Assembly (NCBI GenBank): GCA_014359405.1
Contig: JACIZN010000002.1
Span: forward strand, 5,848 to 38,783
Source: Candidatus Caldatribacterium sp.
GTDB taxonomy: Bacteria > Atribacterota > Atribacteria > Atribacterales > Caldatribacteriaceae
Direction of reading: 5' to 3'
Length of the DNA stretch: 32,936 bases
The notes beneath the pieces were generated by a model. It worked only from the letters and a program-made list of their open reading frames with translations, was not told the DNA's origin and made no database searches. Shown piece by piece: positions 1 to 32,936 of the stretch. Positions within the stretch are counted from its first letter, which is position 1. Each line of letters starts with the position of its first letter. Both the position numbers and the translations under genes were made by a program.

Positions 1-118
1 CCACAAGGCCGTGGACTTCCCCCCGGAGAACGGAAAAATCCACATCCTTCAGAGCCACAACACCGCCGTACCGTTTTGTAACGTGGGAAAGGGAAAGGAC
101 CGCGTTCTCTTCAGCCAC
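1..118 (-). CDS. Sugar ABC transporter ATP-binding protein, N-terminal fragment
   Basis: This is the first 39 codons of a gene that runs off the left edge. The frame starts at a GTG (118-116) preceded by a GAGGTGG ribosome site. It reads as the start of an RbsA/LsrA/XylG-type ATPase: a beta strand ending in KRYGG, then VALKDVDFSVLRGEVHGLV, which in this family comes just before the Walker A glycines (outside the window). The gene lies directly downstream of the binding-protein gene at 170-1186 on the same strand, so it should energise that importer on the cytoplasmic face of the membrane. Only the N-terminus is visible, so the substrate subclass cannot be told. Confidence 0.8.
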   Translation of the reverse strand, partial: MAEENAVLSLSHVTKRYGGVVALKDVDFSVLRGEVHGLV

Positions 119-130
119 AGGTTCCACCTC

Positions 131-161
131 AAGGAAAACGCCGGGGCGCGGTGCCCCGGCG
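131..161 (-). terminator. GC-rich hairpin with short T run after the binding-protein gene
   Basis: A perfect 9-bp inverted repeat (CGCCGGGGC, loop, GCCCCGGCG at 139-161) sits 9 bases after the stop codon of the binding-protein gene. On the minus strand it is followed by GTTTTCC. The downstream ATPase gene starts only about 20 bases further on, so this is more likely a partial terminator or a 3' stabilising hairpin that gives more binding protein than ATPase than a full operon end. Confidence 0.6.
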
Positions 162-169
162 TCTTATCC

Positions 170-1186
170 TCAGAATCCGAGGGACTCTGCGGTTTCAGCG
201 TCAGGCATGATCTTAATCTGGTTCACGCTGATGACTTTCCCTTCAACCTTGATGGGTCCAAGGCCCGGGATTTCCATTCCTTCCTTAATCTCCACACCGT
301 CAAGGATTTGCTTGGCGATGTAGACCATGGCGTACCCTGCGTCCTTGGGGTCCCAGAGCTGCGCCCAGTCAACGGCACCGGTCTTGAGGTACGGCGCCAC
401 TGTGGAAGGAATGGCGCTCCCCACAACGATAATCTTGTCCTCCATGCCCTTCTCCGCCACAGCCTGAGCAGCCCCAATCGGTCCAAGGCTACCCCAGCCG
501 ATGACGGCCTTCAGCTGGTCGCCATAGGTGGTGATGAGATCAAGAACCGCGGCTCGGGAATCCTCAACGGACTCAGCAGTGGGAAGACGGGAGGTGAGCT
601 CCTTCAGGAATGGGTACTTCTCCTTTGCGTACTCAAGGGCTACATCGGCCCAGAAGTTGTGGAGCGGTACAGTGAGGCTTCCAACGAGCATCACAAAGCC
701 AGCGGGATTCTCCGGAGTGTACTTATCGAGCTCTCCCATCTCCTTGAGCTTTTCCACGATGGCATCGATGGGCTGCTGACCGTACTTCACGCTGTCGATG
801 GTCTCCACGTCCCAGTCGATGGCCTCGGTCTCAAAAGGCGACTCATGGGTGATAACCACAATACCTTTCTCCCGCGCCTTATTGAAGACCGGCACCAAAG
901 CCTTGGCATCGTTGGGGACGACGCATATCGCATCCACACCGCGGGTTACAAGATCCTCAACCATCTGGACCTGGGGAGCCGGATCGGCAGTCGCCGGACC
1001 CACAAGGTAGGCATTGACCCCGAGCTCCTTTGCCGCCTGCTCCACACCCTCAGCCATGCGGTTGAACCACGGGATTCCGGCAATCTTCACCACCACTGCA
1101 ATCTCGTATGGCTCCGCCGCAAAGGCCACCGACGCCCACACGAGAACCGCAAAGAGGAAGAAACTGAGTACCGCAAAGCGCTTCAT
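170..1186 (-). CDS. Periplasmic sugar-binding protein of an ABC importer (type I fold, LsrB/RhaS/RbsB-like)
   Basis: This 338-residue exported solute receptor starts with a signal peptide: a KR-containing n-region, a hydrophobic stretch to about residue 20, and AFA before AEP as the likely cleavage site. The mature part begins with the IAVVVKIAGIPWFNRMAEGVEQAAKELG pattern of the simple-sugar/autoinducer-2 binding family, then DLVTRGVDAICVVPNDAKAL and a second lobe with GWGSLGPIGAAQAVAEKG. The RbsA-like ATPase fragment lies next in the same operon. It is divergent from a LacI-family gene, which probably regulates both directions. A GGAGGTGA ribosome site lies 6-8 bases before the ATG. The ligand (pentose, rhamnose, AI-2-like or other) cannot be told from sequence. 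Confidence 0.88.
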   Translation of the reverse strand: MKRFAVLSFFLFAVLVWASVAFAAEPYEIAVVVKIAGIPWFNRMAEGVEQAAKELGVNAYLVGPATADPAPQVQMVEDLVTRGVDAICVVPNDAKALVPVFNKAREKGIVVITHESPFETEAIDWDVETIDSVKYGQQPIDAIVEKLKEMGELDKYTPENPAGFVMLVGSLTVPLHNFWADVALEYAKEKYPFLKELTSRLPTAESVEDSRAAVLDLITTYGDQLKAVIGWGSLGPIGAAQAVAEKGMEDKIIVVGSAIPSTVAPYLKTGAVDWAQLWDPKDAGYAMVYIAKQILDGVEIKEGMEIPGLGPIKVEGKVISVNQIKIMPDAETAESLGF

Positions 1187-1208
1187 GGAAAATCACCTCC
1201 CTCTGTAC

Positions 1209-1217
1209 ATTGTAACA
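1209..1217 (-). promoter_or_regulatory. Extended -10 promoter for the divergent binding-protein operon
   Basis: On the minus strand this reads TGT followed by TACAAT, an extended -10 box. It lies 23 bases upstream of the binding-protein ATG. No good -35 is seen at 16-18 bases, as is common for extended -10 promoters. Confidence 0.45.
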
Positions 1218-1260
1218 GAAAAGTTGGAAAAGGGAAGGCGGGGAACGCAGGGAATGAGGG

Positions 1261-1271
1261 AAAACGTTTCG
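1261..1271. promoter_or_regulatory. Probable LacI-family operator in the divergent intergenic region
   Basis: The perfect 8-bp palindrome AAACGTTT (1262-1269), within GAAAACGTTTCG, matches the central CG and flanking A/T tracts of LacI/GalR-family operators. It lies between the two divergent promoters, just upstream of the lacI-like promoter at 1292-1320. The neighbouring LacI-type protein is the natural ligand, but this is inference. Confidence 0.45.
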
Positions 1272-1291
1272 CAAAGATTTTGGAAAATTTC

Positions 1292-1320
1292 TTTACTTTT
1301 TTCGAAAACTTGCTTAAAAT
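1292..1320 (+). promoter_or_regulatory. Sigma70-type promoter for the LacI-family gene
   Basis: TTTACT (1292-1297) and TAAAAT (1315-1320) are separated by exactly 17 bases. A transcript would start near 1327, giving a short leader that still includes the AAGGAAGGAG ribosome site before the GTG at 1347. Confidence 0.6.
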
Positions 1321-1346
1321 TCCAAAAGGAAGGAGAGAGTAGTTGA

Positions 1347-2321
1347 GTGATTAGACTGAAAGACATTGCAAAAGAGGCAGGGGTTAGTGTCTCCACCGTC
1401 TCAAAGTTCCTCAGTGGTAAGGGTTCCTTCTCCCCTCGCACCGAGGAACGCATCAGACAGGCCATAGAGGCACTGGGCTTTCAGAAAGATCCGGCACGGG
1501 GCAAGAACAGTAAGCTGAAAGTCGTGGGCGTCATCATTCCCGATATCGAAAATCCTTTCTTCTCGAGTGTAGTTAAAGCTCTCGAACTTCTTCTATTCCG
1601 GTATGGATACTTCCTCCTCCTCTGCAATACCGAGAACAACGTTCATCTTGAGGAGCAATTCATTCACTACCTGAGCCGGAGTGGAGCACGGGGCATCCTC
1701 CTTGTACCTGCAACGAGCGAAAAACGCCCAAAACCCTTAGGACTCAATATCCCGGTGTTGCTTTTTGACCGAACCATCCGAGAGGCCAATTTTCCAACCG
1801 TTATGACCAATCACTACAAAGGAGCGAGAATCGCTGTTTCCTACCTTATCCAGAAAGGTTGTCGGCGCATTGCCTTCATCGGTGGGAGAAAAGATGTCAA
1901 CGCGTATGAAGACAGGCTCAAAGGGTACATAGACGAGCTTCGAGAGAGAAAACTCGAGTTCGATCCGGATATCGTGATTGAAAGCGATTTCTCCTTCCAG
2001 GGAGGATACCATGCCATAACGCTCCTCCATGAGCGAGGCAAACCTTTCGATGCGGTTTTCGCTGCTAACGACCTCACAGCTCTTGGTGCCATCGAGCGCT
2101 TAAAGGAACTCGGAATCGCCGTGCCCGGTGACGTCTCGGTAATCGGCTTTGATGACATCTGGCTCTCTCGCCTGACGCATCCTCAGCTCACAACGGTGCG
2201 TCAGCCGATACATGAACTCTGCAAAGAGGCCGTGACAACACTCATTGAGCTCATGGATAAGGGGGTGAGAGCAGGTTCCAAAATCTTAGAGCCTCAGCTT
2301 GTTGTTCGGGAATCTTGTTAA
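1347..2321 (+). CDS. LacI/GalR-family transcriptional regulator
   Basis: This 324-residue sugar-responsive DNA-binding repressor starts at GTG after a GGAAGGAGAG site. Residues 1-45 are the LacI helix-turn-helix (KDIAKEAGVSVSTVSKFLSG) and hinge, and the rest is a periplasmic-binding-protein-like effector domain with typical VVGVIIPDIENPFFS, AFIGG, VFAANDLTALGAI and SVIGFDDI segments. The gene sits between a divergent sugar-binding gene and the plus-strand importer/mannosidase operon, whose first gene starts 27 bases after its stop with no promoter visible between, so it is probably co-transcribed with that operon and controls it. The effector sugar is unknown. Confidence 0.93.
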   Translation: MIRLKDIAKEAGVSVSTVSKFLSGKGSFSPRTEERIRQAIEALGFQKDPARGKNSKLKVVGVIIPDIENPFFSSVVKALELLLFRYGYFLLLCNTENNVHLEEQFIHYLSRSGARGILLVPATSEKRPKPLGLNIPVLLFDRTIREANFPTVMTNHYKGARIAVSYLIQKGCRRIAFIGGRKDVNAYEDRLKGYIDELRERKLEFDPDIVIESDFSFQGGYHAITLLHERGKPFDAVFAANDLTALGAIERLKELGIAVPGDVSVIGFDDIWLSRLTHPQLTTVRQPIHELCKEAVTTLIELMDKGVRAGSKILEPQLVVRESC

Positions 2322-2335
2322 CCCTAAAAAGAACT

Positions 2336-2340
2336 GGAGG
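2336..2340 (+). promoter_or_regulatory. Ribosome site deciding the binding-protein start
   Basis: GGAGG lies 2 bases before the ATG at 2343 but 8 bases before the in-frame ATG at 2349. The same 8-base spacing recurs at 6469-6473 (ATG 6482) and 7609-7613 (ATG 7622), so the later start is chosen in all three cases. Confidence 0.6.
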
Positions 2341-2348
2341 TAATGCCC

Positions 2349-3578
2349 ATGAAAGGCAGAAAACTGGCATTTGTTGCTCTTGGCATATCCCTTGTGTTAG
2401 TGCTGCTTGGTGCAGTTGCATGGGGAGAGGAGATACATGTAGCTATTCAGAGCTTTGCTCACGAAGCGCTTAAGCCGTTCATTGAGCAGTTTGAAACCCA
2501 AACTGGTATAAAGGTTGTTCTCGAATCCATGCCTTCTTCGGGTACCGATGCGCTCACAAAGCTCACCACGTACTATCGAGCTGGCCAGAGCCCTTACGAT
2601 GTCGTGAGTGATTCGGACGAGGCTTCGCCCGCCTTTGCTCGCGCAGGGTGGCTCGAACCGCTCAATGACGTACTCCCTCCGGATTTCTTCGAGGATTTTC
2701 CGCCCAGCATGCTGGAGTCAGAAAAGGTCTGGAACTGGATTGACGACAAGGTATACCGCGTACGACACAGCTTCGAGTTCAGCTACTTCTTCTACCGTAA
2801 AGATTGGTTCGACGAAATGGGCCTCCTTCCTCCGGCAACCTGGGAGGAAATGGTCGACATCGCAAAGAAATTCACAGCCCAAGGGAAAATCGGTGTACAG
2901 GACGCGTTGAGCAAACCAGCACTTCTTTACGTTTACGTCGCCTACCTCACCATTCAAGCAGGGGGTAATCCTTTTGCTTTTGACGAGGGATTCAAGACAG
3001 CGGTGAAATTCATCCACGACATGATTTACGAGCACCAGGTTTTCCCCAAGGAAGCCCTGAACAAAAACTACGACCAAATCAACGAGGACTACATGAACGA
3101 CCGTGTAGCCATGATGCGTCAATGGCCGTACTTCTACAGTGTCACCCGGAACAATACCGAGTGGTACAGGGAAGGAAAGGCAGAAATTGCTCTCCCGCCA
3201 AAGGGTCCGGTGAGCAACGCTTCCTGGGCCGGAGGATGGGGCTGGGAGATTCCAAAATTTGCGAAGAACAAGGAAGGAGCAAAGAAGTTCATCCAGTTCA
3301 TCCTCTCCAAGGAAATTGCTCCAAAGCTTGCCCGGGCCAACAGCTGGTTCATGAACCCAAGGTACTCCGTCATGGCGGAAATGGGTGACGAAGGACTCGC
3401 TAAGTACATGAAGTGGTACAGCGACAACAACGTTCCCGCTCCTCGCCCGTACCACCCGAGAGTTGCCGAGGCGCAGAACATCGTTGATGACGTGGTTTCC
3501 GCATACCTCATTGGACAAATGACCCTCGATGAGGCCGTCGAGCAAGGGAAAAAGATGATGGCCGAGCTCGGCGAATAG
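2349..3578 (+). CDS. Extracellular sugar-binding protein (family 1, MalE-like)
   Basis: This exported receptor of about 409 residues belongs to a carbohydrate-uptake (CUT1) ABC importer. It has a KGRK n-region, a hydrophobic signal segment to about residue 23 and a likely cleavage before EEIHVAIQSF. The mature protein shows the family 1 solute-binding pattern: a FIEQFETQTGIKVVLESMP lobe, SPYDVVSDSDEASPAFARAGWLEPL, a late GGWGWEIPKFAKNKEGAKKFIQFILS segment and a conserved aromatic-rich C-terminal region. Two matching permeases follow, so ligand delivery to them is well supported. The ligand is probably an oligosaccharide, perhaps a mannoside given the downstream mannosidase; that is inference. 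Confidence 0.9.
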   Translation: MKGRKLAFVALGISLVLVLLGAVAWGEEIHVAIQSFAHEALKPFIEQFETQTGIKVVLESMPSSGTDALTKLTTYYRAGQSPYDVVSDSDEASPAFARAGWLEPLNDVLPPDFFEDFPPSMLESEKVWNWIDDKVYRVRHSFEFSYFFYRKDWFDEMGLLPPATWEEMVDIAKKFTAQGKIGVQDALSKPALLYVYVAYLTIQAGGNPFAFDEGFKTAVKFIHDMIYEHQVFPKEALNKNYDQINEDYMNDRVAMMRQWPYFYSVTRNNTEWYREGKAEIALPPKGPVSNASWAGGWGWEIPKFAKNKEGAKKFIQFILSKEIAPKLARANSWFMNPRYSVMAEMGDEGLAKYMKWYSDNNVPAPRPYHPRVAEAQNIVDDVVSAYLIGQMTLDEAVEQGKKMMAELGE

Positions 3579-3589
3579 GCAAAAGTAAC

Positions 3590-3614
3590 CCCGCCCTGCG
3601 AGCCGCAGGGCGGG
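3590..3614 (+). other. Intra-operon hairpin between binding-protein and permease genes
   Basis: A perfect 11-bp stem (CCCGCCCTGCG, loop AGC, CGCAGGGCGGG) starts 11 bases after the binding-protein stop. No T run follows, so it is unlikely to stop transcription. It fits the known role of such hairpins in protecting the upstream mRNA and giving more binding protein than permease. Confidence 0.65.
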
Positions 3615-3636
3615 CCGAAAGGAGCCCCAAAAAGCT

Positions 3637-4524
3637 ATGAAACTCCAGAAAGCTTCTCGTCGAAAACTCTACTACGCACTGGCGCTTATTCTTCCTGCAC
3701 TTGTGCTTCGGTTGTTTACCTCCCTTTACCCGGTGGTGTACACCGTCTACCTTTCATTCTTCAAGGTTAACCCAATTATCGGCCTCCACAAATATGCCGG
3801 ACTCGAAAATTTCCAGAAAATGACTACAGACCTGGTGGTTCGAGAGAGCATCTTCTTCACCATTTTCTTCACCTTCCTATCCATTGCGTTCCAGACGACG
3901 TTGGGACTCCTCGTGGCTTTGCTTTTGAACAAGCGTTTCCACCTGAGGTACTTTGCGCGAGTCATAAACCTTGTCCCCTGGGCCATTCCGATGATTGTCG
4001 TGGCGCTGGGATTCAGATGGATGTTCGACAGCGAGTACGGCATCATCACCGACGTCATAGCCCGCGCCACAGGTTGGCGTTTTGCCTGGCTTGTGCACCC
4101 ATGGGGCGCCCGATGGGCCATTGTTCTTGCCAATGTCTGGAAAAACACTCCCTTTGTGGCCATCCTTCTTTTGGCCGGTCTCCAGAGTGTTCCCTCCGAA
4201 ATTTACGAAGCAGCCCACGTGGATGGAGCGTCTTCCTGGCACTGTTTCCGCTACATCACCATTCCCTTTCTTGCGCCAATCATCATGACTGTGGTGCTCT
4301 TTTTCACCGTGTGGTACCTGGCAACGTTTGACATCGTCTACGGAATGACTGGGGGAGGTCCTGGATTCTCTACAGCCATCATGTCCTATAAAATCTACCA
4401 GGAAACCTTCTCCCACATGAACTTTGGGTACGCCTCGGCGCTGAGCGTTGTTCTCCTCTTCCTCGTTGGCGTCTTAGGACTCTTGTTCCTGTTCATTTCC
4501 CGGAAATTCGAAATCCTCATGTAA
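3637..4524 (+). CDS. Sugar ABC transporter permease, MalF-type
   Basis: This 295-residue inner-membrane permease has about six hydrophobic helices. The first follows RRKLYYALALILPALVL, and near residue 190 there is a full EAA loop (EIYEAAHVDGASSWHCFRYI) that docks on the ABC ATPase. The length and the AGLENFQ segment after helix 1 are typical of the first permease of CUT1 importers. It lies between the binding protein and the second permease, with 14 bases to the latter. It would form a heterodimer with the 4539-5381 product. Confidence 0.92.
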   Translation: MKLQKASRRKLYYALALILPALVLRLFTSLYPVVYTVYLSFFKVNPIIGLHKYAGLENFQKMTTDLVVRESIFFTIFFTFLSIAFQTTLGLLVALLLNKRFHLRYFARVINLVPWAIPMIVVALGFRWMFDSEYGIITDVIARATGWRFAWLVHPWGARWAIVLANVWKNTPFVAILLLAGLQSVPSEIYEAAHVDGASSWHCFRYITIPFLAPIIMTVVLFFTVWYLATFDIVYGMTGGGPGFSTAIMSYKIYQETFSHMNFGYASALSVVLLFLVGVLGLLFLFISRKFEILM

Positions 4525-4538
4525 GGAGTTGAAAAACT

Positions 4539-5381
4539 ATGGCCTTTGAGAGGGAACGGGGTAATCTTGTGGTAACCTATGGCCTCTTCTTGGTTTACGT
4601 CCTTATAACCCTTTTCCCCTTTTACTGGATTTTCATCTCTTCCGTAACACCGAAACACAAGCTCTTCTCAATTCCCCCACTCTACTTTCCAAAGTACTTC
4701 ACAACCGAGAACTTCACCCGCATGATGCATAACATTCCCTTCTCCGCCTACCTCAGGAACTCCCTCACCTTCTCCCTTTCCTCAAGTGCGGTGTCGGTGC
4801 TCTTGAGCTTTTTTGCTGCCTATGCCTTTGCGCGTATTCGCTTCCGAGGCAGCAATGTGCTCCTCCTCGTTTTTCTTTTGAGCATTGCCCTTCCTCCCAT
4901 AACGACAGTCATTCCCCTGTACGAGCTCTACGGTAAAGTGAATCTCCTCAACACCATTGAGGGAATGGTTATCGCAATGTCCAGCCTCATCACGCCTTTC
5001 ACCATCTGGGTTCTCATTTCCTTCATCAAGCGGGTACCGGTCGAAATCGAAGAAGCTGCCGCAATTGACGGAGCCGGATTCTTCCGAATCCTCTTCCAGA
5101 TTTCGTTACCCCTTATCCTCCCAGCCATCGGGACGATGTTCGTCATCAACTTCATCACGAGCTGGAATGAACTCCTCTATCCCCTGGTCTTCGGTGTCGA
5201 CGCAAACAGCAAGACCCTAACGGTAGGGCTCACCGAGGTTGCTCTGGAATCCACAGCCTACGGGAAACCCTGGGACCTCATGAGCGCCTTGAGCGTGGTG
5301 ATGATCATCCCTGTGGTTGCCCTTGTCATCATCTTCCAGCGTACCATCGTCGAAGGATTGACAAGAGGCGCCATCAAATGA
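4539..5381 (+). CDS. Sugar ABC transporter permease, MalG-type
   Basis: This 280-residue inner-membrane permease has six predicted helices, an FPFYWIFISSVTP segment after helix 1, and an EAA loop reading EIEEAAAIDGAGFFRILFQI, followed by SWNELLYPLVF near the C-terminus, all typical of MalG-type subunits. AAGGAG precedes the ATG. Neither this operon nor the visible part of the divergent one supplies a CUT1 (MalK/MsiK-type) ATPase, so a shared ATPase encoded elsewhere is needed. Confidence 0.92.
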   Translation: MAFERERGNLVVTYGLFLVYVLITLFPFYWIFISSVTPKHKLFSIPPLYFPKYFTTENFTRMMHNIPFSAYLRNSLTFSLSSSAVSVLLSFFAAYAFARIRFRGSNVLLLVFLLSIALPPITTVIPLYELYGKVNLLNTIEGMVIAMSSLITPFTIWVLISFIKRVPVEIEEAAAIDGAGFFRILFQISLPLILPAIGTMFVINFITSWNELLYPLVFGVDANSKTLTVGLTEVALESTAYGKPWDLMSALSVVMIIPVVALVIIFQRTIVEGLTRGAIK

Positions 5382-5393
5382 GGTGGTTCATCC

Positions 5394-6479
5394 ATGTTCC
5401 CTGAAAAACTCTCGATTGAGGAAAGAAAGACCATCCTCCACCGCCTCTGGGAAAAGGCAGAACACGGACCGGTTTTCTACATTGGCTCTCCGGGCACCAA
5501 TCCCTTCCTGAAAGGGCACCTCCCCTCCTTTGAGGAGCTCCTCGAAGGAGAGCTGCTCCGCCTTTCCCTGCGGGACACAATTGCGGATTTTGACATCCCC
5601 GCACTCCGGACGGATTTCGGAACGAGCATTTTCCCATCGGCCTTCGGTGCTCCTGTTCGTTTCGAAAAAGGACGATACCCCTGGAACGAACCTATCGTGT
5701 TCGACAACCCCTCAGTCGTGTATCGACTCAAGAAGCCTTCGCTTGACAGCGGGCTCATCGGAAAGGTCCTCGACTTCACCCGGTTTGCGGTCCAGGAAAC
5801 GAACGGCCGGTTCCCCGTAAAGATGACGGACCTCCAGGGGCCCGTTGACGTGGCGTACCTCCTCTGGGAGAGCAACAGCTTCTTCCTCGCCCTCTTCGAA
5901 GCCCCCCAGGCAGTGCACCATCTCCTTGGAATGATCACGGAATTCCTCATAGACTTTGTTCATGCCCAGCGAAGGGCAGCAGGAAGAGCAGAGTTCATCC
6001 CGTGCCACCTCCAGCACTACCTCCCCTGGGGTGAGGGAATCTGCGTGAGTGAGGATCTCTTGAGCATTCTCTCTCCTGAGCTCTACAGAGAATTCGCACT
6101 CCCATACCTCAACGCGCTTTCTGAGGAGTTCGGAGGCATTCTCATCCACTCCTGCGGGAACTTCACCCACAACCTCAAAGTCCTCAAAGAGGTTAAGGGG
6201 CTCAAAGGGATTAACTTTGGAGCCACGGAGACACCCTTTGAAAGGGTTGTCGAGGAATTGCAGGGAGAGGTGGTTATCTCTCCTCACCTTGGTTTGAACA
6301 AGGATATCGTTTTCTCCAGCGTTCTCGACTACCTGAGGCATCTCAAGAATGTCGGCAAAGACGTCCCATTCCTGTACATCCTTGTGGACACGACGAACTC
6401 CCTTCTGGGGCACGACATGAACTGGAGCCAGGAGGAACTCGAGGCAATTCACAACATTTTCGAAAACTGGAGGGTATGA
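5394..6479 (+). CDS. URO-D superfamily protein with HxCG motif (possible methyltransferase)
   Basis: This 361-residue protein has the uroporphyrinogen decarboxylase TIM-barrel pattern. Late in the barrel is ILIHSCGNFTHN, with H252 and C254 in an HxCG motif. In the MtaA/CmuA corrinoid methyltransferase branch of the superfamily this motif helps bind zinc; true HemE proteins lack it. KMTDLQGPVDVAYLLW and the YREFALPYLNALSEEFG helix also fit that branch. The gene starts 13 bases after the permease stop (GAGGTGG before ATG) and overlaps the next URO-D gene. Haem synthesis is unlikely for a gene in a sugar operon. A methyl-transfer or other C1 step on the imported glycoside is inference. Confidence 0.75.
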   Translation: MFPEKLSIEERKTILHRLWEKAEHGPVFYIGSPGTNPFLKGHLPSFEELLEGELLRLSLRDTIADFDIPALRTDFGTSIFPSAFGAPVRFEKGRYPWNEPIVFDNPSVVYRLKKPSLDSGLIGKVLDFTRFAVQETNGRFPVKMTDLQGPVDVAYLLWESNSFFLALFEAPQAVHHLLGMITEFLIDFVHAQRRAAGRAEFIPCHLQHYLPWGEGICVSEDLLSILSPELYREFALPYLNALSEEFGGILIHSCGNFTHNLKVLKEVKGLKGINFGATETPFERVVEELQGEVVISPHLGLNKDIVFSSVLDYLRHLKNVGKDVPFLYILVDTTNSLLGHDMNWSQEELEAIHNIFENWRV

Positions 6480-6481
6480 CA

Positions 6482-7600
6482 ATGGCAAGCCGTGCTCGAG
6501 CGCGTGCCGCTCTCTTCCTTAAGCCGACGGATCGCATCCCTCACTGGGAATTCCTCGCCAATCCTGATTTTGAGCGCCAGCTTACAGGAATCGACCCTGA
6601 GGTTCACCCTCAAAAGGCCCGCCTGCGAACTCTGGAGCTTCTGGCCATAGATGTGGAAATCCCGCCCCGCACCGACACGCCCCCTTCGTTCCGGGTGGAA
6701 GAGAACGGAACGGTGGTGAATGTTCGGGGAAAAGCGGTGAGCCGCTGGGGAGGTGGGACCACCTGGGAGTGGGACCACGGGTCCCGGTTCCCCACGATTG
6801 AAGACGTCCTCCGGTTCGACCCCGTGGAGGCTTTTTTGGCCCGCGAGTCCGAGGAAATTTTCGAGGATATCGACCCACTACAACGCTTCCTCCACCTCCC
6901 CCTTGAAGAAATGGCGGCAAAGCTCAACGAGGACTTCCACATGCTCCAGGACCTTGTTGGAGAACGAGCCCTCGTGCCAGGACACTACTACAGAACACTC
7001 CTCATGTGGCCACTCATGCTCTTTGGCTGGGAACACTTCGCCGAGCTCGTATACCTCTACCCAGGGGAATTCCAGAGAATATGGAAAGGATTTGCCGAAA
7101 TCTCCCTCAAAGTAACTTCCGCCTTTGCCCTCACGGACATCGAGGTCTTCACGAGCCACGACGATCTCTGTATGACCCGGGGACCCATTTTCAGCCCCGA
7201 ATGGTACCGAAAACACCTCTATCCCTATTACGAGATGATATGGGAACCCCTGAAGAAGAAAGGGAAAAAGGTTATCTTCATCTCCGACGGAAAAATCGAC
7301 GCGGTTATCGACGATGTGCTATCCTGTGGCGCGGATGGATTCTTTGCCGAAAGCTACACCGACCTTGAAACCCTGAGCAAGAAGTACGGCCAGAGCAAAG
7401 TGATGTTCGGGAACATCGACGGACGAATTCTCCAGGAGGGGACCAGAGAGGACATCAAAAGAGAAGTGGAACGCTGCGCGAGGTTCGGCAAGGATTGCCC
7501 CGGGTACTTCTTTTGCGTCGCAAACCACCTGACACACACCATCCCTCCTGAGAACATCTTCTACTACTTCGCGGTATGTGAGGAACTGGGGAAGAGATAG
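6482..7600 (+). CDS. URO-D superfamily protein lacking the HxCG zinc motif
   Basis: This protein of about 372 residues starts at ATG 6482, 8 bases after GGAGG; an upstream in-frame ATG at 6476 overlaps the previous stop as ATGA. It shows the URO-D fold pattern (RARAALFLKPTDRIPHWEF at the start, a SHDDLCMTRGPIFSPEWYRK segment, and NIDGRIL with a C-terminal FFCVANHLTHTIPPENI loop). Where the two sister proteins carry HSCG or HTCG, this one reads ISDG (residues 267-270), so it cannot bind zinc in the same way. It may be a non-metal URO-D enzyme or a partner subunit. The other residues look intact, so this is not simple decay. Confidence 0.75.
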   Translation: MASRARARAALFLKPTDRIPHWEFLANPDFERQLTGIDPEVHPQKARLRTLELLAIDVEIPPRTDTPPSFRVEENGTVVNVRGKAVSRWGGGTTWEWDHGSRFPTIEDVLRFDPVEAFLARESEEIFEDIDPLQRFLHLPLEEMAAKLNEDFHMLQDLVGERALVPGHYYRTLLMWPLMLFGWEHFAELVYLYPGEFQRIWKGFAEISLKVTSAFALTDIEVFTSHDDLCMTRGPIFSPEWYRKHLYPYYEMIWEPLKKKGKKVIFISDGKIDAVIDDVLSCGADGFFAESYTDLETLSKKYGQSKVMFGNIDGRILQEGTREDIKREVERCARFGKDCPGYFFCVANHLTHTIPPENIFYYFAVCEELGKR

Positions 7601-7621
7601 AAACACCTGGAGGTGTTGCCC

Positions 7622-10270
7622 ATGTACTTGCACTTCGTGAGCCATACGCACTGGGACAGGGAGTGGTACGAAACCTTTGATGCCTTCCGATTCCGCCTGG
7701 TGCATCTCATAGACCGCCTCCTTGAAATTCTCCGTAACGACCCTGGCTACCGCTCCTTCCTCCTTGACGGGCAGACCATTGTGCTTGAGGACTACCTCGC
7801 CATCAAGCCCCACCGCAGGGAGGAACTCAGGAAGTTCGTTAGAGAAGGACGAATCTTCATCGGCCCCTGGTACGTTCTCACCGATGAATTCCTCGTAAGC
7901 GGCGAGACCCACATCCGGAACCTGCTCTTTGGAAAACGCCTGATGCAGGAGTTCGGTGGTCGCAATGGCATCGGATACCTTCCCGATGCCTTCGGACACA
8001 TCGCGCAGATGCCACAGATTCTCAAAAAAAGCGGAATTCGCTACGCCACCTTCTGGAGAGGAGCTTCACGCGAAGTCACACAAAGCGAATTTTTTTGGAA
8101 GGCTCCTGACGGTTCGGAAGTTCTCACCATTTACATGCCTTTCGGATATGGGGTTGCCGCAAATCTCCCGGCCTCACAGGAGGATCTGGTACGACGCATC
8201 CGAAGACTCATAGAAAAGCTCGCACCCTTTGCCACCACCCAGCATCTTCTTTTGATGAACGGCAGCGACCACATTGAGCCGGATTTGGAACTCCCGAAGA
8301 AACTCGCCGTGCTCAGAGAAGCACTGAAAGAGCACGTGGTTCTCCACTCGAATCTCCCCTATCTTTTCAAGAGAATTGAGGAGGAAGCGCCACCGCTACC
8401 GGTGTACGAAGGTGAATGGCGGGCTGACGACGTAAACTACCTCCTGGGGGGTACCCTTTCCTCCCGGGTGTACCTCAAGCAGAAGCACACCCGGTCTTCG
8501 TACCTTCTGGAGCGCTACCTGGAACCCCTCTACGCCTTTCTCACCCCCTGGGGCATTCCGTACCCAGAGGACTTCCTCAATTACCTCTGGAAGCTCCTTC
8601 TTGAAAACTCCCCGCACGACTCAATTTGTGGCTGCAGCATAGACGAAGTGCACGAAGAGATGATGCAAAGGTACAGGAGAATCGAGGATGTGGCCTCAAA
8701 ACTTCTGGCCCAGGCAAGAAGGTATCTTGAAGACCTTTGCAAGGGCGATGAAGATGTACTGATTATCTTTAACCCGTACCCGTATCCGGTGAGCACTTAC
8801 CTTGAGGGTACCGTATACCTCAAAAAGAGAAAGGTTCAAGAAGTGGACTTTGAAATCAGCAAAATCCGATCCTACACGATTGAAGAGGAGGAGCTTGCAC
8901 CGGCTCTTGAGCTTGTAGGCCAGGGTGAAACCATTGTTCCCGAAATCCTCGAGAGCTCGTGGGTAACACTCATGGAGACACCGACACACACGCTTCCTGA
9001 GATTTTCAGAGCCCAACGGTACACCATCGCCTTCTCCGTGCAAAACCTTCCACCCCTTGGCTGCGCCTTCTTCAGGATTGTTCCCAGAAACGAAAAGGAA
9101 AGCAAAGCGCCCCTTTCCGGGTTCCCCACAGAATGGACTATGGAGAACGAATTCTACCGCCTCCGAATTGAACCCCAGGGCCGAATCTGGCTCTACGAAA
9201 AGGCAACACAGCAGGAATTCCCCCTCGGCCCTGTCTTTGAAGATGGGGCAGATGCAGGCGATGAGTACGACTACTCACCCTGTGAAGAGGATGAGCTCAT
9301 CCGGAGTGATGCGGTTATCCCCCAAATACAGTGGGTTCGCCACGATCGGTATGTCCAGCGCATCCGCCTCCAGTACTCCCTCGATTTGCCGAAAGCCCTG
9401 GCTCCCCACAGGAAGAAGCGGAGCGAAGAAAGGGTTTCTGTCCCCCTCACGGTGGAAGTGCAACTCACCCAGGGCTCAAGACGAATCGACTTCGAGGTAA
9501 CCCTCGAGAATCAAGCCTGCGACCATCGCCTGCGCATGCTCTTCTTTGCTCCTTTTGCAGTTGACCACCACTTCGCCGATTCCCACTTCGCACTCCTCCG
9601 GAGAAAGAACGAGAGGAAAACGCAGCCGCAAAACGACTTCGTTCTCCTTGAGAACGGGAGGTACGTCTTCACGGTCTGCAACGAGGGGCTTCGAGAGTAC
9701 GAAATCCTCCCCGAAAAAGAGGCAACCTGCGTGGCCATTACCCTGCTTAGAGCCGTTGGCTGGCTCTCGCGGGACGACTTACTCACAAGGAAAGGGCACG
9801 CCGGGTGGGGTTTACCTGCCGAGGGCGCGCAGTGCCTGGGCACGCACCGATTCCGCCTTGGTGTCCTCTTTGGGGAAGGAAAACCCTCGGACTTTCTCCC
9901 CTACAGGGAAGCCCGTCTCCTGAGCAACCCTCCACTCCTCTTCCAGGTCCGCGGGAAGTCGAATCACCCCCTCAACGGCTTCTCCCTCTGTCACTGCGAC
10001 AACCAGGAAATCGTCCTCAGCGCCCTGAAAAAGAGGGAAGGGGGGCACGACATGGTGCTGCGAATCTACAACCCCACGGAGAAGCCACAGGAATTCTGCC
10101 TCACCTTTAATATCCCGGTTCTTGAAATCTGGCAACTCTCCCTTCTTGAAGAAGAGGAAATGCATATCGCTTCTCGAAGGAACAGGATTGAAGGTGTCCT
10201 CAACCCCTATGAAATCAGAACTCTCGGTATAGTCTGGGAGCCAAGGAGGCAAGAAAAGGATGACTCCTAA
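7622..10270 (+). CDS. GH38 family alpha-mannosidase
   Basis: This glycoside hydrolase of about 882 residues has no signal peptide, so it acts in the cytoplasm on the imported sugar. The GH38 zinc site is visible: HTHWDREW with H10 and D12, YLPDAFGH with D122 as the likely nucleophile (and a metal ligand), and NSPHDSICGCS with H332 as the fourth ligand. The C-terminal half is the usual beta-sandwich region. The start at ATG 7622 has GGAGG 8 bases upstream; an in-frame GTG at 7613 is too close to it. The 3' end overlaps the next gene by 11 bases. Family members cleave alpha-mannosides, and the exact linkage cannot be predicted. Confidence 0.93.
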   Translation: MYLHFVSHTHWDREWYETFDAFRFRLVHLIDRLLEILRNDPGYRSFLLDGQTIVLEDYLAIKPHRREELRKFVREGRIFIGPWYVLTDEFLVSGETHIRNLLFGKRLMQEFGGRNGIGYLPDAFGHIAQMPQILKKSGIRYATFWRGASREVTQSEFFWKAPDGSEVLTIYMPFGYGVAANLPASQEDLVRRIRRLIEKLAPFATTQHLLLMNGSDHIEPDLELPKKLAVLREALKEHVVLHSNLPYLFKRIEEEAPPLPVYEGEWRADDVNYLLGGTLSSRVYLKQKHTRSSYLLERYLEPLYAFLTPWGIPYPEDFLNYLWKLLLENSPHDSICGCSIDEVHEEMMQRYRRIEDVASKLLAQARRYLEDLCKGDEDVLIIFNPYPYPVSTYLEGTVYLKKRKVQEVDFEISKIRSYTIEEEELAPALELVGQGETIVPEILESSWVTLMETPTHTLPEIFRAQRYTIAFSVQNLPPLGCAFFRIVPRNEKESKAPLSGFPTEWTMENEFYRLRIEPQGRIWLYEKATQQEFPLGPVFEDGADAGDEYDYSPCEEDELIRSDAVIPQIQWVRHDRYVQRIRLQYSLDLPKALAPHRKKRSEERVSVPLTVEVQLTQGSRRIDFEVTLENQACDHRLRMLFFAPFAVDHHFADSHFALLRRKNERKTQPQNDFVLLENGRYVFTVCNEGLREYEILPEKEATCVAITLLRAVGWLSRDDLLTRKGHAGWGLPAEGAQCLGTHRFRLGVLFGEGKPSDFLPYREARLLSNPPLLFQVRGKSNHPLNGFSLCHCDNQEIVLSALKKREGGHDMVLRIYNPTEKPQEFCLTFNIPVLEIWQLSLLEEEEMHIASRRNRIEGVLNPYEIRTLGIVWEPRRQEKDDS

Positions 10271-11375
10271 GGAACGCATGATCATCGCCCTCGAACGGGG
10301 GAAACCCGACCGCCTTCCTGTAACCGTCCACCAGTGGCAGCGGTACCATCTGGAAACGTACCTTGGAGGGATGAGCGAACTCGAGGCTTTCATATACTTC
10401 GGCATGGATGCCGCCGTTCAGTACGTTGAAGAAATGGAGCAATTCTGGTTGACCAATCCCGACTTCTCGAGATTCTCAACCCCAACATGGAGACACGAGG
10501 TAACCGTGGTGCGCAACGACCCCGACGACTGGGAGTACCACCACACCATCACAACTCCCGAAGGAGTCTTAACGTACAGGACCTCCGGGAACCGGAAAAC
10601 TGTTTGGGTGTCCGAGTACCTCCTAAAGCACGATGAGGACATCAAGCTCCTTCGCAAGTACATGCCGGTGCATCCCCTCAACGTGGACGCCGTCAATCGC
10701 CTCTACGACGAAATAGGCGACCACGGTATCCTGCGCGGTCTCATCTGGGGGGACCAGGCGGGTTGCTGGCAACACGCCGCCTGCCTCATTGACATCAACG
10801 AACTCATCCTGCGCACTTTTGACCAACCGGACTGGGTTCATGAGCTCCTGCAAATCCTTCTTGAAAAGAAACTCCAGTTCATAGAAACCATGAAGGGGGC
10901 AAAGTTTGACCTCGTGGAAACCGGCGGAGGAGCCGCCTCGTCGACTCTCATATCTCCGAAAATCCACGAAGAATTCTGCCTGCCCTACGATCGAAAAATC
11001 CACCAGGCGCTCCACGACCTGGGGTTCCGAATCACCTACCATACCTGCGGGGGGACAAGAGGAATCGAAGAGCTCATCGTCGCCAATGGCACCGATGCCT
11101 CTGAAACCTTAGCTCCCACGAGCATTGGAGGAAACCAGGAACCCTGGGAGTTCAAAGAGAAAATCGGAAACCGCTTAGCCCTCATAGGAGGCATGGACCA
11201 AATCAATGTCCTGACGTACGGAACACCTGAAGAAATCAGGAAAACCGTACATACCCTCTTTGAACGTGTGGGCTACGAAGGCGGATACATCCTCTCCTGC
11301 GCAGACCATTTCTTCGATGCTCCCCCCGAGAACCTCAGGGCGTACGTCGCAGCAGCCCGCGAATGTGTGTACTAA
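10260..11375 (+). CDS. URO-D superfamily protein with HxCG motif (possible methyltransferase)
   Basis: This is the third URO-D-type protein of the operon, 371 residues. It opens with the classic TPKERMIIALERGKPDRLPV segment of URO-D/MtaA proteins. Later it has LVETGGGAASSTLISPKIHEEFCLPY and then ITYHTCGGTRG, with H261 and C263 forming the HxCG zinc motif. Its start overlaps the mannosidase end by 11 bases, with AAGGAGG upstream, so translation is probably coupled. It is only distantly similar to the other two, so the trio is not a recent tandem duplication. Corrinoid-dependent methyl transfer is the best family-based guess, but the partner corrinoid protein is not in the window. Confidence 0.78.
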   Translation: MTPKERMIIALERGKPDRLPVTVHQWQRYHLETYLGGMSELEAFIYFGMDAAVQYVEEMEQFWLTNPDFSRFSTPTWRHEVTVVRNDPDDWEYHHTITTPEGVLTYRTSGNRKTVWVSEYLLKHDEDIKLLRKYMPVHPLNVDAVNRLYDEIGDHGILRGLIWGDQAGCWQHAACLIDINELILRTFDQPDWVHELLQILLEKKLQFIETMKGAKFDLVETGGGAASSTLISPKIHEEFCLPYDRKIHQALHDLGFRITYHTCGGTRGIEELIVANGTDASETLAPTSIGGNQEPWEFKEKIGNRLALIGGMDQINVLTYGTPEEIRKTVHTLFERVGYEGGYILSCADHFFDAPPENLRAYVAAARECVY

Positions 11376-11681
11376 CTAAAAAGGAGGGTTCTCCTCACGA
11401 GGAAGGCTCACAGTCAAAGAGTGGGCAAGCTCATAAGGAATGAATTCCCGGGGTTTGGTCTCCTGAAAAGCTTTCTCCCTCGATACTGCCTCCTGTAGAT
11501 ACCGGAAGCTCCGGTTACCGAATTCCTGAGCGACGAAATGCAGCACCCGAAGTTCGGTTGGGGAAAGGCAGGAGTATCGCCCTGTTAAGCCCTGGAGGGA
11601 GATTCCGCGCTACCGGAGGTCGACAACAAACCCGCAGGAATTCCCCCGTGGTATAATGGGTTCCGTGAAGGCACCGGACAT
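11376..11681 (-). pseudogene. Possible broken minus-strand ORF downstream of the URO-D operon
   Basis: On the minus strand one frame reads from ATG 11681 to TAG 11376 with a single in-frame TAG at 11612-11610. The longer part (about 77 codons) reads like protein, with LSPTELRVLHFVAQEFG, FRYLQEAVSREKAFQ and PYELAHSLTVSLPREENPP segments. I recognise no family. The codons resemble those of neighbouring genes, but the 5' part overlaps the start of the nucleotidyltransferase gene, so chance is possible. A short stem followed by TTTTT at 11395-11378 could end a minus-strand transcript. Confidence 0.25.
11649..11657 (+). promoter_or_regulatory. Extended -10 promoter, apparently leaderless, for the nucleotidyltransferase gene
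   Basis: TGG plus TATAAT (11652-11657) forms an extended -10 box. Exactly 7 bases later lies the GTG at 11665, so the transcript would start at or next to the start codon. No ribosome site precedes that GTG. Confidence 0.55.
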
Positions 11682-12078
11682 CGAGGCCTACCTTTCGTCC
11701 TGGAAAAAAAGAGCGCGGGCTGAGGAGGAAAAGCGGCAGGAAAGGGCAAAAGAGGCCCTCAAGGTGGCTTTTGCCATTGCCCAAAGCCTGGTTGAGAAAG
11801 GCAAGGCAAAAAGAGTGTACCTCTTTGGTTCACTGGCCTCCTCAATGCGGGGCTGGAGGCGCTTTGGCCTTGCCTCAGACATCGATTTGGCTGCGGAGGC
11901 TATCCCCAAAGGGGAGTACTTCCGAATCCTTGCCGAAGTCAACAGGATGAGCGACTTTGAGATTGACCTTGTGGACCTTGAAGCCTGTCCGGCACCCCTG
12001 CGAGAGGCCATTCTCAAGAATGGGGTTCTTCTTTATGGGAAAGAAGGAAGCGATTCTCTCGCTCATTGGGGAGATTGA
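11665..12078 (+). CDS. MNT-type nucleotidyltransferase (MntA-like antitoxin)
   Basis: This 137-residue pol-beta superfamily minimal nucleotidyltransferase has the motif LFGSL (G55, S56), then SDIDLA with D72 and D74, and a third acidic strand FEIDLVDLE (D101). In MntA/HepT modules such proteins neutralise a HEPN ribonuclease by adding AMP to its tyrosine. The GTG at 11665 is preferred because it lies 7 bases after a -10 box; an ATG at 11656 overlaps the box itself. The gene overlaps the following HEPN reading frame by 44 bases, the usual arrangement of this pair. All key residues are present. Confidence 0.78.
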   Translation: MKAPDIEAYLSSWKKRARAEEEKRQERAKEALKVAFAIAQSLVEKGKAKRVYLFGSLASSMRGWRRFGLASDIDLAAEAIPKGEYFRILAEVNRMSDFEIDLVDLEACPAPLREAILKNGVLLYGKEGSDSLAHWGD

Positions 12079-12515
12079 GAACCTGCTCCAATCCCTGGAT
12101 CTTGTTGTCGGCGAAGCAAAAGAACAAATGGTTCGCTACTCCTCTACGAAGCCCGACCGTTTCGACCTCAGGGGATTGGGAAGCCTCCTCCACGATTTCT
12201 ACACCATCGTCGAGGACATTTTTGAGCTCATTTCCCAGGACATGAACGGTGGTAGAAATCGCGAGAGCTTTGACTGGCATAAGAGACTCCTCTTTAGGAT
12301 GAGCATCGCCATTCCCGAGGTCCGTCCCGCGGTGATTTAAATACCTGAGGTTTCGGCACGTCTTCCGGAATGTCTACGGATACCTTTTGGAATGGGAACG
12401 AATGCGCCCTCTTTTCGAGGGGTTAGAAGAAACGCATAAGGCTCTCCGCGAGGAGCTGGGGAATTTCGAAAGGTTCCTGCTTGAGCTCGCCCACGGGTTG
12501 GAAGAAGAAGCTTAG
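12035..12515 (+). pseudogene. HepT-like HEPN gene split by a +1 frameshift
   Basis: The frame from ATG 12035 runs about 101 codons (IGEIENLLQSLDLV, LLHDFYTIVEDIFELI, SFDWHKRLLFRMSI) and stops at TAA 12338-12340. The next frame, from AAA 12339 to TAG 12515, continues the same protein (KYLRFRHVFRNVYGYLLEWERM, then a helical tail). Removing one T from the run at 12336-12338 restores a continuous protein of about 159 residues. The missing half carries the HEPN catalytic segment. The canonical RX4HXY reads R-HVFR-N-V-Y here, with Asn in place of His. It may be a natural pseudogene, an assembly error or a recoding site. Confidence 0.75.
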
Positions 12516-12526
12516 CCCGGCGAAAG

Positions 12527-12555
12527 TTGACTTCGCCCTGTAGGCCCAGTACAAT
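12527..12555 (+). promoter_or_regulatory. Strong sigma70-type promoter for the MATE gene
   Basis: TTGACT (12527-12532) and TACAAT (12550-12555) are spaced by exactly 17 bases. The predicted start near 12562 leaves a leader of about 36 bases with AAGGAG before the ATG at 12598. Confidence 0.7.
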
Positions 12556-12597
12556 AGGGGCAAACCGGGAAATTAGATATCTAAGGAGTGCAACACC

Positions 12598-13989
12598 ATG
12601 CAACAGGGACGCGTTACCGATTTCACCCAGGGGAGCATTCCACGACACCTCATTGTCTTCTCCATACCCATGCTCATCGGGAACCTCCTCCAGACCCTCT
12701 ACAACACCGTGGACAGCATCTGGGTTGGGCGCTTTCTGGGACCCGAGGCTCTTGCCGCGGTGTCGGTGAGCTTTCCCATTGTCTTTCTCCTTGTGGCCTT
12801 CACCATCGGCCTGAGCATGGCGGCAAGTGTCATGGTGGCCCAGTACTTTGGGGCAAAAAAGGAGGAGGAAGTCAGGCGGACGGCAACGGCCTCCACAGCC
12901 CTTTTGACCCTCCTTGGCCTTGGGCTCATGGTCCTTGGGCTTTTTGTCCATGAGAGCCTGCTCCACCTCATACGGACACCTTCGGGAATCATGGAGCTTG
13001 CGGCATCGTATCTCTTTTTCTTCCTCCTCGGGCTTCCCTTCATGTTCCTGTACAACAATATCGGGAGTATCCTGCGGGGAGTGGGGGATTCGAAGACTCC
13101 CCTTGTGCTTTTGGTGTACGCCACAATCCTCAACATTATCCTTGACCCCCTTCTTATTCTTGGCGTTCCTCCCTTTCCCCGCCTTGGGGTTGCCGGAGCA
13201 GCCATCGCGACAACGGTGAGCCAGGGGTTTTCAGCCATCTGGGGAACGGTTATCCTCAGGCGGGGTGGATTCTTCGTCTTCGAGAAGGACTACCTCGTTC
13301 CCTGTGCCTCCTTCGTGCGGACGCTCTTTCGCCTTGGGCTTCCTGCCGGAGCGCAGCAGACCATCGTGTCCTTAGGGCACCTCACCATGATGGCCATTGT
13401 GAACGGTTTTGGAAAGACTGTGGTTGCCGCCTTTGGGGCAGCTGCACGGGTGGATCAGTTCTCCTTTCTGCCTGCCATGAGCTTCAGCATTGCCATATCC
13501 TCCCTTGCAGGACAAAACGTGGGAGCCCAGAACTTCACCCGGGCGAGAGAAGTGGCCCGCTGGGGAGCGATTGTGGCCGGAGGTTTTGCGCTGCCCATCT
13601 CAGCCTTTGTTTTTGCCTTTGCCCCACAGCTTATCCGAATCTTCACCACCGATCCTGAGGTTACCCGCATCGGAATAGAGTACCTCCGTATCGTGAGTCC
13701 TTCCTACGTTCCCTTTGCCCTCATGTTCGCGTACAACGGCTTCCTCCGGGGAGCCGGGGACACCTTCCAGACCATGGTGAACACCCTCCTTACCCTTTGG
13801 CTTGTGCGTATCCCGGTGGCAAAGCTCCTCTCCATGACTTCCTTGGCGGAGCGGGGCATATGGATGAGCTTCGTCGCCGGACCGGTGGCCGGCTACCTCA
13901 TTGCCTATCTTTACTACCTCAGCGGGAAGTGGGAGGCGAAATCCCTCATTCGGAAAGAGCGAGAATCCTTTCAAGAAGCGGCATGTTGA
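12598..13989 (+). CDS. MATE family multidrug/toxin efflux transporter
   Basis: This 463-residue membrane protein has about twelve helices in two similar halves. It opens with TDFTQGSIPRHLIVFSIPMLIGNLLQTLYNTVDSIWVGRFLGPEALAAVS, the signature N-terminus of the NorM/DinF superfamily, and has the matching second-half helix with FRLGLPAGAQQTIVSLGHL. Such proteins export cationic drugs or metabolites in exchange for sodium ions or protons. It has its own promoter and no operon partner. Its last 44 bases overlap the 3' end of the convergent cobyric acid synthase gene. Confidence 0.93.
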   Translation: MQQGRVTDFTQGSIPRHLIVFSIPMLIGNLLQTLYNTVDSIWVGRFLGPEALAAVSVSFPIVFLLVAFTIGLSMAASVMVAQYFGAKKEEEVRRTATASTALLTLLGLGLMVLGLFVHESLLHLIRTPSGIMELAASYLFFFLLGLPFMFLYNNIGSILRGVGDSKTPLVLLVYATILNIILDPLLILGVPPFPRLGVAGAAIATTVSQGFSAIWGTVILRRGGFFVFEKDYLVPCASFVRTLFRLGLPAGAQQTIVSLGHLTMMAIVNGFGKTVVAAFGAAARVDQFSFLPAMSFSIAISSLAGQNVGAQNFTRAREVARWGAIVAGGFALPISAFVFAFAPQLIRIFTTDPEVTRIGIEYLRIVSPSYVPFALMFAYNGFLRGAGDTFQTMVNTLLTLWLVRIPVAKLLSMTSLAERGIWMSFVAGPVAGYLIAYLYYLSGKWEAKSLIRKERESFQEAAC

Positions 13990-15412
13990 GGTGGCAGGAG
14001 AGGAACCCCGCAAGGCGGTCGAGTTCCCTGTCCACGAACTCCCGCCAGGACAGGCTCTCCTGAGCGTACGGTGGAAGGCCCCGAAGAGCCCTGACGTAGT
14101 TGAGGAACGCCCGGCGGAACCTCCCCTCATCAAAGAGCCCATGGAGGTAGGTTCCGAAGATGCAACCATCCCGCACCATCCCCTCGGGTTCCCCTCCGTC
14201 AAGGACGAAGAACGCCTCGCAGGGGGCGGTTTTGAAGCTCCTCCCGTGGTGGATTTCGTACCCCTCTACCCTCTCGCCGAAAAGCGGAGCGTAACCTGAA
14301 GCAAGGGAGAGCCGCTTTTCTCTTGCAAAAACCGTAACGGCTGGAAGAAGACCAAGACCCTGCATTTCCCCTCCCCCTTCCACCCCGTGGGGGTCCTGGA
14401 GCACCTCCCCAAGCATCTGGAAGCCCCCACAAACCCCAAGAACAACCCCACCTTTTGCCACAAATGCCTTGAGCCTCTCCCCAAGGGATACCTCCCAGGC
14501 TGCGGCAAGGTCCGCAAGAGTACTCTTTGTCCCGGGAAGAATGAGAAGATCGAAATCGTCGAAGCGTCCTTTCAGGGAAACGAAGGAGATATCCACATCG
14601 TCCTCAAGCTCAAGGGGCCTGAAATCGGTAAGATTCGAGGCATGGGGAAGGCGCAGGACCCCTACCCGGAGGGCACAAGAGGAGAGCACCCGGGGCCGAA
14701 ACGTAAAAAGGGCACTGTCCTCGTCATCCAAAGACCAGGGAAAGTGCGGCAAAACCCCCAGGACCGGGACACCGGTGAGTTCCTCGAGTTCTCGAATCCC
14801 CGGCCTGAGAACCTCCGAATCCCCCCAGAGCTTGTTGATGACAAACCCCCGGATGAGCTTTCTGTCCTCCCCGCAGAGAGCCCAGGTCCCGTAGAGGGCG
14901 GCAAAGACTCCACCCCGCTCGATATCCCCCACAAGGAGCACAGGAATCCCAAAACTCCGGGCAAGGGACATGTTGGCGAGGTCCCGTTCCCTCAGGTTAA
15001 TCTCGGCAGGGCTTCCCATCCCCTCGACGATGACAAAGTTGTACTCGGCAAGGAGGGACTCAAGGCTTTCCACAATCGCCCGCCAGAAGACCTCCCGGGG
15101 GAAGGGGGAAAAGGAGGGGAACCGGCCAGAGACCTTCCCCCGAAGGACCACCTGAACGCTTCCGCCCTCGGGCTTCAAGAGAATCGGATTCATCCGGGAG
15201 TCAGGAGGAATCCCCGCCGCCTGGGCTCCAAGAATCTGCGAGCGGGCCATCTCCTCCCCCAGGGGGGTGACGCCCGAGTGCAGGGACATGTTCACCGCCT
15301 TGAAGGGGGCAACCCGAAGCCCCTTCCGGGCAAAGTAGCGCAAGAGTCCTGCGGCAATGAGGCTCTTCCCCACTCCTGAGGCCGTTCCCTGAACCGCAAG
15401 AAGGCGTCGCAT
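13946..15412 (-). CDS. cobQ: Cobyric acid synthase
   Basis: This glutamine-dependent amidotransferase of about 488 residues amidates the corrin ring side chains in cobalamin synthesis. The N-terminal dethiobiotin-synthetase-like ATPase domain begins LLAVQGTASGVGKS (P-loop residues 9-17) and continues with FKAVNMSLHSGVTPLGEEMARSQ and RMNPILLKPEG. The C-terminal class I glutaminase-like domain has GVCGGFQMLG with C328 as nucleophile and YEIHHG later. ATG 15412 is used because it starts at the conserved P-loop strand; a TTG at 15427 overlaps the upstream MFS gene. It is the last gene of the uridine phosphorylase operon, and no other cobamide gene is visible. Confidence 0.92.
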   Translation of the reverse strand: MRRLLAVQGTASGVGKSLIAAGLLRYFARKGLRVAPFKAVNMSLHSGVTPLGEEMARSQILGAQAAGIPPDSRMNPILLKPEGGSVQVVLRGKVSGRFPSFSPFPREVFWRAIVESLESLLAEYNFVIVEGMGSPAEINLRERDLANMSLARSFGIPVLLVGDIERGGVFAALYGTWALCGEDRKLIRGFVINKLWGDSEVLRPGIRELEELTGVPVLGVLPHFPWSLDDEDSALFTFRPRVLSSCALRVGVLRLPHASNLTDFRPLELEDDVDISFVSLKGRFDDFDLLILPGTKSTLADLAAAWEVSLGERLKAFVAKGGVVLGVCGGFQMLGEVLQDPHGVEGGGEMQGLGLLPAVTVFAREKRLSLASGYAPLFGERVEGYEIHHGRSFKTAPCEAFFVLDGGEPEGMVRDGCIFGTYLHGLFDEGRFRRAFLNYVRALRGLPPYAQESLSWREFVDRELDRLAGFLSCHLNMPLLERILALSE

Positions 15413-15416
15413 GCTT

Positions 15417-16652
15417 CTACTCCGCAAAGTTCTCGAAAGCCCGGGGCTCCCTCACCGCAAGAAGGAGCGCAAGTCCCAGGGCGTTCAGAAGAAGGGAAAC
15501 CCAGAACACCGTGGTGTACCCGAAAAGGTCGGCAAGCTTCCCCCCAAGAATCGGGGCAAAGAAGGCGGGGAATCCGGAGAAGAAGCTCCCCCACCCGAGG
15601 TAAAGCCACCGCCTCTCCGGTGGGGCAAAGTCAAGGAGAATCGCCACTCCACCCACCGACACCGCACTGTAGTTGAGGCCAAGGAGCCCAAAGGCAAGGA
15701 AGAAGTGCCCGGGAGAGGGAGCAAGAATGGCCCAGAGGTTGCTCAAGAGAATCGCTAAAGTTCCGCAGAGCAAAACGAGCTTGTGCCCCCTTTTGTCCCC
15801 CAGAGGCCCCCAGAAGAAGTTCGACAGCGCCTGGGAAACAAGGAGCACCGCGTTGTAGCGGGCAATGAAGGTATCCTGAATGGAGAACCGTCCGAGCACC
15901 GAAACAGTGTAGAACGCCGCCCCCATAACCCCAAGGGCAAGGAACACCCGGGCTACCAGAAAGAGAAGGAAGTTTGGGTCTTCACGGACGATGCGGGAAA
16001 AGGAGCGAAGGTAGCTCCCTCCCTCATCCGTTACCGGTCCGTCTTCCTCCCGGGTGAGGGAGAGGAAAACGTACGATACTCCCATGGCCAAAGAGGCGAG
16101 AAAGAAGCACAGCGCAAAGTTCCAGGCAAAGGGGTACGAGGCGATGAGGCGCTCCGCAAGCTGCGAGCCCCAGATGCCCATGAGGGCCCCGATGCCATTC
16201 CCGCAGGCAAAGTACAGTCCCCAGCGGGAGGAATGGATGACTTTGCCAATCATCTCCGTCCAGATGGGACCGAGAAACCCCATGGCCGAGCAGGCCACAG
16301 CAAGGAAAAGGAGGACAAGGTACAGGGCAAGGCGCGGGGAAGAGGTGGCGTAAAACGCCGCCACAAGGGCAATCCCAAAAAAAGGCAGGCGCTCAAAGAG
16401 GGTAACCCGGAGGATGAAGGGGAGTTTGCGCGAAAGCCTCTGGGAGACCTTTGCGCCCCACAGGGCAGGGAGAGACCAGCCAAGGTAAGCCAAAGCGGGG
16501 ATGAGGCCGATTTCGATGTTCCCTGCCCCAAGGCGCTTGGCAAAAAGGGGCAAGAAGGTGGTGACTGAGCCAAAGGACAGGGCAAGGGAGAAGAAGGCGT
16601 AGTCCAAGGAATCCACGAAGAAGTTGAAGATGTAGTCCCGCCGCGAAAGCAT
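15417..16652 (-). CDS. Major facilitator superfamily transporter
   Basis: This 411-residue protein has about twelve hydrophobic helices in the MFS arrangement: an early LPLFAKRLGAGNIEIGLIPALAYLGWSLPALWGAKVSQRLSRK (helices 1-3 with the basic loop) and later WGPLGDKRGHKLVLLCG, the repeat of the basic loop motif. ATG 16652 shares its first base with the stop of the upstream helicase gene (TAATG), so translation should be coupled. The frame is open further upstream, but those codons lie inside the helicase and do not look like a transporter. The substrate is unknown. The adjacent cobQ could suggest cofactor-related transport, which is weak inference. Confidence 0.85.
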   Translation of the reverse strand: MLSRRDYIFNFFVDSLDYAFFSLALSFGSVTTFLPLFAKRLGAGNIEIGLIPALAYLGWSLPALWGAKVSQRLSRKLPFILRVTLFERLPFFGIALVAAFYATSSPRLALYLVLLFLAVACSAMGFLGPIWTEMIGKVIHSSRWGLYFACGNGIGALMGIWGSQLAERLIASYPFAWNFALCFFLASLAMGVSYVFLSLTREEDGPVTDEGGSYLRSFSRIVREDPNFLLFLVARVFLALGVMGAAFYTVSVLGRFSIQDTFIARYNAVLLVSQALSNFFWGPLGDKRGHKLVLLCGTLAILLSNLWAILAPSPGHFFLAFGLLGLNYSAVSVGGVAILLDFAPPERRWLYLGWGSFFSGFPAFFAPILGGKLADLFGYTTVFWVSLLLNALGLALLLAVREPRAFENFAE

Positions 16653-18598
16653 TACCGATCCCTTCTTTGGAGCCGGTACCGCTCGTAGAGAGAGGGGGAG
16701 AGTTCCTCCAGAAAGCGCGAGGGCCTGCGGATGAGGGACTTCCCCCTTGAGCGTTCCCCAAGGAGAGGATAGCACAGGAAAAGGTGGTCTTTTGCCCTCG
16801 TGCAGGCGACGTAGAAGAGCCGCCGCTCCTCCTCAAGCTCTTCCGGGAGATGCACCGCCTGTGCTGAGGGGAAAGCTCCTTCACAGAGGAAGACGAGGAA
16901 AACGCACGCCCACTCAAGGCCCTTGGCCTGGTGGATGGTGGAAAGAACGACCCTCTCGTCCTTGAGCCCTCCGGCAACGATTGTCTCTCCCTCCATGCCC
17001 CCAAGGAGGGCAAGCTCGCTCAGGAAAGTCTCGAGAGAACTGTACCGGGTGGCAAAGCGGGAGAGTTCCTCGAGGTCCTCAAGGCGGTCCTTGGCGTTCG
17101 GGTAGCGGCTTATGAGGTAGTCCCGGTATCCCCCCTCAAGGACAGCTGCGATGGCAAGGGAGGGGTCTCTTTCGAGGGCCTCAAGGCGCAAGAGGAGCTC
17201 TCGAACACGAGTCACGCTCTCCCGTGCCCCCGAGGGCAGAGCCAAAAGTGTATCGGACCGCTCCAGGGCGAAAAGGGGGTCCTCCGCCTCTGCCACCACC
17301 TGCCAGACCCGCTCGGTTATCTGGCGGCCGATTCCGGGGTACAGCCGGAGCACCCGCTTCCAGGAAATCTCATCGTACGGGTTCACGATGAGGCGAAGGT
17401 GGGCGACAACGTCTTTGATGTGCGCCTGCTCGAAAAAGCGAATTCCGGAGCGAACCTCAAAGGGAATCCCCCGGCGGGTGAGCTCCATCTGGATTTCCAT
17501 GCTCTGGTAGTGCGCCCGGTAGAGAACGGCAATATCGTTGAGGGTGTACCCCTGGTCCCGGAGCTCGAGAATTTTCGTTGCCACGAAATCGGCCTGCTCG
17601 AGGGTATCCCGCAAGGCCACCACGATGGGTTTTTCACCCCTTTTCCGCACCGGCCTCAGAACCTTGTGGAACTGACGGGTGTTGAAGGAGATGATTTCGT
17701 TGGCGAGATCGAGAATTTCCGGAGTGCTCCGGTAGTTCACCACGAGCTTGAACACCCGGCAATCCGGGTACCGCTTCGGGAAATCGAGGATGTTGGCAAA
17801 GTTCGCCCCCCGGAAGGCGTAGATGCTCTGGGCATCGTCCCCCACAACGAGGAGATTGCGGTGCGCCTCAGCAAGGAGATCGACAATTTCCGCCTGCAGG
17901 AGGTTCGTGTCCTGGTACTCGTCAACGAGAATGTGCCGGAAAAGTTCCCCGTACTTTCGCCTTATCCTTTCATCGCTTCGCAAAAGCTCCCACACGTACA
18001 CGAGGAGATCATCATAGTCCATGACGTTGAGGCGGCGCTTCCTCTCCTGGTAGAGGGTGAAAAGGTGAACGATGTGGCTTGCCCAATCGAGGAACTGGGG
18101 GTACTGCTCCTCAAGGATGTCCTCAAGGGATTTGAGGGTATTCCGGCTCAAGGTTACGATGTTCGCGAGAACCTCAGGGCTTGGGAAGCGCCTCTTGGTG
18201 AGGTCGATGCCGAGCCCCTCTAAGCACACCGAGAGGAGGTCCCTCTGGTCCTCCCGATCGAGGATGGTGTAGTTCGGCTCGTACCCAATTTTCCGCGCCT
18301 CCCGGCGGAGAATGAGGTTCCCGATGTGGTGGAAGGTTCCACCCCAAAGGCGGGAAAGGTCCACCCCAAGGAGGTCCTCCACCCGATGGAGCATTTCCCG
18401 GGCGGCTTTATTCGTGAAGGTGGCAAGGAGCACCGACTCAGGAGGCACTCCCCTCTCTACAAGATAGGCCACCCGATACGTCACGGTGCGGGTCTTCCCG
18501 CTTCCGGCTCCGGCAATGACAAGCATCGGGCCGTCGTCGGCGAAGACCACCGCTTTCTGTTCGTCGTTGAGCTCCCGATCGTAGTCGATACGGAACAC
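16652..18598 (-). CDS. UvrD/PcrA-family superfamily 1 DNA helicase
   Basis: This 3'-5' helicase of about 648 residues has all SF1A motifs in order: Q-motif LNDEQ at residues 10-14, Walker A AGAGSGKT at 29-36, TFTNKAAREM, DEYQDTN (motif II), GDDAQSIYAFRGA (motif III), VNYRS, STIHQAKGLEW (motif V) and VACTRAKDHLFL (motif VI). The start is taken at GTG 18598, just after a GGGGGAGG site and the Hsp33 stop; the longer frame is inside Hsp33. It is slightly shorter than PcrA (about 720) and lacks the usual long C-terminal tail. It would serve repair or removal of blocked forks. Confidence 0.93.
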   Translation of the reverse strand: MFRIDYDRELNDEQKAVVFADDGPMLVIAGAGSGKTRTVTYRVAYLVERGVPPESVLLATFTNKAAREMLHRVEDLLGVDLSRLWGGTFHHIGNLILRREARKIGYEPNYTILDREDQRDLLSVCLEGLGIDLTKRRFPSPEVLANIVTLSRNTLKSLEDILEEQYPQFLDWASHIVHLFTLYQERKRRLNVMDYDDLLVYVWELLRSDERIRRKYGELFRHILVDEYQDTNLLQAEIVDLLAEAHRNLLVVGDDAQSIYAFRGANFANILDFPKRYPDCRVFKLVVNYRSTPEILDLANEIISFNTRQFHKVLRPVRKRGEKPIVVALRDTLEQADFVATKILELRDQGYTLNDIAVLYRAHYQSMEIQMELTRRGIPFEVRSGIRFFEQAHIKDVVAHLRLIVNPYDEISWKRVLRLYPGIGRQITERVWQVVAEAEDPLFALERSDTLLALPSGARESVTRVRELLLRLEALERDPSLAIAAVLEGGYRDYLISRYPNAKDRLEDLEELSRFATRYSSLETFLSELALLGGMEGETIVAGGLKDERVVLSTIHQAKGLEWACVFLVFLCEGAFPSAQAVHLPEELEEERRLFYVACTRAKDHLFLCYPLLGERSRGKSLIRRPSRFLEELSPSLYERYRLQRRDR

Positions 18599-18609
18599 CT
18601 GTCCTCCCC

Positions 18610-19482
18610 CTATCGCTTTTTCCCGGCGAAATCCTCCGGCGTGAAGAGGTACGTCCGGTTGCAGAACGCACAGCGCACCTCGGCTCTCCCCTGGGTCGCA
18701 AAGATTTCCTCCCGCTCCTTTTCTCCAAGGAGAAGAAGAACGTTCCTTGCCCGACGCCGGGAACAGCGGCATCGGTACCGCAGAGAGCTCTTCCCCACGA
18801 TTCGGTACGGGAGGCGAGCAAAGAGCAAAGCCGTGATGTCCTCCGGGGTTTCCCCCGCAAAGAGCCGGTGGCTCACCGGACCGAGACGGGCAATATTCTC
18901 TTCCAAAATCTCGATGACGTCAAGGGAAGTGCCCGAGGGGGTGTGGATGATGAAACCTCCTGCAGAGAGAACCTTACCTCGCTTTCCCACGTACACCCCT
19001 GCGCTGCAGGCTGAAGGGAGCTGCTCAGAGGTGGTGAAGTAGTAGGCGAGATCGTAGGCAATCCCTCCCCGGGGCATGGTGACGCTGCCAAGGTACGGCT
19101 CCCCAAACCCCAAATCCTTCACCACAAGGAGCTTCGAGCCCGCCCCCACCGCATCCTCCACGTTGAGCTTCCCCTTTTCCCTTGAGGGAAGGATAATCCA
19201 GGGCTGCGAAACGTACCCCCGGACTTCACCTTTGGCATTCCCCTGCACGAGGATGCCCTCAAGAGGTCCCTGGCAATCAACTTGAAGCGAAACCCGCTGG
19301 TTTTCTTTCAGGGTTACCCCGAGAATCCCCACAAGAGTCAGCGCCCTCCCCAAAGCCGCGGTGGCCACAGGGGTTGTGCGGTGGAGCTTCCGTGCCCGCT
19401 CCACAAGGCGCGCGGTGCTTGCGACATACCCAAGAACCTGCGTTCCCTCAACGAGAACCCGAAGAACGTAATCCTCCTGCAT
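18610..19482 (-). CDS. hslO: Redox-regulated chaperone Hsp33
   Basis: This protein of about 290 residues has the Hsp33 fold pattern (VLRVLVEGTQVLGYVASTARLVERARKLH at the start, VDCQGPLEGILVQGNAKGEVRGY in the core). Its redox switch is at the C-terminus: C238 and C240 (CRC) plus C271 and C274 (CAFC), which bind zinc in the reduced form and form disulfides on oxidation. ATG 19482 lies 5 bases after GGGGGAGG; a TTG at 19500 overlaps the previous stop. It sits between uridine phosphorylase and the helicase in one operon. The full cysteine set suggests it is functional despite a probably anaerobic host. Confidence 0.93.
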   Translation of the reverse strand: MQEDYVLRVLVEGTQVLGYVASTARLVERARKLHRTTPVATAALGRALTLVGILGVTLKENQRVSLQVDCQGPLEGILVQGNAKGEVRGYVSQPWIILPSREKGKLNVEDAVGAGSKLLVVKDLGFGEPYLGSVTMPRGGIAYDLAYYFTTSEQLPSACSAGVYVGKRGKVLSAGGFIIHTPSGTSLDVIEILEENIARLGPVSHRLFAGETPEDITALLFARLPYRIVGKSSLRYRCRCSRRRARNVLLLLGEKEREEIFATQGRAEVRCAFCNRTYLFTPEDFAGKKR

Positions 19483-19496
19483 GGCTTCCTCCCCCG

Positions 19497-20258
19497 TCAA
19501 AGCTCAAGAATCCTTGAAGCAGCCAAAGCCGCAACCCGGGCAAGGCGCTCCTCGACCTCAGCGAGTTTTTCCTCTGCCACATGCTCCTCTTCTGTCCTTT
19601 TGACAAGGACACCGCATACCGCCCCTGCCCGGAGCCCAAAGACCCGGGCGATGACAAAAAGAGTCGCCACCTCCATCTCGTAGTTCAGGACCCGAAGGGC
19701 CTGCCATTCCCGGAGGCTTCCCTGGAAGCTCCTTGGAACGTACCGGGAAAAGGTGTCGTACCGCTCCTGGCCCGGGTAAAAGGTTGCCGAGGAGCAGGTG
19801 ATGCCGATGTGGTACGGCACCCCCGCCTCCTCACAGGCTTTTTTGAGGATGCCCACCGTTTCCCAGTCGGCAACCGCCGGGTACGCAAGAGGAGCGTAGT
19901 GCTCTGAAGCCCCGTCAAGGCGCACTGCCCCTTCGCTGATGACAAGGTCCCCAACGTTTATCCCCTCCTGAATCGCCCCACACGTTCCCACCCGGATGAA
20001 CCATTGTACCCCGAGGCGGGCAAGTTCCTCAACCGCAATGCTCAGAGACGGCCCGCCGATACCGGTTGAGACCACAAGAATCCTTCCTTTCTTCCCCTCG
20101 GCAAGGACGCTCTTGAACTCCCGATGGAACGCCAGAACCTGAGCTTTCCCGAAAGCCCGGGCAAGAACCTCCGTCCGCTCCGGAGCCCCGGGAAGGAGCG
20201 CCAGGGGCACTCCTTGCACCTCATCCTGCGAAAGCCCAAGGTGGTATGCCTTGTACAT
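19497..20258 (-). CDS. udp: Uridine phosphorylase-type nucleoside phosphorylase
   Basis: This 253-residue enzyme of the PNP/UDP phosphorylase family has LLPGAPERTEVLARAFG, the STGIGGPSLSIAVEELARLG nucleoside-binding loop, VGTCGAIQEGINVGD, and NYEMEVATLF with the EMExAT motif that binds ribose. The family cleaves uridine or other nucleosides with phosphate to give base and ribose-1-phosphate. The start is ATG 20258 after AGGGGTGAAGG. It leads the minus-strand operon and faces a nucleoside kinase across a 58-base region that holds promoters for both, which supports a pyrimidine-salvage role. Purine specificity is not excluded. Confidence 0.88.
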   Translation of the reverse strand: MYKAYHLGLSQDEVQGVPLALLPGAPERTEVLARAFGKAQVLAFHREFKSVLAEGKKGRILVVSTGIGGPSLSIAVEELARLGVQWFIRVGTCGAIQEGINVGDLVISEGAVRLDGASEHYAPLAYPAVADWETVGILKKACEEAGVPYHIGITCSSATFYPGQERYDTFSRYVPRSFQGSLREWQALRVLNYEMEVATLFVIARVFGLRAGAVCGVLVKRTEEEHVAEEKLAEVEERLARVAALAASRILEL

Positions 20259-20262
20259 TCCC

Positions 20263-20291
20263 TTCACCCCTTTCCTATTTTCGGATAAAAT
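20263..20291 (+). promoter_or_regulatory. Promoter of the nucleoside kinase, overlapping its divergent partner
   Basis: TTCACC (20263-20268) and TAAAAT (20286-20291) have 17-base spacing. The start near 20298 leaves about 19 bases of leader with AAAGGAGAGG before ATG 20317. Confidence 0.55.
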
Positions 20292-20315
20292 ACAAAAAAG
20301 GGAAAGGAGAGGCAA
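20287..20315 (-). promoter_or_regulatory. Promoter of the uridine phosphorylase operon, sharing the -10 region
   Basis: On the minus strand TTGCCT (20315-20310) and TATTTT (20292-20287) have 17-base spacing. Its -10 box overlaps that of the plus-strand promoter almost base for base. Confidence 0.5.
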
Positions 20316-20316
20316 A

Positions 20317-21954
20317 ATGGCAGAGCAAGGAACGTGTTTTCTGGAACTTGAGGACGGGCAACGCATCCCTGCATCTAAGGGAGAAACTCTTGAAAGCGTT
20401 GTGGAGCGCCTGTACCCGGAAAAGCGTCGCCTGATTCTTGCCGCCCAACTCGACGGGGAAATTGTCGACCTTCAAACCCGGGTGGAAAAGGACCACACGG
20501 TGGTTTTTTTCTCCTTTCTCCACCCTGAGGGGCGCAGGACCTATGTGAGAAGCCTCCTTTTCCTTTTGAGCTACGCCGTCTCCCAGGTTCTCCCCGGAAA
20601 GAGGCTCCGGGTTCTCCACTCGATGAGCGATGGGCTCTTCTGCACGGTGGAGGGCGCAGAGCACGAGCTACCTGAAGCCTTGGAGCGCATCGAAGCCGTC
20701 ATGCGCAGGATGATTGATGCGGACGTCCCCATAGAGCGGGAGACGGTGAACTGGGAAAAAGCCACCCACATCTATCTTCAGCAGTCCCGAGAGGATGTGG
20801 TGCGCCTCTTCCGGTACTGGAGGACACCGGCCGTTACCCTGTACCGCCTCGGGGACTTCTACGACCACTACTACGGTCCTTTATGCCCCCGAACCGGCTA
20901 CCTCACATCCTTTGCCTTTGTGATTGTCCCACCGGGCTTTGTCGTCCAGTTCCCGAAGGGCGATCTGGAGAAGCTCCCTCCTTACGTCTTTCGCCCAAAG
21001 CTTTTCTCCGCCTTTCAGGAGGCAGCCCAGTGGGGAAAAATCACAAGCATTGAGAACGTGGGGGAGCTCAATGAGGCCATTGCCCGGGGCGAGGGAAAGG
21101 AAATCATCGCCATCGCCGAAGCCCTCCATGAGAAGAAGATTGCCCAAATCGCAGACCTCATCACCCAGCGGAAGGGGAGCATCCGCCTTGTGCTCATCGC
21201 CGGACCTTCCTCCTCGGGAAAGACCACCTTCACCCGGCGGCTCTACACCCAGCTCAGGGTGAACGGGCTCAAGCCCATAACCATTTCCCTTGACGACTAC
21301 TTCCTCTCCCGTCACGAGCTCCAGGGGCTTGAGACCGACTACGAAAGCCCTGAGGCTTTGGACCTTGAGCTTTTTGAGGAGCAGCTCTCCCTCCTTGTCG
21401 AAGGAAAAGAAGTGGAGATCCCGCGGTACAACTTCATCACCGGCATGCGGGAGCCAAGGGGAACCGTAAGCCGCCTTGAGAAGGACGGAATCATCCTCGT
21501 TGAGGGACTCCATGCCCTCAACCCCCGCCTTGGCCAGAGCATCGGGGAAGAGGAGAAGTTCAAAATCTACGTGAGCGCCCTCACCACCCTCAACATCGAC
21601 GACCACAACCGCATCCCCACCACCGACTGCCGCCTCATCCGCCGCATCGTCCGGGACAGCCAGTTCCGGGGGAGCAAGGCAGAAGAAGTTTTCGCCACCT
21701 GGCCAAAGGTTAGGGCAGGAGAGGAGAAGTACATCTTCCCCTACCAGGAAGAGGCCGACATCATGTTCAACTCATCGCTCATCTATGAGTTCTGCGTTCT
21801 CCGCCAGTACGCAGAGGCCCTCCTTCGGGCCATCACCCCCGAAAGCCCCCACTACCTCGAGGCGTACCGGCTCTACTCTTTCCTCAACCACTTCATGCTC
21901 CTTAACCCGTCCTTTGTCCCCTCAAACTCCATCCTGCGGGAGTTCATCGGCTGA
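20317..21954 (+). CDS. TGS-domain nucleoside kinase (uridine kinase-like)
   Basis: This 545-residue fusion has an N-terminal TGS/ubiquitin-like domain (about residues 1-65), then a threonyl-tRNA-synthetase-like second additional domain with HSMSDGLFCTVEG and DFYDHYYGPLCPRTGYL, and a C-terminal P-loop kinase domain starting IAGPSSSGKTTFTRRL (near residue 296) followed by TISLDDYFLSRHEL, the phosphoribulokinase/uridine kinase pattern. The N-terminal half may sense or position substrate; no aminoacylation domain is present. ATG 20317 follows GGAAAGGAGAGG. Divergence from uridine phosphorylase supports phosphorylation of uridine or a related nucleoside. The 3' end overlaps the convergent metallo-beta-lactamase gene by 33 bases. 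Confidence 0.88.
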   Translation: MAEQGTCFLELEDGQRIPASKGETLESVVERLYPEKRRLILAAQLDGEIVDLQTRVEKDHTVVFFSFLHPEGRRTYVRSLLFLLSYAVSQVLPGKRLRVLHSMSDGLFCTVEGAEHELPEALERIEAVMRRMIDADVPIERETVNWEKATHIYLQQSREDVVRLFRYWRTPAVTLYRLGDFYDHYYGPLCPRTGYLTSFAFVIVPPGFVVQFPKGDLEKLPPYVFRPKLFSAFQEAAQWGKITSIENVGELNEAIARGEGKEIIAIAEALHEKKIAQIADLITQRKGSIRLVLIAGPSSSGKTTFTRRLYTQLRVNGLKPITISLDDYFLSRHELQGLETDYESPEALDLELFEEQLSLLVEGKEVEIPRYNFITGMREPRGTVSRLEKDGIILVEGLHALNPRLGQSIGEEEKFKIYVSALTTLNIDDHNRIPTTDCRLIRRIVRDSQFRGSKAEEVFATWPKVRAGEEKYIFPYQEEADIMFNSSLIYEFCVLRQYAEALLRAITPESPHYLEAYRLYSFLNHFMLLNPSFVPSNSILREFIG

Positions 21955-23481
21955 GGCGAGTCTCCCTGCCTCCCGTAAAAGGATAAGGGCAGACTGTAGA
22001 AGCGCTTCACTTTCCCCGCTCAAGGTGGCCTCTTTTTCCCGGAGTTTCCTGAGCTCCTCTTCAATCTTCCCAAGGAGGTTCTCCCGCAAGAGGGGCCGTG
22101 CAGAGGAGACCACCGTCTTTCGGGGGAGATCAAAGGTATCCCCAAAGGCAGGGACAAAAGCCTCGTACCCTTTCTCCCTGAGGAGACCGGCAAAGGTTTC
22201 GGCAACCTCCTCTTCCCCGTGGGTGACAAGGAAGGTTGGTTTTCCTTGGAAGTACCCTATCCAGCGGAGGAGGTCCTCCTCGTCCCCATGGGCGGAGAAG
22301 CCGTTGATGGTGGCAATTTTTGCCCGAACGGCTATCTCTTCCCCAAAAATCCGCACCATCTTCGCCCCGTCAACGAGCGCCCGGCCAAGGGTTCCCCGAG
22401 CCTGGAAGCCCACGAAAATCACCGTGGTCGTCTCTTTAAAGAGGTTGTGCCGGAGGTGATGGAGGATGCGCCCTCCGGTGCACATGCCGCTTCCGGCAAG
22501 GATAATGGCGTGATCGAGATCGTTCAGAGCTTTCGATTCCTCCGGAGTCGTGACGTAGGCGAGTTTCGGAAAGGCGAAGGGGTTCTCGTCCCGGAGGTGG
22601 AACTCGGAGATTTCGCCACTTAAGAGGTGGCGGTACTTGAGGTAGATATCGGTGGTCTCTTTCCCTAAGGGGCTATCGAAGTACACCGGGCAGTCAAGGC
22701 CGAGGTTTTCCCGGAGGAGATGGAGCTCGTAGAGAACCCGCTGGGCTCGATCGACCACAAAGGTGGGGATGAGAATCTTCCCACAGGAGCCCATGGCGTC
22801 CCGAATGACAGCCGTGAACTCCTTCCGGGTCTCCTCGAGGGTCTTGTGGCGGCGGTTCCCGTAAGTCGATTCAACGACCACGAAATCGGCGTTCTCGACA
22901 ACCGGAGGTGAACCCTCCATGACGTTGCCGAACTGCCCGATATCACCGGAAAATACGATTTTCGTCCCCTCACCCCAGACCTCCAAAGCGGCGGCCCCGA
23001 GAATGTGCGCCGCATCCCGAAAGACGAATTGCACACCCTTTTCCTCCTCAACCTCATCGTACCCCACCGGCTCAAAGAGGGAGAGCGCCTCCTCCACCTC
23101 CTCCTCCCCAAAGAGGGGGGCAATCTCGGGCTTCCCGGAGCGCCTCCGGCGGCGGTTCTCCCTCTCCACCTCCTCCCTCATGAGCTTCACCGTATCAAGC
23201 CAGAGAATCCGGCAGAGCTCCACGGTCGGAAGGGTGGCAAAAATCTTCCCCCGGAAACCCTCCTTCACAAGGAGGGGAATCCTCCCCGAGTGATCAAGAT
23301 GGGCATGGGTGAGGAGAATGAAGTCTATGTCCCTTGGGGGAAAGGGGAAGGGTGGGGCATTCCGCTCCTCTCTCCCTCCCTGGAACATCCCGCAGTCCAC
23401 AAGGAACCTCGCATCTTTTCCCCGAAGAAGGTAAGAGGACCCCGTAACCTCCCGGGCGGCGCCGAAAAAGGTGATTTCCAC
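21922..23481 (-). CDS. Beta-CASP metallo-beta-lactamase RNA-processing exonuclease-like protein
   Basis: This 519-residue cytoplasmic protein has the MBL signature LLTHAHLDHSG (H59, H61, D63, H64), AAHILGAAALEV, VFSGDIGQFG and ESTYGNR, then a beta-CASP insert, IILAGSGMCTGGRILHHL, and the late INGFSAHGDEEDLLRWI of RNA-active members (CPSF/YSH1-like). The GTG start shares a base with the GalU stop (TAGTG). A C-terminal helical tail of about 50 residues is extra to the core. The family contains RNA endo- and exonucleases, so RNA turnover or processing is the likely role. Confidence 0.9.
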   Translation of the reverse strand: MEITFFGAAREVTGSSYLLRGKDARFLVDCGMFQGGREERNAPPFPFPPRDIDFILLTHAHLDHSGRIPLLVKEGFRGKIFATLPTVELCRILWLDTVKLMREEVERENRRRRRSGKPEIAPLFGEEEVEEALSLFEPVGYDEVEEEKGVQFVFRDAAHILGAAALEVWGEGTKIVFSGDIGQFGNVMEGSPPVVENADFVVVESTYGNRRHKTLEETRKEFTAVIRDAMGSCGKILIPTFVVDRAQRVLYELHLLRENLGLDCPVYFDSPLGKETTDIYLKYRHLLSGEISEFHLRDENPFAFPKLAYVTTPEESKALNDLDHAIILAGSGMCTGGRILHHLRHNLFKETTTVIFVGFQARGTLGRALVDGAKMVRIFGEEIAVRAKIATINGFSAHGDEEDLLRWIGYFQGKPTFLVTHGEEEVAETFAGLLREKGYEAFVPAFGDTFDLPRKTVVSSARPLLRENLLGKIEEELRKLREKEATLSGESEALLQSALILLREAGRLASADELPQDGV

Positions 23482-24362
23482 TACACAAGCCCCCTTTCCA
23501 CAAGCTCCCGAAGGAAAGCCCGAAATTCTGGAGCAAGGTCTTTTCGCCGGAGGGCAAGGGCGACATTGGCCTTCAGGTACCCGAGCTTACTCCCCACCCC
23601 GAAGTACTCCCCCTGGAAGCAGTACCCGTACACCGGCTCTTTCCCGAGGAGCCTCCGGATGGCATCGGTGAGCTGGATTTCCCCTCCCTTGCCCGGTGGG
23701 GTCTCCGCGAGGGCATCAAAGATGGAGGGAGGCAAAAGGTACCGCCCCACCACGGCAAGGTTCGAGGGAGCCTCCTGGGGCTCGGGCTTTTCCACAAGGT
23801 CCTCAAGAAGGTAAAGGCCCGGGGAAATTTCTCTTCCTTTCACGATGCCCCACTGGGAAACCTCCTCTTTTGGAACCTCGATGAGGGCCACATACACGCC
23901 CGGGCGTTCTGCAAAAAGGGCAAGCATTTGCGCAAGGCAGGGGGGATCGCCGGCAATGATGTCATCGGGAAGGAGAACGGCAAAGGGCTCATCGCCGATG
24001 AAGGCCCTCGCCTGGAAGACGGCATCCCCCAGGCCTCGAGGAGATTTCTGCCGGACGTAGAAGATATGGGCAGAATTCGCAATACCCCGAACCTCCTCAA
24101 GGAGGTCTTCTTTCCCCCGATTCTTGAGCTCGTACTCAAGCTCCACCGCAAAGTCAAAGTAGTCCTCAATGGCCCGCTTCCCCCGCCCGGTGACGAAGAG
24201 TAGATCCGTGATTCCTGAGGCAATCGCCTCCTCCACCACGTACTGGACCGCCGGCCGATCGACTATGGGGAGCATTTCCTTCGGCTGCGTTTTCGTGGCC
24301 GGCAGAAGGCGCACGCCGAGTCCAGCCACCGGGAAAACCGCTTTCCTAATCGGCCTTTCCAT
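23481..24362 (-). CDS. galU: UTP-glucose-1-phosphate uridylyltransferase
   Basis: This 293-residue enzyme makes UDP-glucose from glucose-1-phosphate and UTP. It starts IRKAVFPVAGLGVRLLPATKTQPKEMLPIVDRPAVQYVVEEA, the nucleotide-binding signature of bacterial GalU, and has FAVLLPDDI with the metal-binding acidic pair and GGEIQLTDAI. ATG 24362 follows AAAGGGGGAG and lies 17 bases inside the upstream DUF5317-like gene. Codons upstream of it encode no homologous sequence. It supplies an activated sugar for polysaccharide or glycolipid synthesis. Confidence 0.95.
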   Translation of the reverse strand: MERPIRKAVFPVAGLGVRLLPATKTQPKEMLPIVDRPAVQYVVEEAIASGITDLLFVTGRGKRAIEDYFDFAVELEYELKNRGKEDLLEEVRGIANSAHIFYVRQKSPRGLGDAVFQARAFIGDEPFAVLLPDDIIAGDPPCLAQMLALFAERPGVYVALIEVPKEEVSQWGIVKGREISPGLYLLEDLVEKPEPQEAPSNLAVVGRYLLPPSIFDALAETPPGKGGEIQLTDAIRRLLGKEPVYGYCFQGEYFGVGSKLGYLKANVALALRRKDLAPEFRAFLRELVERGLV

Positions 24363-24897
24363 CCCTCTCCCCCTTTCGGAGCTGCGAAAAGAGCACGAGG
24401 AAAATACCAATCCCAAGGAGGTAGTCGCCAACGCTCACCACAAAGGGCCGCCGAAAAAGAAGGGAAAAGTAAGGAAGGATATCCCCCAGGAAGTTGAGGC
24501 GCGTTCCCTCCCCCATGAGGATGTACTCAGGATATAAGCCCCTCCTGAGGCGCTCGGCAATGAAAAAAAGCCCCAAGCGCTCGGCCATTTCGCCTGATGC
24601 CGGCATCCTCCCACCGTTTGCCGCCACCACCAGGAAGTTGCAGAAGGCCCCGAGACTCACAAGGGGCATGCCGAAAAGGCGAATCCCAAAAAGCGTCCCC
24701 AAAAAGACAAGCGCCATGCCGATGGCCTGGGAAAGAGGAACAAGCCTCTCGGAGAACCCAAGGGCAAGAAAGCGAACGAGAAACCCTCCCACCACCATCG
24801 GGAGAAAGGGGGAAGGAAGGCGGGAGAGCCCCCTGAGTTTTCCCCCAAAAAGAAGACCAAGGAGGAGTCCCGCAAGGAAAAAATCAACGAGCATCAT
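24346..24897 (-). CDS. DUF5317-like integral membrane protein
   Basis: This protein of about 183 residues has four or five hydrophobic segments. It begins MMLVDFFLAGLLLGLLFGGKLRGLSRL, has a central NFLVVAANGGRMPAS turn followed by an amphipathic stretch, and ends in a further helix. That NxGxMP-type turn between helices is characteristic of the DUF5317 family, whose function is unknown. The start overlaps the end of the HD-GYP gene by 14 bases and its end overlaps galU by 17, so the three are translationally linked. ATG 24894 is an equally possible start. No catalytic motif is visible. Confidence 0.75.
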   Translation of the reverse strand: MMLVDFFLAGLLLGLLFGGKLRGLSRLPSPFLPMVVGGFLVRFLALGFSERLVPLSQAIGMALVFLGTLFGIRLFGMPLVSLGAFCNFLVVAANGGRMPASGEMAERLGLFFIAERLRRGLYPEYILMGEGTRLNFLGDILPYFSLLFRRPFVVSVGDYLLGIGIFLVLFSQLRKGERDGKAD

Positions 24898-26131
24898 GGC
24901 GCCATTCCCCGCTTTCCACAATCTCCTTCAAAACCGCAAGAACCTCTGGGTCGAAATGCCCCTCTTCCTCGTTCTCCATGATTTCTAAGGCCTCTTCCGC
25001 GGTGTACGCCCGCCGGTACGGGCGCTCAGAAGTCAGGGCATCGAAAACATCTGCCACCGCCACAATCCGGGCCTCAAGGGGAATCTCGTCCTTGCGCTTC
25101 CCGTGAGGATACCCCTTGCCATTGCACCGCTCATGGTGCGCAAGAATCACCTCCGCCACCTGGCGGAGGAAGTTCACGTCCTTCACAATCCGGTACCCAA
25201 TCAGGGGATGTTCCTGAATCACCCGGTACTCCTCAGGAGTGAGCCTCCCGGGTTTGCTGAGGATTGTGTCGGCAATGCCAATCTTCCCCACATCGTGGAG
25301 AATTGCTGCGTACTCAATGATTTCCTTCTGCTTCCCCGAGAGGTTCATACGATCGGCAATGCGGAGGGCAAGCTGCGCCACCCGGGCAGAATGCCCCCGG
25401 GTGTAAGGGTCCTTGGCGTCCACAGCAGCAGTGAGGGCCCGCAGGAGCTCAAGGTGCATGCGCTTTGTGTCCACGAAGAGCTTAAAGGAGTACCGGGCTA
25501 TAAGGAGAGGCAGGAAAAAGAGGGCGATGCCTGCGTAGCCCACGTAGCTGTACACGAAGTAGAGGAGGAGAGAGAAGGGGAAAAGGGCGAAGTACTGGAG
25601 GAGGATGCCGTTGATACTCTGCTTCCAAATTGCCGAAAGGGGAATACCACCGCTCAGGGAAACAACAGTCAGCACAAGGAGGACGTTGCACAGAAAGAAA
25701 GCCCCAATGGAAGCTCCAACCGCAAGGTAAAAGGGAGGCTCGTTCCAGTGAAAGCCGTACCCCCCAAGGCGCTCAAAGACAAGGCCGGACAGGAAAGCGG
25801 AGATGGCGTACTGGGAACCGTTGAAAAGAGCGGCGTACCATTTCGATTTCAGGGTACCAAAGAACATGCCCAGGAAAGCCACCAGCGCAGAGAGAAAAGG
25901 CGAAGAGAGAAGAATCACCGTGTAAAGGGGGGCAAAGCTCACCGAAATGGCCGTCTCAGGCCGAAGGTACACCGGGAGGAGCTCCGCAACGAGAGTCAAG
26001 ACGGTGAAAGTCGCAAAAAGTGACAGAAGATGAGAAGACCAGAAGATGTGGGAAACCGAAAACCCCAAAATCCCAAGACCTGCCCCGATGACACAGGCTA
26101 AGTACAGAAAAAGCCAAAACTTTCTTTTCAT
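24884..26131 (-). CDS. Membrane-anchored HD-GYP domain phosphodiesterase
   Basis: This 415-residue protein has about six or seven transmembrane helices in the first 215 residues (a MASE-like sensor region) and a C-terminal HD-GYP domain: AVDAKDPYTRGHSARVA, ILHDVGKIGI, HPLIGYRI, LAHHERCNGKGYPHG and VADVFDALTSERPYR. Family members hydrolyse cyclic di-GMP or related dinucleotides. The HHExxDGxGYP motif has Asn for Asp, a substitution seen elsewhere, and all metal-binding His/Asp residues are present. It signals from the membrane and is paired with a DUF5317-like protein. No GGDEF protein is in the window. Confidence 0.9.
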   Translation of the reverse strand: MKRKFWLFLYLACVIGAGLGILGFSVSHIFWSSHLLSLFATFTVLTLVAELLPVYLRPETAISVSFAPLYTVILLSSPFLSALVAFLGMFFGTLKSKWYAALFNGSQYAISAFLSGLVFERLGGYGFHWNEPPFYLAVGASIGAFFLCNVLLVLTVVSLSGGIPLSAIWKQSINGILLQYFALFPFSLLLYFVYSYVGYAGIALFFLPLLIARYSFKLFVDTKRMHLELLRALTAAVDAKDPYTRGHSARVAQLALRIADRMNLSGKQKEIIEYAAILHDVGKIGIADTILSKPGRLTPEEYRVIQEHPLIGYRIVKDVNFLRQVAEVILAHHERCNGKGYPHGKRKDEIPLEARIVAVADVFDALTSERPYRRAYTAEEALEIMENEEEGHFDPEVLAVLKEIVESGEWRHDAR

Positions 26132-26169
26132 TCTCTACAACTCATCGGGTGGGCCAACAGGGGCAAGGC

Positions 26170-26250
26170 TCAAGGCCTCCAGCTAAAACCAGCCCCGCTG
26201 GCAATAATGATGGCCAGCAGGCCAAGGAGCACGCTCAGGACCTTCGCCAT
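26170..26250 (-). CDS. 26-residue single-helix membrane peptide
   Basis: A short frame from ATG 26250 to TGA 26170 encodes a 26-residue peptide with a Lys near the N-terminus, one hydrophobic helix (VLSVLLGLLAIIIASGAGF) and a WRP tail. A strong GGAGGG site lies 6 bases before the ATG, better than that of most neighbours. It sits between the conserved unknown gene and the HD-GYP gene, on their strand, in otherwise non-coding DNA. A 7-bp inverted repeat (26276-26300) lies upstream. It may be a small regulator of a membrane protein such as the HD-GYP sensor; that role is inference. Confidence 0.65.
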   Translation of the reverse strand: MAKVLSVLLGLLAIIIASGAGFSWRP

Positions 26251-26319
26251 TGTGGACCCTCCTTCGTACGTTTCTCATCCCCTTCCGCTTTTCGGGGATG
26301 GCCACCGCTCCGCTCGTGG

Positions 26320-26994
26320 TTACGAAGAAACTGTTGGCCCACCCTCCTCCTCGAAGCGCTCTATGTGGAAAACGAGTTTCCGGTTAACGGCATCAAGAGT
26401 CGACCGGGCAACGGCCTCGTAGATATCCTCCCGCACTAAAGCTGTGCCGACGAGAAGATCCTCTTCTTTCCGTGCCCCTCCCCGGGCGTAGTCCACGAAG
26501 GTGAGAACGACCTCGATTTCCCCTAAGTGGTGCGTGGAAACGTTGTGGAGCATGAAGAGCGTATCCCCCACAATCTGGTTGAGGCAGTTGAGCGTCGCTT
26601 TGGCTACTAAGAAAGCGTGGCTTCGAACCCGAGAGGCACTCTCGGTGGCCACGCCTTTGTAGATTCGCTCCCCGAGCTTCACCTCAACCTCGACTTCCAC
26701 GGCATCGGGGGTCTTCTTCCACCCAAGGCCCCAGAGGACCAGACGGGGCACAAACCACTTCGTTTCTTCCTCAACGTCAAAGGTGACGACGCTGATTTTC
26801 TTGTGGTCGATGTCGATACCAAAGCGGGCTTTGAGGAGGGTCTCGATATCCCGAACGAGGAGCTTGGGGGATTTCGTCGAACGGGCAAGGACGTGGACCT
26901 CTTCAATGCTTGAGTCGCCCACAACTTTTGCGTTGAGGACCCCGTCCAGGCACTCGATGGCTTTTTCCAGGGCTCTCAAGTCGAGCTTTGTCAT
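26320..26994 (-). CDS. Conserved-looking protein of unknown function
   Basis: This 224-residue soluble protein has no signal or membrane segment. The N-terminal half (about 1-75) reads LEKAIECLDGVLNAKVVGDSSIEEVHVLARSTKSPKLLVRDIETLLKARFGIDIDHKKISVV, an alpha/beta pattern that I have the impression recurs in Firmicutes and Thermotogae proteins of unknown role. The second half is a beta-rich domain with an ESASRVRSHAFLVAKATLNCLNQ helix. It starts 2 bases after the stop of the hibernation factor gene, which suggests a link to ribosome or stationary-phase physiology, but no function can be claimed. Confidence 0.7.
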   Translation of the reverse strand: MTKLDLRALEKAIECLDGVLNAKVVGDSSIEEVHVLARSTKSPKLLVRDIETLLKARFGIDIDHKKISVVTFDVEEETKWFVPRLVLWGLGWKKTPDAVEVEVEVKLGERIYKGVATESASRVRSHAFLVAKATLNCLNQIVGDTLFMLHNVSTHHLGEIEVVLTFVDYARGGARKEEDLLVGTALVREDIYEAVARSTLDAVNRKLVFHIERFEEEGGPTVSS

Positions 26995-26996
26995 CT

Positions 26997-27536
26997 TCAG
27001 TACACAAGGTCGATGAGACCGTAGTTTCCGTCCTTCCTCTTATATACCACCTGGACTTTCTCCTTATCAAGGTCTTTGAAGACAAAAAAAGTGTGGCCAA
27101 GGAGTTCCATCTGGAGAATGGCGTCCTCAAGGCTCATGGGACGGAGCACGAACTCCTTCACCTTAACCACCCGATCGGCAATGGTGGTTTCTCTCTCCTC
27201 TTCCCCAGGGATTCCCTCAAGGGCAACGAGCTCCTCCTTTTTGAGGAGCCCCCTCCGTTCCAGCTTCTCCTTGTGGCGCTTCACCTGGCGCTCGAGCTTC
27301 TCGAGGACCTCATCGAAAGCCGTCCTCCAGTCCGGACCCTCTCCCTCTCCCCGGAGCACCACCCCACTTGCCGTCATGGTTACCTCAACCCGTATCCGGC
27401 CGCGCTCGGAGTAGAAGTGGACCGTGGCGTCGAGAATCCGCTTGAAGAAGCGCTCGAGTTTGGCGAGTTTCTTCGTCACGTGGTCCCGAATGAGCTCCGT
27501 TACCTCAACGTTTTTTCCTCGCACAACGATTTCCAT
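26997..27536 (-). CDS. hpf: Long-form ribosome hibernation promoting factor
   Basis: This 179-residue protein binds the decoding centre of idle 30S subunits and dimerises ribosomes. The N-terminal domain (about 1-100) has EIVVRGKNVEVTELIRDHVTKKLAKLERFF and the DWRTAFDEVLEKLERQVKRHKEKL helix. The linker is followed by the conserved dimerisation domain VVKVKEFVLRPMSLEDAILQMELLGHTFFVFKD. The two-domain length is typical of bacteria lacking a separate RMF. ATG 27536 follows GGAGGTTGGAGG. It lies in the sugar-kinase operon. Confidence 0.95.
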   Translation of the reverse strand: MEIVVRGKNVEVTELIRDHVTKKLAKLERFFKRILDATVHFYSERGRIRVEVTMTASGVVLRGEGEGPDWRTAFDEVLEKLERQVKRHKEKLERRGLLKKEELVALEGIPGEEERETTIADRVVKVKEFVLRPMSLEDAILQMELLGHTFFVFKDLDKEKVQVVYKRKDGNYGLIDLVY

Positions 27537-27554
27537 GCCTCCAACCTCCCCACG

Positions 27555-28490
27555 TTATGGAATCGGCTCCACGAGAACGTGCTCTTCGCAGCGAGGAACC
27601 ATCTTTGGGTCGAAAACCCCCGCACCTTCCAGAAAGGTGTTCGCAAGGCCACAGGCCGTCCCAAAACGAAGAGCCTCCTCAAAAGGAGCCCCCTGAGAAA
27701 GGCGCAGAACCATCGCACCCACAAGAGTATCTCCCGAACCGATGAAGTACTCACCGTGGAAGGCATCCCGCAGGCGCACCACCCACCGCTTTCCCGAAAA
27801 GCTCGCCACGATTCCCCGAGGACCGTCAGAGAGCACAACGCACTCGACGCCTCGCTCCTCAAAAAGGGAAAGGGCTCTGAGCTTGTCCTCAAAGGAGCGA
27901 ATCGGAAAACCCAGGACCTCTTCCGCTTCCCTCACATTTGGTTTTACCATAAACGGGGGGTTTTGCAAAGCTCTCCGGAGGGGTTCCCCGGAGGTGTCAA
28001 CGACAACGAGAGCTCCCCTTGCCCTGGCTTTGCGGGTGCACTCGGCGTAGAAGTCAAGGCGCATCCCCCGGGAAAGGGACCCGGAAAGAACGAGGTAGTC
28101 TCCCCTTCCAAGGTGCTCGTCCAAAAAGGCAAGAACCTGAGAGGCCACCCGCAGGGGAACAAGAGGACCCGGCTCGTTAATGACGGTGTGGCGCCTGGTT
28201 CTCCTCTCGTGGAGCACGGTGGTGATTCGGGTTTCCTCCTCCAGGGGAAAGGAAAAGTACTCAAGGCCCTCTTCTTCGAGGCACTCCCTCAGCATCTCCC
28301 CCACCCTTCCACCGAGAAAGAGAAGAAGCTTTGCCTCCCCACCGAGCGTATGGATGGCCCGGGCGACGTTGACTCCCTTGCCCCCGGCAGTTACCGTAAC
28401 CTCCCGAGCCCGGTGCACCTCATCAAGAACAACCTCGTCAAGGACGAGCAACCGATCCAGGGCCGGGTTGGCGCAGACGACGAAAATCAT
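27555..28490 (-). CDS. PfkB-family kinase, 1-phosphofructokinase/tagatose-6-phosphate kinase-like
   Basis: This 311-residue ribokinase-superfamily sugar-phosphate kinase has the FruK/LacC pattern: VVCANPALDRLLVLDEV at the start, AGGKGVNVARAIHTLGGEA, a VVVDTSGEPLRRAL strand and VKPNVREAEEVLG. The catalytic motif reads GSGDTLVGA rather than the usual GAGDS, with the Asp base retained. The start codon overlaps the stop of the upstream kinase gene (ATGA). With the fructokinase-like gene before it, it could phosphorylate a ketose phosphate on to the bisphosphate. Substrate choice between fructose-1-phosphate and tagatose-6-phosphate is open. Confidence 0.87.
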   Translation of the reverse strand: MIFVVCANPALDRLLVLDEVVLDEVHRAREVTVTAGGKGVNVARAIHTLGGEAKLLLFLGGRVGEMLRECLEEEGLEYFSFPLEEETRITTVLHERRTRRHTVINEPGPLVPLRVASQVLAFLDEHLGRGDYLVLSGSLSRGMRLDFYAECTRKARARGALVVVDTSGEPLRRALQNPPFMVKPNVREAEEVLGFPIRSFEDKLRALSLFEERGVECVVLSDGPRGIVASFSGKRWVVRLRDAFHGEYFIGSGDTLVGAMVLRLSQGAPFEEALRFGTACGLANTFLEGAGVFDPKMVPRCEEHVLVEPIP

Positions 28491-29476
28491 GCCCCCTGCT
28501 CCTTGAGGAAGACCTCCACCTCTTCTTGAGTGGGTAAGGCAGGGATGGCCCCTTTCTTTGTCGTCGTCAGGGCTCCCACGGCGTTGGCCCGACGGGCGGC
28601 CTGGTACAGGACATCCCGGGGAATCTCCTTCCCATCCCGGATGTCCTTCCAGAACATGTACAGCGAACTCAAGAGTCCAGCCACAAAGCCATCTCCAGCC
28701 CCGGTGGTATCGACTGTGGCCACCGAAAACCCCGGAACCTCAAGGCGTTCTCTACCAGAGAGGATGAGGCATCCCCTCTTTCCTAAGGTGACGGCAATAA
28801 GGGGAACGCGGTAGCGCTCCCGCAAGAAGCTCAAGGCTTTCTCGAGGTCCTCGCTTGCCGCGATGAACCGGGCCTCCTCCTCGTTCACCTTGAGGACGTG
28901 GGTTTTCTCCACTCCCTGGCGCATCCTGAATCTCGCCTCTTCGGGGTCCTTCCAGAGCTGCAACCTCAGGTTCGGATCAAAGGAGATGAGGTACCCGTAC
29001 TTCTGGGCTAATTCCAGGGCCTTGAGCGTTGCGCTGCAAGAGGGCTCGTGCGTCATGGTGATGGACCCAAAGTGGAAGACCCCGCTTCCCCGGAAGCACT
29101 CCTCATCGATGTCACTCTGATCAAGGAGGGTGTCCGCTCCCGGATCCCGGTAGAAGACGAAATCCCGCTCTCCTTCCTTGGTGAGGGAGACAAAAGCGAG
29201 GGTGGTTTTCGCTTTCTCAGTCATGGTGAGGAACTTCGTGTTGACGCCGTTTCGGGCCAGGGTTTCCCGGAGGAATTCCCCAAAGGCGTCTTTGCCGACT
29301 TTCCCGATGAAGTAGGTTTCGATGCCAAGCTTTGCAAGCCCAACCGCCACATTTGCCGGCGCTCCCCCTGGGGCCTTCTCAAACCCCGGGGCGTCTTTGA
29401 GGGCCACACCGTTCACGGTGGAAACAAAATCGATGAGGAGCTCACCAAGGCATATGGCCTTTTTCTCAAGGGACAC
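28487..29476 (-). CDS. PfkB-family sugar kinase, fructokinase-like
   Basis: This kinase of about 329 residues has CLGELLIDFVS at the start, FEKAPGGAPANVAVGLAKLGI (the first PfkB signature), FDPNLRLQLW and the catalytic DTTGAGDGFVAGLL, the fructokinase/ribokinase arrangement. GTG 29476 is chosen because GAGG lies 6 bases before it; a GTG at 29488 in the same frame is possible and would add four residues. It is sandwiched between xylulokinase and a second PfkB gene. Fructose is the likely substrate, with other ketoses possible. Confidence 0.87.
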   Translation of the reverse strand: MSLEKKAICLGELLIDFVSTVNGVALKDAPGFEKAPGGAPANVAVGLAKLGIETYFIGKVGKDAFGEFLRETLARNGVNTKFLTMTEKAKTTLAFVSLTKEGERDFVFYRDPGADTLLDQSDIDEECFRGSGVFHFGSITMTHEPSCSATLKALELAQKYGYLISFDPNLRLQLWKDPEEARFRMRQGVEKTHVLKVNEEEARFIAASEDLEKALSFLRERYRVPLIAVTLGKRGCLILSGRERLEVPGFSVATVDTTGAGDGFVAGLLSSLYMFWKDIRDGKEIPRDVLYQAARRANAVGALTTTKKGAIPALPTQEEVEVFLKEQGA

Positions 29477-29489
29477 CAAAGTCCTCACC

Positions 29490-31010
29490 TCACTCGGCAA
29501 TCCTTCGGTAGAAGGGAGCAAGCGCCGGATAGAGCTCCCGCCAGATGCGATACAAGCGCTCGTACTGGGCCACAAGATTACTATCGGGGAGGACCTTTTC
29601 GGTGACTGCCACCGCTTTTGCGCAGGCCTCCGCAACGTCCCGGAAGGCTCCCTTCCCGACGGCGGCAAGAAGCGCTGCCCCGAAAGCCGGCCCCTCGTCC
29701 ACCTTGACTCCGAAAAGGGGAACCTGGTAGACGGCGGCCTGGATCTTTCGCCAGAGCGGGCTCCGGGCCCCTCCACCTATGGCCCGAACCTCCTCAATGG
29801 GAATGCCCATCTCCCTTATGATTTCAAAGGAGTCCCGCATGCCAAAGGTTACGCCCTCCATCACCGCCCGCACGAGATCGTTCTTGCGGTGCTTGAGGGT
29901 GATGCCGAAGAAAACGCCCCGGGCAAAGGGATCGGCATGGGGCGTCCGCTCCCCCGTGAGGTAGGGGAGAAAGAGAAGCCCCTCTGCTCCCGGAACGGAC
30001 TTCTCCGCCTCCTCGCTGAGGAGCTCATAGGCGTCCTTTTCGAGGAGGAGGGCCATGTTCTTCTCCTCAAGCCCCAGGACATCCCGGAACCAGCGCAGGG
30101 ACCCGCCCGCCGAGAGCATGACTCCCATAACGTGCCACTTTCCCGGCACCGCGTGGCAAAAGGTATGGACCCGTCCCTTTGGGTCCACCCGGACCTCATC
30201 GCTGAAGGCAAAGACGACTCCTGAGGTCCCAAGGCTTGCCGAAACAAGCCCCGGCTTTACAATGCCCGTGCCGATTGCCCCCGCCGCATTGTCTCCCCCA
30301 CCGGCCACGACGATGACGTCCTCCCGCATCCCCAAACTCTCGGCAACGTCTTTTCGGATTCGGCCGGTGACTTCCGGGGACTCAAAAGAGGGAGGGAACC
30401 AGGAGGGAGAAAAATCAAGGGCCTGGATGAGCTCCTGGGACCAGGTTCTTCTGGGAACGTCAAAGAGCGAAGTCCCGGAAGCATCGGAAACGTCAGTGGC
30501 AAACTCCCCGGAGAGCCTGAAGCGGACGTAGTCCTTGGGAAGGAGGACCTTGGCGATTTTTGCGTAAACCTCCGGCTCGTTGTTCTTAACCCAGAGGATC
30601 TTGGGCGCGGTGAACCCCGGAAGAACGGGGTTGCAGTTGATGGCCATAATGCGCTCAAGCCCCACCCGCTCGGTGATTTCCTGGCACTCCCGGGCGGTCC
30701 GCTGATCGCACCAGAGAATTGCCGGGCGGAGAACCTCCCCTTTCGCATCAAGGAAGACCGAACCGTGCATCTGCCCGGTAAGGCCAACTCCAGCGACGTC
30801 TTTCGGGTTCACTCCCGAGACCTCAAAGACCTTCTTCAAGGCCTTCAGGGTTCCCTGCCACCAGTCCTCTGGATTCTGCTCTGCCCAGTTCGGGCGGGGC
30901 GTGTAGAGGGGATATTCGGAGACACTTTTCCCCCTGAGCTCTCCCCTTTCATCGATGAGGACGACCTTGCATCCGGTTGTGCCTACGTCAATCCCGAGGA
31001 AGTACTCCAT
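29490..31010 (-). CDS. xylB: Xylulokinase
   Basis: This FGGY-family kinase of 506 residues, the usual length, phosphorylates D-xylulose for entry into the pentose phosphate pathway. It starts EYFLGIDVGTTGCKVVLIDERG, the phosphate-1 loop of the fold, and has NWAEQNPEDWW, GVGLTGQMHGSVFLD, ILWCDQRTA, the adenosine-binding VVAGGGDNAAGAIGTG and IRAIGGGARSPLW-type segments. ATG 31010 follows GGAGG; the open frame upstream has no kinase sequence. It is first in a long minus-strand operon. No xylose isomerase or transporter accompanies it, so xylulose or another ketose may come from another pathway. Confidence 0.92.
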   Translation of the reverse strand: MEYFLGIDVGTTGCKVVLIDERGELRGKSVSEYPLYTPRPNWAEQNPEDWWQGTLKALKKVFEVSGVNPKDVAGVGLTGQMHGSVFLDAKGEVLRPAILWCDQRTARECQEITERVGLERIMAINCNPVLPGFTAPKILWVKNNEPEVYAKIAKVLLPKDYVRFRLSGEFATDVSDASGTSLFDVPRRTWSQELIQALDFSPSWFPPSFESPEVTGRIRKDVAESLGMREDVIVVAGGGDNAAGAIGTGIVKPGLVSASLGTSGVVFAFSDEVRVDPKGRVHTFCHAVPGKWHVMGVMLSAGGSLRWFRDVLGLEEKNMALLLEKDAYELLSEEAEKSVPGAEGLLFLPYLTGERTPHADPFARGVFFGITLKHRKNDLVRAVMEGVTFGMRDSFEIIREMGIPIEEVRAIGGGARSPLWRKIQAAVYQVPLFGVKVDEGPAFGAALLAAVGKGAFRDVAEACAKAVAVTEKVLPDSNLVAQYERLYRIWRELYPALAPFYRRIAE

Positions 31011-31042
31011 ACCCTCCCTCACCTCCAGAAGCTTCTCCAAGG

Positions 31043-31071
31043 ATTGTACCATAAACTGAGGGCACTCCGAA
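31043..31071 (-). promoter_or_regulatory. Promoter of the xylulokinase operon
   Basis: On the minus strand TTCGGA (31071-31066), 17 bases, then TACAAT (31048-31043), preceded by TGG as an extended -10. It gives a leader of about 25 bases containing GGAGGTGAGG. Confidence 0.6.
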
Positions 31072-31149
31072 TACCGGCGGAAGAGGAAGAAACGGCGGGC
31101 AGAACCCGAGTCTCCTGGGGCCAAAGGAGGGGATCCTCGAAGCTCACCC

Positions 31150-31226
31150 TGGCGCCCCCAAGCGGATTTGAACCGCTGCCGTCGCCTTGAAAGGGCGATG
31201 TCCTAACCTGGCTAGACGATGGGGGC
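31150..31226 (-). tRNA. tRNA-Glu (anticodon UUC)
   Basis: This 77-base gene folds into a full cloverleaf: acceptor GCCCCCA pairing with TGGGGGC, a D-arm closed by GTC/GAC, an anticodon arm TCGCC-CTTTCAA-GGCGA with anticodon TTC, and a T-arm AGCGG-TTCAAAT-CCGCT. The discriminator is G, and CCA is encoded. It has its own promoter just upstream, and the next gene downstream on this strand is xylulokinase. Confidence 0.96.
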
Positions 31227-31238
31227 GCAGGCAAGCCT

Positions 31239-31267
31239 ATTGTACAGAAAGAAAGTCAAAAAGGCAA
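31239..31267 (-). promoter_or_regulatory. Promoter of the tRNA-Glu gene
   Basis: On the minus strand TTGCCT (31267-31262), 17 bases, then TACAAT (31244-31239). The predicted start is about five bases before the mature tRNA end. Confidence 0.65.
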
Positions 31268-31270
31268 GAC

Positions 31271-31453
31271 CTACTCCCTGATAATGGCGCTTGTGGGACA
31301 GGAATCGATGGCCTCATCGACACAGCTTGCGTTCACGTCCGCGCCTTCCTTCACCACGCTCTTGCCGTTGGCGTTCATTTCGAAAACGTCAGGGCAAATC
31401 TGGACACAGAGTTCGCAGCCGATACAGAGCTCCTCATCCACTCGGAGTGCCAT
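31271..31453 (-). CDS. Single-cluster 4Fe-4S ferredoxin
   Basis: This 60-residue electron carrier has CIGCELCVQICP (C10, C13, C16, C20) and later SCVDEAIDSCPTSAI (C44, C52). C10, C13, C16 and C52 should hold one [4Fe-4S] cluster, while C20 and C44 can form the disulfide seen in Thermotoga-type ferredoxins, which it closely resembles in length and pattern. ATG 31453 follows GGGAGGAG. It is monocistronic, with its own promoter, between an HD-domain pseudogene and tRNA-Glu. It would serve fermentative redox enzymes such as pyruvate oxidoreductase or hydrogenase. Confidence 0.95.
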   Translation of the reverse strand: MALRVDEELCIGCELCVQICPDVFEMNANGKSVVKEGADVNASCVDEAIDSCPTSAIIRE

Positions 31454-31495
31454 AGCGTATCTCCTCCCTTGTAGGTGAAATGCAAACCAGGAGAG

Positions 31496-31524
31496 ATTAT
31501 AACAAAGGAGGGAGGCATTTTCTA
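31496..31524 (-). promoter_or_regulatory. Promoter of the ferredoxin gene
   Basis: On the minus strand a perfect TATAAT (31501-31496) is preceded at 17 bases by a weak TAGAAA (31524-31519). The -35 overlaps the stop codon of the upstream HD-domain gene. The leader is about 36 bases with GGGAGGAG. Confidence 0.6.
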
Positions 31525-31983
31525 CCTCGCGAGGATTTTTTGCGCCTCTCTCCTGCCGGCTTCGGTGCGGAAAACCCGGCCGACAAGCTCTAGGAGAACT
31601 TCCCCCGGTATTTTCCCCTCAAGGGCATTCACCAGGATGTCGGCCTCAGCAAGAACCTGAAAGTCCATACCGTCAATGGCGGAGAAATCGTGGTGGTGCC
31701 CCACGATGAAGAGGACCCGCTCCAGGACGTCTTCTTCCTCTTTCTCGCCTTCCAGGATTCTCCGGGCAATCGGTGGCCCCTCAAGATGCTCTTAGCATCC
31801 CTCCCGGGAGCCGTACTTCCGTTCCGCCTCCTCAATCCCCACATCGTGGAAAATGGCAGCGATTTCGGCGATTCTCTTCTCTTTTTCGGAAAGAGGAGTT
31901 TCTCTTGCGATTTCCCGAACGAACTCAAACACCCGTTTGGTATGCTCAAGCATAAAGGGGTCTTTTTCGAAAACTCGGGCCAC
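31522..31983 (-). pseudogene. HD-domain hydrolase gene interrupted by an in-frame TAA
   Basis: One frame from GTG 31983 (after GAGGAG, 9 bases) to TAG 31522 encodes a complete HD-domain protein of 153 sense codons, except for a single TAA at 31794-31792 (codon 64). Before it come MLEHTKRVFEFVREIA and AAIFHDVGIEEAERKYGSREGC; directly after it, in the same frame, come EHLEGPPIARRILEG and VLFIVGHHHDFSAIDGMDFQVLAEADILVN. In my recollection relatives read GKYQEIEGPPIAR here, so the stop replaces a Tyr codon (TAT/TAC to TAA). Such proteins are metal-dependent phosphohydrolases. It is 6 bases after the metallopeptidase gene. Confidence 0.8.
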
Positions 31984-31989
31984 CTCCTC

Positions 31990-32334
31990 TCACTCCTCTC
32001 TGCCCCTGAAAAGGCGCCAGAGCTCCTCTTCCCCAAAGCCAAAGTAGTGGCCTATCTCGTGGAGGATAACCTCCCGGACTTTCTTCCGGAATTCCTCCTC
32101 AGATGGGGCAACCCTCCGGATGCTCTTCGGGGAGATGACGATTCGGTCCGGAAGGACAAAGGTGTACCCGGGCGATCCCCTCTTTGGGAGCGGCACCCCG
32201 TGGTAGAGGCCCAGGTAGGATACCCCAAGATCCCCCACGACGAACTCCACGTTCCTCAGGGTTTCCCGAAGAGAGGAAGGAAGCTCCAGGAGAACCTCCT
32301 CAAGAATCAGGGCCACTATCTCCTCGTCGCTCAT
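31990..32334 (-). CDS. Zincin-like metallopeptidase
   Basis: This 114-residue protein resembles the small bacterial zincin family once called possible zinc metallopeptidase. It has LPSSLRETLRNVEFVV, then YGVPL-like LYHGVPLPKRG, PDRIVISPKSIRR, and near the C-terminus VILHEIGHYFGFGEEEL, with H92, E93 and H96 as the HExxH zinc site. The substrate of this family is unknown. ATG 32334 lies 7 bases after a TATAAT box, so the mRNA appears leaderless; the frame remains open upstream but crosses the promoter. It precedes the interrupted HD-domain gene. Confidence 0.85.
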   Translation of the reverse strand: MSDEEIVALILEEVLLELPSSLRETLRNVEFVVGDLGVSYLGLYHGVPLPKRGSPGYTFVLPDRIVISPKSIRRVAPSEEEFRKKVREVILHEIGHYFGFGEEELWRLFRGREE

Positions 32335-32341
32335 CGCCCCT

Positions 32342-32347
32342 ATTATA
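32342..32347 (-). promoter_or_regulatory. -10 box giving an apparently leaderless metallopeptidase mRNA
   Basis: A perfect TATAAT on the minus strand ends 7 bases before ATG 32334, so the transcript would begin at the start codon. No clear -35 box or ribosome site is seen. Confidence 0.5.
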
Positions 32348-32386
32348 CCGCTGCGAACCCGGCTCCGGGGGAAACGCCGGGACATC

Positions 32387-32705
32387 CCCTACCACCCCCG
32401 CAAGGACAAAGCCCCCTTCAAGAGGTCCTGGCTTTTCCCGGTGCCGGCAAGGATGGCCACAATCCCCACAGGTAAATACACTCCTTAGCGCAGTGGACAT
32501 CGGGTTCTCTCACGACGTCCTCCTCATCCACTTTCCCCCATAGCCCAGGCTCCGAAGTTAACTCCGCCCGGCCGCACCTGGAACAAGCGACCCCCCTTCC
32601 CCTGAGATATCCGGCACACTCCTGAAACCCCCACTGCTACCCCTCTGGCTAACGACCGGGCTGAAGCACCCCATTCCTGCGGCAGAAATCTCTGTTCACT
32701 CTATG
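32387..32705. other. Stretch without a clear gene; possible small broken Cys-rich frame
   Basis: No confident gene is seen here. On the minus strand a frame from GTG 32531 begins MDEEDVVREPDVHCAKECIY and stops at 32418. The next frame over reads TCGDCGHPCRHREKPGPLEGGF, so a one-base change near 32465-32480 would join them into a Cys-rich, metal-binding-like protein. Upstream on that strand, 32571-32583 and 32674-32683 can pair (GCCGCA with TGCGGC and GGAA with TTCC, with a 3-base bulge) around about 90 bases, but no known RNA family is recognised. Confidence 0.25.
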
Positions 32706-32734
32706 TTTACATCATGTAAGCTTGGGGGTATAAT
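32706..32734 (+). promoter_or_regulatory. Strong promoter with palindromic operator for the last gene
   Basis: TTTACA (32706-32711), 17 bases, then TATAAT (32729-32734) make a near-consensus sigma70 promoter. A perfect palindrome, TTACAT-C-ATGTAA (32707-32719), covers the -35 box, as expected for a repressor operator. The leader of about 26 bases ends in AAAGGGGGATGAGCA before ATG 32767. Confidence 0.7.
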
Positions 32735-32766
32735 AGTCACACACAGTTGATAAAGGGGGATGAGCA

Positions 32767-32936
32767 ATGCGTGAACCGGTATTTACGGAAGTCGAAGGAC
32801 GGAGGATTTTTGCCGGGTGGGTGGACGGTGAGGTGTTCGAGAAGGAGATTACAGAACGGAGCATCTTCCGGAATTCCAAGGCGTGGGGAACGGAAAAGGA
32901 GGTGATTGAAAAGCTTAAAAGTCGTGGTGTCCGGGT
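32767..32936 (+). CDS. Unknown protein, N-terminal fragment
   Basis: The first 56 codons of a gene run off the right edge. The visible part reads MREPVFTEVEGRRIFAGWVDGEVFEKEIT, RSIFRNSKAWGTEKEVIEKLKSRGVR: a short beta-rich stretch with a WVDG turn followed by a charged helix. It has no signal peptide. I do not recognise the family. The strong promoter, palindromic operator and AAAGGGGG ribosome site just upstream support it as a real, regulated gene. Confidence 0.7.
   Translation, partial: MREPVFTEVEGRRIFAGWVDGEVFEKEITERSIFRNSKAWGTEKEVIEKLKSRGVR

Follow-up and report, generated by a model that had tools for sequence, protein, structure and literature searches.

URO-D superfamily proteins in a conserved mannoside operon of Candidatus Caldatribacterium: candidates for anaerobic sugar O-demethylation

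Why should an operon for sugar uptake carry three genes of the URO-D superfamily, and what might their products do there? The operon lies in a stretch of 32,936 nucleotides (the window), part of a draft genome of Candidatus Caldatribacterium sp. of 1.86 Mb and 97% completeness (G000, contig C2). Eight co-directional genes fill positions 1347-11375 of the + strand:

1347..2321, + strand: LacI-family regulator, at the head of the transcription unit (Pfam LacI and Peripla_BP_3; same place in G003 and G006)
2349..3578, + strand: CUT1 sugar-binding protein, SBP (Pfam SBP_bac_1; 90-93% identity in G003/G006)
3637..4524, + strand: CUT1 permease A, permA (Pfam BPD_transp_1; UgpA/MalF-like)
4539..5381, + strand: CUT1 permease B, permB (Pfam BPD_transp_1; UgpE/MalG-like)
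5394..6479, + strand: UROD1, URO-D superfamily (Pfam URO-D E 2e-19; site His252-Cys254-Asn; 67-71% identity among orthologues)
6476..7600, + strand: UROD2, URO-D superfamily, lacking the HxC metal motif (Pfam E 5e-20; Ile-Asp-Asn; 82-87% identity among orthologues)
7613..10270, + strand: GH38 alpha-mannosidase or mannosylglycerate-hydrolase-like protein (Pfam GH38 N, mid, C and C2; motifs HTHWD, PDAFG and SPHDSICG intact)
10260..11375, + strand: UROD3, URO-D superfamily (Pfam E 1e-25; site His261-Cys263-Asp349; 88% identity in G003)

A sequence-only reading had described the seven genes from 2349 to 11375 as contiguous, with short gaps or overlaps, behind a LacI-type regulator, and this layout was confirmed. 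The gaps are 58 nt (SBP/permA), 14 nt (permA/permB), 12 nt (permB/UROD1) and 12 nt (UROD2/GH38), while UROD1 and UROD2 overlap by 4 nt and GH38 and UROD3 by 11 nt. We preferred 2349 to 2343 as the start of the SBP gene because a GGAGG lies about 10 nt upstream. The binding protein and two permeases have the Pfam domains of a CUT1 importer (SBP_bac_1 and BPD_transp_1), and the operon contains no ATPase gene for it. The GH38 protein has the N, middle and C domains, the metal ligands and the nucleophile of the family. It scored 573 bits against PRK09819, where the cut-off is 1138, and is therefore not an equivalog of the mannosylglycerate hydrolase MngB. A search for LacI operators revealed no palindrome common to the operons compared.

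Several neighbouring genes were also recorded. A CUT2 (RhaS/LsrB-like) binding protein is encoded divergently from the operon (170-1186, - strand), along with two RbsC-like permeases (G000:C2:2375-4332, L016), and the genes 5' of LacI differ between G003 and G000. On the other side, 11656-12340 encodes a small Polbeta nucleotidyltransferase and an overlapping 127-aa HEPN-partner-like frame, possibly a MntA/HepT toxin-antitoxin pair.

The neighbourhood is conserved, an outcome that the sequence-only reading had named as support for its proposal. We searched 61 relatives for GH38 and read the flanking genes, using a simple length-based gene caller and small custom-built family profiles outside the window. 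All or most of the eight-gene block was found in three further genomes. G003 has all eight genes in the same order, G006, from another genus, keeps LacI through GH38 but not UROD3, and G002, from the same genus, keeps permease-permease-UROD1-UROD2-GH38 until its contig ends. G002 is taken to be Ca. Caldatribacterium saccharofermentans OP9-77CS, its piece of the operon corresponding to record APCU01000106.1. Gene order is thus maintained across two genera wherever contig ends permit, and the conservation of the block exceeds chance. Among these orthologous operons UROD2 (82-87% identity) is better conserved than GH38 (64-71%), and its more distant relatives come from Armatimonadetes, Chloroflexi, Lentisphaerae and others. 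G014, from another family of the order, has a separate operon of LacI, SBP, permeases, GH38, two URO-Ds, a GH4-like gene and an aldo-keto reductase; its GH38 is 31% identical, and a third URO-D lies slightly downstream.

GH38 and permease genes also occur with no URO-D visible, in a second, fragmented CUT1/GH38 operon of G000 (contigs C151 and C193; L035, L061) and in G018 and G021, all at loci cut by contig ends. This suggests that the URO-Ds were added to a system for mannosides. Contig C131 of G000 (L019:2625-4738) carries a paralogue of UROD3, 83% identical, which adjoins another URO-D and may belong to a second operon of the same type.

The three URO-D proteins do not make haem. The sequence-only reading had said as much, and both the profile score and the porphyrin motif agree. 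Against the HemE equivalog TIGR01464, with a cut-off of 303, UROD2 scored 22.7 and UROD3 17.7 bits, and UROD1 was not listed. The RxAGR motif of HemE, present in three reference HemEs, was absent at its N-terminal place from all 98 URO-Ds compared, the sole other match, at residue 194 of UROD1, being fortuitous. HemE identity was rejected on these grounds. Tandem duplication was rejected too, as UROD1, UROD2 and UROD3 fell into three separate deep lineages in a 101-protein tree that had the three HemE sequences as its root. All three have the URO-D fold according to Pfam, and the best Foldseek matches of the predicted models were MtaA and HemE structures; these models (pLDDT 55 and 65) were built from 4-5 close sequences, are of low confidence and are adequate for fold assignment only.

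What class of URO-D they belong to is a finer question. The motif HxCG was correctly read in two of them, as HSCG in UROD1 (H252/C254) and HTCG in UROD3 (H261/C263), with FISDG in UROD2. Its use to place them in the corrinoid methyltransferase branch did not hold, as the motif alone is insufficient and the third MtaA ligand is missing or changed. In the alignment the three zinc columns of MtaA read H-C-N in UROD1, I-D-N in UROD2 and H-C-D in UROD3: UROD1 lacks the third ligand, UROD3 has Asp in its stead, and the site is absent from UROD2. The three proteins thus lack the His-Cys-Cys zinc triad of the MtaA/MtbA-type and Mlp thiol methyltransferases, which within our URO-D set was found only in eight MtaA-like proteins. 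An MtaA-like URO-D with the full triad is encoded in G000 (contig C17; L017:7174-8238), with close relatives in G003, G014 and G017; genes for a Liv-type transporter, a DapA-like protein and a Zn-alcohol dehydrogenase lie near it. Most of the set has an HxC or HxD metal-type motif, which the three HemE references lack, and the site residues are HCN, HCD, HCH or HDH rather than HCC; the His frequent at the third position among relatives is also present in HemE. In superfamily S-methyltransferases the site is His-Cys-Cys, whereas in O-methyltransferases one or both Cys are replaced by carboxylates or non-ligands (PMC10418091). When this published rule is applied to the alignment, the putative sites of UROD1 and UROD3 fit the O-methyltransferase class and not MtaA. 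The only PDB relative of UROD2 was CdmB (E 0.004), a corrinoid methyltransferase that works without zinc (PMC13222342), so the missing metal site of UROD2 is not decisive against a role as a first methyltransferase (MT1). The best PDB match of UROD1 was a HemE, and NCBIfam scores against known corrinoid MT1s were far under the cut-offs, the similarity being weak.

The pairing of URO-D genes with sugar importers extends across the order and is not confined to mannoside uptake. Well-covered genomes of the order have 10-31 PF01208 proteins each and two less complete ones have 5, compared with 0-8 per genome in the rest of the phylum. We counted a gene as linked if a CUT1 or CUT2 permease was encoded on its strand no more than four genes away. 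By this measure 31 of 54 URO-Ds were linked in G014 and G017, each a single-contig genome, against 33 of 222 control genes from 20 random stretches (Fisher p 7e-10, which is optimistic as URO-Ds of one operon were counted separately). The figure was 6 of 14 in G003 and 3 of 19 in the fragmented G000, these three being UROD1, UROD2 and UROD3. Frequent neighbours were LacI, ROK, Gfo/Idh/MocA and xylose-isomerase-like genes, and in G014 and G017 the linkage extends to different URO-D lineages. Our literature searches yielded no publication on URO-Ds of sugar operons, nor any on those of Caldatribacterium.

The sequence-only reading had proposed a search of the genome for an MtaC-like corrinoid protein and a RamA-like activase. 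Both are present in the genome, though not in the operon, and none of the three outcomes that this reading had said would refute it was observed. G000 has exactly one MtaC/MtgC-like corrinoid protein, exactly one activase, of the AcsV type (RACo/RACE), and one AcsE-like methyl-H4folate methyltransferase (MT2), together with MetVF, FTHFS and SHMT as outlets. The corrinoid protein is encoded on contig C74, the activase on C59 and the MT2 on C43. Neither a corrinoid protein nor an activase gene was found in the window operon, its orthologues or any other sugar/URO-D operon examined. As a rule each relative, too, has a single corrinoid protein, a single activase and a single MT2. These proteins of G000 would be available to URO-D MT1s, as candidate cognate partners. 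In G003 a hub of about 20 kb contains AcsE-like MT2, FolC, HdrA-like, MetF, MetV, FTHFS, MtaC and SHMT genes, with no MT1 gene among them; G014 and G017 have the same gene order around MtaC, with MT2 about 17 kb away.

Who feeds this hub? It is kept in G006, G012 and G014, where neither MttB nor MtaB was found and the URO-Ds are left as the evident MT1 candidates. The hub may serve other enzymes in G000, which has a single MttB, and in G003, which has one MttB plus one MtaB; as it also occurs in members of the phylum with no URO-Ds, it must have other duties. The activase was scored in 50 genomes of the phylum: 28 of the 30 that have five URO-Ds or more carry it, against 8 of the 20 that have fewer, and for genomes outside the order the counts are 5 of 5 and 8 of 20. 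Both comparisons are uncorrected for ancestry, and the co-occurrence is confounded by it.

Some further corrinoid-related genes were seen. About 2.5 kb downstream of the operon the window encodes a cobyric acid synthase, cobQ (13946-15427, - strand), which points to a corrinoid being made or salvaged, and contig C72 has a cbiL-like gene close to URO-Ds (L021:3876-4556). In G017 a 388-aa B12-binding_2 protein adjoins a CUT1/URO-D operon (L161:2371-4486). We rejected this MtaC-like protein as a partner, as it lies beside a PAS-type protein and is more sensor-like, possibly a corrinoid or light sensor. G009 has a canonical cluster (C138; L089:6267-11637) of activase, URO-D (F-E-V site), second MtaC-like protein and AcsE-like MT2, likely an ordinary O-demethylase system.

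O-methylated sugars are present in algal, bacterial and plant glycans. Because of the importer linkage, the single corrinoid protein, activase and MT2, and a hub with no MT1, the reading we favour, at about even odds, is that URO-Ds O-demethylate imported methylated sugars and feed one shared corrinoid protein. The operon would import a mannose-containing glycoside or oligosaccharide bearing methyl ethers, or another removable C1 group, and GH38 would cut the alpha-mannosidic bond. The three URO-Ds would be substrate-specific MT1s that take methyl groups off sugar oxygens and load them onto the Co(I) of the single MtaC/MtgC-like protein. The AcsE-like MT2 would hand the methyl to tetrahydrofolate, MetVF-Hdr, FTHFS and SHMT would oxidise or assimilate it, and the AcsV-type activase would re-reduce the cobalt. 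To our knowledge, characterised MT1 systems keep a corrinoid or activase gene in the operon, unlike the sugar/URO-D operons here, which counts against this scheme.

The chief rival is that the URO-Ds are sugar-catabolic enzymes that use the barrel with no corrinoid, for instance decarboxylating or isomerising a sugar acid from the imported glycoside. HemE, with the same fold, is a cofactor-free decarboxylase, many sugar-operon URO-Ds keep the His at the HemE position, and the operons have no corrinoid gene; some relatives of UROD2 have sugar dehydrogenase, dehydratase or GH3 genes as neighbours but no corrinoid gene in the vicinity. However, the metal-type motif that the three reference HemEs lack, the hub with no MT1 and an activase that tracks URO-D number all speak against it, and we know of no URO-D-family enzyme with such sugar-acid chemistry. 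We consider it unlikely. The proteins might instead be corrinoid methyltransferases whose target is not a sugar O-methyl group. They could act on methyl ethers of the aglycone (methoxylated phenol glycosides) or on methylthio or N-methyl groups of the imported compound, or they could run in reverse and methylate. This reading too seems improbable, if only slightly more so. Known URO-D MT1s do use methoxyaromatics, thiols and haloalkanes (PMC8630106, PMC10418091, PMC13222342), and the genus has been obtained in enrichment on lignocellulose (PMC11227167), but the operon has no aromatic-catabolism or sulfur genes and the absent His-Cys-Cys site argues against thiols.

It is very doubtful that the URO-Ds are hitchhikers, members of a mobile and often duplicated family with no catalytic link to mannoside use. 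The contig-end-cut GH38 loci with no URO-D would suit this, but the overlaps of 4 and 11 nt, the order kept over two genera where contigs are long enough, the higher conservation of UROD2 than of GH38, and the like pairing seen in G014 and G017 for other URO-D lineages would not be expected of passengers.

If sugar O-demethylation is the function here, a broader picture can be offered, more tentatively. Demethylation in the class Atribacteria could be organised as a hub and spokes, the spokes being divergent URO-D methyltransferases that number in the dozens. Many of them would sit in separate sugar-import operons, each suited to a particular O-methylated sugar, and all would feed one chromosomal corrinoid protein with its MetVF-FTHFS outlet, an anaerobic route for naturally methylated sugars. 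Many URO-D superfamily proteins whose only present name comes from haem synthesis would thereby gain a function, and with candidate enzymes named the question is testable with cultured Atribacterota.

Known systems resemble parts of this picture. Mannosylglycerate hydrolase and bacterial alpha-mannosidase operons likewise combine GH38 with a regulator and sugar importer, but here URO-D genes are added and the PRK09819 cut-off is not reached. The MtvABC, OdmABD and MtoABCD O-demethylases consist of URO-D MT1, corrinoid protein, MT2 and activase, and candidate counterparts of all four are in the genome: URO-D-fold proteins with non-HCC sites, an MtaC-type protein, an AcsE/MtrH-type MT2 and a RACE activase. 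The differences are that the MT1 candidates here lie in sugar-import operons, apart from a single shared corrinoid protein, and that three divergent candidates accompany a glycosidase, with no aromatic-substrate genes. The Type 1 mlp gene clusters (Kountz and Balskus, PMC10418091) also have several URO-D paralogues in one operon of an anaerobe; the corrinoid protein and activase that define them are missing from the window and orthologous operons, and the operon here differs further in having no His-Cys-Cys site and no sulfur or selenium genes. We found no paper describing anaerobic sugar O-demethylation. The route found was oxidative demethylation of 6-O-methyl-D-galactose from porphyran by a P450, an aerobic monooxygenase that releases formaldehyde (PMC10033563). 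Both would achieve the same end, the removal of a methyl ether from a sugar; the P450 requires oxygen, whereas anaerobic methyl transfer is proposed here, and the pairing of URO-Ds with a mannoside operon suggests an O2-free way to strip methyl groups from sugars.

What the first reader, a model, noticed from the sequence alone, without database searches (positions are those of the whole stretch)
26170..26250. 26-residue membrane peptide next to an HD-GYP sensor
A strong ribosome site, one clean hydrophobic helix and a place inside an operon make this a likely real small protein of the kind missed by annotation. Its neighbours are a membrane HD-GYP protein and a multi-pass protein of unknown function, so it may tune membrane signalling.
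Basis: partly seen in the sequence, partly recalled or inferred. Interest (0 to 1): 0.5.

Follow-up and report, generated by a model that had tools for sequence, protein, structure and literature searches.

The report
Membrane micropeptide inside a structured RNA
A 26-residue membrane peptide gene next to a bacterial signalling enzyme is real, is shared by two bacterial phyla, and lies inside a conserved folded RNA that is missing from the RNA catalogue searched here.

Summary
The ORF at 26170-26250 (minus strand) is real and unusually conserved. Matches occur in 19 of 25 genomes of its order and 19 of 25 others of its phylum; all 30 loci fetched lie beside the same HD-GYP gene. In Bacillota, a model built only from Atribacterota peptides finds it behind 59 of 111 copies of the upstream gene P224, with 0 on the reverse strand and 0 in shuffles. 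It follows HD-GYP presence: 58 of 65 loci with it, 0 of 39 without. Codon differences are mostly synonymous.

A long stem (P1) closes around it and covaries. A covarying hairpin and AGCGRA motifs precede the start in most loci. Rfam has no match.

The HD-GYP's MASE9 domain is predicted to have an ECF S-component fold. Best explanation: a single-pass microprotein partner of MASE9-HD-GYP, translationally coupled through P1. Conservation and pairing are shown; partnership and coupling are inferred. Rivals: leader peptide, secreted signal, toxin-like peptide.

The parts
26170..26250 (-). 26-codon ORF, hydrophobic single-helix microprotein with conserved LA[SG]GA motif and Trp-containing tail
26147..26344 (-). 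structured RNA domain that encloses the ORF (P1 arm to P1 arm)
   Evidence: fold z -4.43, 0 of 200 shuffles as stable; covariation across loci
26331..26344 (-). P1 5' arm GGGTGGGCCAACAG, inside the last codons of the upstream gene
26147..26160 (-). P1 3' arm CTGTTGGCCCACCC, 9 nt after the peptide stop and 15 nt before the HD-GYP start
26305..26314 (-). conserved motif AGCGGAGCGG
   Evidence: alignment A3; its four invariant columns lie in this motif
26276..26300 (-). P3 hairpin CATCCCC / GGGGATG with a conserved AGCGGA in the loop
26258..26263 (-). Shine-Dalgarno AGGAGG of the peptide; partly paired in the window's predicted fold (26260-26268 with 26321-26329), a pairing not shown to be conserved
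   Evidence: negative or weak tests
24884..26131 (-). MASE9-HD-GYP gene (predicted cyclic di-GMP phosphodiesterase); MASE9 part predicted to have the ECF S-component fold
26320..26994 (-). P224: uncharacterised two-domain alpha/beta protein, upstream neighbour of the module in the loci checked that are not cut by contig ends
26997..27536 (-). hibernation promoting factor (ribosomal S30AE family), first gene of the conserved run

Best explanation
The ORF encodes a single-pass membrane microprotein, mostly 24-29 residues, that works as a dedicated partner of the MASE9-HD-GYP phosphodiesterase encoded just after it. SHOWN: the peptide is under protein-level selection; in the loci examined it occurs only with an HD-GYP gene of this family downstream; it sits inside a structured RNA made of a covarying long-range stem P1 around the ORF and, in most loci, a covarying hairpin P3 and AGCGRA motifs; the MASE9 domain of the window's protein is predicted with high confidence to have the fold of an ECF-transporter S component. 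INFERRED: the N terminus (K/R) stays in the cytoplasm, the helix packs through its small residues (A..LA[SG]GA) against the S-component-like bundle, and the Trp/Arg tail sits at the outer face, near where S components bind ligand, so that it sets how ligand occupancy controls c-di-GMP breakdown. INFERRED: P1 couples the two translations. Its 3' arm begins a median 12 nt after the peptide stop and ends a median 22 nt before the HD-GYP start, so a ribosome finishing the peptide would melt P1 and free the HD-GYP start, giving matched production. What the conserved hairpin and motifs sense or bind is not known.
For: Frame conservation and synteny HPF-P224-peptide-HD-GYP in Atribacterota. Same cassette in Bacillota: 59 of 111 P224 loci score >=8 with a model trained on Atribacterota peptides only, 0 on the reverse strand, 0 in one shuffle per locus. 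Peptide with HD-GYP 58 of 65, without 0 of 39. Peptide search of 299 genomes (model partly built from the same loci): 67 of 70 matches at E<=1e-3 lie behind a P224 copy on the same contig; of the other three, L206 at a contig edge and L205 behind a divergent P224 have HD-GYP downstream, one lies inside a 502-codon frame. RNA model: 43 matches at E<=1e-4 in 299 genomes, one per genome, 43 of 43 behind P224 (compared by eye). P1 beats all 20 shuffles in 85 of 95 loci; cognate arms score 34.4 against 16.0 for swapped arms, and the own partner is at least as good as any other in 75 of 95. P3: 151 double-change cells against 44.2 shuffled, score 0.540 against 0.194. Geometry of P1. MASE9 model pLDDT 94.7; the first 22 structural neighbours are S components, CbiM or metal-transporter relatives, Z 11.6-16.7, next entry Z 7.8.
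Against: No direct evidence of translation, membrane insertion or binding to MASE9. MASE9 proteins also occur without the module: 4 of 24 MASE9 matches in 25 genomes lie elsewhere (second copies in G099, G114, G217, and G083), and one module genome (G253) has no MASE9 match. Seven HD-GYP loci lack a peptide above threshold: four carry 19-22-residue ORFs, three of them with Arg in the core and poor as membrane helices, one (L178) is just below threshold, two carry unrelated signal-peptide-like ORFs. Pairing of the peptide's Shine-Dalgarno is not a conserved feature: 0.652 against 0.633 in shuffles, weak covariation. The P3 pattern is not recognised in seven of eight loci given from the distant families of the phylum. 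Relatedness of loci inflates the shuffle controls, and A4 was fitted to P3; pairs with a change on both sides were reached by 60 of 500 shuffles. Foldseek alone gave no match below E 0.001 for MASE9 (best 8.2e-3).
Confidence: 0.48

Rival explanations
1. Leader peptide or arrest peptide: the act of translating (or stalling on) the short ORF controls P1 and thereby HD-GYP expression, and the peptide itself has no later job.
For: The RNA spans the ORF, P1 abuts the stop codon and the HD-GYP start, one RNA match per genome directly upstream of one gene, the most conserved residues lie towards the C terminus.
Against: Conservation also covers the N-terminal charge and the hydrophobic core rather than only the last codons; the C-terminal end varies (RP, R, G, GG, I, L, W); codons change synonymously. 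Known arrest peptides are recalled, not tested.
Confidence: 0.24
2. Precursor of a secreted oligopeptide signal: cleavage after the small-small-Ala motif releases 4-6 residues such as GFSWR or NYRW, which bind the outer face of the S-component-like MASE9 domain.
For: 71 of 78 anchored distinct peptides have Ala at the would-be -1 position and 75 of 78 have tails of 4-6 residues; two loci carry signal-peptide-like ORFs instead (L179, L180); weak sub-threshold hits to quorum-peptide models NprX (2 of 31 members, best E 0.033) and Phr (1 of 31, E 0.05).
Against: The anchor was chosen on that motif and on a tail of 3-9 residues, so these numbers are not independent; 7 of 85 distinct peptides have no such anchor; no processing gene was looked for; tails look more constant between phyla than pheromones usually are (recalled).
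Confidence: 0.17
3. Toxin-like hydrophobic peptide of the type I kind, with the mRNA held silent by 5'-3' pairing.
For: Small hydrophobic peptide with Trp/Arg tail inside an mRNA closed by a 5'-3' helix, as in the AapA family (passages read).
Against: Single copy in the own genome and one RNA match per genome in 43 others, at one kind of site across two phyla, with HD-GYP; no sigma-70-like promoter on either strand around it in the window; Shine-Dalgarno pairing not conserved.
Confidence: 0.05
4. Chance ORF inside a conserved RNA element.
For: The RNA is conserved in its own right.
Against: Synonymous fraction 0.678 in frame against 0.118 and 0.039 off frame; same peptide pattern across two phyla with 85 distinct sequences in 95 loci.
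Confidence: 0.01

Closest known systems
Small regulatory membrane proteins that bind a membrane partner (KdpF: start of an abstract seen in a search listing; others recalled)
   Same: About 25-30 residues, one helix, co-directional with the partner gene
   Different: Partner is a MASE9-HD-GYP protein; the ORF lies inside a structured RNA; no family model matches
AapA-type type I toxin mRNAs (PMC6733600, passages read)
   Same: Small toxin ORF in an mRNA closed by a 5'-3' long-distance interaction
   Different: Single-copy, beside HD-GYP in two phyla, no antisense promoter seen in the window, Shine-Dalgarno pairing not conserved
uORF/leader-peptide attenuators and structured leaders found by comparative genomics (PMC8632094, PMC6429828, PMC11109978: term searches and passages only)
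   Same: Conserved short ORF with conserved RNA structure in front of one gene
   Different: HD-GYP occurs 0 times in the three main texts; the c-di-GMP-related motif found (ykoW) is an EAL-linked element limited to Thioalkalivibrio
ECF-transporter S components and CbiM (NikM by recall)
   Same: Predicted fold of the partner's MASE9 domain
   Different: Fused to an HD-GYP output domain; sequence identity only 10-14% in those rows

Membership tests
HD-GYP protein with MASE9 | HD_5/HD and MASE9 domains over curated cut-offs | tested here: met
   HD_5 152.7 bits (27.2), MASE9 48.3 bits (24.3)
ECF S-component fold (MASE9 domain) | S-component fold | tested here: met
   predicted model only; Z up to 16.7 over 160 residues, rmsd 2.8, 22 rows above the next entry at 7.8
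ECF S-component fold (MASE9 domain) | binds a vitamin or metal and works with EcfT | not testable with these tools
   no binding data
Known Rfam RNA family | match at or near a curated score | tested here: not met
   window; 20 loci, gathering score; 7 loci, permissive; no match on the element
Type I toxin | small hydrophobic peptide | tested here: met
Type I toxin | antisense RNA antitoxin | tested here: inconclusive
   no sigma-70-like promoter on either strand at 25900-26600; other promoter types and other loci not covered
Type I toxin | growth inhibition on expression | not testable with these tools
   needs an experiment
Secreted peptide pheromone | signal-peptidase-like small residues before a short tail | tested here: inconclusive
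   the anchor was chosen on the motif
Leader/attenuator peptide | structured RNA linking ORF translation to the next gene | tested here: inconclusive
   P1 geometry fits; no expression data
Known small-protein family | match in Pfam, NCBIfam or PHROGs | tested here: not met
   Searches (a few peptides each; 31 peptides): best E 0.033

The most novel reading that the evidence does not exclude
A new class of structured RNA with a membrane microprotein gene built into it: the RNA domain (P1, P3 and the AGCGRA motifs) is a sensor or protein-binding switch that decides whether the microprotein is made, the microprotein then sits on an ECF-S-like receptor and sets cyclic di-GMP breakdown. RNA, peptide and enzyme evolve as one unit across two phyla.
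Probability: 0.33. Interest if true: 0.85.

Novelty: new variant of a known kind. Interest (0 to 1): 0.7.

Why it matters
It adds a microprotein family and a structured RNA, without a match in the Rfam, Pfam, NCBIfam and PHROGs copies searched here, that are tied to one kind of c-di-GMP enzyme in two phyla. It offers a testable answer to how a MASE domain receives its signal, which is mostly unknown (recalled): an S-component-like receptor with a one-helix partner. It also gives a compact case where an RNA fold encloses the gene whose product may act on the next gene's product.

Tried and rejected
Rfam at gathering score and with permissive thresholds gave nothing on the element. The idea that the RNA generally hides the peptide's ribosome site was tested three ways and not supported as a conserved feature: pairing of the stretch 5' of P3 with the start region, difference 1.81 (se 0.46, 66 loci) against 1.01 (se 0.40, 29 loci) in a control stretch; pairing of the stretch 5' of the AGCGRA motif with the start region, 19 of 91 above 95% of shuffles, difference 1.42 (se 0.37) and 7 of 75 in the top 5% in the non-redundant set; pairing probability 0.652 against 0.633, 51 of 93 higher. 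An earlier per-locus test gave 20 of 95 at p<=0.05. In the window itself the predicted fold does pair it. A pseudoknot had no clear support (0.51, se 0.31).

Two other unnamed phyla gave 0 of 136 and 0 of 77 genomes; there is no positive control there. PADLOC was not searched. The 95 loci are 28 Atribacterota and 67 Bacillota and include nine loci below or near the peptide threshold that I kept by hand. RNA model R1 missed 14 of the 88 loci given, among them seven of the eight given from the more distant families of the phylum; seven near-duplicates of the 95 were not given. Two of its 76 matches lie elsewhere (L132, L119) and are probably chance; they stayed in A4 and so in the counts. Seven Bacillota loci cut by contig ends were left out of the contingency count. 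That count is by P224 copy, not by genome: its 39 'neither' loci (listed) include L087 and L126, one place fetched twice, where the module stands behind the second of two tandem P224 copies, and L157, whose genome has the module behind another P224 copy (L207). One search used stricter filters that lose weak matches.

Full report
What was reported and what is there. The minus-strand ORF 26170-26250 exists as described. Its upstream neighbour does not look multi-pass: it is P224 (26320-26994), with no Pfam match at E<=0.001 and only one sub-threshold NCBIfam match (E 0.06) for the window's copy, a good two-domain model (pLDDT 85.8), and a C-terminal part like the LeuA/citramalate-synthase regulatory domain (Z 9.4 over 119 residues, rmsd 3.6; one of nine members weakly matches LeuA_dimer, E 0.0043). 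The downstream gene is a MASE9-HD-GYP protein. Three of the four closest relatives found with P224 are named Candidatus Caldatribacterium, a genus of Atribacterota.

Conservation of the peptide. tblastn with the peptide found matches in 38 of 61 genomes: 19 of 25 of its own order (own genome included), 19 of 25 of other phylum members at E up to 0.39, 0 of 11 outside the phylum. Thirty of these loci were fetched: all 30 have the HD-GYP gene, and 28 of 30 have P224 on the other side; the other two lack P224 within the stretch held. The other eight phylum matches were not inspected. The peptide is more conserved than its neighbours: 68-96% identical within the order, where HD-GYP is about 50-84% and P224 about 44-88%. 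Among 18 order-level copies codon differences are 1560 synonymous and 742 not (0.678; 0.262 expected from random single changes; 0.118 and 0.039 in the other frames).

A second phylum. P224 led to L065 (Candidatus Petromonas tenebris, Bacillota) and L066 (titled Bacillota bacterium). L066 has HPF, P224, a 25-residue peptide and a HD-GYP gene in a row. A profile search with P224 found it in 128 of 299 genomes drawn from the phylum of L066 (one search repeats nearly the same set). I took 111 loci (31 from the searches, 80). A peptide model made only from Atribacterota rows scored >=8 within 450 nt behind P224 in 59 of 111, and in 0 of 111 on the reverse strand and 0 of 111 in one shuffle each. 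Of 104 loci not cut by contig ends, 65 have HD-GYP within 700 nt and 58 of these carry the peptide; 39 do not and none carries it (Fisher p 9e-22; related genomes make that p too small, and two of the 39 are one tandem-copy place whose module stands behind the second copy). The seven HD-GYP loci below threshold have short or deviant ORFs at the same place. A genome-wide search with a broader peptide model, partly built from the same loci, gave 70 matches at E<=1e-3, of which 67 lie just behind P224 on the same contig (checked by eye). Of the other three, L206 and L205 also have HD-GYP next, L205 behind a divergent P224 (E 7e-6), and one lies inside a 502-codon frame. Nothing was found in 136 and 77 genomes of two other phyla.

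The RNA. The ORF lies between perfect 14-nt inverted arms, and the 198-nt stretch folds better than all 200 shuffles (z -4.43). The same kind of stem surrounds the ORF elsewhere: the best helix between the stretch before and the stretch after the ORF beats all 20 shuffles in 85 of 95 loci, is 11-23 bp long in 84 of 95, and has 88 distinct 5' arms. Arms pair with their own partner (mean score 34.4) and much less with those of other loci (16.0); the own partner is at least as good as every other in 75 of 95. Examples are GGGTGGGCCAACAG/CTGTTGGCCCACCC (window), AAGGGCCGACA/TGTCGGCCCTT (L106) and ATTGAAGCCGG/CCGGCTTCAAT (L128). Between the 5' arm and the start codon an alignment of 42 sequences from both phyla shows (G)AGCGRAGC with four invariant columns, a hairpin P3 whose loop usually holds UAGCGGA, then GAG and a strong Shine-Dalgarno. 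Among column pairs that are at least 70% canonical, the five with the highest mutual information all belong to P3. The counted structure has 80.9% paired cells against 58.0 shuffled, 151 double-change cells against 44.2, covariation score 0.540 against 0.194 shuffled and at most 0.191 for slid versions; the number of pairs with a double change (8) was reached by 60 of 500 shuffles. That alignment was fitted to P3, which leans towards it. A covariance model finds 74 of 88 loci at the expected place, including 32 of the 46 not used to build it; it misses most loci of the phylum's distant families, which keep P1 but not a recognisable P3. In 299 genomes it gives 43 matches at E<=1e-4, one per genome, 43 of 43 directly behind P224 (compared by eye). 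In the window's own genome it gives one strong match (E 1.2e-8; next 0.03). Rfam has nothing here.

How it may work. The 3' arm of P1 starts a median 12 nt behind the peptide stop (within 20 nt in 60 of 82 loci) and ends a median 22 nt before the chosen HD-GYP start (within 30 nt in 63 of 82, starts chosen by script). A ribosome ending on the peptide would cover the 3' arm, and a closed P1 would crowd the HD-GYP start. This geometry suggests translational coupling; it is an inference. Hiding of the peptide's own ribosome site was tested and is not a conserved feature. The MASE9 domain of the partner has a confident model (pLDDT 94.7, 67 sequences). Foldseek alone gave no match below E 0.001, but its first 20 are S components or CbiM, and realignment gives 22 such rows at Z 11.6-16.7, then 7.8 (NikM as a name for two rows is recalled). 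A receptor-like membrane bundle with an adjacent one-helix peptide of small residues suggests a partner helix. The same facts would also fit a secreted tail peptide acting as ligand. In 25 genomes searched, 21 have a MASE9 match, 18 of them one and 3 of them two; 20 of the 24 matches are the HD-GYP gene of the module and 4 are not, so MASE9 proteins can do without the peptide.

Literature. Terms for HD-GYP with structured RNA, small ORF or small membrane protein were searched. Three comparative RNA surveys were searched for terms in the main text only: HD-GYP does not occur, and the c-di-GMP-linked motif found is ykoW in Thioalkalivibrio. Their supplements were not seen. MASE9 as a term was found in one unrelated paper. 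The closest anatomical parallel, read in passages only, is the AapA3 toxin mRNA. I found no description of this module; these searches cover open-licence full texts and Rfam 15 only.

Verdict. The larger finding is a conserved RNA-plus-microprotein unit that, in the loci examined, stands between P224 and an HD-GYP gene. What the RNA senses and what the peptide does are open.

Noticed in passing
window 24884-26131 (MASE9 part modelled: 25502-26131): MASE9 is predicted to have the ECF-transporter S-component fold, which suggests a small-molecule receptor on the HD-GYP protein.
   Followed up: partly
window 26320-26994: P224 is a widespread Bacillota/Atribacterota protein without a family model for the window's copy; fold of a ferredoxin-like N part and a LeuA-regulatory-like C part.
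   Followed up: partly
L065:3694-4487: AgrD-like and AgrB-like ORFs on the opposite strand beside P224 in Candidatus Petromonas tenebris (names recalled from sequence pattern, not searched).
   Followed up: no
L106:4873-4959: A c-di-GMP-I riboswitch near the HD-GYP locus of one genome.
   Followed up: no
L070:285-665, L075:286-709, L085:252-642: cspA thermoregulator matches upstream of P224; L085 reaches the gathering score, L070 and L075 stay below it.
   Followed up: no
L087/L126 and L207: Tandem or second P224 copies; in L207 the module stands behind a longer second copy.
   Followed up: partly
L179, L180: Module loci in which the peptide is replaced by a signal-peptide-like ORF ending in DTFLMK while a P1 stem is kept.
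   Followed up: no
L094: A P224 copy followed by a SpoVS-like ORF instead of the module (SpoVS name recalled).
   Followed up: no
window 31153-31226: A tRNA gene on the minus strand.
   Followed up: no
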